Part shown: positions 1 to 40,233 of the stretch, one piece after another
How positions within the stretch are numbered: position 1 is the first letter of the stretch
How the letters are laid out: every line of letters begins with the position of its first letter
Virus record (IMG/VR): IMGVR_UViG_3300031885_000049
Location: 1 to 40,233 of that record
Length of the DNA: 40,233 bases
From: a virus
Reading direction: 5' to 3' (one strand)
Position numbers and translations under genes: made by a program
The notes under the pieces: model-generated
Seen by the model: only the letters and a program-made list of their open reading frames with translations
Database searches by the model: none
What the model was told of the DNA's origin: nothing

Positions 1-159
1 GCCTTCTTTAACATAATCATAAATCGCTACAAGGCGATCCTCTTCAAGATCGGCACATTCACGTGGCGTTTCGTAACAAATTAAATAATATTCGCCATCG
101 CGTTCGCATTCCCTACGAACATAAAGCCGTTTCGGAAATATTGATTTTTTGGTTGACAT
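1..159 (-). CDS. Left-end partial copy of a 63-residue small protein
   Basis: This is the start of the gene found complete at 39954-40145, cut by the window edge. The ATG at 157-159 follows a strong ribosome binding site (AAGGAG). It carries the Arg variant at residue 11 (PKRLYV) where the right copy has Leu (PKLLYV). On a circular map the two are one gene. Confidence 0.7.
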   Translation of the reverse strand, partial: MSTKKSIFPKRLYVRRECERDGEYYLICYETPRECADLEEDRLVAIYDYVKEG

Positions 160-247
160 GGTTTTCTCCTTTTTGAGTTTTATTATTCTTTCTCCAATAA
201 AACGCATTCGAACTACATACTTTTTCCATGTTGATAAATCCATCCTG
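1..247. repeat. Direct terminal repeat, left copy
   Basis: Bases 1-247 match 39987-40233 in the same orientation with one difference: C at 128 against A at 40114. This is the usual sign of a contig that closes on itself, either circular DNA or a circularly permuted, terminally redundant phage genome. The difference changes one residue (Arg here, Leu in the right copy) of a 63-residue protein. The sequence alone cannot separate an assembly overlap from physical terminal redundancy. Confidence 0.95.
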
Positions 248-478
248 TTCCATAAAATGCAAATATTTCAAAACTGTCGAATAGGAATATTGGCATTTTG
301 TCTTGATCAACTCAGTTGATGTCAATGAAAAATTTACCGCGTCAAATATTTGGTCAATCATTTTCTGAAATGCGATTTCTTTCAATGCTTTTTTGATTAT
401 TGATTTCGGTTCGCGGCCATATCGTATCTTTTCAGGATGACCGCATCGAAGTAAATGCCGGATTCGAGCGTTATTCAT
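113..478 (-). CDS. Winged-helix-like DNA-binding protein (putative)
   Basis: A 121-residue basic protein. Residues of about 28-95 look like a winged helix: an amphipathic stretch (KKALKEIAFQKMIDQIF), a turn with LTSTELI, a recognition-helix-like segment (YSYSTVLKYLHFMEQDGFI) and a short wing. The order lt-s-eli / tv-kyl-le--G-i is typical of many small transcription regulators, but I cannot name the family. Its start overlaps the upstream stop (ATGA at 475-478) and its end overlaps the next gene by 47 bases, so it belongs to a translationally coupled operon. On the circular map it lies between replication and virion genes, which would suit a late-gene regulator; that role is inference. Confidence 0.6.
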   Translation of the reverse strand: MNNARIRHLLRCGHPEKIRYGREPKSIIKKALKEIAFQKMIDQIFDAVNFSLTSTELIKTKCQYSYSTVLKYLHFMEQDGFINMEKVCSSNAFYWRKNNKTQKGENHVNQKINISETALCS

Positions 479-915
479 TTTTCTATTTTCCTTTTAAGCC
501 ATTGCATGAAATCGGGTATATCCGGTTTATGTGGATGAACCCAAATTGTTTTTCTACCTTGATAACCTGGCGTGAAACCAGGATCAATATTTGGTTCTGT
601 CATAAATTCCTGCTCGTTCCATAAATAAAAATCATAATTTTTTTGTGTCGAATCTGCATAGCATTCTTTTGAGTATTGATTCCATTGTTGAATCAATGTC
701 AGGATAACTATTGTTTGATATATACCAAGATGCGTCCTTATGGTGTCTTTGCCCATGATAACCCTGCATGTATCTGGAGGGCAATTAAATGAAACCGTAA
801 AATCAACGCAATGACCACCATATACCCAACTGCTGTCTTGTGGAAATATAATAGGTTCTTTCTGTGCATTTGCCATAACAGCAAACAACACGATTAATGC
901 GATTGTTTTTTTCAT
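475..915 (-). CDS. Secreted protein with Bacteroidota-type signal peptide
   Basis: A 146-residue protein starting at ATG 915. An upstream in-frame extension is less likely because this ATG overlaps the previous stop (TAATG) behind an AAAGGG ribosome site. MKKTIALIVLFAVMANA is a Sec signal peptide, with Gln at the predicted mature +1 position. Mature Cys residues in two CxnC groups (HCVDF, NCPPDTC) could form disulfides outside the cytoplasm. The C-terminal FMQWLKRKIEK nearly repeats the end of the 32-residue peptide encoded at 1184-1282. Function is unknown; together with the lipoprotein upstream it could alter the host envelope. Confidence 0.65.
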   Translation of the reverse strand: MKKTIALIVLFAVMANAQKEPIIFPQDSSWVYGGHCVDFTVSFNCPPDTCRVIMGKDTIRTHLGIYQTIVILTLIQQWNQYSKECYADSTQKNYDFYLWNEQEFMTEPNIDPGFTPGYQGRKTIWVHPHKPDIPDFMQWLKRKIEK

Positions 916-1187
916 TACCTTTCCCTTTCGATTTTTAAAATTGCAACCCATTTACATTTCTCATAAACCATCATAGTATTAATTCTATCAACTGAGATTT
1001 CTTCAAGCTTTTTGTCTTTTGTTGATAACACTTTTATATGTGTTCTGTAATTTATACCAAGCGAATCTTGATAAATAATGTCCATATTCCATTTATATTT
1101 GAAATCTTTATTTGTAATATATATTCCATCTTTACAAGAAAAAATAGTAAATAGCAAAACCATTAAAATCATGATTCTCTTTTTCAT
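915..1187 (-). CDS. Small putative lipoprotein
   Basis: A 90-residue protein. The N-terminus MKKRIMILMVLLFTIFSC has a charged start, a hydrophobic core and a lipobox-like IFSC ending at Cys18, so signal peptidase II processing is likely. The mature part (KDGIYITNKDFKY...) is polar and of unknown function. The start overlaps the previous stop (ATGA, 1184-1187) and the stop overlaps the next start, so three small genes form one coupled unit behind the helicase gene. Confidence 0.6.
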   Translation of the reverse strand: MKKRIMILMVLLFTIFSCKDGIYITNKDFKYKWNMDIIYQDSLGINYRTHIKVLSTKDKKLEEISVDRINTMMVYEKCKWVAILKIERER

Positions 1188-1282
1188 GGTTTTCCTTTCT
1201 CTATTTTCCTTCTAAGCCAATGCATGAAATGCTGCAATTCATTCCGCCACTTTTCAATCAACTTTTCTATCTTCTCTTTCAT
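1184..1282 (-). CDS. 32-residue basic peptide
   Basis: A short open frame with a usable ribosome site (AAAGGGATAGGACA before ATG 1282). It ends in an ATGA overlap with the lipoprotein start, which supports translation. It encodes a charged amphipathic helix ending FMHWLRRKIEKGKP. This resembles the C-terminus of the secreted protein at 475-915 (FMQWLKRKIEK), and the DNA around both ends is also similar, so it looks like a duplicated fragment. Function unknown. Confidence 0.4.
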   Translation of the reverse strand: MKEKIEKLIEKWRNELQHFMHWLRRKIEKGKP

Positions 1283-1295
1283 TGTCCTATCCCTT

Positions 1296-2561
1296 TCATT
1301 CAAACATTACACTTTCAGTATTAAAATTTATTGTTTTTAACCCCGTTGCCCCATTGCGTTGCTTTTGTATTTGAAATTCAGCAACATCTTTATTCATCAA
1401 GTTCGGAAAATGTATAGTAAGAATTATATCTGCATCACGTTCCACCAATCCCGAATGTGCAAGGTCTGACATCGAAGGACGACGGTTTTCACTTTCCACA
1501 TTGCGCCGTAAATGATGCAAGAGTATTATCGGTATTTTTAATTTTTTCGCTAATGATTTAAGCCCTTTAGTCATTTCTCCTATCTTTAAATCATGCCGTT
1601 CTGCATTGGGTAAATCCATCAATCCCAAATAATCTATTATCATGAGTTGCATATCATAACGTCGTTTCCAAATATATGCACGTTTGCAAATATAATTAAT
1701 GTCCACCGGCACGTGATCGTCAATTTTAAATTTTGCATTGCTTACTCGATCCATACTTTCAGAAAACATTTTCCAATGATGTTCTGTCAATCGCCCACGA
1801 ATTAAATTGGATAGCGATACTTTGCTTTCCTGCGCCATAATCCGAGCAATGATTTGATCATAAGGCATTTCCAAAGTAAAAAATCCGACGTACTTATGAT
1901 ATTTAATGGCTGTCTCTCTGGCCGTCTGAATTGCAAAGGCCGTCTTGCCGCTCGAGGGTCTTGCCGCAAGAATAATCAGATCATCTGGCTGCCAACCGTC
2001 CAGCATTTCATCCAGCCAATACAGTCCTGTATGAAGTCCTGATAATCCTTCCTTATTCCGGCTGGCTTCAATCTTTTCAATTGTTGAAAGACATAGTTCC
2101 TTGAATGATTTAGTTTCCTTTTCCGCATCACAATATTCCAAGGTTTGGATTTTCTCCAAAATTTTCAATGCATCCTCGCCATGATAAATTTCCTCGATTG
2201 ATCTTATGCATTGATTTATAAGTTTTCGTTGAAATGCTTTTTGTAGAATTATATTTATATAACTATCTATTTGCGAATTTGAAATGACCGATTCAACCAT
2301 TTCAACCAACGCATTGCTTCCGCCGATTTCCTGCAATGTTTCTTTTCCAATTTTTTGAGAGAGAGTAATAATGTCAATCGGTTCACCGCTATCATACATT
2401 TCAGACATAACTTGATATATTTTAGAATGATTTGTTTTATAGAATTCAGCCGCAGTCAATTTATAAATGACTTCAGCCATTATTTTATAATCAAAAAGTA
2501 TACCACCAAGTACGGCGGTTTCGGCTTTTAAATCATTTGGCAATGTTCTAATTTGTGTCAC
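1296..2561 (-). CDS. dnaB: DnaB-type replicative DNA helicase
   Basis: A 421-residue hexameric replicative helicase. Residues 1-145 form the all-helical DnaB N-domain, starting at the typical LPNDLKAETAVLGGIL. The RecA-like ATPase domain follows, with Walker A ARPSSGKTAF near 200-209, an EMP motif near 231 and Walker B LMIIDYL near 306-312. The late motif RPSMSDLAHSGLVERDAD near 361-378 corresponds to the arginine-finger region. The usual QLNR sensor is replaced by LHHLRRN near 348-354. It should unwind host or phage forks at the phage origin. It follows a replisome-organiser-like gene and an 80-residue gene that may be the loader, forming a compact initiation module without a polymerase. Confidence 0.95.
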   Translation of the reverse strand: MTQIRTLPNDLKAETAVLGGILFDYKIMAEVIYKLTAAEFYKTNHSKIYQVMSEMYDSGEPIDIITLSQKIGKETLQEIGGSNALVEMVESVISNSQIDSYINIILQKAFQRKLINQCIRSIEEIYHGEDALKILEKIQTLEYCDAEKETKSFKELCLSTIEKIEASRNKEGLSGLHTGLYWLDEMLDGWQPDDLIILAARPSSGKTAFAIQTARETAIKYHKYVGFFTLEMPYDQIIARIMAQESKVSLSNLIRGRLTEHHWKMFSESMDRVSNAKFKIDDHVPVDINYICKRAYIWKRRYDMQLMIIDYLGLMDLPNAERHDLKIGEMTKGLKSLAKKLKIPIILLHHLRRNVESENRRPSMSDLAHSGLVERDADIILTIHFPNLMNKDVAEFQIQKQRNGATGLKTINFNTESVMFE

Positions 2562-2790
2562 GGAAATTCAATCCTTCAAATTTAGGAACCATAATTCTGC
2601 AACATTCATTCCGTATCGCTCCGAGTATGTACGGTAACGGAGTTCCGAGTTGCATTTTCTGGAGCGTTTCGATAATCTTTTCATAATTGAAATTATTTAG
2701 CATCCTTCCAGCAATTCCCCAGACGCGGTCTTTGGAAACGGAAAGTCTTATCAATTCATTTACAATTGTCTCTTGCATTTCACGATTCAT
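2548..2790 (-). CDS. Small protein of replication module, possible helicase loader part
   Basis: An 80-residue helical protein between the replisome organiser and the helicase, overlapping the helicase start by 14 bases. It includes VWGIAGRMLNNFNYEKIIETLQKMQLGTP and LPYILGAIRNECCR. I do not recognise a family. The upstream organiser contains only the N-terminal DNA-binding domain, so this protein could supply the missing C-terminal, helicase-recruiting function. That is inference from position and size only. Confidence 0.6.
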   Translation of the reverse strand: MNREMQETIVNELIRLSVSKDRVWGIAGRMLNNFNYEKIIETLQKMQLGTPLPYILGAIRNECCRIMVPKFEGLNFRDTN

Positions 2791-2802
2791 ATTTTCCTTT
2801 TT

Positions 2803-2859
2803 CCGCGTTAGCGGTAAAGAATACTTCTATAATTTAATAATATAATGCTTGTATTCTTT
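2803..2859 (-). other. Two short inverted repeats between replication genes
   Basis: Directly after the stop of the replisome organiser gene lies an inverted repeat with 9-base arms, AAAGAATAC (2816-2824) and GTATTCTTT (2851-2859), around an AT-rich 26-base loop. Next to it is a perfect hairpin CCGC-GTTA-GCGG (2803-2814). On the minus strand they fill the spacer before the ribosome site of the 80-residue gene. No T-tract follows, so this is more likely an RNA processing or translation-control element than a terminator. Confidence 0.35.
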
Positions 2860-3346
2860 ATTCTTTCTCTATCTTTGGATCTAGCTCTATCTTTAACTCT
2901 GGTGTACTTTTGTTGTACATTTGTACGCGTTTTATTGTTTTATTTAAACTTAAGATTCTATCCTTTTTATTTTCTTCAATTTCTTTTCGGTAAGCACGAA
3001 TACGATCAGCCTCTGTGGAACTTTCGCCTATAAAATTTTGAATTTCAGTCATGTAAATAGTCATATCGTCTAATATTTCCAAAAGATTTAAACTTTTAAA
3101 TACTTTAATAGCAGCCGTTATTGTTTCTTGTTTATGTCCAAGAACGCTCGAAAGAGTTGCTATTTCATAAGGAATCATATCCGTTAACATTAATTTACCG
3201 TCACGCGAAAGACTTCGTAAATACATTTTCTGCATTATACAAATATATTCATATCCATTCTGGAGTCCTTCAATAACTTTAATTTCTGGTAAATCAAAAA
3301 AATTATCTTTTAATTTTAAATAAAAATACTTTTTACTTACTGTCAT
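2858..3346 (-). CDS. Phage replisome organiser, N-terminal domain protein
   Basis: A 162-residue protein whose first ~100 residues match the phage replisome organiser N-terminal domain. It begins KKYFYLKLKDNFFDLPEIK and continues with MLTDMIPYEIATLSSVLGH and KSLNLLEI, a winged-helix fold that binds phage origins. The C-terminal third is charged and low-complexity, shorter than in full-length organisers. It would recognise the origin and recruit the helicase encoded two genes on. The ATG at 3346 has only a weak ribosome site and lies just after the structured leader at 3355-3505, so that RNA may control its expression. Confidence 0.85.
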   Translation of the reverse strand: MTVSKKYFYLKLKDNFFDLPEIKVIEGLQNGYEYICIMQKMYLRSLSRDGKLMLTDMIPYEIATLSSVLGHKQETITAAIKVFKSLNLLEILDDMTIYMTEIQNFIGESSTEADRIRAYRKEIEENKKDRILSLNKTIKRVQMYNKSTPELKIELDPKIEKE

Positions 3347-3354
3347 TTAGTTTA

Positions 3355-3505
3355 ACTCAAAAATATAGACAGGCTGAAACCTTTCGATTCCAGCCTGCCT
3401 TAAACGGTATGCTCATAGCGGGGAAGCCAGTATGCAGTACCGTAAAATTCAAAGATTCAAATGATTTTATTCTTGGTTGATTCACTGGCTTTCCCCTTAT
3501 TTGAC
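3355..3505 (-). ncRNA. Structured RNA leader, pseudoknot-like, ending in a terminator hairpin
   Basis: Downstream of a good promoter, the minus strand can form helix a: GGGGAA-A-GCCAGT (3496-3484) with ACTGGCTTCCCC (3431-3420), 12 bp with one bulged A. Helix b: ACGGTA-C-TGC (3443-3434) pairs with GCATACCGT (3412-3404), 9 bp with one bulged C. The order a-b-a'-b' makes an H-type pseudoknot or two competing folds. A third hairpin follows, CAGGCTG (3397-3391) with CAGCCTG (3376-3370), then a U-rich tail (TATATTTTT) ending just before the replisome organiser gene. It could be a free small RNA or an attenuating leader for the replication genes. Confidence 0.55.
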
Positions 3506-3510
3506 TTTCA

Positions 3511-3539
3511 AATATAATCTTGTTTTTTGAAAATTGCAA
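3511..3539 (-). promoter_or_regulatory. Promoter upstream of structured leader
   Basis: TTGCAA (3534-3539) and TATATT (3511-3516) are 17 bases apart on the minus strand. Read another way, TTG-N20-TATATTTG exactly fits the Bacteroidota pattern TTG/TAnnTTTG. Transcription would begin near 3504, at the 5' edge of the structured RNA. Confidence 0.6.
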
Positions 3540-3553
3540 GTGAATAATTCATT

Positions 3554-3739
3554 TTATTCCAATCCGTTTTCTTTGGCTGTATATTCATAGCATGGCATAC
3601 CTTTAGCAACAGAAAATACATCACTCAAAACACAAGCCTTATCCAAATGAGGAAATGTCCAATATTTACAAGTATCATTGCAAAGAAAAGTTGTTTTTCC
3701 CGCTGCTTTATTTAATTTATCATTTATTAGATGTGCCAT
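3554..3739 (-). CDS. Small cysteine-containing protein
   Basis: A 61-residue protein with Cys at FLCNDTC, ACVLS and MPCYEY, a spacing that could hold a metal or disulfide. The segment CKYWTFPHLDKACVLSDVFSV then KGMPCYEY resembles short phage proteins of unknown role. It sits just upstream of the promoter for the replication module and ends the early gene run. Confidence 0.55.
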   Translation of the reverse strand: MAHLINDKLNKAAGKTTFLCNDTCKYWTFPHLDKACVLSDVFSVAKGMPCYEYTAKENGLE

Positions 3740-3833
3740 TCATTACCTCAAATCTATTCTTTAACTTTTCGTAAAATAAGTTTATACTTTTGACTTTGGC
3801 ATATTCCCCTCTATTCTTTAACTTCCCAGTCAT
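3720..3833 (-). CDS. Possible 37-residue ORF in the gap 3740-3898
   Basis: A short basic frame (MTGKLKNRGEYAKV...) without a clear ribosome site that overlaps the next gene by 20 bases. It is the only frame of any length in the 159-base gap 3740-3898, which otherwise holds tiny frames only. Weak call. Confidence 0.2.
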   Translation of the reverse strand: MTGKLKNRGEYAKVKSINLFYEKLKNRFEVMNGTSNK

Positions 3834-3898
3834 TTAAAATCATATATGGCATGTACAAGCCTGCATAACATCACCACCTTTCACTTATCCATTTTCAT

Positions 3899-4228
3899 TT
3901 AACCTAAATCTAAATCAGGATTATCGTTTGGTTGATATATTTTTTTACAAACAGGACATCGTACAAGATTTTTTTTACATTCTCCTTGTGCAATCAATTT
4001 TTTATATCGCAACCAATCATTAACTGCCAAATATTCCCAGCCGTTAGGTTGACCAATTTCAAAAAATATATGAGCCAATCCACGCCAACTTAAATTTGCT
4101 TGAAAAAATCCATATTCTCCGTCTTCATCTTTTTGCGCGTAATGTAGAATCGCCGCTTCATAAAGTTCCTTCGGAGATGCGGTTTTCATCTCCGCGATAA
4201 TTATTTCACATTCGGATTCAGTCATCAT
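3899..4228 (-). CDS. Hypothetical protein with C-terminal CxxC motif
   Basis: A 109-residue protein, helical in its first 90 residues, with a C-terminal RCPVCKKIYQP zinc-knuckle half-site. Another Cys lies at GECKKN before it, so a four-ligand site would need further residues. The first or second ATG (4228 or 4225) may be used. I do not recognise the family; its place in the early cluster suggests a host-takeover or replication accessory role. Confidence 0.55.
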   Translation of the reverse strand: MMTESECEIIIAEMKTASPKELYEAAILHYAQKDEDGEYGFFQANLSWRGLAHIFFEIGQPNGWEYLAVNDWLRYKKLIAQGECKKNLVRCPVCKKIYQPNDNPDLDLG

Positions 4229-4405
4229 TCAATTCCCTTTCTCCGAGAAAATCACTTCCCGGACATTGGCATTTATAGGCCCAGTAACTTTTATCTTACC
4301 ATTTTCAAGTGCTATTATTGCTATCGCAATTTCGGCACTACCTTTGTAATTTATAAGTAACGATTCATCTGGTTCGATCTCAATACGTTCAATTTTTATA
4401 GACAT
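4229..4405 (-). CDS. 58-residue hypothetical protein
   Basis: Starts at ATG 4405 inside the end of the upstream gene and stops two bases before the next start, so it fits the coupled operon. The sequence (MSIKIERIEIEPDES..., AEIAIAIIALENGKIKV) suggests a small beta-alpha protein with no Cys or membrane segment. No family recognised. Confidence 0.55.
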   Translation of the reverse strand: MSIKIERIEIEPDESLLINYKGSAEIAIAIIALENGKIKVTGPINANVREVIFSEKGN

Positions 4406-4661
4406 CATTCCGGCCTTTCAATCTGTCAAGATTAGATTTTTCTCGAACTTCAATCCCCAGTTCTTTTATTCCTTCAATCAATTCTATCACCTTTTCCCAA
4501 GATGGTTCGGGTAGATTATTTCCTTTTGAATCGGCACCGATGTTCACAAATTCAGGTTTGATTTTATCTATCACTTGCAACACGGGAATAACATCAAAAT
4601 CACAAATAGGTTCTATTGTAATTCCAATATACATATTTCCTTTTACTTTTCCGAGTGGCAT
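4389..4661 (-). CDS. Truncated radical-SAM-like protein, C-terminal part only
   Basis: A 90-residue product from ATG 4661; ATG 4625 behind AAAGGAAAT is an alternative start. It contains YIGITIEPICDFD, PEFVNIGADSKG and NLPEPSWEKVIELIEGI followed by KSNLDR. I associate this pattern with the final strands of phage and archaeal radical-SAM proteins. The cluster-binding CxxxCxxC and the first half of the barrel are absent upstream, where a membrane-protein gene occupies another frame. The open frame continues upstream to a TTG at 4811, overlapping that gene, but shows no SAM motif. Likely a remnant or a domain with a new role. Confidence 0.5.
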   Translation of the reverse strand: MPLGKVKGNMYIGITIEPICDFDVIPVLQVIDKIKPEFVNIGADSKGNNLPEPSWEKVIELIEGIKELGIEVREKSNLDRLKGRNDVYKN

Positions 4662-4665
4662 TTCT

Positions 4666-4854
4666 TTACTTCTTCTTTTTCCAAATGAATGAATATCGCG
4701 GTACAAAATTCCCCCGAATTTGCTTATGCCATTTAAACAATATGCATAATCCAAAATTAATGACTTCACCACGTTCGATTTTTTCATAGAAACTGCATCC
4801 AAACCATCCAATCAAAACACCTAATAGCATACAAATAACACTAAACATTATCAT
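4666..4854 (-). CDS. Small membrane protein
   Basis: A 62-residue protein. An N-terminal membrane segment (MFSVICMLLGVLIGWFGCSFY) is followed by a basic cytoplasmic tail ending in KKKK. The start overlaps the stop of the HNH gene by 14 bases. Resembles small inner-membrane phage proteins of unknown role. Confidence 0.55.
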   Translation of the reverse strand: MIMFSVICMLLGVLIGWFGCSFYEKIERGEVINFGLCILFKWHKQIRGNFVPRYSFIWKKKK

Positions 4855-5317
4855 TATCTTTCAATTTTGCAAATTCCTGCTCGAGATGCAGCCGCGTCAG
4901 ATAAAGATCGGTTGTATTCTGCTTCATGAGATATAGACGATCGTAGATGTCCGCGCCGCGCTTCTCTATTATCAACCTACGGTATTTCTCCTCGTGCTTA
5001 CCATGGATGCCGCGACTATGCTCCCATTCGGTTAAGCAGATTCCATTATCAAGAGAAAAGCGAAGGCAATAGTTTGGTTTCCGTAAAATGTGATGTGGAT
5101 GGAGCACAGTGCCGCCTTTCATGAATTGATGTCCAGGCTTTCCTGAGAGTTCGGACCTGTAGCCGGCGCGTAAAAAAATGATTTCTCTCCATAACCGCTC
5201 GCAAGCATCGAAGTCGGATTCGCCTTTCGGAAATAAAACTTTGGATTTTTCCGACCGTTTTTGCTTGCGGAGTTTGGCCTTGGCTATCTTGACCAAGGCT
5301 TCATCGTAGATTTTCAT
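4841..5317 (-). CDS. HNH-type, NinG-like endonuclease (putative)
   Basis: A 158-residue basic protein. After a Lys/Arg-rich N-terminus and RLWREIIFLRAGYRSEL comes LHPHHILRKPNYCLRFSLDNGICL, then WEHSRGIHG and YRRLIIEKRG. The HH dyad, the N-GICL turn and a downstream His match the beta-beta-alpha metal nuclease plan used by HNH enzymes and NinG-type proteins, which carry RF-dNg-- in the same place. The Cys zinc ligands of NinG are mostly missing. It may cut branched or single-stranded DNA during phage recombination, consistent with the ERF gene in the same region. It overlaps the methyltransferase gene by an ATGA. Confidence 0.7.
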   Translation of the reverse strand: MKIYDEALVKIAKAKLRKQKRSEKSKVLFPKGESDFDACERLWREIIFLRAGYRSELSGKPGHQFMKGGTVLHPHHILRKPNYCLRFSLDNGICLTEWEHSRGIHGKHEEKYRRLIIEKRGADIYDRLYLMKQNTTDLYLTRLHLEQEFAKLKDNDNV

Positions 5318-5832
5318 AATTCAAGATTCGTTTGGTTTAAAATTTTCTCATGATCAATAAATTTTAATTCTATTTTATTTTTATATCCATATTGTAATTG
5401 TAAAATACATGGTTGTATGCGGATTTTTTTAAATGTTGATCTTGGCAAATGAATCACGAGTTTTAATCCAAATTTTATGAGTTCATTTGTTCTACTATCA
5501 CAATTGATTAATGTAAACCAAGGCATCAATGCAATAATATTATCACTCATTTGCATTGCTATTTTTAAAAATTGATGTTCAATACTTTTTTTAAAAGGTG
5601 GATTCATTACAATAGCATCTACTCGTAAAAATGGATCAAGTTCTTCAAATTTCTCCGGTGCAATTACTTTATAACCGCGTTGTCTTAATATATTAACAAG
5701 TCTTCCTTCGCCAGGTGTTGGTTCGAGAATTTGAGAAACACCATTAGGTATAAGATCCGCCATAATTTCACATGTCCACAATGGAGTTTGATATCGTTCT
5801 TCAAATGGCATAGAATAAGATAATTCATTCAT
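5314..5832 (-). CDS. DNA adenine-type methyltransferase
   Basis: A 172-residue SAM-dependent methyltransferase. Motif I is LEPTPGEGRLV near 36-46 and the catalytic motif IV is MNPPF near 76-80, the NPPF form typical of N6-adenine or N4-cytosine DNA enzymes. No separate target-recognition domain is visible, so specificity may come from the short C-terminal part. With no restriction gene alongside, it is probably an orphan enzyme protecting phage DNA or marking it for packaging or replication. The start overlaps the upstream stop by ATGA. Confidence 0.85.
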   Translation of the reverse strand: MNELSYSMPFEERYQTPLWTCEIMADLIPNGVSQILEPTPGEGRLVNILRQRGYKVIAPEKFEELDPFLRVDAIVMNPPFKKSIEHQFLKIAMQMSDNIIALMPWFTLINCDSRTNELIKFGLKLVIHLPRSTFKKIRIQPCILQLQYGYKNKIELKFIDHEKILNQTNLEL

Positions 5833-5993
5833 TCTTTTTTCTGTCTGAGGAATTCGTTTTCTTTAAATTCAATAAATTTCATCGCCGATTCATAACCATT
5901 TATTTGGAAAAGTATTAAAACCATTTTTCGTTGAGTTCCACTTAACTTTTTTTCATTCATTAAGTGGATTAATTTTTTGCATTGGTTAATCAT
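5829..5993 (-). CDS. 54-residue hypothetical protein
   Basis: Starts at ATG 5993 with a poor ribosome site (GGAATCAAAAAA) and ends in an ATGA overlap with the methyltransferase gene. A charged helical protein (MINQCKKLIHLMNEKKLSGTQ..., ending in QKKE). Coupling to the methyltransferase is the best evidence that it is expressed. Confidence 0.5.
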   Translation of the reverse strand: MINQCKKLIHLMNEKKLSGTQRKMVLILFQINGYESAMKFIEFKENEFLRQKKE

Positions 5994-6024
5994 TTTTTTG
6001 ATTCCATTTTTTTCTCAATCGTTT

Positions 6025-6189
6025 TTACATCAAAATCAATCCGACGATGATCGCCGCCAGTATCGCTATCATCGCCCAAAGCGGCCAGTCGGTTTCGCCG
6101 GCGCGGTGAATATACTGATAGCATGACAGACAATAACCTTCGAACATTTTCTGTCCGGCATCAAAACAGTTTGAAGTTTTGCATTTCAT
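6025..6189 (-). CDS. Small zinc-finger-like membrane protein
   Basis: A 54-residue protein starting in an ATGA overlap with the upstream gene. The first half has four Cys (C3, C8, and CLSC at 20-23), fitting a zinc ribbon. Residues of about 36-54 (PLWAMIAILAAIIVGLILM) form one membrane helix ending at the C-terminus. The layout suggests a membrane-tethered zinc domain facing the cytoplasm. Function unknown. Confidence 0.55.
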   Translation of the reverse strand: MKCKTSNCFDAGQKMFEGYCLSCYQYIHRAGETDWPLWAMIAILAAIIVGLILM

Positions 6190-6338
6190 TTTTGGCCTTC
6201 TTTGTTTTGGCAGATGAGGTCTTGCACGTCAATCCCCTTTTTGCGATCGTCGTCAGACAGATCACAGTCATCGATATTGCCCCAGATCCCGAACAGGTTG
6301 CCACTGACCTTGGATATTCTTTTTAATGCACGTTTCAT
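6186..6338 (-). CDS. Short heptad-repeat protein, paralogue of the 25-repeat protein
   Basis: A 50-residue protein starting MKRALKRI, then two heptads (SKVSGNL, FGIWGNI), then DDCDLSDDDRKKGIDVQDL and a tail ICQNKEGQK. The first eight residues and the whole DDCDL...VQDL block are identical to those of the 207-residue protein at 11634-12257, and the DNA is nearly identical too. The two differ mainly in repeat number (2 against 25) and in the last residues. Ribosome site GAGGGAAAGAAA precedes ATG 6338. Function unknown. Confidence 0.7.
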   Translation of the reverse strand: MKRALKRISKVSGNLFGIWGNIDDCDLSDDDRKKGIDVQDLICQNKEGQK

Positions 6339-6353
6339 TTTCTTTCCCTCGTT

Positions 6354-6626
6354 TCAATCAAGTTGTTCAAAAATATCTTTAAGTCCAAGATCTTTAAATA
6401 AATTAAGAGATACCAGTTTATAACCCAGTGGATTAAGTCCTGTCATTTTAGCAAATAATTTCCATTTGGTGTTTTGTTGTCGAATGACAGTTCTAAAACT
6501 ATCATTGGTATGTAGACCCGGAAATAGTTCTTTTATTTCGGTATGAAATTCTTGAAGTATTTTTCCTAAATTTTCATTTGATGGATTTTGTTTATATTGT
6601 TCTGCAAATTCGATATGAGTTTTCAT
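6354..6626 (-). CDS. Hypothetical protein
   Basis: A 90-residue soluble, mostly helical protein (MKTHIEFAEQYKQNPSNENLG..., SLNLFKDLGLKDIFEQLD). It is translationally coupled to the upstream zinc-finger gene through an ATGA overlap. No family recognised. Confidence 0.55.
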   Translation of the reverse strand: MKTHIEFAEQYKQNPSNENLGKILQEFHTEIKELFPGLHTNDSFRTVIRQQNTKWKLFAKMTGLNPLGYKLVSLNLFKDLGLKDIFEQLD

Positions 6627-7090
6627 GTCTTTCGCTCCCTCACTTCAATGAATCCCGCAAGATCGGGATCGTTTGTTCTTCTTTGTTCGATAACTGATTC
6701 CCATTCTGGATGATTCATTAAAATAAGTGCAACATAAAAATAAGTGAATCGATCATTCATTCCTTTAGATGTTCCCAAGATATTCACTCGTTCCCATCGT
6801 ATTCTTTCCCATGGGGCGCGAATACCATAGTATTTATATTCGAGATCAACAATATAATGATAACAATCTCGTTCTAATTCAATCAATACATCGGGATTCT
6901 TTTCATGGAAGACTTCAAAGAGTGGCAGGTATTTTTGATGTCCTCGCGCGACACGAGTCTGGAGCCAGTGACGGATACCATGTTGGGAACAACAATACTT
7001 TTCCTGTCTGCCCCTCAAAATCTTCAGACATCCGGGAAGTTCACAAATTAGATCCTTGATGGGTTCGCCGAATAGGTTTTCTTGCTCCAT
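6623..7090 (-). CDS. Zinc-binding phage protein with FERIRW-like core
   Basis: A 155-residue protein from ATG 7090 behind GGGAG. The N-terminus has a C2CH-type site: CELPGC, YCCSQH. The middle and end (VFHEKNPDVLIEL, YYGIRAPWERIRWERVN, NDRFTYFYVALILMNHPEW, EQRR) resemble a widespread phage family of unknown role with the order NP-v / fERIRW / n--y--y-ar----P / RR. Possibly nucleic-acid binding. A TTG four codons upstream is an alternative start. Confidence 0.6.
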   Translation of the reverse strand: MEQENLFGEPIKDLICELPGCLKILRGRQEKYCCSQHGIRHWLQTRVARGHQKYLPLFEVFHEKNPDVLIELERDCYHYIVDLEYKYYGIRAPWERIRWERVNILGTSKGMNDRFTYFYVALILMNHPEWESVIEQRRTNDPDLAGFIEVRERKT

Positions 7091-7215
7091 AATATCTCCC
7101 AAAAGCCGTTTTTAGGTGAAACTACATCTCGGATAAGTTTTAAACATCGCTTAATAATCACTTGCAAGCTCGTAGTCAAACTTTTAGAGTCATTTTTGCG
7201 CTTTTTTGTATCCAC
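7048..7215 (-). CDS. Possible 55-residue basic protein with GTG start
   Basis: A frame starting at GTG 7215 behind a strong AGGAGG site nine bases away. It encodes a Lys-rich protein (DTKKRKNDSKSLTTSLQV..., CLKLIRDVVSPKNGFWEIL) and overlaps the next gene by 43 bases. The same ribosome site could start a 13-residue peptide from the ATG one base in front. Either product would be the first one made downstream of the structured RNA at 7283-7381. Confidence 0.35.
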   Translation of the reverse strand: MDTKKRKNDSKSLTTSLQVIIKRCLKLIRDVVSPKNGFWEILWSKKTYSANPSRI

Positions 7216-7282
7216 ATACAGACCCCTCCTAAATAGACCTATTAGAAGCCTTAAATCGCATAATCATATTTCCAAAATAACA

Positions 7283-7381
7283 AAGGCGCGAGCTGCGATC
7301 CTTGGGAGATTATCGCCCGCGCCTTATTATGCCTTATTAAATAGGTATAATCAAACGTTAAATGTTTTCCCAAGAATCGCA
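7283..7381 (-). ncRNA. Structured RNA leader with competing or pseudoknotted helices
   Basis: Right at the expected start of a promoter's transcript, TGCGATTCTTGGGA (7381-7368) can pair with TCCCAAGGATCGCA (7307-7294): 14 bp with one G-U. Between the arms lies AAGGCGCG (7325-7318), which pairs with CGCGCCTT (7290-7283), giving the order a-b-a'-b'. Alternatively AAGGCGCG-g-GCGAT folds back on ATCGC-agct-CGCGCCTT as one long hairpin, followed by an imperfect T-tract (TTTGTTATTTT). This is the arrangement of an attenuator or of a stable pseudoknotted small RNA. The 5' single-stranded loop is about 42 bases, close to the one in the RNA at 3355-3505. Confidence 0.55.
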
Positions 7382-7386
7382 TCTAT

Positions 7387-7415
7387 AATATACTCCATTA
7401 TGGCCTCAAAATCAA
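7387..7415 (-). promoter_or_regulatory. Promoter for the structured RNA at 7283-7381
   Basis: TTGATT (7410-7415) and TATATT (7387-7392) are separated by exactly 17 bases on the minus strand. Initiation would fall at about 7380, the first base of helix a of the RNA. It overlaps the stop of the 45-residue gene. Confidence 0.5.
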
Positions 7416-7417
7416 GT

Positions 7418-7555
7418 CTATTTTTCCGGCGGTAAATTCTTTTGCCAGACTCGCCGGACTTTTTCTTTCTTGCCAGTCTGATGGTGTATTCCCTTGTCGT
7501 GATTTTTGCTTTTTCGACGAAAACCACAAGAACAATATTTGGCTGTCCTTTTCAT
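7418..7555 (-). CDS. 45-residue basic protein
   Basis: Starts at ATG 7555 after GAAAGGATGAATC. A Lys/Arg/His-rich protein with an N-terminal CSC pair (YCSCGFRRKSKNHDKG). The charge suggests RNA or DNA binding, but one Cys pair cannot complete a zinc site alone. It lies between the DUF1367-like gene and the promoter for the structured RNA. Confidence 0.5.
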   Translation of the reverse strand: MKRTAKYCSCGFRRKSKNHDKGIHHQTGKKEKVRRVWQKNLPPEK

Positions 7556-7589
7556 GATTCATCCTTTCGATTTAAACTTCCGGATTTTA

Positions 7590-8012
7590 TTAAGAATATC
7601 CTAACACTTGTAAAATTAATTCATCTCGGTTTAATTCTCCGATTAGCTTTCCGGCAACTGCCGCGTCAATAATATCATTAAAAACTTTTTCCCGTTTTGT
7701 ATCGTCCATTTTTGCGAATGACATCGAATCGGGTATATAAACAGTCTGACCATCCGGCAGGATAATCATCTTGCAATGACCGAGACGAATGAGCAAGGCA
7801 TACCGGAATATATTAAAACTGTCATACTTGTCCTGATTGTCGAAAAGTGTCTTGATTAAAGACATGCATTTTCGGTGGAATGCCGGATTAACGTTTTTGT
7901 AAATTTTAACCAGCACTTCCTCGCCCAGCCCGATCTTATCCGTCACTTCTTTGGCTATGTCATCAGCTGGGATAAAACCGGATGGAGTTTTTACTAAGGA
8001 TATTTTATCCAT
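7590..8012 (-). CDS. DUF1367-family phage protein
   Basis: A 140-residue protein. The pattern KNVNPAFHRKCMSLIKTLFDNQDKY, then FRYALLIRLGHCKM, then IPDSMSFAKMDDTKREKVFNDII matches DUF1367, a family found next to recombination genes in many temperate and lytic phages. No enzyme activity is established. It is coupled (1-base gap) to the coiled-coil gene and the ERF gene upstream, so a part in single-strand annealing or replication is plausible. Confidence 0.85.
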   Translation of the reverse strand: MDKISLVKTPSGFIPADDIAKEVTDKIGLGEEVLVKIYKNVNPAFHRKCMSLIKTLFDNQDKYDSFNIFRYALLIRLGHCKMIILPDGQTVYIPDSMSFAKMDDTKREKVFNDIIDAAVAGKLIGELNRDELILQVLGYS

Positions 8013-8729
8013 TTACTCCTCAAAAAATTCTACGCCCGGGACTGGCTGGTTGTTGTGATTGAGTTTCGCATATCCATTCAGCCAAGAAATGTTCGCCTCG
8101 ACTGCGAAGGCCTCGACCTGGCGATCCGCAACTGCTGCGCAGAGTTGGACGATGTCTATAACTCTGGCCTTCCACTTCAGGCCATAGGTGCGTTTGTCAA
8201 GGGATATATCAGATACTTTCGCCGCTTCGAGATCCGCCTGGGCGAATTCCTCGACCATTTTCGCGCCGACGGTATCCCCTGATTTTTTCAATTGATCCGC
8301 AACAGCGAGGCGCTTTTTCTCCTCCTGCAATGCAAGATCAGTCTTACGGTCTATCTCCGCTTTGACATAAGCCTTAATTGTGGTTACCGCTTTCTCATGA
8401 TATTCAGACAACGGTTTTTTGACCTGCTCGGCCAACATGACGATCGCGCTCCGTGTTGCTTCGGCTGCCGCCTTAGCCATCTTGGCTTTGGTAAGCGAAT
8501 CGGCAAAAAGGCCGTCGATATATTTCATGCCCTTTATGGCACGTTCGTCAAAACTTTGGACGATTTTCAGTTGATCGGTGTTCGTTATAACCGTGGCCGG
8601 AACCGCCTGCTGAATAAAATTGCCTACCGCTGTTGACGCCTCGATTTTGGCTATATCTGCCCCATAGGGAAGTTCGCCTTGTATGGTAGCAACTTCCGGC
8701 TCGTCGAATATTCCCTTGTTATTTTCCAT
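8013..8729 (-). CDS. Coiled-coil protein adjacent to ERF recombinase
   Basis: A 238-residue acidic, Ala-rich helical protein. The long heptad-compatible region at about 50-170 (DERAIKGMKYIDGLF..., AAAEATRSAIVMLAEQVKKPLSEYHEKA, EEKKRLAVADQLKK) is followed by a small folded C-terminus. Similar proteins with the 'k-i-----l------a---------a---l--pl-e' pattern accompany ERF or RecT genes in phages and may act as a nuclease inhibitor or annealing cofactor; that role is inference. It overlaps the ERF gene by 11 bases. Confidence 0.6.
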   Translation of the reverse strand: MENNKGIFDEPEVATIQGELPYGADIAKIEASTAVGNFIQQAVPATVITNTDQLKIVQSFDERAIKGMKYIDGLFADSLTKAKMAKAAAEATRSAIVMLAEQVKKPLSEYHEKAVTTIKAYVKAEIDRKTDLALQEEKKRLAVADQLKKSGDTVGAKMVEEFAQADLEAAKVSDISLDKRTYGLKWKARVIDIVQLCAAVADRQVEAFAVEANISWLNGYAKLNHNNQPVPGVEFFEE

Positions 8730-9708
8730 CTGTCTTTCCTTTCTCTATCGGCTGTTCGAATGATTCGACTTCAGCTCTCATGGACTCAAATAGTTGAATT
8801 ATTTGAGCATCGATCATCTGGCGGAATCTGAAATAAGCCTTCCCGAAAATTTTCTCTGTTCTTGATCCCAGCCATTCCTTGACTTTCGACTCTTGATCGT
8901 CTTTTGACATGGATAGATCCAAATTCATACATGCCGTAGCAAACACAACGATCCGCTGAGCATATGCGACCGCTTTCTCGTGGTCTGTAATCTGACCATC
9001 TATGATAGTCTTGTCCGGCTTGGGTTTTTGGATAAATTGTTTCGGCACGGTTTTTTGAGTTGATAGCAACGGCGCCGGCGGAGCCTTTTTTTGATTCGCA
9101 TCGTTATCCTCATCTACCGTTATGATTCCGAAAACATTTCGGAATGCATAACGGAATGCAAACGTTCCAGCCTGACCCACAGCTTGCGGTTCGCTTACAT
9201 ATACCGCTTTTGGGACTGGCACGGTAAATCTGGACTCCTCAGCGTGTCCATCTTTGTGGTGTGCGATAACAATAGCCGTGAGTGATTCCTTGGTTTGATC
9301 CGTTTTTGACAAATAACTGAAACCATATTTTTTGAGATACGATTTCATTACATCCACGATTTGATCGATAGATGCGTAATTGTAATGGAGTTTATCGGCA
9401 TTCACTTTTTTGTTCCTGCCGACAAACGGCATCTCCTCTTGCATGGCCGCCAGGTCGGTGAAGAACCGTTCCTTTGCCCACTCTTCTTTGAGTTCGCGCC
9501 TCATGGCAAGGATTTTCTCCATTTGGTCAACCGGAAGTTTACCAATGATAGCTTGAACCATCAACTGTTGGATATCCACGTGGATAGTAGCGGGTAGATT
9601 TCTTTCGGCCAATACAACCTCATGCGGTTCGACTTTCACGATCGCATCGGGTTTCACGATGACGATCCTTTTCTTTGATTTCTTTTTTTTCCTCTCTTTT
9701 TTCTTCAT
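8719..9708 (-). CDS. erf: ERF-family single-strand annealing protein
   Basis: A 329-residue protein. The ERF core spans about residues 85-205: YNYASIDQIVDVM, KYGFSYL, HHKDGHAEES, then EPQAVGQAGTFAFRYAFRNVFGI ending in VDEDNDAN, the acidic end of the fold. A very basic N-terminus (KKKERKKKKSKKR) precedes it, which is unusual for the family and may help bind DNA. The C-terminal 100 residues are variable. It anneals complementary single strands to recombine or circularise phage DNA, in keeping with terminal redundancy. ATG 9708 has a strong AAGGAG site. Confidence 0.9.
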   Translation of the reverse strand: MKKKERKKKKSKKRIVIVKPDAIVKVEPHEVVLAERNLPATIHVDIQQLMVQAIIGKLPVDQMEKILAMRRELKEEWAKERFFTDLAAMQEEMPFVGRNKKVNADKLHYNYASIDQIVDVMKSYLKKYGFSYLSKTDQTKESLTAIVIAHHKDGHAEESRFTVPVPKAVYVSEPQAVGQAGTFAFRYAFRNVFGIITVDEDNDANQKKAPPAPLLSTQKTVPKQFIQKPKPDKTIIDGQITDHEKAVAYAQRIVVFATACMNLDLSMSKDDQESKVKEWLGSRTEKIFGKAYFRFRQMIDAQIIQLFESMRAEVESFEQPIEKGKTDGK

Positions 9709-10175
9709 GTCTTTTCTCCTTTTTCAAAACTTTCTTCCCAAAGTGAATACAGTTTATTTTGACTAAAGGTTGACGGATCCCATTCTCCGTCTGGCGTGAA
9801 CATTTCCCGAATCGCCGTTTCCGCGTGGGTTTTGAACGATTCGAGCTCTTCGATGGTCTGTTGCATATCGACCACCATTCTTTTAATGGCTTCTCTGCCG
9901 TTTTCAAGGTCGTTAATTTTCCCCTGCAACCCCTCTACGATTTCGTTGCGAAGGTCCACTTCTCCTTGAATATCCGGGCAAGGTTTGTGTTCGTGCGCTT
10001 CGTCAAGGGCTTTTATGATACGGTCTCTGTCAGATTTAGGGATATAACCATCTTTTATATCTAACTTGATCGAATCATCAAAAGCAGGATTGATTAACAA
10101 TGATATAATTGCATCAATATCCTCATTGGCTATTGCGATGATCTTTTCGGTTATCAACATTTCATTCACATACAT
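9705..10175 (-). CDS. Acidic coiled-coil protein
   Basis: A 156-residue acidic protein with a helical middle (LRNEIVEGLQGKINDLENGREAIKRMVVDMQQTIEELESFK) likely to form a coiled coil, and a C-terminal segment rich in aromatic residues (KLYSLWEESFEKG). It is coupled to the ERF gene by an ATGA overlap and to the preceding small zinc protein by 14 bases. No family recognised. Confidence 0.6.
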   Translation of the reverse strand: MYVNEMLITEKIIAIANEDIDAIISLLINPAFDDSIKLDIKDGYIPKSDRDRIIKALDEAHEHKPCPDIQGEVDLRNEIVEGLQGKINDLENGREAIKRMVVDMQQTIEELESFKTHAETAIREMFTPDGEWDPSTFSQNKLYSLWEESFEKGEKT

Positions 10176-10338
10176 GATTCGCTCCTTCTACTTTTTTATA
10201 TTCCTGTTCATGTTCGGCTAATTTTAATTCGTAAGTCGTTGCACATGCCAGGCACTTGCCTTGATTAATATAATAATCAAGTTTATGCGTAGTATTGCCT
10301 TGACATACATCACAGTAATGGATTTCAATGAAGGTCAT
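10162..10338 (-). CDS. 58-residue double CxxC protein
   Basis: From ATG 10338. Two knuckles, CDVC (9-12) and CLAC (29-32), 16 residues apart, make a typical small zinc ribbon, followed by a charged helix. The stop overlaps the next gene by 14 bases. Probably nucleic-acid or protein binding; no precise function. Confidence 0.6.
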   Translation of the reverse strand: MTFIEIHYCDVCQGNTTHKLDYYINQGKCLACATTYELKLAEHEQEYKKVEGANHVCE

Positions 10339-10343
10339 TTTAT

Positions 10344-10679
10344 TTAATCCTTTATAATATACTTTTCAAACAATCCACCGAGATCACGGATTTCAATGGC
10401 ATATTCTGTTTTTGTTTCACTATCATAACTTGCACACCAACTTTCATACAATCCATTTCGATCTGTACATGGAGACAATTTACCCAATTCGCAATTTTGA
10501 CAGATAGGCCAATGCTCTCCACATAGATAACACTCGGAATAAGGAATCATTTTAATTTTTTTAGAATCAAAATAATAACCTTTCCTCATTAAGGGGTGTT
10601 TTACCAAATAATCCCACATACGATAATGATTAACCAGATACCTGGGGGTTGATTTTTTGAATTTGATTTGAGTTTTCAT
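10344..10679 (-). CDS. Cysteine-rich conserved phage protein
   Basis: A 111-residue protein. The core CYLCGEHWPICQNCELGKLSPCTD is a probable zinc site, flanked by LWxYLxxHP-like and WCAS motifs. The layout resembles a family of short proteins common in environmental phages (CxxC ... CxxC ... C ... Y--W). It overlaps the upstream HTH gene by ATGA, so it is co-transcribed from the operator-controlled promoter at 10908-10936. Confidence 0.6.
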   Translation of the reverse strand: MKTQIKFKKSTPRYLVNHYRMWDYLVKHPLMRKGYYFDSKKIKMIPYSECYLCGEHWPICQNCELGKLSPCTDRNGLYESWCASYDSETKTEYAIEIRDLGGLFEKYIIKD

Positions 10680-10873
10680 GGTTTCTTCTTTGTGTATTGT
10701 TTTTCAAGAGATTCGAAAAGTTTCCGATCTCTTTTTTTAGGGATATTATTATGATTAATCCAGCGCCATGCAGTGGTATGGCAAACATACATAAGTTGAC
10801 CGAGTCTTTCGATGGTCATTTTCTTTTTTGTTTCGGGGTCTTTGAATAAGGAAAAACGTTCTGAGTAAGTCAT
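10676..10873 (-). CDS. Small HTH DNA-binding regulator
   Basis: A 65-residue protein. MTIERLGQLMYVCHTTAWRWINHNNIPKKRDRKLFESLEK reads as helix-turn-helix: LGQLMYV (positioning), TTAWRWI (recognition), then a basic C-terminal helix, similar in size to Cro-like repressors. An 11-bp inverted repeat brackets the -10 box of its own promoter, so it probably represses itself and the genes transcribed with it. No repressor partner or integrase is near, so a lysis-lysogeny switch cannot be claimed. Confidence 0.65.
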   Translation of the reverse strand: MTYSERFSLFKDPETKKKMTIERLGQLMYVCHTTAWRWINHNNIPKKRDRKLFESLEKQYTKKKP

Positions 10874-10891
10874 TTTAGCAACTCCATTTTG

Positions 10892-10936
10892 ATTTGATTA
10901 ATGATTTAATTTAATTAATCAAATGCAAGAAGTCAA
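10892..10936 (-). promoter_or_regulatory. Promoter with flanking operator for the HTH gene
   Basis: TTGACT (10931-10936) and TAAATT (10908-10913) are 17 bases apart. A perfect 11-base inverted repeat, ATTTGATTAAT (10892-10902) and ATTAATCAAAT (10914-10924), has an 11-base spacer that contains the -10 box exactly. Binding there would block polymerase. The element is 19 bases upstream of the HTH start codon. Confidence 0.65.
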
Positions 10937-10948
10937 GCAAAAAATTAT

Positions 10949-11146
10949 TTATTTTCTAATCGGTATTTCTAAAACTATTTCACCAGGTTCAAAACAATAT
11001 TTTGCTTTTTTCACGTACCATTTTCCCGTTCGTGGAATCCAACTCCGTGATTGTTTCTCCGCCCATTCATCCACCTGGGCACGGGTATCGTAAGAAGCCG
11101 TGACTTCCTCGACACCGTTTTCCCTCCGACATAAAAAATAATGCAT
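10949..11146 (-). CDS. Hypothetical protein, paralogue of the gene at 11310-11546
   Basis: A 65-residue protein from ATG 11146, one base after the zinc-ribbon stop. MHYFL..., TASYDTRAQVDEWAE and SWIPRTGKWYVKKA align with MRYYL..., TACFDTTEQFDQFAV and SWYDQSGLWYIKV of the gene at 11310-11546, so the two are diverged duplicates. The terminal KYCFEPGEIVLEIPI looks beta-rich. Function unknown. Confidence 0.55.
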   Translation of the reverse strand: MHYFLCRRENGVEEVTASYDTRAQVDEWAEKQSRSWIPRTGKWYVKKAKYCFEPGEIVLEIPIRK

Positions 11147-11147
11147 A

Positions 11148-11294
11148 TTATTTTTTTTCCCTGACAAACATCGGCTCATGTTCCAATCCCGTTATTTTCC
11201 CACATGACTGGCAAACGACGCGGACATCGTCGGTCAGATGTTGTAATTCCTTTCCGCAATGTCCACAAAAGAATTTTATCTCTTTGATCGTCAT
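11148..11294 (-). CDS. Zinc-ribbon protein, 48 residues
   Basis: From ATG 11294. FFCGHCGKEL and VVCQSCGKI form a standard four-Cys zinc ribbon with 15 residues between the pairs, close to the minimum size for this fold. It lies between two paralogous small genes. Probably binds nucleic acid or RNA polymerase, as many phage ribbons do; the target is unknown. Confidence 0.65.
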   Translation of the reverse strand: MTIKEIKFFCGHCGKELQHLTDDVRVVCQSCGKITGLEHEPMFVREKK

Positions 11295-11309
11295 TTCAGT
11301 TCCTTATCT

Positions 11310-11546
11310 TCAAATCCCTGCATCCTTCTGATATTGCCAGGTCGGGGAATCTTTTATAATCCGGTCGCCGTCGAATGTCCAAACGGCAAGTGCTATCTCA
11401 AAAAAGTAGAACCACACGACCTTTATATACCAGAGACCGGATTGGTCGTACCAACTCTCTTTCATCGGTACTGCAAATTGGTCAAACTGTTCCGTTGTGT
11501 CAAAGCAGGCTGTGGGTTCTTTCTCGTGCATGAGATAATATCGCAT
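11310..11546 (-). CDS. Hypothetical protein, paralogue of the gene at 10949-11146
   Basis: A 78-residue protein. ATG 11546 follows AGAGGAAAACTA, a better start than the upstream frame, which runs through a GC-rich hairpin region. It shares DT--Q-D-fA------SW----G-WY-K with its paralogue. The aromatic C-terminal half (VVWFYFFEIALAVWTFDG) could be a buried sheet or a membrane-touching segment. Function unknown. Confidence 0.55.
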   Translation of the reverse strand: MRYYLMHEKEPTACFDTTEQFDQFAVPMKESWYDQSGLWYIKVVWFYFFEIALAVWTFDGDRIIKDSPTWQYQKDAGI

Positions 11547-11633
11547 TAGTTTTCCTCTATGGTTTTGATTGGCTCCCCGCCTCGGTTGCGAGCCGAGCAA
11601 GGCCGCGTGCGCAGGAAGGAGAGAATTAAAAAA

Positions 11634-12257
11634 TCATCCGGTCAATATCAAAAGGTCTTGCACGTCAATCCCCTTTTTGCGATCATCGTCAGACAGATCA
11701 CAGTCATCGATATTGCCCCAGACCCCGAACAGGTTGCCCCTGACCCCGGACAGGTCGCCCCTGATCTCAGACAGGTTGCCACTGACCCCGGATAGGTCGC
11801 CACTGATCCCGGACAGGTTGCCACTGACCCCGGATAGGTCGCCACTGACCCCGAACAGGTTGCCCCAGACCCCGGACAGGTCGCCCCTGATCTCAGACAG
11901 GTTGCCACTGACCCCGGATAGGTTGCCCCAGACCCAGGACAGGTCGCCCCTGATCTCAGACAGGTTGCCACTGACCCCGGACAGGTCGCCACTGATCCCG
12001 GACAGGTTGCCACTGACCCCGGATAGGTCGCCACTGATCTCAGACAGGTTGCCCCAGACCCCGGACAGGTCGCCCCTGATCTCAGACAGGTTGCCACTGA
12101 CCCCGGATAGGTTGCCCCAGACCCAGGACAGGTCGCCCCTGATCTCAGACAGGTTGCCACTGACCCCGGACAGGTCGCCACTGATCCCGGACAGGTTGCC
12201 ACTGACCTTGGATAGGTCGCCACTGACCCCGGATATTCTTTTTAATGCACGTTTCAT
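11634..12257 (-). CDS. 25-heptad repeat protein
   Basis: A 207-residue protein: an eight-residue start (MKRALKRI), 25 uninterrupted heptads (residues 9-183) of consensus SG-(V/I)-(S/R/W)-G-(D/N)-L, and a tail DDCDLSDDDRKKGIDVQDL. GDL and GNL heptads alternate almost strictly. Repeats with one hydrophobic pair and one Gly per turn suggest a stacked solenoid or beta-helix rather than a coiled coil. ATG 12257 has an AAGGAG site, and the same start and end occur in the two-heptad gene at 6186-6338, which supports this frame. Function unknown; an extended binding scaffold or decoy is possible. Confidence 0.75.
   Translation of the reverse strand: MKRALKRISGVSGDLSKVSGNLSGISGDLSGVSGNLSEIRGDLSWVWGNLSGVSGNLSEIRGDLSGVWGNLSEISGDLSGVSGNLSGISGDLSGVSGNLSEIRGDLSWVWGNLSGVSGNLSEIRGDLSGVWGNLFGVSGDLSGVSGNLSGISGDLSGVSGNLSEIRGDLSGVRGNLFGVWGNIDDCDLSDDDRKKGIDVQDLLILTG
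11709..12233 (-). repeat. Tandem 21-bp repeat with 189-bp higher-order unit
   Basis: 25 copies of a 21-bp unit. Nine-unit blocks 12003-12191 and 11814-12002 are identical except for a few bases in one unit, and 11751-11813 starts a third block. The near identity marks recent unequal crossing-over or replication slippage. All reading frames stay open because 21 is a multiple of three, which produces spurious frames on the plus strand. Confidence 0.95.
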
Positions 12258-12319
12258 TTTTCTCTCCTTGATTAAATTATTTTGGTTTCTCTCGACCCCC
12301 TTGCGGGGGTTTCGGCCAG

Positions 12320-12604
12320 TTACCGGTTGGCCTCGTCAGGAGAGATTATCATTGATAATATTTTTAGGATTTCCGCTCTGACTGTGGATTTGCGTGGTTT
12401 GTCACTGCCATTATCCCATATATCTTTTTTGGTATCCAATTCTCCGATTGGAGACGGTGCTGCTGCCATACAACCCGTATGATGATTATAGACCGTTTCC
12501 CCGTCAACGGAATAAGTTACTACGTAGTAACCATTGCCGCTTGGAGTTGTGGACTTGCAACGTGTCGTTGCCTCGATTGTCTGTCCATTGATATTGATTT
12601 TCAT
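12320..12604 (-). CDS. Hypothetical protein
   Basis: A 94-residue protein. The first half (MKININGQTIEATTRCKST, GYYVVTYSVDGETVYNHHTGC) is beta-rich; the C-terminal part is helical. It is coupled to the upstream gene by ATGA. A GC hairpin (ACCCCC-TTGC-GGGGGT, 12295-12310) lies just after its stop but lacks a T-tract on the minus strand. No family recognised. Confidence 0.55.
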   Translation of the reverse strand: MKININGQTIEATTRCKSTTPSGNGYYVVTYSVDGETVYNHHTGCMAAAPSPIGELDTKKDIWDNGSDKPRKSTVRAEILKILSMIISPDEANR

Positions 12605-12882
12605 CTTGTTCCTTTCTGCTCCATAGAGCCTGTGACTAAGTCAACAATAGTTAAGATTATATGCTCAACATCTTTTCGATGCCTTCCGGCGATTGCCAAT
12701 AAGCATGCCTCTCTAATTTCCGCCAGTATTTCAGGGTGTGCCACGTCAAATGCGGCAAGTATATCATTGGCAGACATGTTTTTGTTCCATCTTTTCGAGC
12801 CCGGAAAATGTTCGGGGGAGTAGGTGTTGTACTCGTCTATGACGAGTTGCTTGCGTTGGTCTCTCAGTTCTTGGATTGTCAT
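12601..12882 (-). CDS. Hypothetical protein, first gene of the early operon
   Basis: A 93-residue helical protein (MTIQELRDQRKQLVIDEYNTYSPEHFPGSKRW..., IREACLLAIAGRHRKDVEHIILTIVDLV). ATG 12882 has an AAAGGAGAG site and lies ~20 bases downstream of the predicted early promoter start. No family recognised. As the first product of the run of small genes it may act on the host early in infection. Confidence 0.55.
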   Translation of the reverse strand: MTIQELRDQRKQLVIDEYNTYSPEHFPGSKRWNKNMSANDILAAFDVAHPEILAEIREACLLAIAGRHRKDVEHIILTIVDLVTGSMEQKGTR

Positions 12883-12910
12883 TTTGTCTCTCCTTTGGTT
12901 TGGGTTCTAT

Positions 12911-12939
12911 TTTATATATTTGCAAAATTTGTGCCACAA
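12911..12939 (-). promoter_or_regulatory. Early-operon promoter
   Basis: TTGTGG (12934-12939) and TATAAA (12911-12916) are 17 bases apart on the minus strand. Initiation near 12904 gives a short leader to the ATG at 12882. The AT-rich stretch 12940-13104 upstream holds no gene; it contains loosely related motifs (GATCGATTTTAGCCAT at 12989-13004, AAATCGCCAT at 13063-13072, AAATCGGCCAT at 13093-13103) that might be regulator sites. Confidence 0.5.
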
Positions 12940-13104
12940 CTCAATCCAATATTTTCAATGGTTTATAAATATAATAAAATGTTAAAATGATCGATTTTAG
13001 CCATGTATAAAATTGAAATAAAGCATAAATTCATATAATTATTGTAATTAAGTATTGATAAAAAATCGCCATCTATCTTTAAAAGTGATCGAAAATCGGC
13101 CATT

Positions 13105-13135
13105 AATAAAAAAGCCCGGTGGTTCAGGCCGGGCT
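13105..13135 (-). terminator. Rho-independent terminator of the virion operon
   Basis: On the minus strand AGCCCGG (13135-13129) and CCGGGCT (13119-13113) form a 7-bp GC stem with a 9-base loop, followed by TTTTTT-ATT. It lies 28 bases past the stop of the last structural gene and before the early promoter. Confidence 0.85.
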
Positions 13136-13162
13136 ATAGAGGAGGAAATGAAAAGAGGAATC

Positions 13163-14917
13163 TTAATATAACGTTATCACTTGTTCGCTCAGATTATTGA
13201 GAGTATACCGGATGAAAAACGTCGTAGGCGTCAATGAAGTATTAACATTAATTTTAACCGAGATACTATTCGTTCCGGCCACTATTGACCATGTATCCGC
13301 GATAGTCGTTGCTGCGGAACAGGAACTGGATTGCGTACCTTCGTCAATATCGGTCGTATAGACTCCCGCTTTGTTGACCGCTGAATAAGTCAAAACTCCG
13401 GAGAAGGATTGCATGTCAGTTCCATCCGTGCAGACTATCCTATAATTTATTTCTCCTCCGGTCATTGCAAGCGTGGGAAGTGCGATATCGAAAAGTGTGA
13501 TATCGATTTCATCAGTTAATGCCCGATAACAGTTCGGCCTGATGCCTCCAACTCCGCCACCGGTTAAGGAACCTGAAAGAATCATATCACCGCCCTGGAT
13601 TTCTTTCAGCGAACATTCATCGAGTGAAAATACTCCCGCCGTGGCATTGATCTTAAACACTCCGGGCGCAGCGGCGGATTTGAAGTATATCGTTTTTGCT
13701 CCATTCGTTAAAGTCAACGAAGTCGCCGCGCTTGCCACCGCCGTAGTGATCGTCGCCGCCGGAGAACTTGCGGCATTGGAAACCGTATAGGTAAATTGAT
13801 ATTGCCTATTCGGTTTGACGACGTAGATCATATTTGCGGCGTTCTGTGAGAGATTTCCAACGCCACCAGAGATGTTAAAGTTTGCTTTATTGGCTGCAAA
13901 TGTCGCATCCCAACCCCCAGATACACCCCAATTTCCTGCACCTGGTTCGCTTGTGAAAGTTCCATCCGTCAAAGTTTCGGAACCAAGATCGGTCGGGTCT
14001 ACTATATTTTGATCCCCACCCCAAACAGTTAATTTTTGAGTCGGCTCCGTCGTCCCGATGCCGACGTTGCCTTGGCTTGTGATTCTTGCCCATTCTGTGA
14101 GAGCCGAACCATTATTGGTATAAAAACCTAAGACTCCATTGCTTTCACCAGAATTAGAAGTTTCTTTACTTCCGATTAATTGAGCAAATGATGAAATTAC
14201 AGGACCGGTATTATTTGATTTACCCTGAAGTATTATGGCTCCGCCACGACCCAAAGATTGATTGGCAGTTGAGGTTATTGTCAGAGCTGGATTAGAATCG
14301 CTACTTGAAAGTTGCAAAATACTCCCCGGCGCCGTCGTCCCGATGCCGACGTTGCCGGTGCTATTAATAGATAACCTATCAACACTATTGGATGTAATTC
14401 TTACTGTGCCGTTGGCTCCACCTACTTGACGTATTCCACTCGCATAATTATTATTTCCGTTGAAAAATATTCCACGATTTACAGAAGTAAACAAATCATC
14501 ATCAAACAAAGAATAACCATTTACTTCTAATTTCTGATTTGGCGCCATCGTCCCGATGCCGACGTTGCCTGCGAATGTGGTATTTCCTAATGAATCAATA
14601 GAAAAATAAACTGTTCCATCTTTGCGCCATCTCATGACATGCAAATCTTTTCGAGGATTAAAAAGAATCGTATCCCCATCACTCAAAACATAAAATAATT
14701 CTGAGGCATTCTGTTCAAGAATAACATTTTGGGTAAATGTTACATCATTATCAAATATCGTTCCATGACTAGTGGTTAATTCTTTGATGTGATCTACATT
14801 TATAGAGACAAATCCTGAATCATCCGCTGATGACCAAGTCTGACCCCACGGTCCTGGATGTTGTCCAAAAAGATTCTCAATAAAAAGAATCAACAAAAAT
14901 AAAATATATTTTTTCAT
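13163..14917 (-). CDS. Secreted tail-fibre-like protein with GNVGIGTT repeats
   Basis: A 584-residue protein. MKKYILFLLILFIENLFG is a signal peptide with Gln at +1. Three copies of GNVGIGT-(M/T)-(A/E)-P at about 118, 192 and 288 belong to the repeat common in Bacteroidota surface and phage-fibre proteins; each copy also carries an identical 21-bp DNA stretch. The second half (TDGTFTSEPGAGNWGVSGGW..., then a beta-rich C-terminus ending LNNLSEQVITLY) resembles carbohydrate-binding and fibre modules. Its position after the tail-tip genes says fibre; the signal peptide says exported. It may be a surface protein that alters adsorption, or a fibre with a signal-like N-terminus. Confidence 0.75.
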   Translation of the reverse strand: MKKYILFLLILFIENLFGQHPGPWGQTWSSADDSGFVSINVDHIKELTTSHGTIFDNDVTFTQNVILEQNASELFYVLSDGDTILFNPRKDLHVMRWRKDGTVYFSIDSLGNTTFAGNVGIGTMAPNQKLEVNGYSLFDDDLFTSVNRGIFFNGNNNYASGIRQVGGANGTVRITSNSVDRLSINSTGNVGIGTTAPGSILQLSSSDSNPALTITSTANQSLGRGGAIILQGKSNNTGPVISSFAQLIGSKETSNSGESNGVLGFYTNNGSALTEWARITSQGNVGIGTTEPTQKLTVWGGDQNIVDPTDLGSETLTDGTFTSEPGAGNWGVSGGWDATFAANKANFNISGGVGNLSQNAANMIYVVKPNRQYQFTYTVSNAASSPAATITTAVASAATSLTLTNGAKTIYFKSAAAPGVFKINATAGVFSLDECSLKEIQGGDMILSGSLTGGGVGGIRPNCYRALTDEIDITLFDIALPTLAMTGGEINYRIVCTDGTDMQSFSGVLTYSAVNKAGVYTTDIDEGTQSSSCSAATTIADTWSIVAGTNSISVKINVNTSLTPTTFFIRYTLNNLSEQVITLY

Positions 14918-14919
14918 GG

Positions 14920-15363
14920 TTATCTCCTTGTATCAGTCCAACCGTTTTGTATTATTTTTAAATAGGAAGGCGTCACTGCACTATTCCCCGCGTTTCCTGT
15001 TACGATATATCTTCCCCAAATCGAAATAGGAATTGGAGTGACAGTCAGATCGTAAAATGCCGGCGTGTTTTTTGTGGTTAAGGTAATCGTTTTCGTTGTC
15101 TTCCATGTACTGTCCGAGACCGCCGGATCCGGATTGACCTGAAAGACAATTGCCAAATCAAGAGCATTACGATTATTTCCCCATACCACATTTGACATGT
15201 ACGGGAAAACGGTAAAGACAGTAGACGTATCATCCGCCGTTCCAAGGATAGACCAGGTTGTCGATCCGGCATTAGTTTTTATATAGTCATTCCCGAATAT
15301 TCCCTGTCCAAAAACCAGAACAGGCATTAACCAAATACAGATTGCCAGAATAAGTTTTTTCAT
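14920..15363 (-). CDS. Secreted beta-rich protein
   Basis: A 147-residue protein. MKKLILAICIWLMPVLVFG is a signal peptide with Gln at +1 (GQGIFG). The mature part (TWSILGTADDTSTVFTVFPYMSNVVWG, KTITLTTKNTPAFYDLTVTPIP, RYIVTGNAGNSAVTPSYLKIIQNGW) is beta-rich and resembles the small accessory proteins that precede fibre genes. No enzyme motif is seen. It follows the lectin-like gene with short spacing. Confidence 0.65.
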   Translation of the reverse strand: MKKLILAICIWLMPVLVFGQGIFGNDYIKTNAGSTTWSILGTADDTSTVFTVFPYMSNVVWGNNRNALDLAIVFQVNPDPAVSDSTWKTTKTITLTTKNTPAFYDLTVTPIPISIWGRYIVTGNAGNSAVTPSYLKIIQNGWTDTRR

Positions 15364-15374
15364 TTTGTACCTCT

Positions 15375-15779
15375 CTATTTTTTAGTTATTGGAATTATTT
15401 CTTCATCCGGAGGAAATTGCCCTTCGTCTTTTGGTTTTAAAAAAGCATCATCGTCACCATCCTCGATTTCTGTATCCGAGTCAGTTTCAAAATTTATACT
15501 TTTTGATTTACATTTTCCACAATCCGTGATCCCGCCTTCTCTACGTATGATATAATTATCATAAATATAAAAGCCTGTTCGCTTATTGAATTTCAATTCT
15601 CCCGTTGGAATTTTTATCCATTTTTTCCCATTGATTTTTTTGATAATCGCTTTTTTATCTCTAAGAATATTATATAATCCCGTATTATTAAAAGTGATTC
15701 GTTTCTGAGTTATTTTTATGGATTGCCCGAAGACATTCCAGGTTATACAAGTAACCAGAATCATAATTATTTTTTTCAT
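15375..15779 (-). CDS. Secreted hypothetical protein
   Basis: A 134-residue protein. MKKIIMILVTCITWNVFG is a signal peptide with Gln at +1. A Lys-rich beta segment, a CGKC pair near residue 92 and a very acidic Pro-containing tail (DTEIEDGDDDAFLKPKDEG) follow. The ATG overlaps the stop of the upstream gene. CGKC may be a metal or redox site. Function unknown. Confidence 0.6.
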   Translation of the reverse strand: MKKIIMILVTCITWNVFGQSIKITQKRITFNNTGLYNILRDKKAIIKKINGKKWIKIPTGELKFNKRTGFYIYDNYIIRREGGITDCGKCKSKSINFETDSDTEIEDGDDDAFLKPKDEGQFPPDEEIIPITKK

Positions 15780-17353
15780 GTCAATACCTCTTTTGCATTG
15801 AGTTCAAAATCATAAATATTTCCCCCGGCCTGAATGATCGGATTGAATTCACCGTCTTCGAGCATGAGAGCAGAAAAGTAATTCCTTCGATATCCGAGAG
15901 CACGTCCATAATTATAAAACCACGTCACCCAAGTTGCATCCTTTTCTTCCATCAAAATCAATACTTCATCGAAAATTGCATCGGCGTGTTGATCCGGCGT
16001 GTCGGAACTTCCGAGATAAATTTTATCGACAATCTTGATTGTCATCGGCGAACTGGTTGACGTGTTGACCAATGCTCCATTAATGTATAATTTGACCATA
16101 TTGGATTGAGTTAAATCATACGTCAATACAATATGTGCCCAGGTATTTTGAGTAACCAGTGTTGCCGCCGCTGTAGTTGTGATTGTCGTAGAACCATCCG
16201 GGGCGTAAAACGTCGCCACGATCTGGCTCGATGCATTGCGCGTGATTTCAAGAACTGATCCTGCCGCCGAGTCCACCACGTTTAAAAGAGTCCGAACAGG
16301 ATCATTCCCGGCACCTCCTCCTTCGTTATAAAGCCATTCCGGCTTGATCCAAAAAGCGATAGTTCCTTTCAATGCTCCAACTTCAAGTCCTTCGGTAACA
16401 TCCCAATAAACTGATTCATTCGACCTAGATGCCGCCGCAGTAGTCGTAAGAATATACCCACTGGGGAATCGTCGATGGGCACCTACTTCCAACTGAGCAC
16501 CCCAACCATAGAGAATATCCCCATTGGTATTTATCTCTATTACCACACGCCAGTTATTTGCATCATTTCCAATATTATTATAAGCCACAGAATACCGAAC
16601 CCATTGATTTGTTACAGTACAATCAGCACTTGCCAATATTGCCCCGGCGGAATCTTTAATATAGAGCGTTACGCTGTTTATAATTTGTGTCTGAGCTTTA
16701 AGCCAGACAGAGAAACATCCATCATCCGTCCCAATCGCCGTGGCTATATTCTGGGTTAAGTCTCCATTCGCCGCGCCTGCCGTGAGTTTTTCGGCTGTGT
16801 TTGTTCCTGCAGGATCAAGGGTCTCTGTGGTATTCGCTGCAACCGTGACGTTGGTTGCCGCCCAGTTAGCATGATTCAATTGTTCGGAGTAAGTCAAAAT
16901 ATTCTGTTTTGTGCCTTCGGCCAAAAGTCCTCTACCAAATTTGCCCGAAGGAAACCTGGCATAATTTTCGGCAATTGAAGTTACCAAGCCAGTACTCGGA
17001 TCGATCACGTTTGCCGTCCCTGAACGGGTAAAAGTGGCATTCAATTCATCATTTGTTCTGAGGCTTTTTCCTTCAAATGCCAAATATAATCCAAGACATC
17101 GATCTTTCCAAAGTTTAAAAGATGCCCCACCTTTGCAATATCTCCAAAATTCTTCGAGTTGATCAATAAGTTCCGCTTTCAGTCTTTCCTTGACCGCCCT
17201 GACGATCCATCGTTCATAAAAATCGATGGTCTCAATAGATCCTCCGTCGCTTTCATTTTCTTTCTTTTTTTCGCTTCTTTGGACGGAAAATTCATTGAAC
17301 CAAATATCGAAATCGACATTGATCGAATTGTATTGTAATCTTGGATAACTCAT
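15776..17353 (-). CDS. Tail protein with carbohydrate-binding and LamG-like domains
   Basis: A 525-residue protein with no signal peptide, so probably a virion part. The N-terminal ~110 residues form a virion-attachment-like region (YERWIVRAVKERLKAELIDQLEEFWRY). Then comes a jelly-roll module of the type starting NILTYSEQLNHANWA (about 150-300). After that is a concanavalin/LamG-like fold (about 325-480): GTIAFWIKPEW, WAHIVLTYDLTQSNMVKLYINGALV, IYLGSS, FDEVLI. It is likely a receptor-binding tail-tip protein recognising host glycans. Coupled by overlap to the tail-hub-like gene. Confidence 0.75.
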   Translation of the reverse strand: MSYPRLQYNSINVDFDIWFNEFSVQRSEKKKENESDGGSIETIDFYERWIVRAVKERLKAELIDQLEEFWRYCKGGASFKLWKDRCLGLYLAFEGKSLRTNDELNATFTRSGTANVIDPSTGLVTSIAENYARFPSGKFGRGLLAEGTKQNILTYSEQLNHANWAATNVTVAANTTETLDPAGTNTAEKLTAGAANGDLTQNIATAIGTDDGCFSVWLKAQTQIINSVTLYIKDSAGAILASADCTVTNQWVRYSVAYNNIGNDANNWRVVIEINTNGDILYGWGAQLEVGAHRRFPSGYILTTTAAASRSNESVYWDVTEGLEVGALKGTIAFWIKPEWLYNEGGGAGNDPVRTLLNVVDSAAGSVLEITRNASSQIVATFYAPDGSTTITTTAAATLVTQNTWAHIVLTYDLTQSNMVKLYINGALVNTSTSSPMTIKIVDKIYLGSSDTPDQHADAIFDEVLILMEEKDATWVTWFYNYGRALGYRRNYFSALMLEDGEFNPIIQAGGNIYDFELNAKEVLT

Positions 17354-19500
17354 CTTATAGTCTCGCTCGAAATCGTCGCCTTGAAATTCCAGAATTTAAC
17401 CATTGTCATTTCTACGGCACTAGGAGCATTCGCACCGGAGTGTGCCGTCCAATCGCATTTGACTCGTTTTATATTTTGTGCAGTCAATGGATAACCAGCC
17501 TCATCTTTCAAATTCAAAACGTAAAGTTCTGTCTTTTGTGTTCCGTTTGCTGTCTCATCGTAATAAATTCGTTTGGTCTGTAGTTTGATGTCCGTTCCTT
17601 CGGGATCTTGAACGTGGATGGTCACTGTGATATAGGCGTCGTCAATACCTCCACCGGCCGCCGGCAAAGTCAATTCGAATTTGACCATCACATGCGTGGC
17701 CGAATAAATGGTCTGATCAAGAAAAGCATCATTTGCATCAAGTGCGGCGGCATTTGCCGCATCTTCAAGTAAAATTTTTCGTGCCTCTCCGAGTCCCACC
17801 TGTACGTCTAACGCCGCCTCATTCCAGACATGAATATCCTGTACGTCCGCGAATTCCACTCCATTATAATCCATCAAAGTCAAATCAACAACGTTATCAC
17901 TCCCATAATTATTTTCAATATTCAATATTTCACAAATCCTTTGTGTCCATCCGTAAGTCCCGGCGGAAATAATAGGAAGTTTGGAATGTGTCACGGCAAC
18001 CTTGTCGCCTACCTGCAAAAGTTGGTGTTTCAGAAATACTTTTATTTTAATTTTGACCGGCGGATTTCCGTATTTCCCAAAAACTCGTTCAAGCATTCGA
18101 TTTTGATAAAAAACCAACGGTTCGCTGTCCGTGTCCCAATATCCGACAGTATGTTGTCTGCGTTCACCATAGGCCGTATTCGAGGCATCACATTGATAAC
18201 GTTTGGCGTAAGTTTGTTCATTGTTTCCTTGTTCGATTGTTTTTCGATTTTGAACAACATGCGTGATGCAACTTTCTTGATCCATTAATTCAATGTCATT
18301 AATTGAGACGATTTCATCCTCGACAATTTCGGCAATATAATCGCCGGATTCGCCGACATCCCAAACTTTGAGACCGATTTTTCCGCGTTCGGTAATAATA
18401 AAATGCGCCGGATAAAGTGGAAGAATATTTTGTTCAATCCAGTCAAGAGCATTGACAGAAGAAAATTTTGCGGTATATTCAGGATAAATATATTTTACGG
18501 TCGGTGTCATTCCTCGAAATTGTACCGATACACTTCCGCCATTTCCAATCTGGTCCACAAAATCAGCCGGATAAATCAACCATCGCATGTGCCAGGGATT
18601 TCCAGTATCCCCCCATTTCGAAGTTTCTCCTCCGATCTCATTTCGTATTTGATTGAAATCGAAATTGCTTATGGATATCCCCATACCCCATTCATCGGCG
18701 CCGGTATCCCAATCCCCATTCGTTCCGCTATTCGTTGATGTTAAAAGATTCATCAAAAAAGTAAATCCACCGTAGGAAAGGATTTTGAATATTTCTTTGA
18801 CTGGAGCATTATGTCCATGTGTTGTATTTACGGTTCCAACAATATTCACGATGTCGGTCAGAATTCCATCAACTATTTCGGCGCTTTCCACGATACTATC
18901 ATATTCCAAAAATTGTGAATCGATTCTGAGCCAAGTATTTATGGCATCACCCCAAGGCGCGGCTCCGGCTGTCGTGAATCTTCGCCCTTCGTGATCATAA
19001 ATATGGATATGATCGTCGGTTCCAGACACATTTCCGACGTGAGAAGCAAATCCATATTTTAAAAAGATATTTTTGACAAGATCAAAAACAAGTTTTCCTT
19101 TTGTATGAAATTTTATGATTTTGAACGTTCTAAACATCATTAAATCTATATATTGTTTTTCGAGTTCGATGAAATCGGTTATCGCCAGTTCCTGAAATCC
19201 GATCTTGATCGTGCATTCTTTCGCAAGCATATTATTAGTATTTATTAAAGTCAATAAAGTGCCGGATGAATCGTCGATAATTTCAAAATCCGATTCCGAA
19301 GCTTCAATTCTGAATTTCAATGGATCAAACTTCGCCGGGCGGATACTCATATTCCTGAGATATTTTTTATAACTTGCCGTGATTCCTAAAAACGTTCCGG
19401 AACAGAAATACGTAGCAATACCTGAAAATTGCACCACGACGATGGGTTTTTTATTCGTAAGTGCGTTGTAAGTGTCAAAATTTGCATTAGATAAAAACAT
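17350..19500 (-). CDS. Tail-tip / baseplate hub protein (putative)
   Basis: A 716-residue protein directly downstream of the tape measure gene. The N-terminal third (MFLSNANFDTYNALTNKKPIVVVQF, SGTFLGITASYKKYLRN) looks like a distal-tail beta-sandwich. The middle has hub-like features: VFDLVKNIFLKYGF, WLRIDSQFLEYDSI, and LDWIEQNILPLYPAHFIITERGKIGLKVWD, typical of tail-associated hub proteins. The C-terminal ~150 residues are a separate beta domain. It probably plugs the tail tube and carries the lectin-like protein. Assignment rests mainly on gene order and length. Confidence 0.7.
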   Translation of the reverse strand: MFLSNANFDTYNALTNKKPIVVVQFSGIATYFCSGTFLGITASYKKYLRNMSIRPAKFDPLKFRIEASESDFEIIDDSSGTLLTLINTNNMLAKECTIKIGFQELAITDFIELEKQYIDLMMFRTFKIIKFHTKGKLVFDLVKNIFLKYGFASHVGNVSGTDDHIHIYDHEGRRFTTAGAAPWGDAINTWLRIDSQFLEYDSIVESAEIVDGILTDIVNIVGTVNTTHGHNAPVKEIFKILSYGGFTFLMNLLTSTNSGTNGDWDTGADEWGMGISISNFDFNQIRNEIGGETSKWGDTGNPWHMRWLIYPADFVDQIGNGGSVSVQFRGMTPTVKYIYPEYTAKFSSVNALDWIEQNILPLYPAHFIITERGKIGLKVWDVGESGDYIAEIVEDEIVSINDIELMDQESCITHVVQNRKTIEQGNNEQTYAKRYQCDASNTAYGERRQHTVGYWDTDSEPLVFYQNRMLERVFGKYGNPPVKIKIKVFLKHQLLQVGDKVAVTHSKLPIISAGTYGWTQRICEILNIENNYGSDNVVDLTLMDYNGVEFADVQDIHVWNEAALDVQVGLGEARKILLEDAANAAALDANDAFLDQTIYSATHVMVKFELTLPAAGGGIDDAYITVTIHVQDPEGTDIKLQTKRIYYDETANGTQKTELYVLNLKDEAGYPLTAQNIKRVKCDWTAHSGANAPSAVEMTMVKFWNFKATISSETIR

Positions 19501-21323
19501 TATCGCCTTGATCTTGCGCTTAATCTATCCATCGTAGGCATAAGTTTACTACGGCAAAAATCTTCATCAAATTTTTCGGCATTTACCACAATATTGATTT
19601 GATTTCTATCCATTCCATATCCTCGACTTTTATTCATCCGGTCAATCGCCTGACCACCACCAAGATTTTTTGTAGTTTCACGTGTTAAAATACCTTCGCC
19701 TGGAGTCGCTCTGATTAAGACTTCATTGTTCGGTAATTTTGGAGAGAAGTAATTTCTTCCGACAATCCCTCCAGTCTGATATTCCGGAACCATTCCACCA
19801 TGTTCAAAACCCAAAAATTTTGTGAACAATGATCCTATTCCACCCGTGGCAATTCCAAAAATCGAACCGAGTGATTTGAGAATCAAAGCCTTTGCAATAG
19901 CCTCGGTCAACGCTCCGACAACCCGAATCATTATCGTTTTTCCGAGTTGATCGAAAACCTCATTGACGCTTTGGCCGAGAACGAATATGTCCGCCATCGA
20001 TTGACCAATGCCCGAAGCCAACGCATCCGCAACTCGCGTCGCGCCCTCGAGGCGTTGATTCATTTGTTCCCTTTCGGCCATCCAATCATTTTTTTGTTCC
20101 TCATTCCAGACGTCGCGTTTTTTGTCTTTATATTTTTGGATGTCTTCGAGCTGTCTTTGTTCTTCCGTAAAATTTTTCAACCTAATATCAGCTTGTGCTT
20201 TTAAGCCGTCCAATTTGGATTTTTGTTCGGCATCCCATAAATCGCCGAGTTTTTTTCTTGCCTCTTCTTCCGTTTTAACAAGTTCCGCCGGGTCGGCCAT
20301 CTCAGGAAGTTCAACAGGAAGACCGCGTCTTAAAGGTTCTTTGATTCTCGATAATATGGCAGCAGGCGACGTTTCAAATGGTTTTGCAATTTTAGTTTCG
20401 CCGGGTTTGCCATATAATTCTTTCACGCCAGTATAAATCAGACCCGGATAAGTTCCATACTGAAAAGCCTTTCCGATGATTTCCTTGTTACTATTGATCC
20501 ACGAAACTAATTCACTCAGTTTTGTCATGCCTTTTGATAATGGATTAACAAGTCCTTCGACGATTCCCATTTTCAATCCTAAAAAAGCCGTGTTTAAATC
20601 GTTTACCGCTTTCATGTAGTCTTCGACTTTTTTTGGATCGACATGAACACCCATCTTTTCGAGTTTCTCGGTTACTTTTTCAAGCCCGTCGGTTCCTTGT
20701 TCGATGACCGGGATCAAATTAAACCATGCCCGCCCGAAAAGTTTCTTCGCATCGATCGCGCGTTGTGTTTCGTTCGTTTCGTTATGAAGCGCCTGAATCG
20801 CATCCATAACAACGCCTTCACCATCGCGCATATATCCGAATTGATCCTTGATTTCGATATTCAATCTTTTGAAAATTTCGACCGCATCACCCTCGCCTTT
20901 ATACGCTTCCGAGATATTTCCGTAAAAAATAGAGAACCCTCGGGTTGCAGATTCCACGGTTTTACCGGATGCCTTCATCACATAATCGAGTGCCTGAGTG
21001 GTTTTAGTGTTAAATCCGAGTGCATAAGAAATTTCCTCAATTTCATGTTGATAATTTATGGATTCTATGATTGCTTCCCGAATTTCACCTACAACTTTAT
21101 TCACCGCCGCTACACCAACACCTACCGCTCCGGCAAAAGCAAGATATTCGGTCTTGATATTCTTAAAATTATTAATCATCCCGCCGACGGTACTAGAGGT
21201 CTGTTTTCCCATATCTCCAGTAGCCTTAGTCACGTCCTGGATGGACTTTTTTGTATCATCCGTAAATTTTTTGATAGTCTTGGATCCGTCGTCTTTGACT
21301 TCAATTTTAAGTTCTATCGCCAT
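19500..21323 (-). CDS. Tail tape measure protein
   Basis: A 607-residue protein with the usual tape-measure traits: helical N-terminus with coiled coil (DDGSKTIKKFTDDTKKSIQDVTKAT), a hydrophobic stretch (YLAFAGAVGVGVAAVNKVV near 60-80), a conserved phage region (YALGFNTKTTQALDYVMKASGKTVE), a long helical centre and hydrophobic Gly-rich segments near 495-520 (ALILKSLGSIFGIATGGIGSLF). The end has the typical FEHGGMVPEYQTGGIVGR and ATPGEGILT motifs. At about 0.15 nm per residue it predicts a tail near 90 nm. It follows the frameshifted chaperone pair as in lambda-like phages. Confidence 0.9.
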   Translation of the reverse strand: MAIELKIEVKDDGSKTIKKFTDDTKKSIQDVTKATGDMGKQTSSTVGGMINNFKNIKTEYLAFAGAVGVGVAAVNKVVGEIREAIIESINYQHEIEEISYALGFNTKTTQALDYVMKASGKTVESATRGFSIFYGNISEAYKGEGDAVEIFKRLNIEIKDQFGYMRDGEGVVMDAIQALHNETNETQRAIDAKKLFGRAWFNLIPVIEQGTDGLEKVTEKLEKMGVHVDPKKVEDYMKAVNDLNTAFLGLKMGIVEGLVNPLSKGMTKLSELVSWINSNKEIIGKAFQYGTYPGLIYTGVKELYGKPGETKIAKPFETSPAAILSRIKEPLRRGLPVELPEMADPAELVKTEEEARKKLGDLWDAEQKSKLDGLKAQADIRLKNFTEEQRQLEDIQKYKDKKRDVWNEEQKNDWMAEREQMNQRLEGATRVADALASGIGQSMADIFVLGQSVNEVFDQLGKTIMIRVVGALTEAIAKALILKSLGSIFGIATGGIGSLFTKFLGFEHGGMVPEYQTGGIVGRNYFSPKLPNNEVLIRATPGEGILTRETTKNLGGGQAIDRMNKSRGYGMDRNQINIVVNAEKFDEDFCRSKLMPTMDRLSARSRR

Positions 21324-21694
21324 GACTGTTTTTCGTCGTCCATTTTTTTTCGATAATATTCGTTGATCGTGTGTTCGATTGAAATCAATTTCTGAAATAT
21401 AAAATATCTGTCTGTTTGTGATAATTCAATTCCCATGACATCCGCCGCCTTCTCGAAATCAATCGGCATGATTTTCGTAAGATTATAAATTTCAAGTGCG
21501 ATAATATTCCGTTCGTTCAATTCCGGCAATCGTGGGATTTTTAAATTTCTGTGCCCTTCCTTGACCAATTTCTCATAATATTGTTTCGTTTCCCACGGTT
21601 TATCAAGTCTATGTTCAAGGAAGGTTGTCAGTTTTTTAGGTCTTCCTCCAGTTCCTCGCCCAGAAAAAGACTTTCCTCTTTGCATCTTGCCCAA
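21314..21694 (-). CDS. Tail assembly chaperone, frameshift-extended part
   Basis: A 126-codon frame with no credible start of its own; its first codons overlap the upstream chaperone ORF by 67 bases in the -1 frame. It should be made as the C-terminal part of a fusion through the slippery site at 21631-21637, like lambda gpGT. The translated part after the slip (LTTFLEHRLDKPWETKQYYEKL..., AADVMGIELSQTDRYFIFQKL) is helical and ends overlapping the tape measure start. The fusion would be ~225 residues and bind the tape measure while tube protein is recruited. Confidence 0.75.
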   Translation of the reverse strand: MGKMQRGKSFSGRGTGGRPKKLTTFLEHRLDKPWETKQYYEKLVKEGHRNLKIPRLPELNERNIIALEIYNLTKIMPIDFEKAADVMGIELSQTDRYFIFQKLISIEHTINEYYRKKMDDEKQSWR

Positions 21695-21993
21695 ATGAAA
21701 AGTACTCGATTATTAAATTTTGAGAATATTATTTTTTTATTTTCCTCGGTGCATGGATAGGGTTCTTTATTTGCCGTGATTCCTTTCCAATCATTCACGG
21801 CCAGACATGCAATTTTTATCATGAGATCGTTCGAGTCCGCTTCAATCTTGGTTTCTTTTTCGAGTTTCTTTTCGCGCGAAAATTCGAGTCGAACCCGTTC
21901 ATCCGTGATAAATCGGATTTGATAACTTTCACCTTTTGCATAATCAACCCAAATCATATTGGATTCATCAAGCAATTTTTTGACGTCAAGCAT
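21628..21993 (-). CDS. Tail assembly chaperone, short form
   Basis: A 121-residue protein between the tail tube and tape measure genes, the standard position of the gpG-type chaperone. It is a mixed alpha-beta protein (MLDVKKLLDESNMIWVDYAKGESYQIRFITDERVRLEFSR...) with a C-terminal acidic helix EELEEDLKN. The stop follows directly on an A-AAA-AAC slippery heptamer, so most ribosomes end here and some shift to give the longer form. Confidence 0.8.
   Translation of the reverse strand: MLDVKKLLDESNMIWVDYAKGESYQIRFITDERVRLEFSREKKLEKETKIEADSNDLMIKIACLAVNDWKGITANKEPYPCTEENKKIIFSKFNNRVLFIWARCKEESLFLGEELEEDLKN
21631..21637 (-). promoter_or_regulatory. Programmed -1 frameshift site (A AAA AAC)
   Basis: In the chaperone frame the codons CTA AAA AAC TGA contain the heptamer A-AAA-AAC, a classic X-XXY-YYZ slip site. 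A Shine-Dalgarno-like GGAGG seven bases upstream is the spacing known to stimulate -1 shifts, as in dnaX. A shift here joins the two chaperone frames exactly before the stop. Confidence 0.8.
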
Positions 21994-22010
21994 TCCCTTC
22001 TCCCTTATTT

Positions 22011-23072
22011 TTATTCGTAAGCCACTGCGTTAGGATCTCTGATTGTAATCTGCCAATTTGTACAGGTCATTCCCGTGGGCGCCGCCGACGCTTTCATTGG
22101 CATGAATTTCAACGTTTGAGGTATTCTGCCTTGACCTGAGATATTCGCATCCGGCACGTCAAGACGCATTCTCGGTATTTCGATTTTGATATCATGGTTT
22201 GCATCGAGTGACCAGAACAATTCCGCCTTTGCTTCCGTTTCATCCTGGAAAGCTTCCAGGTATGTCAAGGCATTCAAGTCTCCGAGTTCGATTTCGAGCG
22301 ATTGTTTCGGGATTCCATTTTCAATCGGTTCGGCGGACTCCCACTCATTCGCCTGCGCATTGCGTGAGGCCCATTCCGCATCAAACCCACGATCAAAAAC
22401 AAACGACACTTTTTTAACCGCCAGGTTATCACTTGCCGAAAGCGCGCCGGCAACCCAATTCAGGCGAAGTCTTAAAGCGCCGAACGGAACCTGAGCCGGG
22501 AGTGCCGAAGAAATCTGCATATGTGTCACCGCGTCAATGTTTGCAGTTGTAACCGTACAGTCCGCACCCATTCTCATGGCGTTACAGATTGTGCGTATAA
22601 TCAATCGCATATACCCTTGACCGTCCGGACCTTCGAATGTGATCCCTATCGGTTTAACGGCAGGATATTCAAAAAGCAATTCGCCCGCCGCCGGACCTAA
22701 CTGGCCGGCCAACGATCCAAACATATCCGATCCGTCAATCGCATCCAAAAGACTTATTTCGTGTATATAAGGATCGCCTGATCCTGATTTTGAGTCAAGT
22801 CCCATGAGCTGTGCAAGGAATGACCACATCCTGCCCGAATATCGTGCAATCATATTGATTTCAGGCCGCACGTTCTTTCGGGCATTTTTGATGACTTCAT
22901 ACCAAGCATATCCCGCCGCCGGATCCGGCACGACTTCACGCGGATCAACCAATGGTCCGAAATTTTCCGCCAGAATCATATCACCTATCGTTGGCACGAC
23001 GATGTTTCCCCACGTACTCGTGGTTTGTTCGTAAGCCAAAATTGCCGATTTCGAAGTTATTGACGCTGCCAT
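22011..23072 (-). CDS. Tail tube protein
   Basis: A 353-residue protein just upstream of the chaperones, where the major tail protein lies in siphoviruses. It starts SAILAYEQTTSTWG and ends PMKASAAPTGMTCTNWQI...DPNAVAYE. The C-terminal half of the protein at 23742-25682 repeats the same sequence plan at roughly 40-45% identity by eye, including GYAW-E, YSGR-WSF-AQLMGLDS and FQDET. That fits a duplicated tube gene. Strong AAGGAG site before ATG 23072. Confidence 0.75.
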   Translation of the reverse strand: MAASITSKSAILAYEQTTSTWGNIVVPTIGDMILAENFGPLVDPREVVPDPAAGYAWYEVIKNARKNVRPEINMIARYSGRMWSFLAQLMGLDSKSGSGDPYIHEISLLDAIDGSDMFGSLAGQLGPAAGELLFEYPAVKPIGITFEGPDGQGYMRLIIRTICNAMRMGADCTVTTANIDAVTHMQISSALPAQVPFGALRLRLNWVAGALSASDNLAVKKVSFVFDRGFDAEWASRNAQANEWESAEPIENGIPKQSLEIELGDLNALTYLEAFQDETEAKAELFWSLDANHDIKIEIPRMRLDVPDANISGQGRIPQTLKFMPMKASAAPTGMTCTNWQITIRDPNAVAYE

Positions 23073-23074
23073 AA

Positions 23075-23248
23075 TTATTTCTCCTTCTTTTTTGGACGGA
23101 ATAAAGCATCCTTTGAATCAAAATCATAACCTTCAGGCACGATATATTCGTGATCCTTGATTATGCATTTCCCGTCTTTAGGATTCACCGGAGCGTATTG
23201 ATCGCCCGGAAAAATCCCGTAATTGTCTTTTGCTATGCCTATTTTCAT
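23075..23248 (-). CDS. 57-residue small virion-region protein
   Basis: From ATG 23248, overlapping the tail terminator stop (ATGA) and ending two bases before the tail tube start. It contains MKIGIAKDNYGIFPGDQYAPVNPKDGK and DHEYIVPEGYDFDSKDALF, a compact beta-like protein. Similar short genes sit before tube genes in many phages; the function is unknown. Confidence 0.65.
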   Translation of the reverse strand: MKIGIAKDNYGIFPGDQYAPVNPKDGKCIIKDHEYIVPEGYDFDSKDALFRPKKKEK

Positions 23249-23745
23249 GTGACTTTCTCCTCATGATTAATGTTAAACATGACCCCGGCGGCATCCACGT
23301 AAACGTTCTGTTCCATGCCCACCCAAGGCGAATCAAATCTCAATCCCGCAAATATGCAGATATCAACCTGGAAATTAAGATTGTCGGTTGCCTTGATAGT
23401 CCTGATTATCGCATCCTGATATCGCCAGAGTCTTTTATTGAGTCGCTCTTGATCGTCATCCATGCATACTATCCAAATCGTGAGCCGGCTTTCGATGAAC
23501 AACGTTTCATTCGTATATTCGCCGCCGCTGTCCGATTCCGGCCAAATCACAAGCGCCGGAAGTTCACCCGCATCGAAAACATATCTCTCCCCCACTGCGT
23601 AAGTTTTTATATCGTCAAGTATAAAATCCAATGAGTATTCGGTATCAATTATATCGCATTTCGAATTTATTCCTGTTGTGGCGTCCGACAGAATCGCCTT
23701 GATCTGTAAGATAACAGGTTCGATAAATTTTCCGACTTGTGTCAT
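23245..23745 (-). CDS. Tail terminator / tail completion protein
   Basis: A 166-residue protein in the tail-terminator position. Its pattern (FIEPVILQIKAIL..., ERYVFDAGELPALVIWPESD, IESRLTIWIVCMDD, WRYQDAIIRTI) matches the alpha-beta fold of proteins that cap the tail tube: small N-terminal helix, strand LPALVI, strand LTIWIV, long helix. It lies between the two tail-tube paralogues, overlapping the upstream one by four bases. Confidence 0.7.
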   Translation of the reverse strand: MTQVGKFIEPVILQIKAILSDATTGINSKCDIIDTEYSLDFILDDIKTYAVGERYVFDAGELPALVIWPESDSGGEYTNETLFIESRLTIWIVCMDDDQERLNKRLWRYQDAIIRTIKATDNLNFQVDICIFAGLRFDSPWVGMEQNVYVDAAGVMFNINHEEKVT

Positions 23746-25682
23746 TCGTAAGCCGTCCCATTGGCATCATTGAGTATAATCTGCCAATTTGTGCAAGACA
23801 TTCCGTCCGGCGCGGCGGAGACTTTCATCGGCAACATCTCGATTCGTTGGCCGATTCGTTGATCTCCGACGATTGTCGGTTCGCTTTTTTCGACTTTCAA
23901 TGCCGGATATTGTATTAATAAATTATAATTTGCATCAAGTTGAAAATATAAATCCGCCTTTTTAATCGTTTCGTCCTGGAAACTTTCGAGCCATGCAAAA
24001 GCCAGATCGCCCAAATCGATGGTTAATTTTTGTATTGGTATCCCGCTTTCGATGGGTTCCGCAGATGACCATTTTAAATTAACCGATCCCTGTCCTGTAA
24101 ATTCCTGTCCGTATCTGCGCTCCAAATCGATTTGAAATTTTTTAACGGGAATTATATCATTTGATCCGAGTGCGGAATCTGCAAAATTATTTGCCCTGAA
24201 TCTAAGGCATCCGAACGGAATCGCCGGAGGAAGTCCACCATTGAGTTGCAAATGAGTCACCGAAGACATATCCGAAATCGTAAACGCGCAATCTGAACCA
24301 TATTTGAGATGATCCGCAATCATTCCGGCAATTATCGAAACGTAACCATGTTCATCAGGTCCGAAAATGGAAATCTTTTTTGGCTTAACCGACGGCCATT
24401 CAAATCTCAATCCTACCGTGGTCATTCCAAGAACGGCATAAAGAGATCCGAATAAATCAGACCCATCAATCTGGTCAAGTAAAATCATTTTGTGTTCGTA
24501 AGGATCGGCGCCGGCTAATGAATCCAATCCCATCAACTGAGCGACGAATGACCACTGTCTGCCCGAATATCTGAGTTGCGCTTCAATTTCCGGCTCGATT
24601 AATTTTCTGCCAAGTTCAAACGCTTCATTCCAGGCATAGCCGGAAGCTTTATTAAAAAGAATTTCCCTGCCTTCAATCAATCCACGCAAATCTTTAACAA
24701 GTATTTGATCGCCTGATCCGGGAGCAACGGCCGTTCCCCAAATCGAATTTGTTTGTTCATATGCAATTTTACGTTCGCGATTTATTTTACTGAGATATGT
24801 ATCAGTTCCCGGGATAAGAATATCGATAATGGTTCCGTCCTGTGGGAGTTTATAAATATATATCCAATCCACTTTCATTTTGTATCCCGAAGGGTATGAA
24901 GTCGTATAATGGCGGAATGATATTATCTTACAACTATCTGAAGTATTGATCGTACTTTCCGATATGAATTCTTTTTCCAAAACATAATTAAAATATGTTT
25001 TAATCTTTTTGGATGTTATTTTATCTATTTGATATATATCATAATTTTCATTACATGCCGTTGCTGCATAAGATTGATTATCAGTGGGAGATACAAAATT
25101 TGCTTTCCACGCGAATGCACTGTTAACTATGAAATAATATGATGCCCAGATTCCATCGACAAAATTACCCCATCCTGCATATCTCTCTGGTTGATTATAA
25201 GCCATATTTCCCTTAATTACCGCCATACTGAATCTTGTTCCATAACCATTTCCCCAGGTACCTATATTTTTTGCCCTGCTCGAATCGCCTGCAATTTCCA
25301 TTTTTCCGTCAACGATCGTCGTGAAAAAACAAGTCCACTTCGATAAATCTCCAGAAAAATCATCAAAAAATGAAAAAGTATTCACTCCATCCGAAACATC
25401 CGCCGCACTGGAATTCCCAAAATACATATAAATGGTTTTTCCCGCGAGTAAGATTGATGGAACCTTGATCCAAAAATACGCAATCGTTGAAGCGGTATAT
25501 CTGTCTCGATATTGATAAAGCAAAGTTTCTTCATCGGAATCCGTGAATCGAATATCTGAAAAATCCGCATTCATACCGCTCTGCCATGCGACTTGAATCT
25601 CATAATTGAGATTTATTTGGTCTGCTGTCATTGCGGGAAGCAAAACCATTTTTTTGAATGAATATCCGGCCAACCAACCCAT
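23742..25682 (-). CDS. Second tail-tube paralogue fused to a DUF2341/lectin-like domain
   Basis: A 646-residue protein from ATG 25682, which follows the previous stop at once; a TTG 24 bases upstream is less likely. Residues ~1-300 carry a DUF2341-type module (YEIQVAWQSGMNADFSDIRFTDSDEETLLYQY, YFWIKVPSI, IYMYFGNSSAADVSD) and a concanavalin-like sandwich with FFDDFSGDLSKW. From ~308 to the end it aligns with the tail tube protein at 22011-23072. A minor tube subunit displaying a sugar-binding domain along the tail is the most direct reading. Confidence 0.75.
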   Translation of the reverse strand: MGWLAGYSFKKMVLLPAMTADQINLNYEIQVAWQSGMNADFSDIRFTDSDEETLLYQYRDRYTASTIAYFWIKVPSILLAGKTIYMYFGNSSAADVSDGVNTFSFFDDFSGDLSKWTCFFTTIVDGKMEIAGDSSRAKNIGTWGNGYGTRFSMAVIKGNMAYNQPERYAGWGNFVDGIWASYYFIVNSAFAWKANFVSPTDNQSYAATACNENYDIYQIDKITSKKIKTYFNYVLEKEFISESTINTSDSCKIISFRHYTTSYPSGYKMKVDWIYIYKLPQDGTIIDILIPGTDTYLSKINRERKIAYEQTNSIWGTAVAPGSGDQILVKDLRGLIEGREILFNKASGYAWNEAFELGRKLIEPEIEAQLRYSGRQWSFVAQLMGLDSLAGADPYEHKMILLDQIDGSDLFGSLYAVLGMTTVGLRFEWPSVKPKKISIFGPDEHGYVSIIAGMIADHLKYGSDCAFTISDMSSVTHLQLNGGLPPAIPFGCLRFRANNFADSALGSNDIIPVKKFQIDLERRYGQEFTGQGSVNLKWSSAEPIESGIPIQKLTIDLGDLAFAWLESFQDETIKKADLYFQLDANYNLLIQYPALKVEKSEPTIVGDQRIGQRIEMLPMKVSAAPDGMSCTNWQIILNDANGTAYE

Positions 25683-25683
25683 C

Positions 25684-26259
25684 TTATATTGTCCAATTCC
25701 TTTCAAGTGTCGGCGGCGGATTTACCGTCACTTTGTCGATTACCTTATTCCATTTCTGCGCTGAATTGACCATGTGTCTTTGTATGATTCGCATCCATTC
25801 ATGGATATTCTTTATTGTCGGATCGATGGTTCTCCGCGTGGCAACCTTACCCTTGATCCCACCACCTTTTTGCCAATGCAGAGGATAATCAAAACCGTCT
25901 TTTGATTTGACATCGGAACCGATATTGATTTTCCAGGTATCCCCGACTTTTGACACGGTTCGAATGTTTCCGGATGATTGCGAAGTCAAACTCCGAAAAA
26001 GTAGTCCCTTCGAAATCATGATGAAATTTCCGAGACCGTGTTTTTGTTTCCATTGCCGATACTTTTCCGAAATCTGCGGCCACGTTCCGCTTTGCCCGGT
26101 TCCGCCGCCGGTCATAAATAACTTTTTCTCGACGACAAAAAAATCAGTCACGATCTGCGCGGCGGCATCCTTCATAACATTAAGGGATAGGTCTCGATGG
26201 AAATGATCCATATCGGCGACCCATTCCTTTGTATTCGGCCATGACATCCTTATCTGCAT
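25684..26259 (-). CDS. Virion morphogenesis (Mu gpG-like) tail completion protein
   Basis: A 191-residue protein. KDAAAQIVTDFFVVEKKLF, SGTWPQISEKYRQWKQKHG, and MISKGLLFRSLTSQS match the phage virion morphogenesis family (Mu gpG-like), which joins head to tail. The family core W-p-s---y---K---g----L--tG-L--S is present, with SKG in place of the usual tG. It lies after the connector-like gene, as expected. A short neck protein of the other gp10-like families is the alternative. Confidence 0.8.
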   Translation of the reverse strand: MQIRMSWPNTKEWVADMDHFHRDLSLNVMKDAAAQIVTDFFVVEKKLFMTGGGTGQSGTWPQISEKYRQWKQKHGLGNFIMISKGLLFRSLTSQSSGNIRTVSKVGDTWKINIGSDVKSKDGFDYPLHWQKGGGIKGKVATRRTIDPTIKNIHEWMRIIQRHMVNSAQKWNKVIDKVTVNPPPTLERNWTI

Positions 26260-26960
26260 CAGAAATCCATGCCAATCTCGAAAGTGGGCTCGACATCTTC
26301 GTCATCGGAATGTTCGGATCCGTAACTCTTGATCGTCGCTCGGTCAATGGCCTCAGTGGTAAGTGTGGCACCTCTGAGAAATCCTTCGATATTGTTGATT
26401 GCCCACAATCCGTCCCGTGTTTCCTTGGATCCCCGGAATCGCGCCCAGAGTGTTTCGGCATGGTCTGATTTGTTCGGAGAAATTCCGGCAAATGCCGCCT
26501 CCTCAGCCATTGCAGATGCCCCAAGCGCGTTAATACCACGAAGAATTCTCAATGCATCGTTTAAAACGTAAATCGTCACCGTCCCGGCATCGTAGGAATT
26601 ATCCACCGTGGTTATTGTCAAGGTGTTTAAAGAAATCGCCTTGATGGTATCTATCTCCCATTTCCTTACGCCGGATGCCAATCCCGTAATAAGGATTTGA
26701 TCCGCAAGGGCAAACTGACTCCCATCCACCACGACCACTTGTTTGTTTGATCCTGCCACGATTGCGAGAGCCACGATATCTGAGACTTCGTGAAAATTGG
26801 TTACATCGTAACCGGCCTCGTCGCAGACGGATCGAAGTTTTGCCGCGATCTCATCCACGAATCCCTCGATCTGTATTAAGGTGGGTTTCGAAGTCGTCGC
26901 ATAAGTGGGGCGATGTGAATTCAGCGCCTGGACATCCCCAATTTCGCAGAATGGATACAT
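26259..26960 (-). CDS. Head-tail connector-like protein
   Basis: A 233-residue protein. YPFCEIGDVQALNSHRPTYATTSKPTLIQIEGFVDEIAAKLRSVCDEAGYD is typical of head-completion connectors, which start with a helical pack of this sort. A beta insertion at about 70-130 (VVVVDGSQFALADQILITGL, NTLTITTVDNSYDAG) looks like a separate small domain. The rest is helical. Start and stop overlap its neighbours by a base, so expression is tightly coupled. Confidence 0.65.
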   Translation of the reverse strand: MYPFCEIGDVQALNSHRPTYATTSKPTLIQIEGFVDEIAAKLRSVCDEAGYDVTNFHEVSDIVALAIVAGSNKQVVVVDGSQFALADQILITGLASGVRKWEIDTIKAISLNTLTITTVDNSYDAGTVTIYVLNDALRILRGINALGASAMAEEAAFAGISPNKSDHAETLWARFRGSKETRDGLWAINNIEGFLRGATLTTEAIDRATIKSYGSEHSDDEDVEPTFEIGMDF

Positions 26961-27253
26961 TATTTGCCTTTTGGTTTCTCCATTTTTTCAGGTTCGGCTA
27001 TTCCGTAAACTTTTTTCACGGAATCCAACTGAGCGATCGTTTTCACGGCTTTCACATCCGCCCCGAATTTGTTCAACAGGTCAGTCAATTGTTTATTCGC
27101 CTTTTCCAAGTCCTGCGAATACAGGACATAATTGACCATCGCATCCTTGACCTTTTGAGGATCATCCGCGCGATTCTGAGCGAAAACAGAAATTAAGAAA
27201 AAAATCATCAGAATCACCAGAATCGCAATGCCGAATTTTATTGTAGATTTCAT
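26960..27253 (-). CDS. Membrane-anchored or secreted small protein
   Basis: A 97-residue protein. IKFGIAILVILMIFFLISVFA is a signal peptide or anchor, with Gln directly after FA. The rest is a charged helix (KVKDAMVNYVLYSQDLEKANKQLTDLL), possibly coiled coil, with a Lys/Pro-rich end. Good ribosome site (AAGGGAGAACGTA). A spanin-like or envelope role is possible, but it sits amid neck genes; not resolved. Confidence 0.55.
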   Translation of the reverse strand: MKSTIKFGIAILVILMIFFLISVFAQNRADDPQKVKDAMVNYVLYSQDLEKANKQLTDLLNKFGADVKAVKTIAQLDSVKKVYGIAEPEKMEKPKGK

Positions 27254-27299
27254 TACGTTCTCCCTTTTAAATTAAGATGGGAAATTCCACTCCACCATT

Positions 27300-27485
27300 T
27301 TATAAGTCTGTTTCAGTGATCGAAACCTGAACCGTGATATTCCATTTCTTATGATTTGGGACTTTCGCGTTCAATTTTTGTTCATCGCTTATTTTGATTA
27401 TCAAACGTTGATCTTCTGTAAGTTCAAAGATTTCGACACCTTCCCTGATTATTTTTGCAGATTGATTTATTTCGGATAATTCTAT
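27300..27485 (-). CDS. 61-codon frame without AUG start, in frame with the upstream gene
   Basis: The frame encodes IELSEINQSAKIIREGVEIFELTEDQ and later KLNAKVPNHKKWNITVQVSITETDL, which reads like real protein. It has no ATG, GTG or TTG near its 5' end. It continues the frame of the 465-residue protein past its TAA (27501-27503) with no further stop. Either the TAA is read through, or translation starts at ATA 27485 five bases after GGGAG, or one base is wrong. Confidence 0.4.
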   Translation of the reverse strand: MELSEINQSAKIIREGVEIFELTEDQRLIIKISDEQKLNAKVPNHKKWNITVQVSITETDL

Positions 27486-27500
27486 GATGTCTCCCGTGGA

Positions 27501-28898
27501 TTAAATACTCCACACCGGAAAAACATAAATAGTCTCACCGATATATATTTTGAGCCAATAATCGGGATTCCCAGAAGTTCCGGTTGGACCGTTTGACATT
27601 GTTGCAGTTTCCGAAGCGGCTGCCTGTGTCATGTTTGTCCAACTTCCATCACCATCTTCGATTGAAAGAATACCATCCCAGTCAACCGTTCCTGTTGCTC
27701 CTCGTATTCTGTAACCACAAAGGATGCCATTTTTTGTTCCGGAACCACCTACACCGACCGATACGCCGGCAGCGTGGGTCGTGGTCGCGAGTGTACCCTT
27801 GATATCGATGCCGAAACTGCCACCACTGACGTCACCCAAACTTCCGGTTAAGTCCACACTTTTGCTGGCATATATTATGGTATTGCCCCAGATGGAACTC
27901 AAACCTCCAACACCATCGTAATTCGCATTCAATGCCAAATCGGTATGTAATGCACAAGTTGATACGTCGGCATTCCCAGTGACAGCAGCCGTGACCAATC
28001 GTCTAACGGTCATGACCTCCGTATATCCGGATAATGTTGTCAGAATGCCATCGTCGCCATAAATTCCAACACCTTGCGCTAAATCCCAACTGCCTGCTCC
28101 ACTCAATGGGATAGCACTTCCGGAAGCATCCACATCCCTGCCAATAAATAGTGAATGTGCGATATCAGCACCAATAATTGGATCCGAAAATATGAATCGT
28201 GCCGTTCCATCACTGACATCGTCAAATGTCACTCCGCCGGCATCCGCCACCGTGGATGTCCAATAGGCCGCTGCATCATAAGGTTGTTTTAAGACCGTTG
28301 CATTAATACTCCATTGATTGTCCGTGGCATTGCTGATTGTTTCGCCATATTGTCCGCGAAAATCAGCCGTGAATGCCTTACGTCCGGATGGTGAGCCTTC
28401 ATTAATATCAACGGCGTAGGATGCCGTCTGCGTGCCGGAAGAATTATTAAATATTTCAATTCCTACCGCTAATGTAGACGTTCCGCCGGCACCACCATCA
28501 AGAGAAACTTCCAGACCTCGAAGTGTGGTAGCCGTTCGTGTCTTTGCATCCGCCCAAAAATATCCACCTGTTACAACTGAGGCAATATTCCCGGAAGCAT
28601 CAGTCACTCGCGCACCCGATTCAATGCCTCGAACTGTCCCTGCACCTCCGGCATCCCCACCAGTTGCACGAACATAGATTCCGTCCAGTGTTCCGGTCAA
28701 CGCAGTTGTGGAAATTTGAGTCATTGACAGATTGATTCCACGATCACCGGATGCATCCAGACTTTGTACCCCGGTCAATTCAAGTGTTTTTTCAAAATAG
28801 ACCGTATTTCCAAATATCCACGGTCTCCGTTCGATCTGCGGTTGCGCAATCAACACACAGGCAAAGATGCATGATAAAAGAATGATTAGTTTTTTCAT
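27501..28898 (-). CDS. Large secreted beta-rich protein
   Basis: A 465-residue protein. MKKLIILLSCIFACVLIA is a signal peptide with Gln at +1. The mature part is low in charge and rich in Gly, Ser and Thr (TGTLDGIYVRATGGDAGGAGTVRGIESG, VTGGYFWADAKTRTATTLRGLEVSLDGG, AVGIEIFNNSSGTQTASYAVDI), like surface-layer or fibre beta-solenoids. It ends YWLKIYIGETIYVFPVWSI, as do other phage particle proteins. Its start overlaps the small gene after the capsid terminator. An exported surface protein or an unusual virion appendage are both possible. Confidence 0.7.
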   Translation of the reverse strand: MKKLIILLSCIFACVLIAQPQIERRPWIFGNTVYFEKTLELTGVQSLDASGDRGINLSMTQISTTALTGTLDGIYVRATGGDAGGAGTVRGIESGARVTDASGNIASVVTGGYFWADAKTRTATTLRGLEVSLDGGAGGTSTLAVGIEIFNNSSGTQTASYAVDINEGSPSGRKAFTADFRGQYGETISNATDNQWSINATVLKQPYDAAAYWTSTVADAGGVTFDDVSDGTARFIFSDPIIGADIAHSLFIGRDVDASGSAIPLSGAGSWDLAQGVGIYGDDGILTTLSGYTEVMTVRRLVTAAVTGNADVSTCALHTDLALNANYDGVGGLSSIWGNTIIYASKSVDLTGSLGDVSGGSFGIDIKGTLATTTHAAGVSVGVGGSGTKNGILCGYRIRGATGTVDWDGILSIEDGDGSWTNMTQAAASETATMSNGPTGTSGNPDYWLKIYIGETIYVFPVWSI

Positions 28899-29104
28899 TT
28901 GTCGTCTCCTTTCTTTTTTTCTGATTTATCGGAAACTTTCTCGACAAATCCTTCCTGTTCTAGGACTTTGTCTTCGGGAATATCGATGAGGGCTCCCGGC
29001 CAGTATATTTCAGCCGATTCACCTCTCGATATTCCCCGCGTTCCGCCGTCACCTTCGATAATAGGACGCGGCGCCAGAATGTTTTTCAGAACTTTATACT
29101 TCAT
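28895..29104 (-). CDS. Small hypothetical head-region protein
   Basis: A 69-residue protein: YKVLKNILAPRPIIEG, Gly-rich middle, GALIDIPEDKVLEQEGFVEKV, then a charged Lys/Asp tail. Similar short proteins follow major capsid genes in many phages and may assist head-tail joining. First gene after the capsid terminator. Confidence 0.6.
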   Translation of the reverse strand: MKYKVLKNILAPRPIIEGDGGTRGISRGESAEIYWPGALIDIPEDKVLEQEGFVEKVSDKSEKKKGDDK

Positions 29105-29118
29105 CGTTCCTCCTTGTT

Positions 29119-29150
29119 AAAAAACAGGGGAGAGAAACTCCCCCCTGTTT
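29119..29150 (-). terminator. Terminator downstream of the major capsid gene
   Basis: On the minus strand AAACAGGGG and CCCCTGTTT form a GC-rich stem (with extra G residues and AG in the loop side), followed by TTTTTT. It starts 8 bases after the capsid stop. Partial termination here would raise capsid over tail expression. Confidence 0.8.
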
Positions 29151-29157
29151 GATTCAA

Positions 29158-30120
29158 TTATGAGACAACGGTTTGTAGAAGATATCCGCAATTTGCATCG
29201 ATGATGATTTCGTCTTCGTTGATTTTACCTTCAACGTAGGTTCCTTCGACATCCTCATTCACCCATTGCCTCATTTGCACTGCATCCGATCCATAGATCG
29301 ACGGTCTGAGTCCGAGTGTATGACTTCGATTTGTCGGGGCGGGATCGATGTAAGCACCGATGACGTTCTTTCCCCAGATATATCCGAGGGTTTCCGTCTG
29401 GCCTTCCTTGGTCGTCTGATAGAGTGGATTCCCGATAAAAACTTTTTCCACATCAAACGCTGCGGCCAACAAATCGGGAGTGACCTTACCTTCCCTGATG
29501 TTCATCGTGTATTTGATCCGGTCGATGACATAGGGATGCAGTTTCAGTTTGTTATAAACCTGACGCCCCATAAATATACGATTCATTTCGGCACCAGTCG
29601 TGCTATGAATACTGTTCCGCATGAGTTCCACATCATCAAACGGATCGGAACTGGAGGAGGTAAAATTGTCCCATCGATCCGCAGCAACCAAAGCAACGTA
29701 GTTTGTTAATACGGATGAACTGGTCAGGAGCGCAGCCACCCGATATTCACGACCCAAAAGAATTGCATCGGTCACAACGCGCACGGCCAGTTCCACAAGG
29801 TCCAACCCCTGGCTCATGAATTCCTTTGCATCTTCCTGATCGATTCCGTCGTGAAGCGCACGACGCACACAGGCAAACGTCCCATCGGTATCCATCTCGA
29901 CATGAACCTGACTTGACAAAGCAAGACGCGCTTTCGCATCGTCATACTTGCGGAACATATTGCCTCTTTTGAATCTTCGATAAATGCCCGTTTTCTTGCC
30001 TTCCGTATTTATTGACGGCAGGGCTTGTGCCGCGATATAGGCATCCGGACGGTTCGCATATTCAATCGACAGGTTCGTCAAATAAGGATCCGTCTGAAAC
30101 ATTTCATGTCTTGATAACAT
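29158..30120 (-). CDS. Major capsid protein, HK97 fold
   Basis: A 320-residue protein with the pattern of the Mu-like/BPP-1-like major head protein. It has DPYLTNLSIEYANRPDAYIAAQALPSINTEGKKTGIYRRF at the N-terminus, DGIDQEDAKEFMSQGLDLVELAVRVVTDAILLGRE (spine helix) and MGRQVYNKLKLHPYVIDRIKYT. The end has TLGLRPSIYGSDAVQMRQWVNEDVEGTYVEG (P-domain end). No long N-terminal delta domain is present, in keeping with a separate scaffold. Followed at once by a terminator. Confidence 0.9.
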   Translation of the reverse strand: MLSRHEMFQTDPYLTNLSIEYANRPDAYIAAQALPSINTEGKKTGIYRRFKRGNMFRKYDDAKARLALSSQVHVEMDTDGTFACVRRALHDGIDQEDAKEFMSQGLDLVELAVRVVTDAILLGREYRVAALLTSSSVLTNYVALVAADRWDNFTSSSSDPFDDVELMRNSIHSTTGAEMNRIFMGRQVYNKLKLHPYVIDRIKYTMNIREGKVTPDLLAAAFDVEKVFIGNPLYQTTKEGQTETLGYIWGKNVIGAYIDPAPTNRSHTLGLRPSIYGSDAVQMRQWVNEDVEGTYVEGKINEDEIIIDANCGYLLQTVVS

Positions 30121-30132
30121 AGGCGGCCTCCT

Positions 30133-30525
30133 TTAAGACGTCACTGTAGGTGCGAGTACGAGTTTCAGGGCGAAAATATCTTGATCAACAGCCGACTGCA
30201 ATGCAGTGCCAACCACAAATTGCGAAGCGGCATCGTCGGCGATGAGTTCCCCGTCGGTATCAACGACGACATTATTGCCTTCGCTGATATTTCCGCCGGC
30301 ACGGCCTCGACAAATCCCGGAAATTGCAAGTTGGACGGTTTTCTCATCCGTTGATGTTCCTTTGACTTTCTCCTGGATAATGCCGTTTACTTGTTGGCCT
30401 TTAGTCAATGAGGCGGCGATAATCAATCCCGAAGAGAGAACGCCCGCGCAATATAATTTTGTCGAAAGGTCGGCTTGCGTAGTAAAAGACGCCGATGTAA
30501 ACGGCGCCCTTGGTACATTACTCAT
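30133..30525 (-). CDS. Head decoration-like protein
   Basis: A 130-residue beta-rich protein (LYCAGVLSSGLIIAASLTKGQQVNGIIQEK, TVQLAISGICRGRAGGNISEGNNVVVDTDGELIA, SQFVVGTALQSA) of the type located between scaffold and capsid genes. The repeating G--i--G---v---G pattern is that of small capsid-cementing proteins. Assignment from context and composition. Confidence 0.7.
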   Translation of the reverse strand: MSNVPRAPFTSASFTTQADLSTKLYCAGVLSSGLIIAASLTKGQQVNGIIQEKVKGTSTDEKTVQLAISGICRGRAGGNISEGNNVVVDTDGELIADDAASQFVVGTALQSAVDQDIFALKLVLAPTVTS

Positions 30526-30535
30526 TTATACCTCC

Positions 30536-31129
30536 TTAATAACCCGCCTCCTCGAACATGGCAGGTTCTTTGAGTTTGAGTTCACGTTTGGCTTCGGTAA
30601 ACAAAATCTTTTCATCCTTAGCCATTTTCTTGATTCGTTCGTAAAGTATGATTTTCGGATCATTCATTCCGTCACCGCCCGAACCTTTTTCCTTGAATTC
30701 AATCACCGTCTTTGCATCTTTCAGCATTTTCTCGACGGCTTCTCGGTCTACCAATGCCAATTTGATGGTTGCATCTTTTTGGGCAGGAACCATCTTGCCT
30801 TCTTTGAGTGCACCATCAACCAAATCGGTGATTTCCTTCAATTCGATTTTTTTCCTGAGATCAAGGGCAATCTTGGAACCTTCAATAAGTGTATCGTAGT
30901 CTTTCCTGGTCAATTTGATTTCCGTGTCTTTCACACTTTTTTCTTTGAGTTCCTTGTTTTCCTTTTCGACGATTTCCTTTTGGTCTTTCAAGGATTTGTT
31001 CTCGGTCTCGATGTCTTTCAATTGTTTTTCGATGTCTCCGATTTTCCCGGCTGTTTCGGTTAAGGTCTTCACCGCGCCCAGGAGGTCGTCGTCTTCCTTG
31101 AGTTTCAGGAGTTCTCTGATTTCTTTCAT
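30536..31129 (-). CDS. Nested scaffold protein, internal start in the protease gene
   Basis: An in-frame ATG at 31129 is preceded by AAGGAGGAACAAAC, a far better ribosome site than chance would give inside a gene. It would yield a separate 197-residue product: a coiled coil (LKEDDDLLGAVKTLTETAGKIGDIEKQLKDIETENKSLKDQ...) and an acidic/basic C-terminus, as in lambda Nu3 and Mu gpZ scaffolds nested in their protease genes. Confidence 0.65.
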   Translation of the reverse strand: MKEIRELLKLKEDDDLLGAVKTLTETAGKIGDIEKQLKDIETENKSLKDQKEIVEKENKELKEKSVKDTEIKLTRKDYDTLIEGSKIALDLRKKIELKEITDLVDGALKEGKMVPAQKDATIKLALVDREAVEKMLKDAKTVIEFKEKGSGGDGMNDPKIILYERIKKMAKDEKILFTEAKRELKLKEPAMFEEAGY

Positions 31130-32104
31130 GTTTGTTCCTCCTTGTTGTTGTTCACCCACCCCGGCATTCTGCGCGGCCTTGGTCAAGATATTTTCCGCTT
31201 TTTTCTTGAGTTCCGGGCTTAATTTAGTTTGTGATAATCTCGCTAATGCATTCCGTAAATGTGGTAAATCAACCTTTCCGTCTTTGTCTTTGTATGGTAA
31301 ATGCCTCAATGACCGAGGCATGGTTTTTCCGGTGTCGTCTTTTGTTCCACCGGATTCGATCACGGCGAAAGAACTGTCCGGTAAATTGTTTATGTATGCG
31401 GTATCCCATTCGGCCAGTAACACTTCTCCATCGGTCAAGGATATCGCAACCACTCCTTTTTTCAAGAAGGGAACGTTTGTCAATCCAAATCCCCGGATTG
31501 TAAATCCATGATTGATTCCGTTTTCATCCGCCCAGTTTTCCTTAAAGACAGGTGATAACCAGTTTATTTCTTTTTTATTAATATATTCCCGCGCCTTATC
31601 TGTAAAATTTATCGAAGCCCAAAGTGCATTGTCGCGTTTGAAAAGTTTCTCTATTCTGCCTGATGCTTTTACTTTTTCAGGATCGGATTCTCCTGCTGGC
31701 GGATGTTCATAACTTCCGGGGATCACCCATTGTCCGGTTTCGTCTTTAAGCGCGCCGATACCTAAGGAAAAATTCTTTACCGCTTCATCGATCTGTTCCT
31801 CAGTCACCGGGAATGCACCATAGGCAGAATGTTTGAAAATATCTTTTTCCATCGGCGGATAAAGCAATTTTACTTCGACAAGTCCTGTTCCGGGATCAGA
31901 GAGTGCGAGAAAATATTCCGTGGCATTCTTTGTCTCAAACTGTGCATTAGCTACACGTATGGCATATCCTGCACATTTTTCTTCATCTTTTCCATCTTTC
32001 ATGCAGGATATAAGTGCGCTGTTTGCAATCGTAACCCACTTTTTTTTCTGTTCATCCCCAAGACCGGATTGATGTTTGTCAACATCTTCTATTTTCCAAG
32101 GCAT
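30536..32104 (-). CDS. Mu gpI-like head maturation protease with C-terminal scaffold
   Basis: A 522-residue protein. Residues 1-55 (PWKIEDVDKHQSGLGDEQKKKWVTIANSALISCMKDG) are a small domain known from phage proteases of this type. Residues of about 65-235 correspond to Mu-like gpI protease: LLYPPMEKDIFKHSAYGAFPVTEEQIDEAVKNF, PGSYEHPPAGESDPEKVKASGRIEKL and GFGLTNVPF. A conserved H near 134 and S near 140 are likely catalytic. A linker repeat (MPRSLRHLPYKDKDGKVDLPHLRNAL) follows, then the coiled-coil scaffold. It should cleave the scaffold after prohead assembly. Confidence 0.85.
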   Translation of the reverse strand: MPWKIEDVDKHQSGLGDEQKKKWVTIANSALISCMKDGKDEEKCAGYAIRVANAQFETKNATEYFLALSDPGTGLVEVKLLYPPMEKDIFKHSAYGAFPVTEEQIDEAVKNFSLGIGALKDETGQWVIPGSYEHPPAGESDPEKVKASGRIEKLFKRDNALWASINFTDKAREYINKKEINWLSPVFKENWADENGINHGFTIRGFGLTNVPFLKKGVVAISLTDGEVLLAEWDTAYINNLPDSSFAVIESGGTKDDTGKTMPRSLRHLPYKDKDGKVDLPHLRNALARLSQTKLSPELKKKAENILTKAAQNAGVGEQQQGGTNMKEIRELLKLKEDDDLLGAVKTLTETAGKIGDIEKQLKDIETENKSLKDQKEIVEKENKELKEKSVKDTEIKLTRKDYDTLIEGSKIALDLRKKIELKEITDLVDGALKEGKMVPAQKDATIKLALVDREAVEKMLKDAKTVIEFKEKGSGGDGMNDPKIILYERIKKMAKDEKILFTEAKRELKLKEPAMFEEAGY

Positions 32105-32124
32105 ATTATGCCTCCATTTTTAAT

Positions 32125-32158
32125 GGTGGGGTGGTAAGTCCAAGAGAACCACCCCACC
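32125..32158 (-). other. Stable hairpin before the protease gene
   Basis: A perfect 11-bp GC-rich stem: GGTGGGGTGGT (32125-32135) with ACCACCCCACC (32148-32158), 12-base loop, no T-tract on either strand. It lies between the second holin-like stop and the protease start, 20 bases upstream of the latter. Possibly an mRNA processing or stability element. Confidence 0.55.
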
Positions 32159-32195
32159 TTCAGGAGAGAAAAGGGAGATCCCTCTTGTTCCTGAG

Positions 32196-32369
32196 TTATT
32201 TTGCTGGTTTCCCGGTGTACCAACCAATGATAGCAATCACAATAGCTACAGCGATATTCAACCAGTTTATTATATCCCCAGTAGCAGCTGCAATGCCTTC
32301 TTTGATTGCCGTAGCGATAACGATGACGAGTGCGGCGATATTTGTGATTGTGTTTTTGGTGGATTGCAT
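32196..32369 (-). CDS. 57-residue two-helix membrane protein, holin-like
   Basis: From ATG 32369 behind CAAGGAG. Two membrane helices (NIAALVIVIATAIKEGIAAAT and LNIAVAIVIAIIGWY) with a short polar turn and a basic end, the layout of a small holin. It follows the endolysin and another holin-like gene, making it part of the lysis cassette. Confidence 0.6.
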   Translation of the reverse strand: MQSTKNTITNIAALVIVIATAIKEGIAAATGDIINWLNIAVAIVIAIIGWYTGKPAK

Positions 32370-32383
32370 TTTGTACTCCTTGC

Positions 32384-32824
32384 CTATTTGGCTTTAGTGA
32401 TAAATTCTAAAAGTTTTTTTAAAAACTGAATAACCAATGAAAGAAAATCCGTCTTTACTGATTGACCGGCTTCAGGATCGTTTATTTTTTGAATCTTACT
32501 TGTTATTCCCACGCCGGCCATGCTCGTACCCAAAGCAAATATACCTTCCCCAAGTAACTTATATCCGATCACTTGTGTTCCCGGACCAACACAAAGTAGA
32601 CCGCCTCCGACCATTAATAATATACCCGTGATTGTCTTTTTGCCAGATGTCCACGCCCACAATCGATCATACCAATGGACTTTGACTGGTTTGAGTTTTT
32701 TTTCTTCAAGTTTTCCGATCAACCGACCGACTGCACCATCTATGTTTGGTAAACGCGGTTTGCTATTCGGAATTTTTTCCGCTTCTTTTCGAATTTCATT
32801 CGGTATTTTTAAATTATCTGTCAT
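32384..32824 (-). CDS. Membrane protein of the lysis cassette, holin-like
   Basis: A 146-residue protein. A charged N-terminus of about 65 residues (WYDRLWAWTSGKK) is followed by two hydrophobic Gly-rich segments (TITGILLMVGGGLLCVGPGTQ and LLGEGIFALGTSMAGVGI) and a C-terminal amphipathic helix. Similar proteins next to GH108 endolysins are annotated as holins. It overlaps the endolysin stop by ATGA. Confidence 0.6.
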   Translation of the reverse strand: MTDNLKIPNEIRKEAEKIPNSKPRLPNIDGAVGRLIGKLEEKKLKPVKVHWYDRLWAWTSGKKTITGILLMVGGGLLCVGPGTQVIGYKLLGEGIFALGTSMAGVGITSKIQKINDPEAGQSVKTDFLSLVIQFLKKLLEFITKAK

Positions 32825-33288
32825 CTCAATATTCCGCTTTCAATTAAATCTTGCACCCGATCCACCCGTGTCAGCCACCCCCTAAGATATCGTTCCATCT
32901 TTCCGCCCGAAATCATTCGATAATATCTTTTCCGGCGATCTGCATAAAATAAACAAGCGAATTCAATGCCTCCAGGGACTATGCCTTCGCTACGTTTTTG
33001 CGTCTCAGAAAGTATTGCACTTGCCGATCCGAGTCCTGCATTCACTCCATGATCCAAAACATGCATCGCTAAATTGTTCGGCAATTCACGGCATTTCAAA
33101 GGCATGTAATAATCCGAAAAATAAATATTCGCCGCGTCTTGTGGGGTCAATTTGGCAATGATCAAATTCGGATATGACCTTTTCGAAATCCCAAAGTTCG
33201 TTTCTCCACCCGGGTCGTTCGGGTCATTGACATACCCGCCTTCCATTGAAATCACTACATCAATTAATTTTTTGGCTTCGTCTGTCAT
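32821..33288 (-). CDS. Endolysin, glycoside hydrolase family 108 (N-acetylmuramidase)
   Basis: A 155-residue enzyme. ISMEGGYVNDPNDPGGETNFGISKR near 14-36 is the GH108 signature, with catalytic Glu16 in EGG and DPGGxTxxGIS. The C-terminal half (NNLAMHVLDHGVNAG, CLFYADRRKRYYRMI, LRGWLTRV) is the family's peptidoglycan-binding-3 part. It would cut the glycan chain of host peptidoglycan at lysis. There is no signal peptide, so export needs a holin; two holin-like genes follow. Confidence 0.9.
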   Translation of the reverse strand: MTDEAKKLIDVVISMEGGYVNDPNDPGGETNFGISKRSYPNLIIAKLTPQDAANIYFSDYYMPLKCRELPNNLAMHVLDHGVNAGLGSASAILSETQKRSEGIVPGGIEFACLFYADRRKRYYRMISGGKMERYLRGWLTRVDRVQDLIESGILR

Positions 33289-33512
33289 TTTTTTCTCATA
33301 AGTATTCCTTCAATCCGTTCCAGTCGTGAACTCATCTCGGATCGAAATTGTCCTATCTCTTTTGAAAATCCTTGTGTTCGTTCATCGCAAATATCAGTTT
33401 TTACATATTTTCCACTTGATTTATTTTTAATCGATACAATAATAACCTGAGCCGTTGCAATTGACAGCCCGGCAAATCCGATTCCAGCACCAAGAAATTG
33501 TAATCCGTCCAT
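33285..33512 (-). CDS. Small membrane protein upstream of endolysin
   Basis: A 75-residue protein. Start at ATG 33512, overlapping the portal stop as TAATG. One membrane segment (GLQFLGAGIGFAGLSIATAQVIIVSI) precedes a soluble charged helix (GQFRSEMSSRLERIEGILMRKK), the plan of a spanin or of an XhlA-like haemolysin with reversed order. Overlaps the endolysin by ATGA. Confidence 0.55.
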   Translation of the reverse strand: MDGLQFLGAGIGFAGLSIATAQVIIVSIKNKSSGKYVKTDICDERTQGFSKEIGQFRSEMSSRLERIEGILMRKK

Positions 33513-35686
33513 TATTCTCCGCCTCCAGGTTTTCCGATTTCGTAGATGTTCATTCCTCTGCAACGATCAGACGTTCCTGCACAATCAATATACCCACCGC
33601 CTGCGAATAAATCATATTCCGGCGAATCAAAATCAAACTCCATCCCATCCACCTGTGCACATTCGTCACATGTATTTTCGTCCATCACCTCGGATCGTAT
33701 AATTTTTTCTATTTCCTTTTGATGCTGCGCCGCTTCCGAATCCCGTGCCAGACCGAATATTTCACTTGCCCGCGCATAAACCTCGGACTTAAAATCATTG
33801 GTTGACAAAACCACAAGAATATCCGATAACTTCCGTGTATCAATGTGTCCGACGATTTTTTGCCGAATCATTTCTTTTTTCCAAACTGAATAAAGTTTAT
33901 CTTCTAGTGTTGAAACTGATAAATCTGCAATCTTTCGAATCGCTTTAAATCCTTCATCCGGATCGTCAATCAATGGAGATGACATCTTAATTCCTTGTTC
34001 GGCAATCTCCTGTTTAATTTTATTTTTGGAATACATCCAAAGACTTTTCAATTCAATTGAGATTTCATTTTCCATCTTTCCGATCATCGGCATATCACGT
34101 CTGCAAAATTCATCAAGTGCATCTCCGAAATCTTTGAACGATTCTTTCTTTGCAAGCAATTGTGTGCCTTTTTCAACAAGCACCTTGATCATCCCCATCC
34201 GGTATCGTAATCCGATTTTCAAGAGTTCGTCGCGCCTCTTTCGAATCTCGGAGTCAATGTCTTTGAGTTGGATTTTGTTTTCCAATTCCGTGAGCGGTCG
34301 CCAATAAACAACCTCCGCTTGTCCTGTTGTTTTCGTGTCAGCCGTTTTTGGCGGCGTTGTTTCAGAGAGCTCTGCCAATCTTTCATTTGGTTTTCCTTCG
34401 GGTTTTGTTTTGACATTGATCGGTTTGGGTTGCGGAGTTTGAGTCTCTTCTTTCTTTGGCAACTCAAATGCCTCCCGAATCCACTCTTCAAGATTTTGAT
34501 CCGGCATTATCAGACCGCCTTGGGCAAGACTTGCGAGAGCTGCCGATACAATTTGATAATCAATACTCTTGATCTTAGACACTCTAAGTTTCGGATATTC
34601 CGTCACACCGGAGAAGTTTAAATCAACCAATTCCCGAATCATTTGACGACTTTCACTTCCCTCATTAAAAATGTCTTCGACATATTTTGCCACACTCATA
34701 ATCGACAAGAGAAAAATATCTTTCAATTCACCTGCCACTGCGCGGGATCCCGTTTCTGTCTTTCCAAGATCAAGGAATTGGCCGAGAATATTTCCGGTTA
34801 TCTCTGAATTATGCCAACGAATAGACTCCATGACATTTGACGTATTAGAGGCTTTCATATCCGCAACTTCAAACTTCCACCCATCCGGAAGAATCACATA
34901 TCCTTTTTCATGTGCTCGAAATGTTTCACAAACATCTTCAGCTGCATCTTGATCTTCTTTGGTTGCCCCTTGCGGTAAAGTTATTAAAGGTACACCTAAC
35001 CCTTGACGTTCATGCTTGATTGCATCGATTTTAATTAATTTGTCTTTTGCCAACCAATTTCGATAAACCGTTCTTAAAATAGACTTGCCGACGTAGTTAT
35101 CGCCTTCTTGATCATTTGTAAATAATAATAAATATTCGTTTGGAATTATCAAAGTTTCGTAAGTGTTTTTTGGAGTATAAGCAAACTGCTTTATTTCTTT
35201 GAGGGTACCATATTTTGCATCGCCCGGATCACTCCACCTTATCCATTCTTGTATAGTAACCGGTTTTCGTGGAGCAAGTTTTTTGATGAAGAACTTCCCA
35301 TCTCTTTGTTCCCAAACTTTTTCAAAAACGTAATGACCAAACTGTAAGTATTTAAGGATATGTCTAAGAATGAATGACCATGTAAAATTCTTGTTTTTGA
35401 AAAGATTCAGTTCGACAAAATCCTTAATCTCTTGATCTGTCAAATCATCCGAGGCCGCGTCTATCTGCCAAATTGCCGAAAGAATCGGTAACTCAATAGC
35501 CAACAAAGTAGCATTGACTTGTGCATCTGTTCGGCGCATTTTATCAAAAGTTTCGATCGCCTTTGAATCGCGAAGTTCAAGATTAAATTCCTCTTTCGAA
35601 AATCTGCCGCCGATTAAAAGTGTGCCGGTTGCACCGCGTTCTTTGACTTCGGGCGCCGGCTGTTCTATTTTCTTTTTTGCAGGCAT
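33512..35686 (-). CDS. Portal protein (Mu gp29-like) fused to a MuF-like head morphogenesis domain
   Basis: A 724-residue protein. Residues of ~40-390 match Mu gp29/DUF935-type portals: TFDKMRRTDAQVNATLLAIELPIL near the start, FGHYVFEKVWEQRDGKFFIKKLAPRKP, and SEITGNILGQFLDLGKTETGSRAVAGE. After a Pro/Thr-rich linker (~400-445), the C-terminal third ends in a MuF-type region with a CDEC pair near 673-676 and ...DCAGTSDRCRG near 702-710. In Mu these are separate genes (gp29, gp30). As a dodecamer ring it is the DNA gate of the head. Confidence 0.85.
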   Translation of the reverse strand: MPAKKKIEQPAPEVKERGATGTLLIGGRFSKEEFNLELRDSKAIETFDKMRRTDAQVNATLLAIELPILSAIWQIDAASDDLTDQEIKDFVELNLFKNKNFTWSFILRHILKYLQFGHYVFEKVWEQRDGKFFIKKLAPRKPVTIQEWIRWSDPGDAKYGTLKEIKQFAYTPKNTYETLIIPNEYLLLFTNDQEGDNYVGKSILRTVYRNWLAKDKLIKIDAIKHERQGLGVPLITLPQGATKEDQDAAEDVCETFRAHEKGYVILPDGWKFEVADMKASNTSNVMESIRWHNSEITGNILGQFLDLGKTETGSRAVAGELKDIFLLSIMSVAKYVEDIFNEGSESRQMIRELVDLNFSGVTEYPKLRVSKIKSIDYQIVSAALASLAQGGLIMPDQNLEEWIREAFELPKKEETQTPQPKPINVKTKPEGKPNERLAELSETTPPKTADTKTTGQAEVVYWRPLTELENKIQLKDIDSEIRKRRDELLKIGLRYRMGMIKVLVEKGTQLLAKKESFKDFGDALDEFCRRDMPMIGKMENEISIELKSLWMYSKNKIKQEIAEQGIKMSSPLIDDPDEGFKAIRKIADLSVSTLEDKLYSVWKKEMIRQKIVGHIDTRKLSDILVVLSTNDFKSEVYARASEIFGLARDSEAAQHQKEIEKIIRSEVMDENTCDECAQVDGMEFDFDSPEYDLFAGGGYIDCAGTSDRCRGMNIYEIGKPGGGE

Positions 35687-37038
35687 CAGGATTGCATCCT
35701 CATCATTCCGGCTGTAATCGGTCGTACCCGCCGCATCTTAATCTCATTTTTTGGAGTGTCAAGACGAATCCGTATACTCGTCGAATCTATTCGTGCAACA
35801 ATCCGATGAAATGCTTCAAGTGCGTGGTTTTCCTCTTTCTCCAGATTTTTCCAAGTGATCCCTTCAATTTGCCGGCGCAGGAATTGACACCGATCAAATA
35901 TTTTGATTTTGTTTTGTTTAAATCGGCGATTGACAATTTCAACCCGCGCCTCTATACCTATCGGATATTGCGTGAGATTGATCTGATATTTGGAACGGTA
36001 TTCATCCGCCGGCGTGCGTCCGTCTTTTTCGGTCTGAAAAGCCTTGGGACATCCCACACTCAAAATCGGATTGCCATAAACCGAACGCATTGATTTGACT
36101 TTCGGTCCGTGGTATCCGATGTTTTGATTGGCTTCATAGTGTTCATCCAGAAAATAAATTATATCGGTTGTGCGATCATAAACCACAAAGAGCCAGGCTG
36201 TGGGACTCGCAATACCGTAGTCCATACCTTCGTAATTTTCCCATGAGATATGTTTGGGAACTTCAAAATATTCGGTTGCCCGAATCAAATGCCGATTTTC
36301 ATCATAATCTTTATGGACCAAGCCGGCATTGCCCGTAGGAAGACCGTATACATATTTATCTACCCAATCAGAGCTATGATCCGCAATCAGTTCATCGTAA
36401 TATCCGGTCCGGATATTTGATTCGTTTAAAAACGGCGGCGGCCAGAAACCTATATGCTCCTTATCTTCACCATAAAAAATTCCATAATCCCGTGTCTTGC
36501 CTTTAAACGTTCCTGTCCCTATTGTGAGCGGATTGGCAAAAAACATATACCAATACCATCCTTTGCCCTCGAAATTTCCAATACATACTGACTTATTCGG
36601 TTCTTTCGAAAGTCTTCCGGTAGCCATATCAAAAACATCCTTGACTATTTCTTCGGCTTGGTCTATCATAACATATCCAAGCCGGATGTTTTTCAATTTC
36701 CGGACGTCATCCGGGCGGTCCAACGCGATAAATAAAATCCTCGAACCATTTTTAAATTCAAGGATTTTATGTGTTTTATTGAAACTATCACCTGTTAAAT
36801 CCCAATCATAAATTTCTTTAAAATTGGGAAGAGTCGAAGAAAGCATGTCATAATTAATATTTCGAATAACGGCGGCTTGAATTCCAGGGAATTGTTTACA
36901 GTTTACTATCAAATCACCACTTGCGATTGTAGTTTTTCCCGATTGGAATTCAGAAAAATAAGCACGATGTTTTGCTGTGCAATCGCTAAAATATCCCTGA
37001 TAATCATTCATGTCATATATTTTATCAACGAACTTCAT
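35686..37038 (-). CDS. terL: Terminase large subunit
   Basis: A 450-residue packaging ATPase-nuclease. Residues ~28-37 hold a degenerate Walker A (SEFQSGKTT), ~121-130 Walker B (GYVMIDQAEE) and ~271-280 the first nuclease aspartate (GMDYGIASP), with YFLDEHYE near 295-302 as a further acidic cluster. The start at ATG 37038 overlaps TerS by 14 bases; upstream in-frame ATGs at 37050, 37068 and 37095 would only add TerS-overlapping sequence. It cuts concatemers and drives DNA into proheads through the portal encoded next. Confidence 0.9.
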   Translation of the reverse strand: MKFVDKIYDMNDYQGYFSDCTAKHRAYFSEFQSGKTTIASGDLIVNCKQFPGIQAAVIRNINYDMLSSTLPNFKEIYDWDLTGDSFNKTHKILEFKNGSRILFIALDRPDDVRKLKNIRLGYVMIDQAEEIVKDVFDMATGRLSKEPNKSVCIGNFEGKGWYWYMFFANPLTIGTGTFKGKTRDYGIFYGEDKEHIGFWPPPFLNESNIRTGYYDELIADHSSDWVDKYVYGLPTGNAGLVHKDYDENRHLIRATEYFEVPKHISWENYEGMDYGIASPTAWLFVVYDRTTDIIYFLDEHYEANQNIGYHGPKVKSMRSVYGNPILSVGCPKAFQTEKDGRTPADEYRSKYQINLTQYPIGIEARVEIVNRRFKQNKIKIFDRCQFLRRQIEGITWKNLEKEENHALEAFHRIVARIDSTSIRIRLDTPKNEIKMRRVRPITAGMMRMQS

Positions 37039-37345
37039 TGCCATTCCCATTTTTTCTGAATATAACATTAATGGTCGTGCTTTCTGGAATATCAATTGTT
37101 GCTTCTTTCGGCAAAAGCGGAACGACGATCTTCATAAAAGTCCCAAGAGGATTAGCCAATGCCTTTTCCCTTATTGCTTTTTTTAAGGCTTCCTTGACTT
37201 TGACTTCCTTATAGACTTCATCCAATATAGCCAATGCCTGGGAACGCCCCGATAGACTTCCTTTTGGCCGACCTGGGCCAGGGGGTCTCCCTGGTTGAAA
37301 GGGTTTTCCTCTTGGTTTTGCTTTTGGTTTTACATTTTTTTGCAT
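37025..37345 (-). CDS. Terminase small subunit-like protein (GRPKGS type)
   Basis: A 106-residue protein. The N-terminus is basic with FQPGRPPGPGRPKGS, the DUF5681-like motif found at the start of many genes preceding terL. Helical segments AILDEVYKEVKVKEALKKAIREKA and a beta end (TTINVIFRKNG) follow. It probably recognises the packaging site. It overlaps the terL start. Confidence 0.7.
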   Translation of the reverse strand: MQKNVKPKAKPRGKPFQPGRPPGPGRPKGSLSGRSQALAILDEVYKEVKVKEALKKAIREKALANPLGTFMKIVVPLLPKEATIDIPESTTINVIFRKNGNGNEVR

Positions 37346-37365
37346 TTATAAAAACCTATTTGATT

Positions 37366-37824
37366 TTAATGCTTCATCCAACTTCTTACATGTTTTCGTT
37401 TAAATCTTTTTTGGACATATTTATTTGGACCCCAATCGTGAACAGTTTTTAATTCCCTCTCACTCAAACCCATACGACACATTGCGGATTCTAGTCTTGT
37501 TTTTGGACATGCCGGATCCATTATTTTAATTCTATTTGAAAACCCGACACCATTAAAAAACCAATCGGTAAATTGTTTGTAATATTCATAATAACTATCA
37601 TTTAGTGGAAAAGTTGCTAAAGGAGTTGAAGGTTCTGGTTGCCATGCAGTAAATGATAACCCCAAAACACCCTTTGCACATCGTTTTTTCCATTCTAATA
37701 TAACGTCTCTTAACTCCAACCAATCATCATTTGTTTCTGTCGGTAACCCAGCAATCAAAAACCATCTTACTCCTTTATGATTTTTATTTAGCCATATTGT
37801 ATATTTTAATTTGATCCCGTCCAA
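37366..37824 (-). CDS. C-terminal half of a B12-binding-type radical-SAM protein
   Basis: An open frame of 152 codons from a TTG at 37824; no ATG start is convincing. RWFLIAGLPTETNDDWLELRDVI holds the GLPTET motif of the late TIM-barrel strands of radical-SAM/B12 enzymes. LSFTAWQPEPSTPL and WFFNGVGFSNRIKIM then PACPKTRLESAMCRMGLSE match their C-terminal extension. The CxxxCxxC cluster site and first half are missing; upstream DNA encodes the ParB-like domain in another frame, overlapping by 41 bases. A deletion remnant or a domain made by coupling to the ParB-like gene. Confidence 0.6.
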   Translation of the reverse strand: MDGIKLKYTIWLNKNHKGVRWFLIAGLPTETNDDWLELRDVILEWKKRCAKGVLGLSFTAWQPEPSTPLATFPLNDSYYEYYKQFTDWFFNGVGFSNRIKIMDPACPKTRLESAMCRMGLSERELKTVHDWGPNKYVQKRFKRKHVRSWMKH

Positions 37825-38044
37825 GCAAACGCATGATATTTACCCGCATATGCCCAGCTATTATTTTCCCGTCCGTATCAATAGCCGGTATCTCAACAAG
37901 ATCAAACTTTTCAAGACTTTCTTTAAGTTTCTCTGCTTGTTTATCCGTCAGCCGGCGCGGGTTTCGTTCATAAAAAATCAAATCATTTATATTACGTTTT
38001 TCAGTATGCCAAACCAATTTACAATTAGATTTAGAGATTCTCAT
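37784..38044 (-). CDS. ParB/Srx-like N-terminal domain protein, short
   Basis: An 86-residue protein. INDLIFYERNPRRLTDKQAEKLKESLEKFDLVEIPAIDTDGKIIAGHMR carries the ParB/Srx fold: P-R-l sequence, helix, strand VEIPAIDT and the nucleotide-binding G-IIAGH-R motif. It stops soon after, without the C-terminal domain that phage ParB-like proteins usually have (often a methyltransferase). Its ATG is only about seven bases from the -10 box of a strong promoter, so the mRNA may be leaderless. It probably binds CTP or DNA near the packaging genes; a role in terminase regulation is inference. Confidence 0.75.
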   Translation of the reverse strand: MRISKSNCKLVWHTEKRNINDLIFYERNPRRLTDKQAEKLKESLEKFDLVEIPAIDTDGKIIAGHMRVNIMRLLGRDQIKIYNMAK

Positions 38045-38050
38045 TAATTG

Positions 38051-38078
38051 AAATATAAGATTTAAAATTAGATTGTCA
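38051..38078 (-). promoter_or_regulatory. Strong promoter of the packaging-head operon
   Basis: A perfect TTGACA (38073-38078) and TATATT (38051-38056) with a 16-base spacer on the minus strand. The start would fall at or next to the ATG of the ParB-like gene. It lies in an AT-rich gap after the membrane-protein gene. Confidence 0.7.
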
Positions 38079-38093
38079 AGAATAATTTTTGTT

Positions 38094-38459
38094 TTATTCT
38101 TTTCTGCTCATTTCAACGATCGCAAAAACTACCGCGGCTATCCCCAAAGCCAGCACCCATCCCACATGCGTATGGGCATACCAAGTAAAGACACCTAAAC
38201 CATCCATAAGCAAATCACCATAAGATGCACCGCGATTATCAAAAACTCGGTTAATTAATTTTGCTATTTTAAACCAAGATTTATTTACTATCTTGCGATA
38301 CCGAAAAAAATCCCATGACCAAATCCAATCTAATAATTCCCATCCTACAGCAAAACAGATTGCCATTAAAATCCCCACGGTTGATGCTAGATAGGCTGTA
38401 CCAATCCAATGGACGTATGACCATAAATCAAAGTTATCATTCCATTTTTTGATAATCAT
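38094..38459 (-). CDS. Membrane protein, DUF2279/VanZ-like (tentative)
   Basis: A 121-residue protein with three hydrophobic segments: ASTVGILMAICFAVGWELLDWI, GDLLMDGLGVFTWYAHTHVGWV, LALGIAAVVFAIVE. The conserved-looking residues HW near 17, WELLDW near 40-45 and D-x(3)-DGLG near 84-90 recall membrane families with an H...E..D...D..G pattern. Not recognised with certainty. It lies just before the late promoter. Confidence 0.55.
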   Translation of the reverse strand: MIIKKWNDNFDLWSYVHWIGTAYLASTVGILMAICFAVGWELLDWIWSWDFFRYRKIVNKSWFKIAKLINRVFDNRGASYGDLLMDGLGVFTWYAHTHVGWVLALGIAAVVFAIVEMSRKE

Positions 38460-38480
38460 GATTTCTCCTAATTATGATTT

Positions 38481-39296
38481 TTATTTTATAATCCCAATCC
38501 CTGTCGGTTGGGCAAGTGTCTTGCCTGCTTGTTGTATTCGCATACTGTAAAGTTTAACATCCATTCCGCTTGTAACAAATCGTATTTTGGTCAATCCGTT
38601 TAGATTTATTTGCAGTTTTGCCATTGGCAAATTAGGATTGACACAGATGATGTGTTCTGTACCGTTGATTTCAAGAAATACTTTGATTCCCAAACCCATT
38701 GTTTTGGTCCATGCCGTACAATCCACGATAAAATCATATAGTCCCGCCTGGAAATTTCGTTCGGTCAAGTCTATCCAACATGTACGCAAAATTTCATCAT
38801 TGTATCCACGCATTTCAACGTAATCATTCCTATTGACAGCCCCAAAATTATTCATATTAGTAACGACACCTCCGCCGGAACATTCCCAGGCAGTGATACC
38901 TTCAGGTTGTGGCGGTATTTCCAAAGTTCTTATAAGTACAGTTATCGGATCTGACCATGCCGATTCATTGCCGGCTAAGTCAAGTGCTTTAATTTTAATA
39001 ATTGTAGAATCCGGCCATTGACTTTCCGGTATGCGTTTGTGGAACTTATTTATATCCGATGTATAAGGTTGGACTAATCCATCTATGGAAAAATAGACTT
39101 CATCGTTTGTGTATGCCGTGCTGTCCCAATAGACTTTCAACCCGTTTGGAATTTCGGATCGCACAAATTCATGCCGAGTTTGACCGAACACCTTTCCTGC
39201 TGCAATTAAAATCAGAATAACCGCCGCAGCATACATTAACCAAAATCCGAGTTGTTTCCAGTTTGCCCTCTCCATACATTTAATTTGCTTTTTCAT
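38481..39296 (-). CDS. Exported protein with fibronectin-like and carbohydrate-binding-like parts
   Basis: A 271-residue protein. Residues ~18-38 (WLMYAAAVILILIAAGKVFG) are a signal anchor or signal peptide with Gln at +1. Then comes an Fn3-like stretch (PNGLKVYWDSTAYTNDEVYFSIDG, IIKIKALDLAGNESAWSDPITVLI) and a C-terminal beta sandwich (~140-260: YVEMRGYNDEILRTCWIDLTE, IRFVTSGMDVKLYSMRI) similar to carbohydrate-binding modules. Strong AAAGGAG site. Upstream lie an 8-bp-arm inverted repeat and an AT-rich tract. Possible adsorption or surface modifier. Confidence 0.65.
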   Translation of the reverse strand: MKKQIKCMERANWKQLGFWLMYAAAVILILIAAGKVFGQTRHEFVRSEIPNGLKVYWDSTAYTNDEVYFSIDGLVQPYTSDINKFHKRIPESQWPDSTIIKIKALDLAGNESAWSDPITVLIRTLEIPPQPEGITAWECSGGGVVTNMNNFGAVNRNDYVEMRGYNDEILRTCWIDLTERNFQAGLYDFIVDCTAWTKTMGLGIKVFLEINGTEHIICVNPNLPMAKLQINLNGLTKIRFVTSGMDVKLYSMRIQQAGKTLAQPTGIGIIK

Positions 39297-39343
39297 GATG
39301 TATCTCCTTTTATAAATTATAATAAATTCTTTTTGATATTTAT

Positions 39344-39407
39344 ATAAATGGTGTCCATTTATTTTTTATATAGATTCTTGTATAACAATATTTGTCAGTA
39401 CATGACA
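39344..39407 (-). promoter_or_regulatory. Palindromes upstream of the exported-protein gene
   Basis: ATAAATGG-TGT-CCATTTAT is a perfect 8-bp-arm palindrome at 39344-39362. TGTCA-N5-TGACA follows at 39393-39407. Both lie in the AT-rich gap 39297-39424 before the ATG at 39296. No good -35/-10 pair is clear there, so this is an operator candidate rather than a mapped promoter. Confidence 0.45.
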
Positions 39408-39424
39408 CACTCCATTTTTTGAAA

Positions 39425-39598
39425 TTAATCCAAATCATGATTTATCCTAAAGCGAATTATAACATATATTGGACCATACCAATATTCTCTTGACCAATAT
39501 GTAATAAATTTTTGTAAACTCCAAATCCCGCAATGCCAACGGCCTATTCTTACAACTCCGATTGTCAAATAATGAGTTATTCTAATCTTAAAAATCAT
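39425..39598 (-). CDS. Trp/Tyr-rich 57-residue protein
   Basis: From ATG 39598, nine bases after the upstream stop, with AAAGGATTGA as ribosome site. The sequence IFKIRITHYLTIGVVRIGRW, then HCGIWSLQKF, then YWSREYWYGPIYVIIRFRI is rich in aromatic residues and positive charge and close to a beta hairpin protein. No family recognised, but the composition and coupling argue for a real gene. Confidence 0.6.
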   Translation of the reverse strand: MIFKIRITHYLTIGVVRIGRWHCGIWSLQKFITYWSREYWYGPIYVIIRFRINHDLD

Positions 39599-39607
39599 TT
39601 CAATCCT

Positions 39608-39835
39608 TTAATGCCTGATAGAATTTAATTGTTTTAGAAAATCAGCAATATCATCCAAACATCCTGCACTATAAACCGCCTGAACTACTGGGAAATAACA
39701 ATATTGTCGCCATGCTCCATACCATTTTATATTACCCAAAGAATGACATCCATTTTTAGTTTGACATGACCATTTAGATGTTTTACCTGTTGAGATCAAT
39801 TCACTGAATTGCAAATATTTATATTCTGTTTTCAT
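39608..39835 (-). CDS. Conserved small phage protein with WYGAWRQYCYFP motif
   Basis: A 75-residue protein. KWSCQTKNGCHSLGNIKWYGAWRQYCYFPVVQAVYSAGCLDDIADFLKQL has the order t-vw-v----g--LG-IkWYg-WRqYcF-P------f---CL-di--fl--L, which I recall from many small phage and mobile-element proteins without assigned function. A beta sheet followed by a helix is predicted by eye. Confidence 0.65.
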   Translation of the reverse strand: MKTEYKYLQFSELISTGKTSKWSCQTKNGCHSLGNIKWYGAWRQYCYFPVVQAVYSAGCLDDIADFLKQLNSIRH

Positions 39836-39911
39836 ATTCCCTCAAAATGCCTGAATGAAAGCGCGGGGTTCGTGTTTTGATTGCATCATTGTACATTGAC
39901 CAATCCGGCAT
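39819..39911 (-). CDS. Possible 30-residue peptide inside the inverted repeat
   Basis: ATG 39911 follows AAAAGGACTG and opens a frame PDWSMYNDAIKTRTPRFHSGI to a stop 17 bases inside the next gene. It lies wholly within and just past the 101-base inverted repeat, so its ribosome site could be controlled by folding. Weak call. Confidence 0.25.
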   Translation of the reverse strand: MPDWSMYNDAIKTRTPRFHSGILREYENRI

Positions 39912-39950
39912 CCGAACAGTCCTTTTCTCTTTCCCGCGCTCGCATTCAGG
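39850..39950 (-). ncRNA. 101-base nested inverted repeat, likely structured RNA
   Basis: CCTGAATGAAAGCGCGGG (39850-39867) and CCCGCGCTCGCATTCAGG (39933-39950) pair over 18 bp except two bases. Inside, GTTCG (39868-39872) can pair with CGAAC (39913-39917) and GATTG (39879-39883) with CAATC (39901-39905), continuing the stem. It fills the gap between two small genes. No T-tract, so not a simple terminator; a structured RNA, attenuator or DNA element such as a packaging or replication site are options. Confidence 0.5.
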
Positions 39951-39953
39951 ATT

Positions 39954-40145
39954 CTAATCCAAACCCGATACCATTATTTTAATTTTGCCTTCTTTAACAT
40001 AATCATAAATCGCTACAAGGCGATCCTCTTCAAGATCGGCACATTCACGTGGCGTTTCGTAACAAATTAAATAATATTCGCCATCGCGTTCGCATTCCCT
40101 ACGAACATAAAGCAGTTTCGGAAATATTGATTTTTTGGTTGACAT
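39954..40145 (-). CDS. 63-residue small protein
   Basis: From ATG 40145 after AAGGAG; the longer upstream frame would read through the end of the winged-helix gene. The sequence MSTKKSIFPKLLYVRRECERDGEYYLICYETPRECADLEEDRLVAIYDYVKEGKIKIMVS reads as a beta-alpha fold with three Cys. A start-end variation (Leu here, Arg in the left copy) shows the protein tolerates change at residue 11. No family recognised. Confidence 0.65.
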   Translation of the reverse strand: MSTKKSIFPKLLYVRRECERDGEYYLICYETPRECADLEEDRLVAIYDYVKEGKIKIMVSGLD

Positions 40146-40233
40146 GGTTTTCTCCTTTTTGAGTTTTATTATTCTTTCTCCAATAAAACGCATTCGAACT
40201 ACATACTTTTTCCATGTTGATAAATCCATCCTG
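39987..40233. repeat. Direct terminal repeat, right copy
   Basis: Second copy of the 247-base terminal sequence; see 1-247. It carries the complete start of the 63-residue gene and the last third of the winged-helix gene. Confidence 0.95.
40099..40233 (-). CDS. Right-end partial copy of the winged-helix protein gene
   Basis: The last 44 codons and stop of the gene complete at 113-478, cut by the window end. It arises from the terminal repeat and is not a separate gene. Confidence 0.7.
   Translation of the reverse strand, partial: QDGFINMEKVCSSNAFYWRKNNKTQKGENHVNQKINISETALCS

Follow-up and report, generated by a model that had tools for sequence, protein, structure and literature searches.

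Leaders with interleaved hairpins ahead of phage replication genes: a probable RNA switch, so far undescribed, that turns viral DNA copying on and off

A replisome organiser gene in a 40,233-nucleotide stretch of viral DNA (IMG/VR record IMGVR_UViG_3300031885_000049, positions 1 to 40,233; hereafter, the window) is preceded by a region, 3355-3505, which a sequence-only reading had described as two interleaved helices (a-b-a'-b') followed by a terminator-like hairpin. The question raised by this locus is whether such a leader acts on replication as an RNA, and whether it belongs to an RNA class. All the claimed parts were found, on the minus strand, in the order promoter-like stretch, arm a, a first loop of about 40 nt as described, arm b, a', b', terminator hairpin and organiser ATG (Table 1). 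Helix a had the 12 bp and single bulge ascribed to it, and the terminator-like hairpin (15 pairs) indeed lay directly before the organiser, about 20 nt from the start codon. Helix b, 9 bp with one bulge, was present too but barely above chance, and because alternative interleaved b helices of comparable energy existed, it was not established from this sequence alone. The leader folded with a minimum free energy of -51.3 kcal/mol, compared to -33.5 kcal/mol in shuffles (z = -4.2). Promoter-like matches in the region 2800-8100 were about as frequent as in shuffles (21 vs. 19.5), making the promoter consensus alone a weak indicator.

The same reading had compared this element with a second one of similar layout (given there as 7283-7381). 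This sister element, at 7265-7386, was likewise on the minus strand. Its interleaved helices were far above chance and stronger than those of the window element, and helix b, with 16 bp, was longer than first reported. The two leaders had no 12-mer in common. In a scan of the whole window, these two loci were the top two interleaved pairs in the plus-strand reading, and several coding regions scored equally high in the minus-strand reading.

Table 1. Positions of the leader parts and of the presumed target gene in the window.
Feature	Positions	Strand	Sequence	Remark
Window promoter-like stretch, sigma70-type	3511..3539	-	TTGCAA-17-TATATT	consensus match only
Window arm a	3484..3496	-	GGGGAAAGCCAGT	pairs with a'; 2/3000 shuffles, or 0/3000 given b
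Window arm b	3434..3443	-	ACGGTACTGC	marginal, 111/3000 shuffles
Window arm a'	3420..3431	-	ACTGGCTTCCCC	within the b:b' loop; pairs with a
Window arm b'	3404..3412	-	GCATACCGT	pairs with b
Window intrinsic terminator hairpin	3367..3400	-	ATATTTTTGA (tail)	15 pairs, U-rich tail
Replisome organiser gene, presumed target	2858..3346	-		phrog_5968, E 2.3e-42; ATG at 3346
Sister promoter	7387..7415	-	TTGATT-17-TATATT	consensus match
Sister arm a	7368..7380	-	GCGATTCTTGGGA	0/3000 shuffles
Sister arm b	7315..7330	-	ATAATAAGGCGCGGGC	1/3000 shuffles
Sister arm a'	7295..7307	-	TCCCAAGGATCGC	pairs with arm a
Sister arm b'	7277..7293	-	GCTCGCGCCTTTGTTAT	U-rich 3' end

Loci carrying relatives of the organiser were gathered from IMG/VR and GTDB genomes, giving 143 distinct upstream regions. 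An upstream gap of at least 80 nt was present at 36 of these, the remaining loci being tight operons, and five gapped loci showed leaders with the order promoter, a, b, a', b' and U-run, in sequences unrelated to one another: G004 (records L024/L195), G005 (L026/L196), G006 (L039/L199), G007 (L074/L200) and G008 (L106/L201). Scans of whole records revealed further leaders of the same layout in G005 (at 4855 and 2691), G007 (at 12323, minus strand) and G008 (at 1654, minus strand). The leaders of G005 recurred in G010 (L271), its near relative. The organisers of G006 and G008 were 74% identical; their leaders were alike in layout and unlike in sequence. Two candidates (L204:6109 and L196:13801) were discarded for a real or apparent overlap with coding sequence. 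Two other loci were suggestive only of a translational version: upstream of position 1242 in L048, b' would cover the organiser Shine-Dalgarno sequence (155 of 5000 shuffles), and upstream of 2873 in L145, an Erysipelotrichaceae MAG, two hairpins had complementary loops and no U-run (293 of 5000).

Four relatives of the window phage were identified by their major capsid protein, two of them long (G001 and G002). G001, whose capsid protein was 59% identical, carried a leader (L205:15099-15199) upstream of genes for a zinc-ribbon protein and Erf; none of 3000 shuffles equalled its a, and none its b. This leader and the sister element link the window phage group more firmly to the class than does the element at 3355-3505, which is its loosest and least typical member: its helix b is weak, its 5' hairpin doubtful, and its terminator a hairpin separate from b:b', unlike the relatives, where b:b' is the terminator. 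Regarding other genes of the window, two tandem related structural genes (22011-23072 and 23742-25706, minus strand), one with an N-terminal extension, matched identical places in G001 and G002. A 207-aa repeat protein (11634-12257, minus strand; start VSGDLSGVSGNLSGI) and a 50-aa protein (6186-6338, minus strand) began alike and ended alike (GNIDDCDLSDDDRKKGIDVQDL) and differed in the number of internal repeats, forming a repeat-expanded paralogue pair.

Across phages, the leaders were mostly located ahead of DNA replication or recombination genes. Among the products encoded downstream were organiser and SSB, an HTH-like protein and DnaB helicase, Erf, an unknown protein of 200 aa, an HNH endonuclease, and a ParB-like protein with a large terminase behind it (these two named by inspection only). 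Ten leaders had 17-27 nt, and the eleventh 35 nt, between the end of the last hairpin arm and the start codon, a space too short for another promoter. The terminator must therefore be conditional or leaky, and the gene depends on read-through. The suggestion that the window element may switch replication on fits this anatomy; the second suggestion, an RNA that acts only as a free molecule, is less probable, although termination would still be expected to release a product of about 140 nt.

Five leaders (G004, G005b, G005c, G008a and G008b) had a within a 5' hairpin loop and a' within either the terminal or an internal loop of the terminator hairpin, so that kissing would be possible; the cleanest case was G005b, ATTGACT[GATAGGC]AGTCAAT with GCCTATC. 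Several members had linkers of only 0-2 nt between arms, with which both full helices cannot coexist as a classical pseudoknot. For these members, an H-type pseudoknot in which both helices are complete was rejected, leaving alternate or partial helices, or a kissing complex.

The a:a' complementarity, scored as the upstream match to the b loop, given b, and compared with 3000 shuffles, was above chance in 7 of 11 leaders. No shuffle was as good for both window elements and G001; one was for G005b, three for G008a, and 21 each for G004 and G008b. G005a, G006, G007a and G007b were not significant in this test (133-273 of 3000). A combined pattern of promoter, 5' hairpin and kissing terminator attained a score of 18 at ten sites in the 306 kb of leader phages. 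Two shuffles of these phages gave 0 and 2 such sites, and 1068 kb of control organiser loci gave two; this enrichment is an upper estimate, since the ten matches include likely false positives, some within coding sequence, and the phages were partly picked for the pattern.

Covariation, which the sequence-only reading had named as a check on the helices, was analysed in relatives only. The window's DnaB was absent from G001-G003 and its organiser from G001 and G002, leaving the window element without a homologue for alignment. G005 and G010, genomes mostly 93-97% identical, shared a leader upstream of the HTH and DnaB genes in which 39 of 126 columns differed (about 70% identity). Thirty-six of its 37 proposed pairs were kept, four of them by double compensatory changes. 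These four were located in the loop-loop helix (one pair, TTGACA:TGTCAA to TTGACC:GGTCAA), the terminator stem (two pairs) and an inner hairpin (one pair); the pair changes included G-U. Since only two sequences were compared and the inner part of the alignment was adjusted by hand, this is good but limited evidence. In the same two genomes (L196 and L274), the organiser protein was only 50% identical behind a leader of about 96% identity, which suggests that the organiser gene was exchanged while the leader was retained.

The recurrence of the layout in other phages and the covariation in one homologous pair lend independent support to the earlier idea that two unlike sequences with one layout hint at an RNA class, and make this class hypothesis credible. 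None of the leaders reached the gathering score in Rfam, where the best window matches were at noise level, and no description of the interleaved-hairpin leader layout was found in the open-access literature. The pattern of window helix a had no match in IMG/VR, and a DNA similarity search of INPHARED with the window locus matched the organiser coding region alone. The pattern of the G005a leader was found in G005 and G010 only, the G005 leaders were not found in INPHARED, and additional organiser relatives yielded no new leaders. Since other uncultured phages carry the same layout, in unrelated letters, ahead of their replication and recombination genes, the leader is probably an RNA switch, not described before, by which viral DNA copying is turned on or off.

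The reading that we favour, and which receives about half of our confidence, takes the element to be the 5' leader of the organiser transcript and a cis-acting conditional terminator (attenuator). The transcript of the organiser operon would begin at the promoter-like stretch, and segment a would emerge first from the RNA polymerase and pair with a' once this is made, before b' is available. As a' sits within the b:b' hairpin, the terminator in the relatives, a:a' pairing would hinder or delay the folding of b:b', and the polymerase would read into the gene. Occupancy of a or of its loop by a phage or host protein or another RNA, or altered transcription speed, would let the terminator form and turn replication off. 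Relatives whose a and a' occupy, respectively, the loop of a 5' hairpin and the loop region of the terminator may represent a kissing-loop form of the same device; some members could form kissing complex and terminator together, in which case a:a' need not block termination. Computation supports the anatomy, the recurrence across phages and the preservation of pairs between two homologous leaders; that the leader is transcribed, which way the switch works and what triggers it we infer. More tentatively, the leaders may form a regulon of replication and recombination operons in some uncultured phages, each behind a promoter-proximal terminator whose loop complements an earlier part of its own transcript, either a 5' segment or a hairpin loop; what is inherited would be the layout and not the sequence, and one factor recognising kissing or interleaved helices would switch the whole set.

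The nearest functional precedent is the immunity of phage P4, in which a leader RNA with mutually complementary segments halts transcription before the replication genes (PMC4825925). The likeness lies in the replication genes being turned off through premature termination in a leader with complementary segments (CI RNA, seqA, seqC); the P4 CI RNA, however, is processed and trans-acting, whereas each leader here has a single complementary pair able to function in cis, and there is no sequence relationship. A trans-acting RNA of this kind, stable and processed as in P4 CI and P1 c4 immunity, would be a terminated leader of about 140 nt that accumulates and uses a or a' to pair with newly made leader transcripts, enforcing termination before the replication genes. 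It would account for the targets and for leader sequences that diverge quickly while the layout stays constant. This reading is nevertheless unlikely: a and a' are on one RNA and would pair in cis first, the a segments of leaders in the same genome were unrelated, and no processed RNA is known.

We also doubt, to much the same degree, that the window element lies outside the class as an ordinary operon terminator with a promoter-like stretch and a chance hairpin. The marginal helix b, the shuffle-like frequency of promoter matches and the coding regions with interleaved pairs of like energy agree with this; helix a and the folding energy of the leader speak against it, as do the very strong sister element and a position in agreement with that in the relatives (20 nt to the start codon).

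The nearest RNA-only antiterminator is HK022 put, a promoter-proximal phage RNA structure of two hairpins which affects termination (PMC9378689). In a similar manner, the folded leader, being just downstream of a promoter and ahead of a terminator, might bind RNA polymerase and carry it through this and later terminators. We hold this to be improbable: put consists of two separate hairpins, its two copies resemble each other in sequence and it lacks a terminator of its own, whereas the leaders have no common sequence, their arms interleave and contain or abut a terminator present in every leader, and they precede several separate operons.

Other known systems share single traits with the leaders. 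In loop-loop riboswitches such as the cobalamin type, the loop of an upstream domain pairs with the loop of the regulatory hairpin (the expression platform), as might occur here, though the leaders had no conserved aptamer sequence and no Rfam match. In pT181-type attenuators, a replication gene is likewise located behind a conditional terminator, but an antisense RNA is required and the competing helices share a strand, while a:a' and b:b' share none. Control of the leader by an opposite-strand counter-transcript, in the manner of pT181 or pIP501, would agree with attenuation ahead of a replication gene and is very improbable, given that 10 of 13 leaders had no antisense promoter matching at least 9 of 12 positions, those of the others were weak, and the window element had a single weak and distant candidate. 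Inverted repeats working as DNA, for example as a replication origin, would suit the neighbouring replication genes but are scarcely plausible, as the same layout precedes HNH-endonuclease, ParB-like and DnaB genes, promoter and U-run lie on one strand, and the pair changes include G-U.

A class kept by layout rather than by sequence would be missed by ordinary covariance-model searches, and could offer a compact natural design for loop-controlled terminators. If real, it would represent an RNA class preserved by layout, not sequence, and some phages would gate their DNA replication through promoter-proximal attenuation, at several operons at once.
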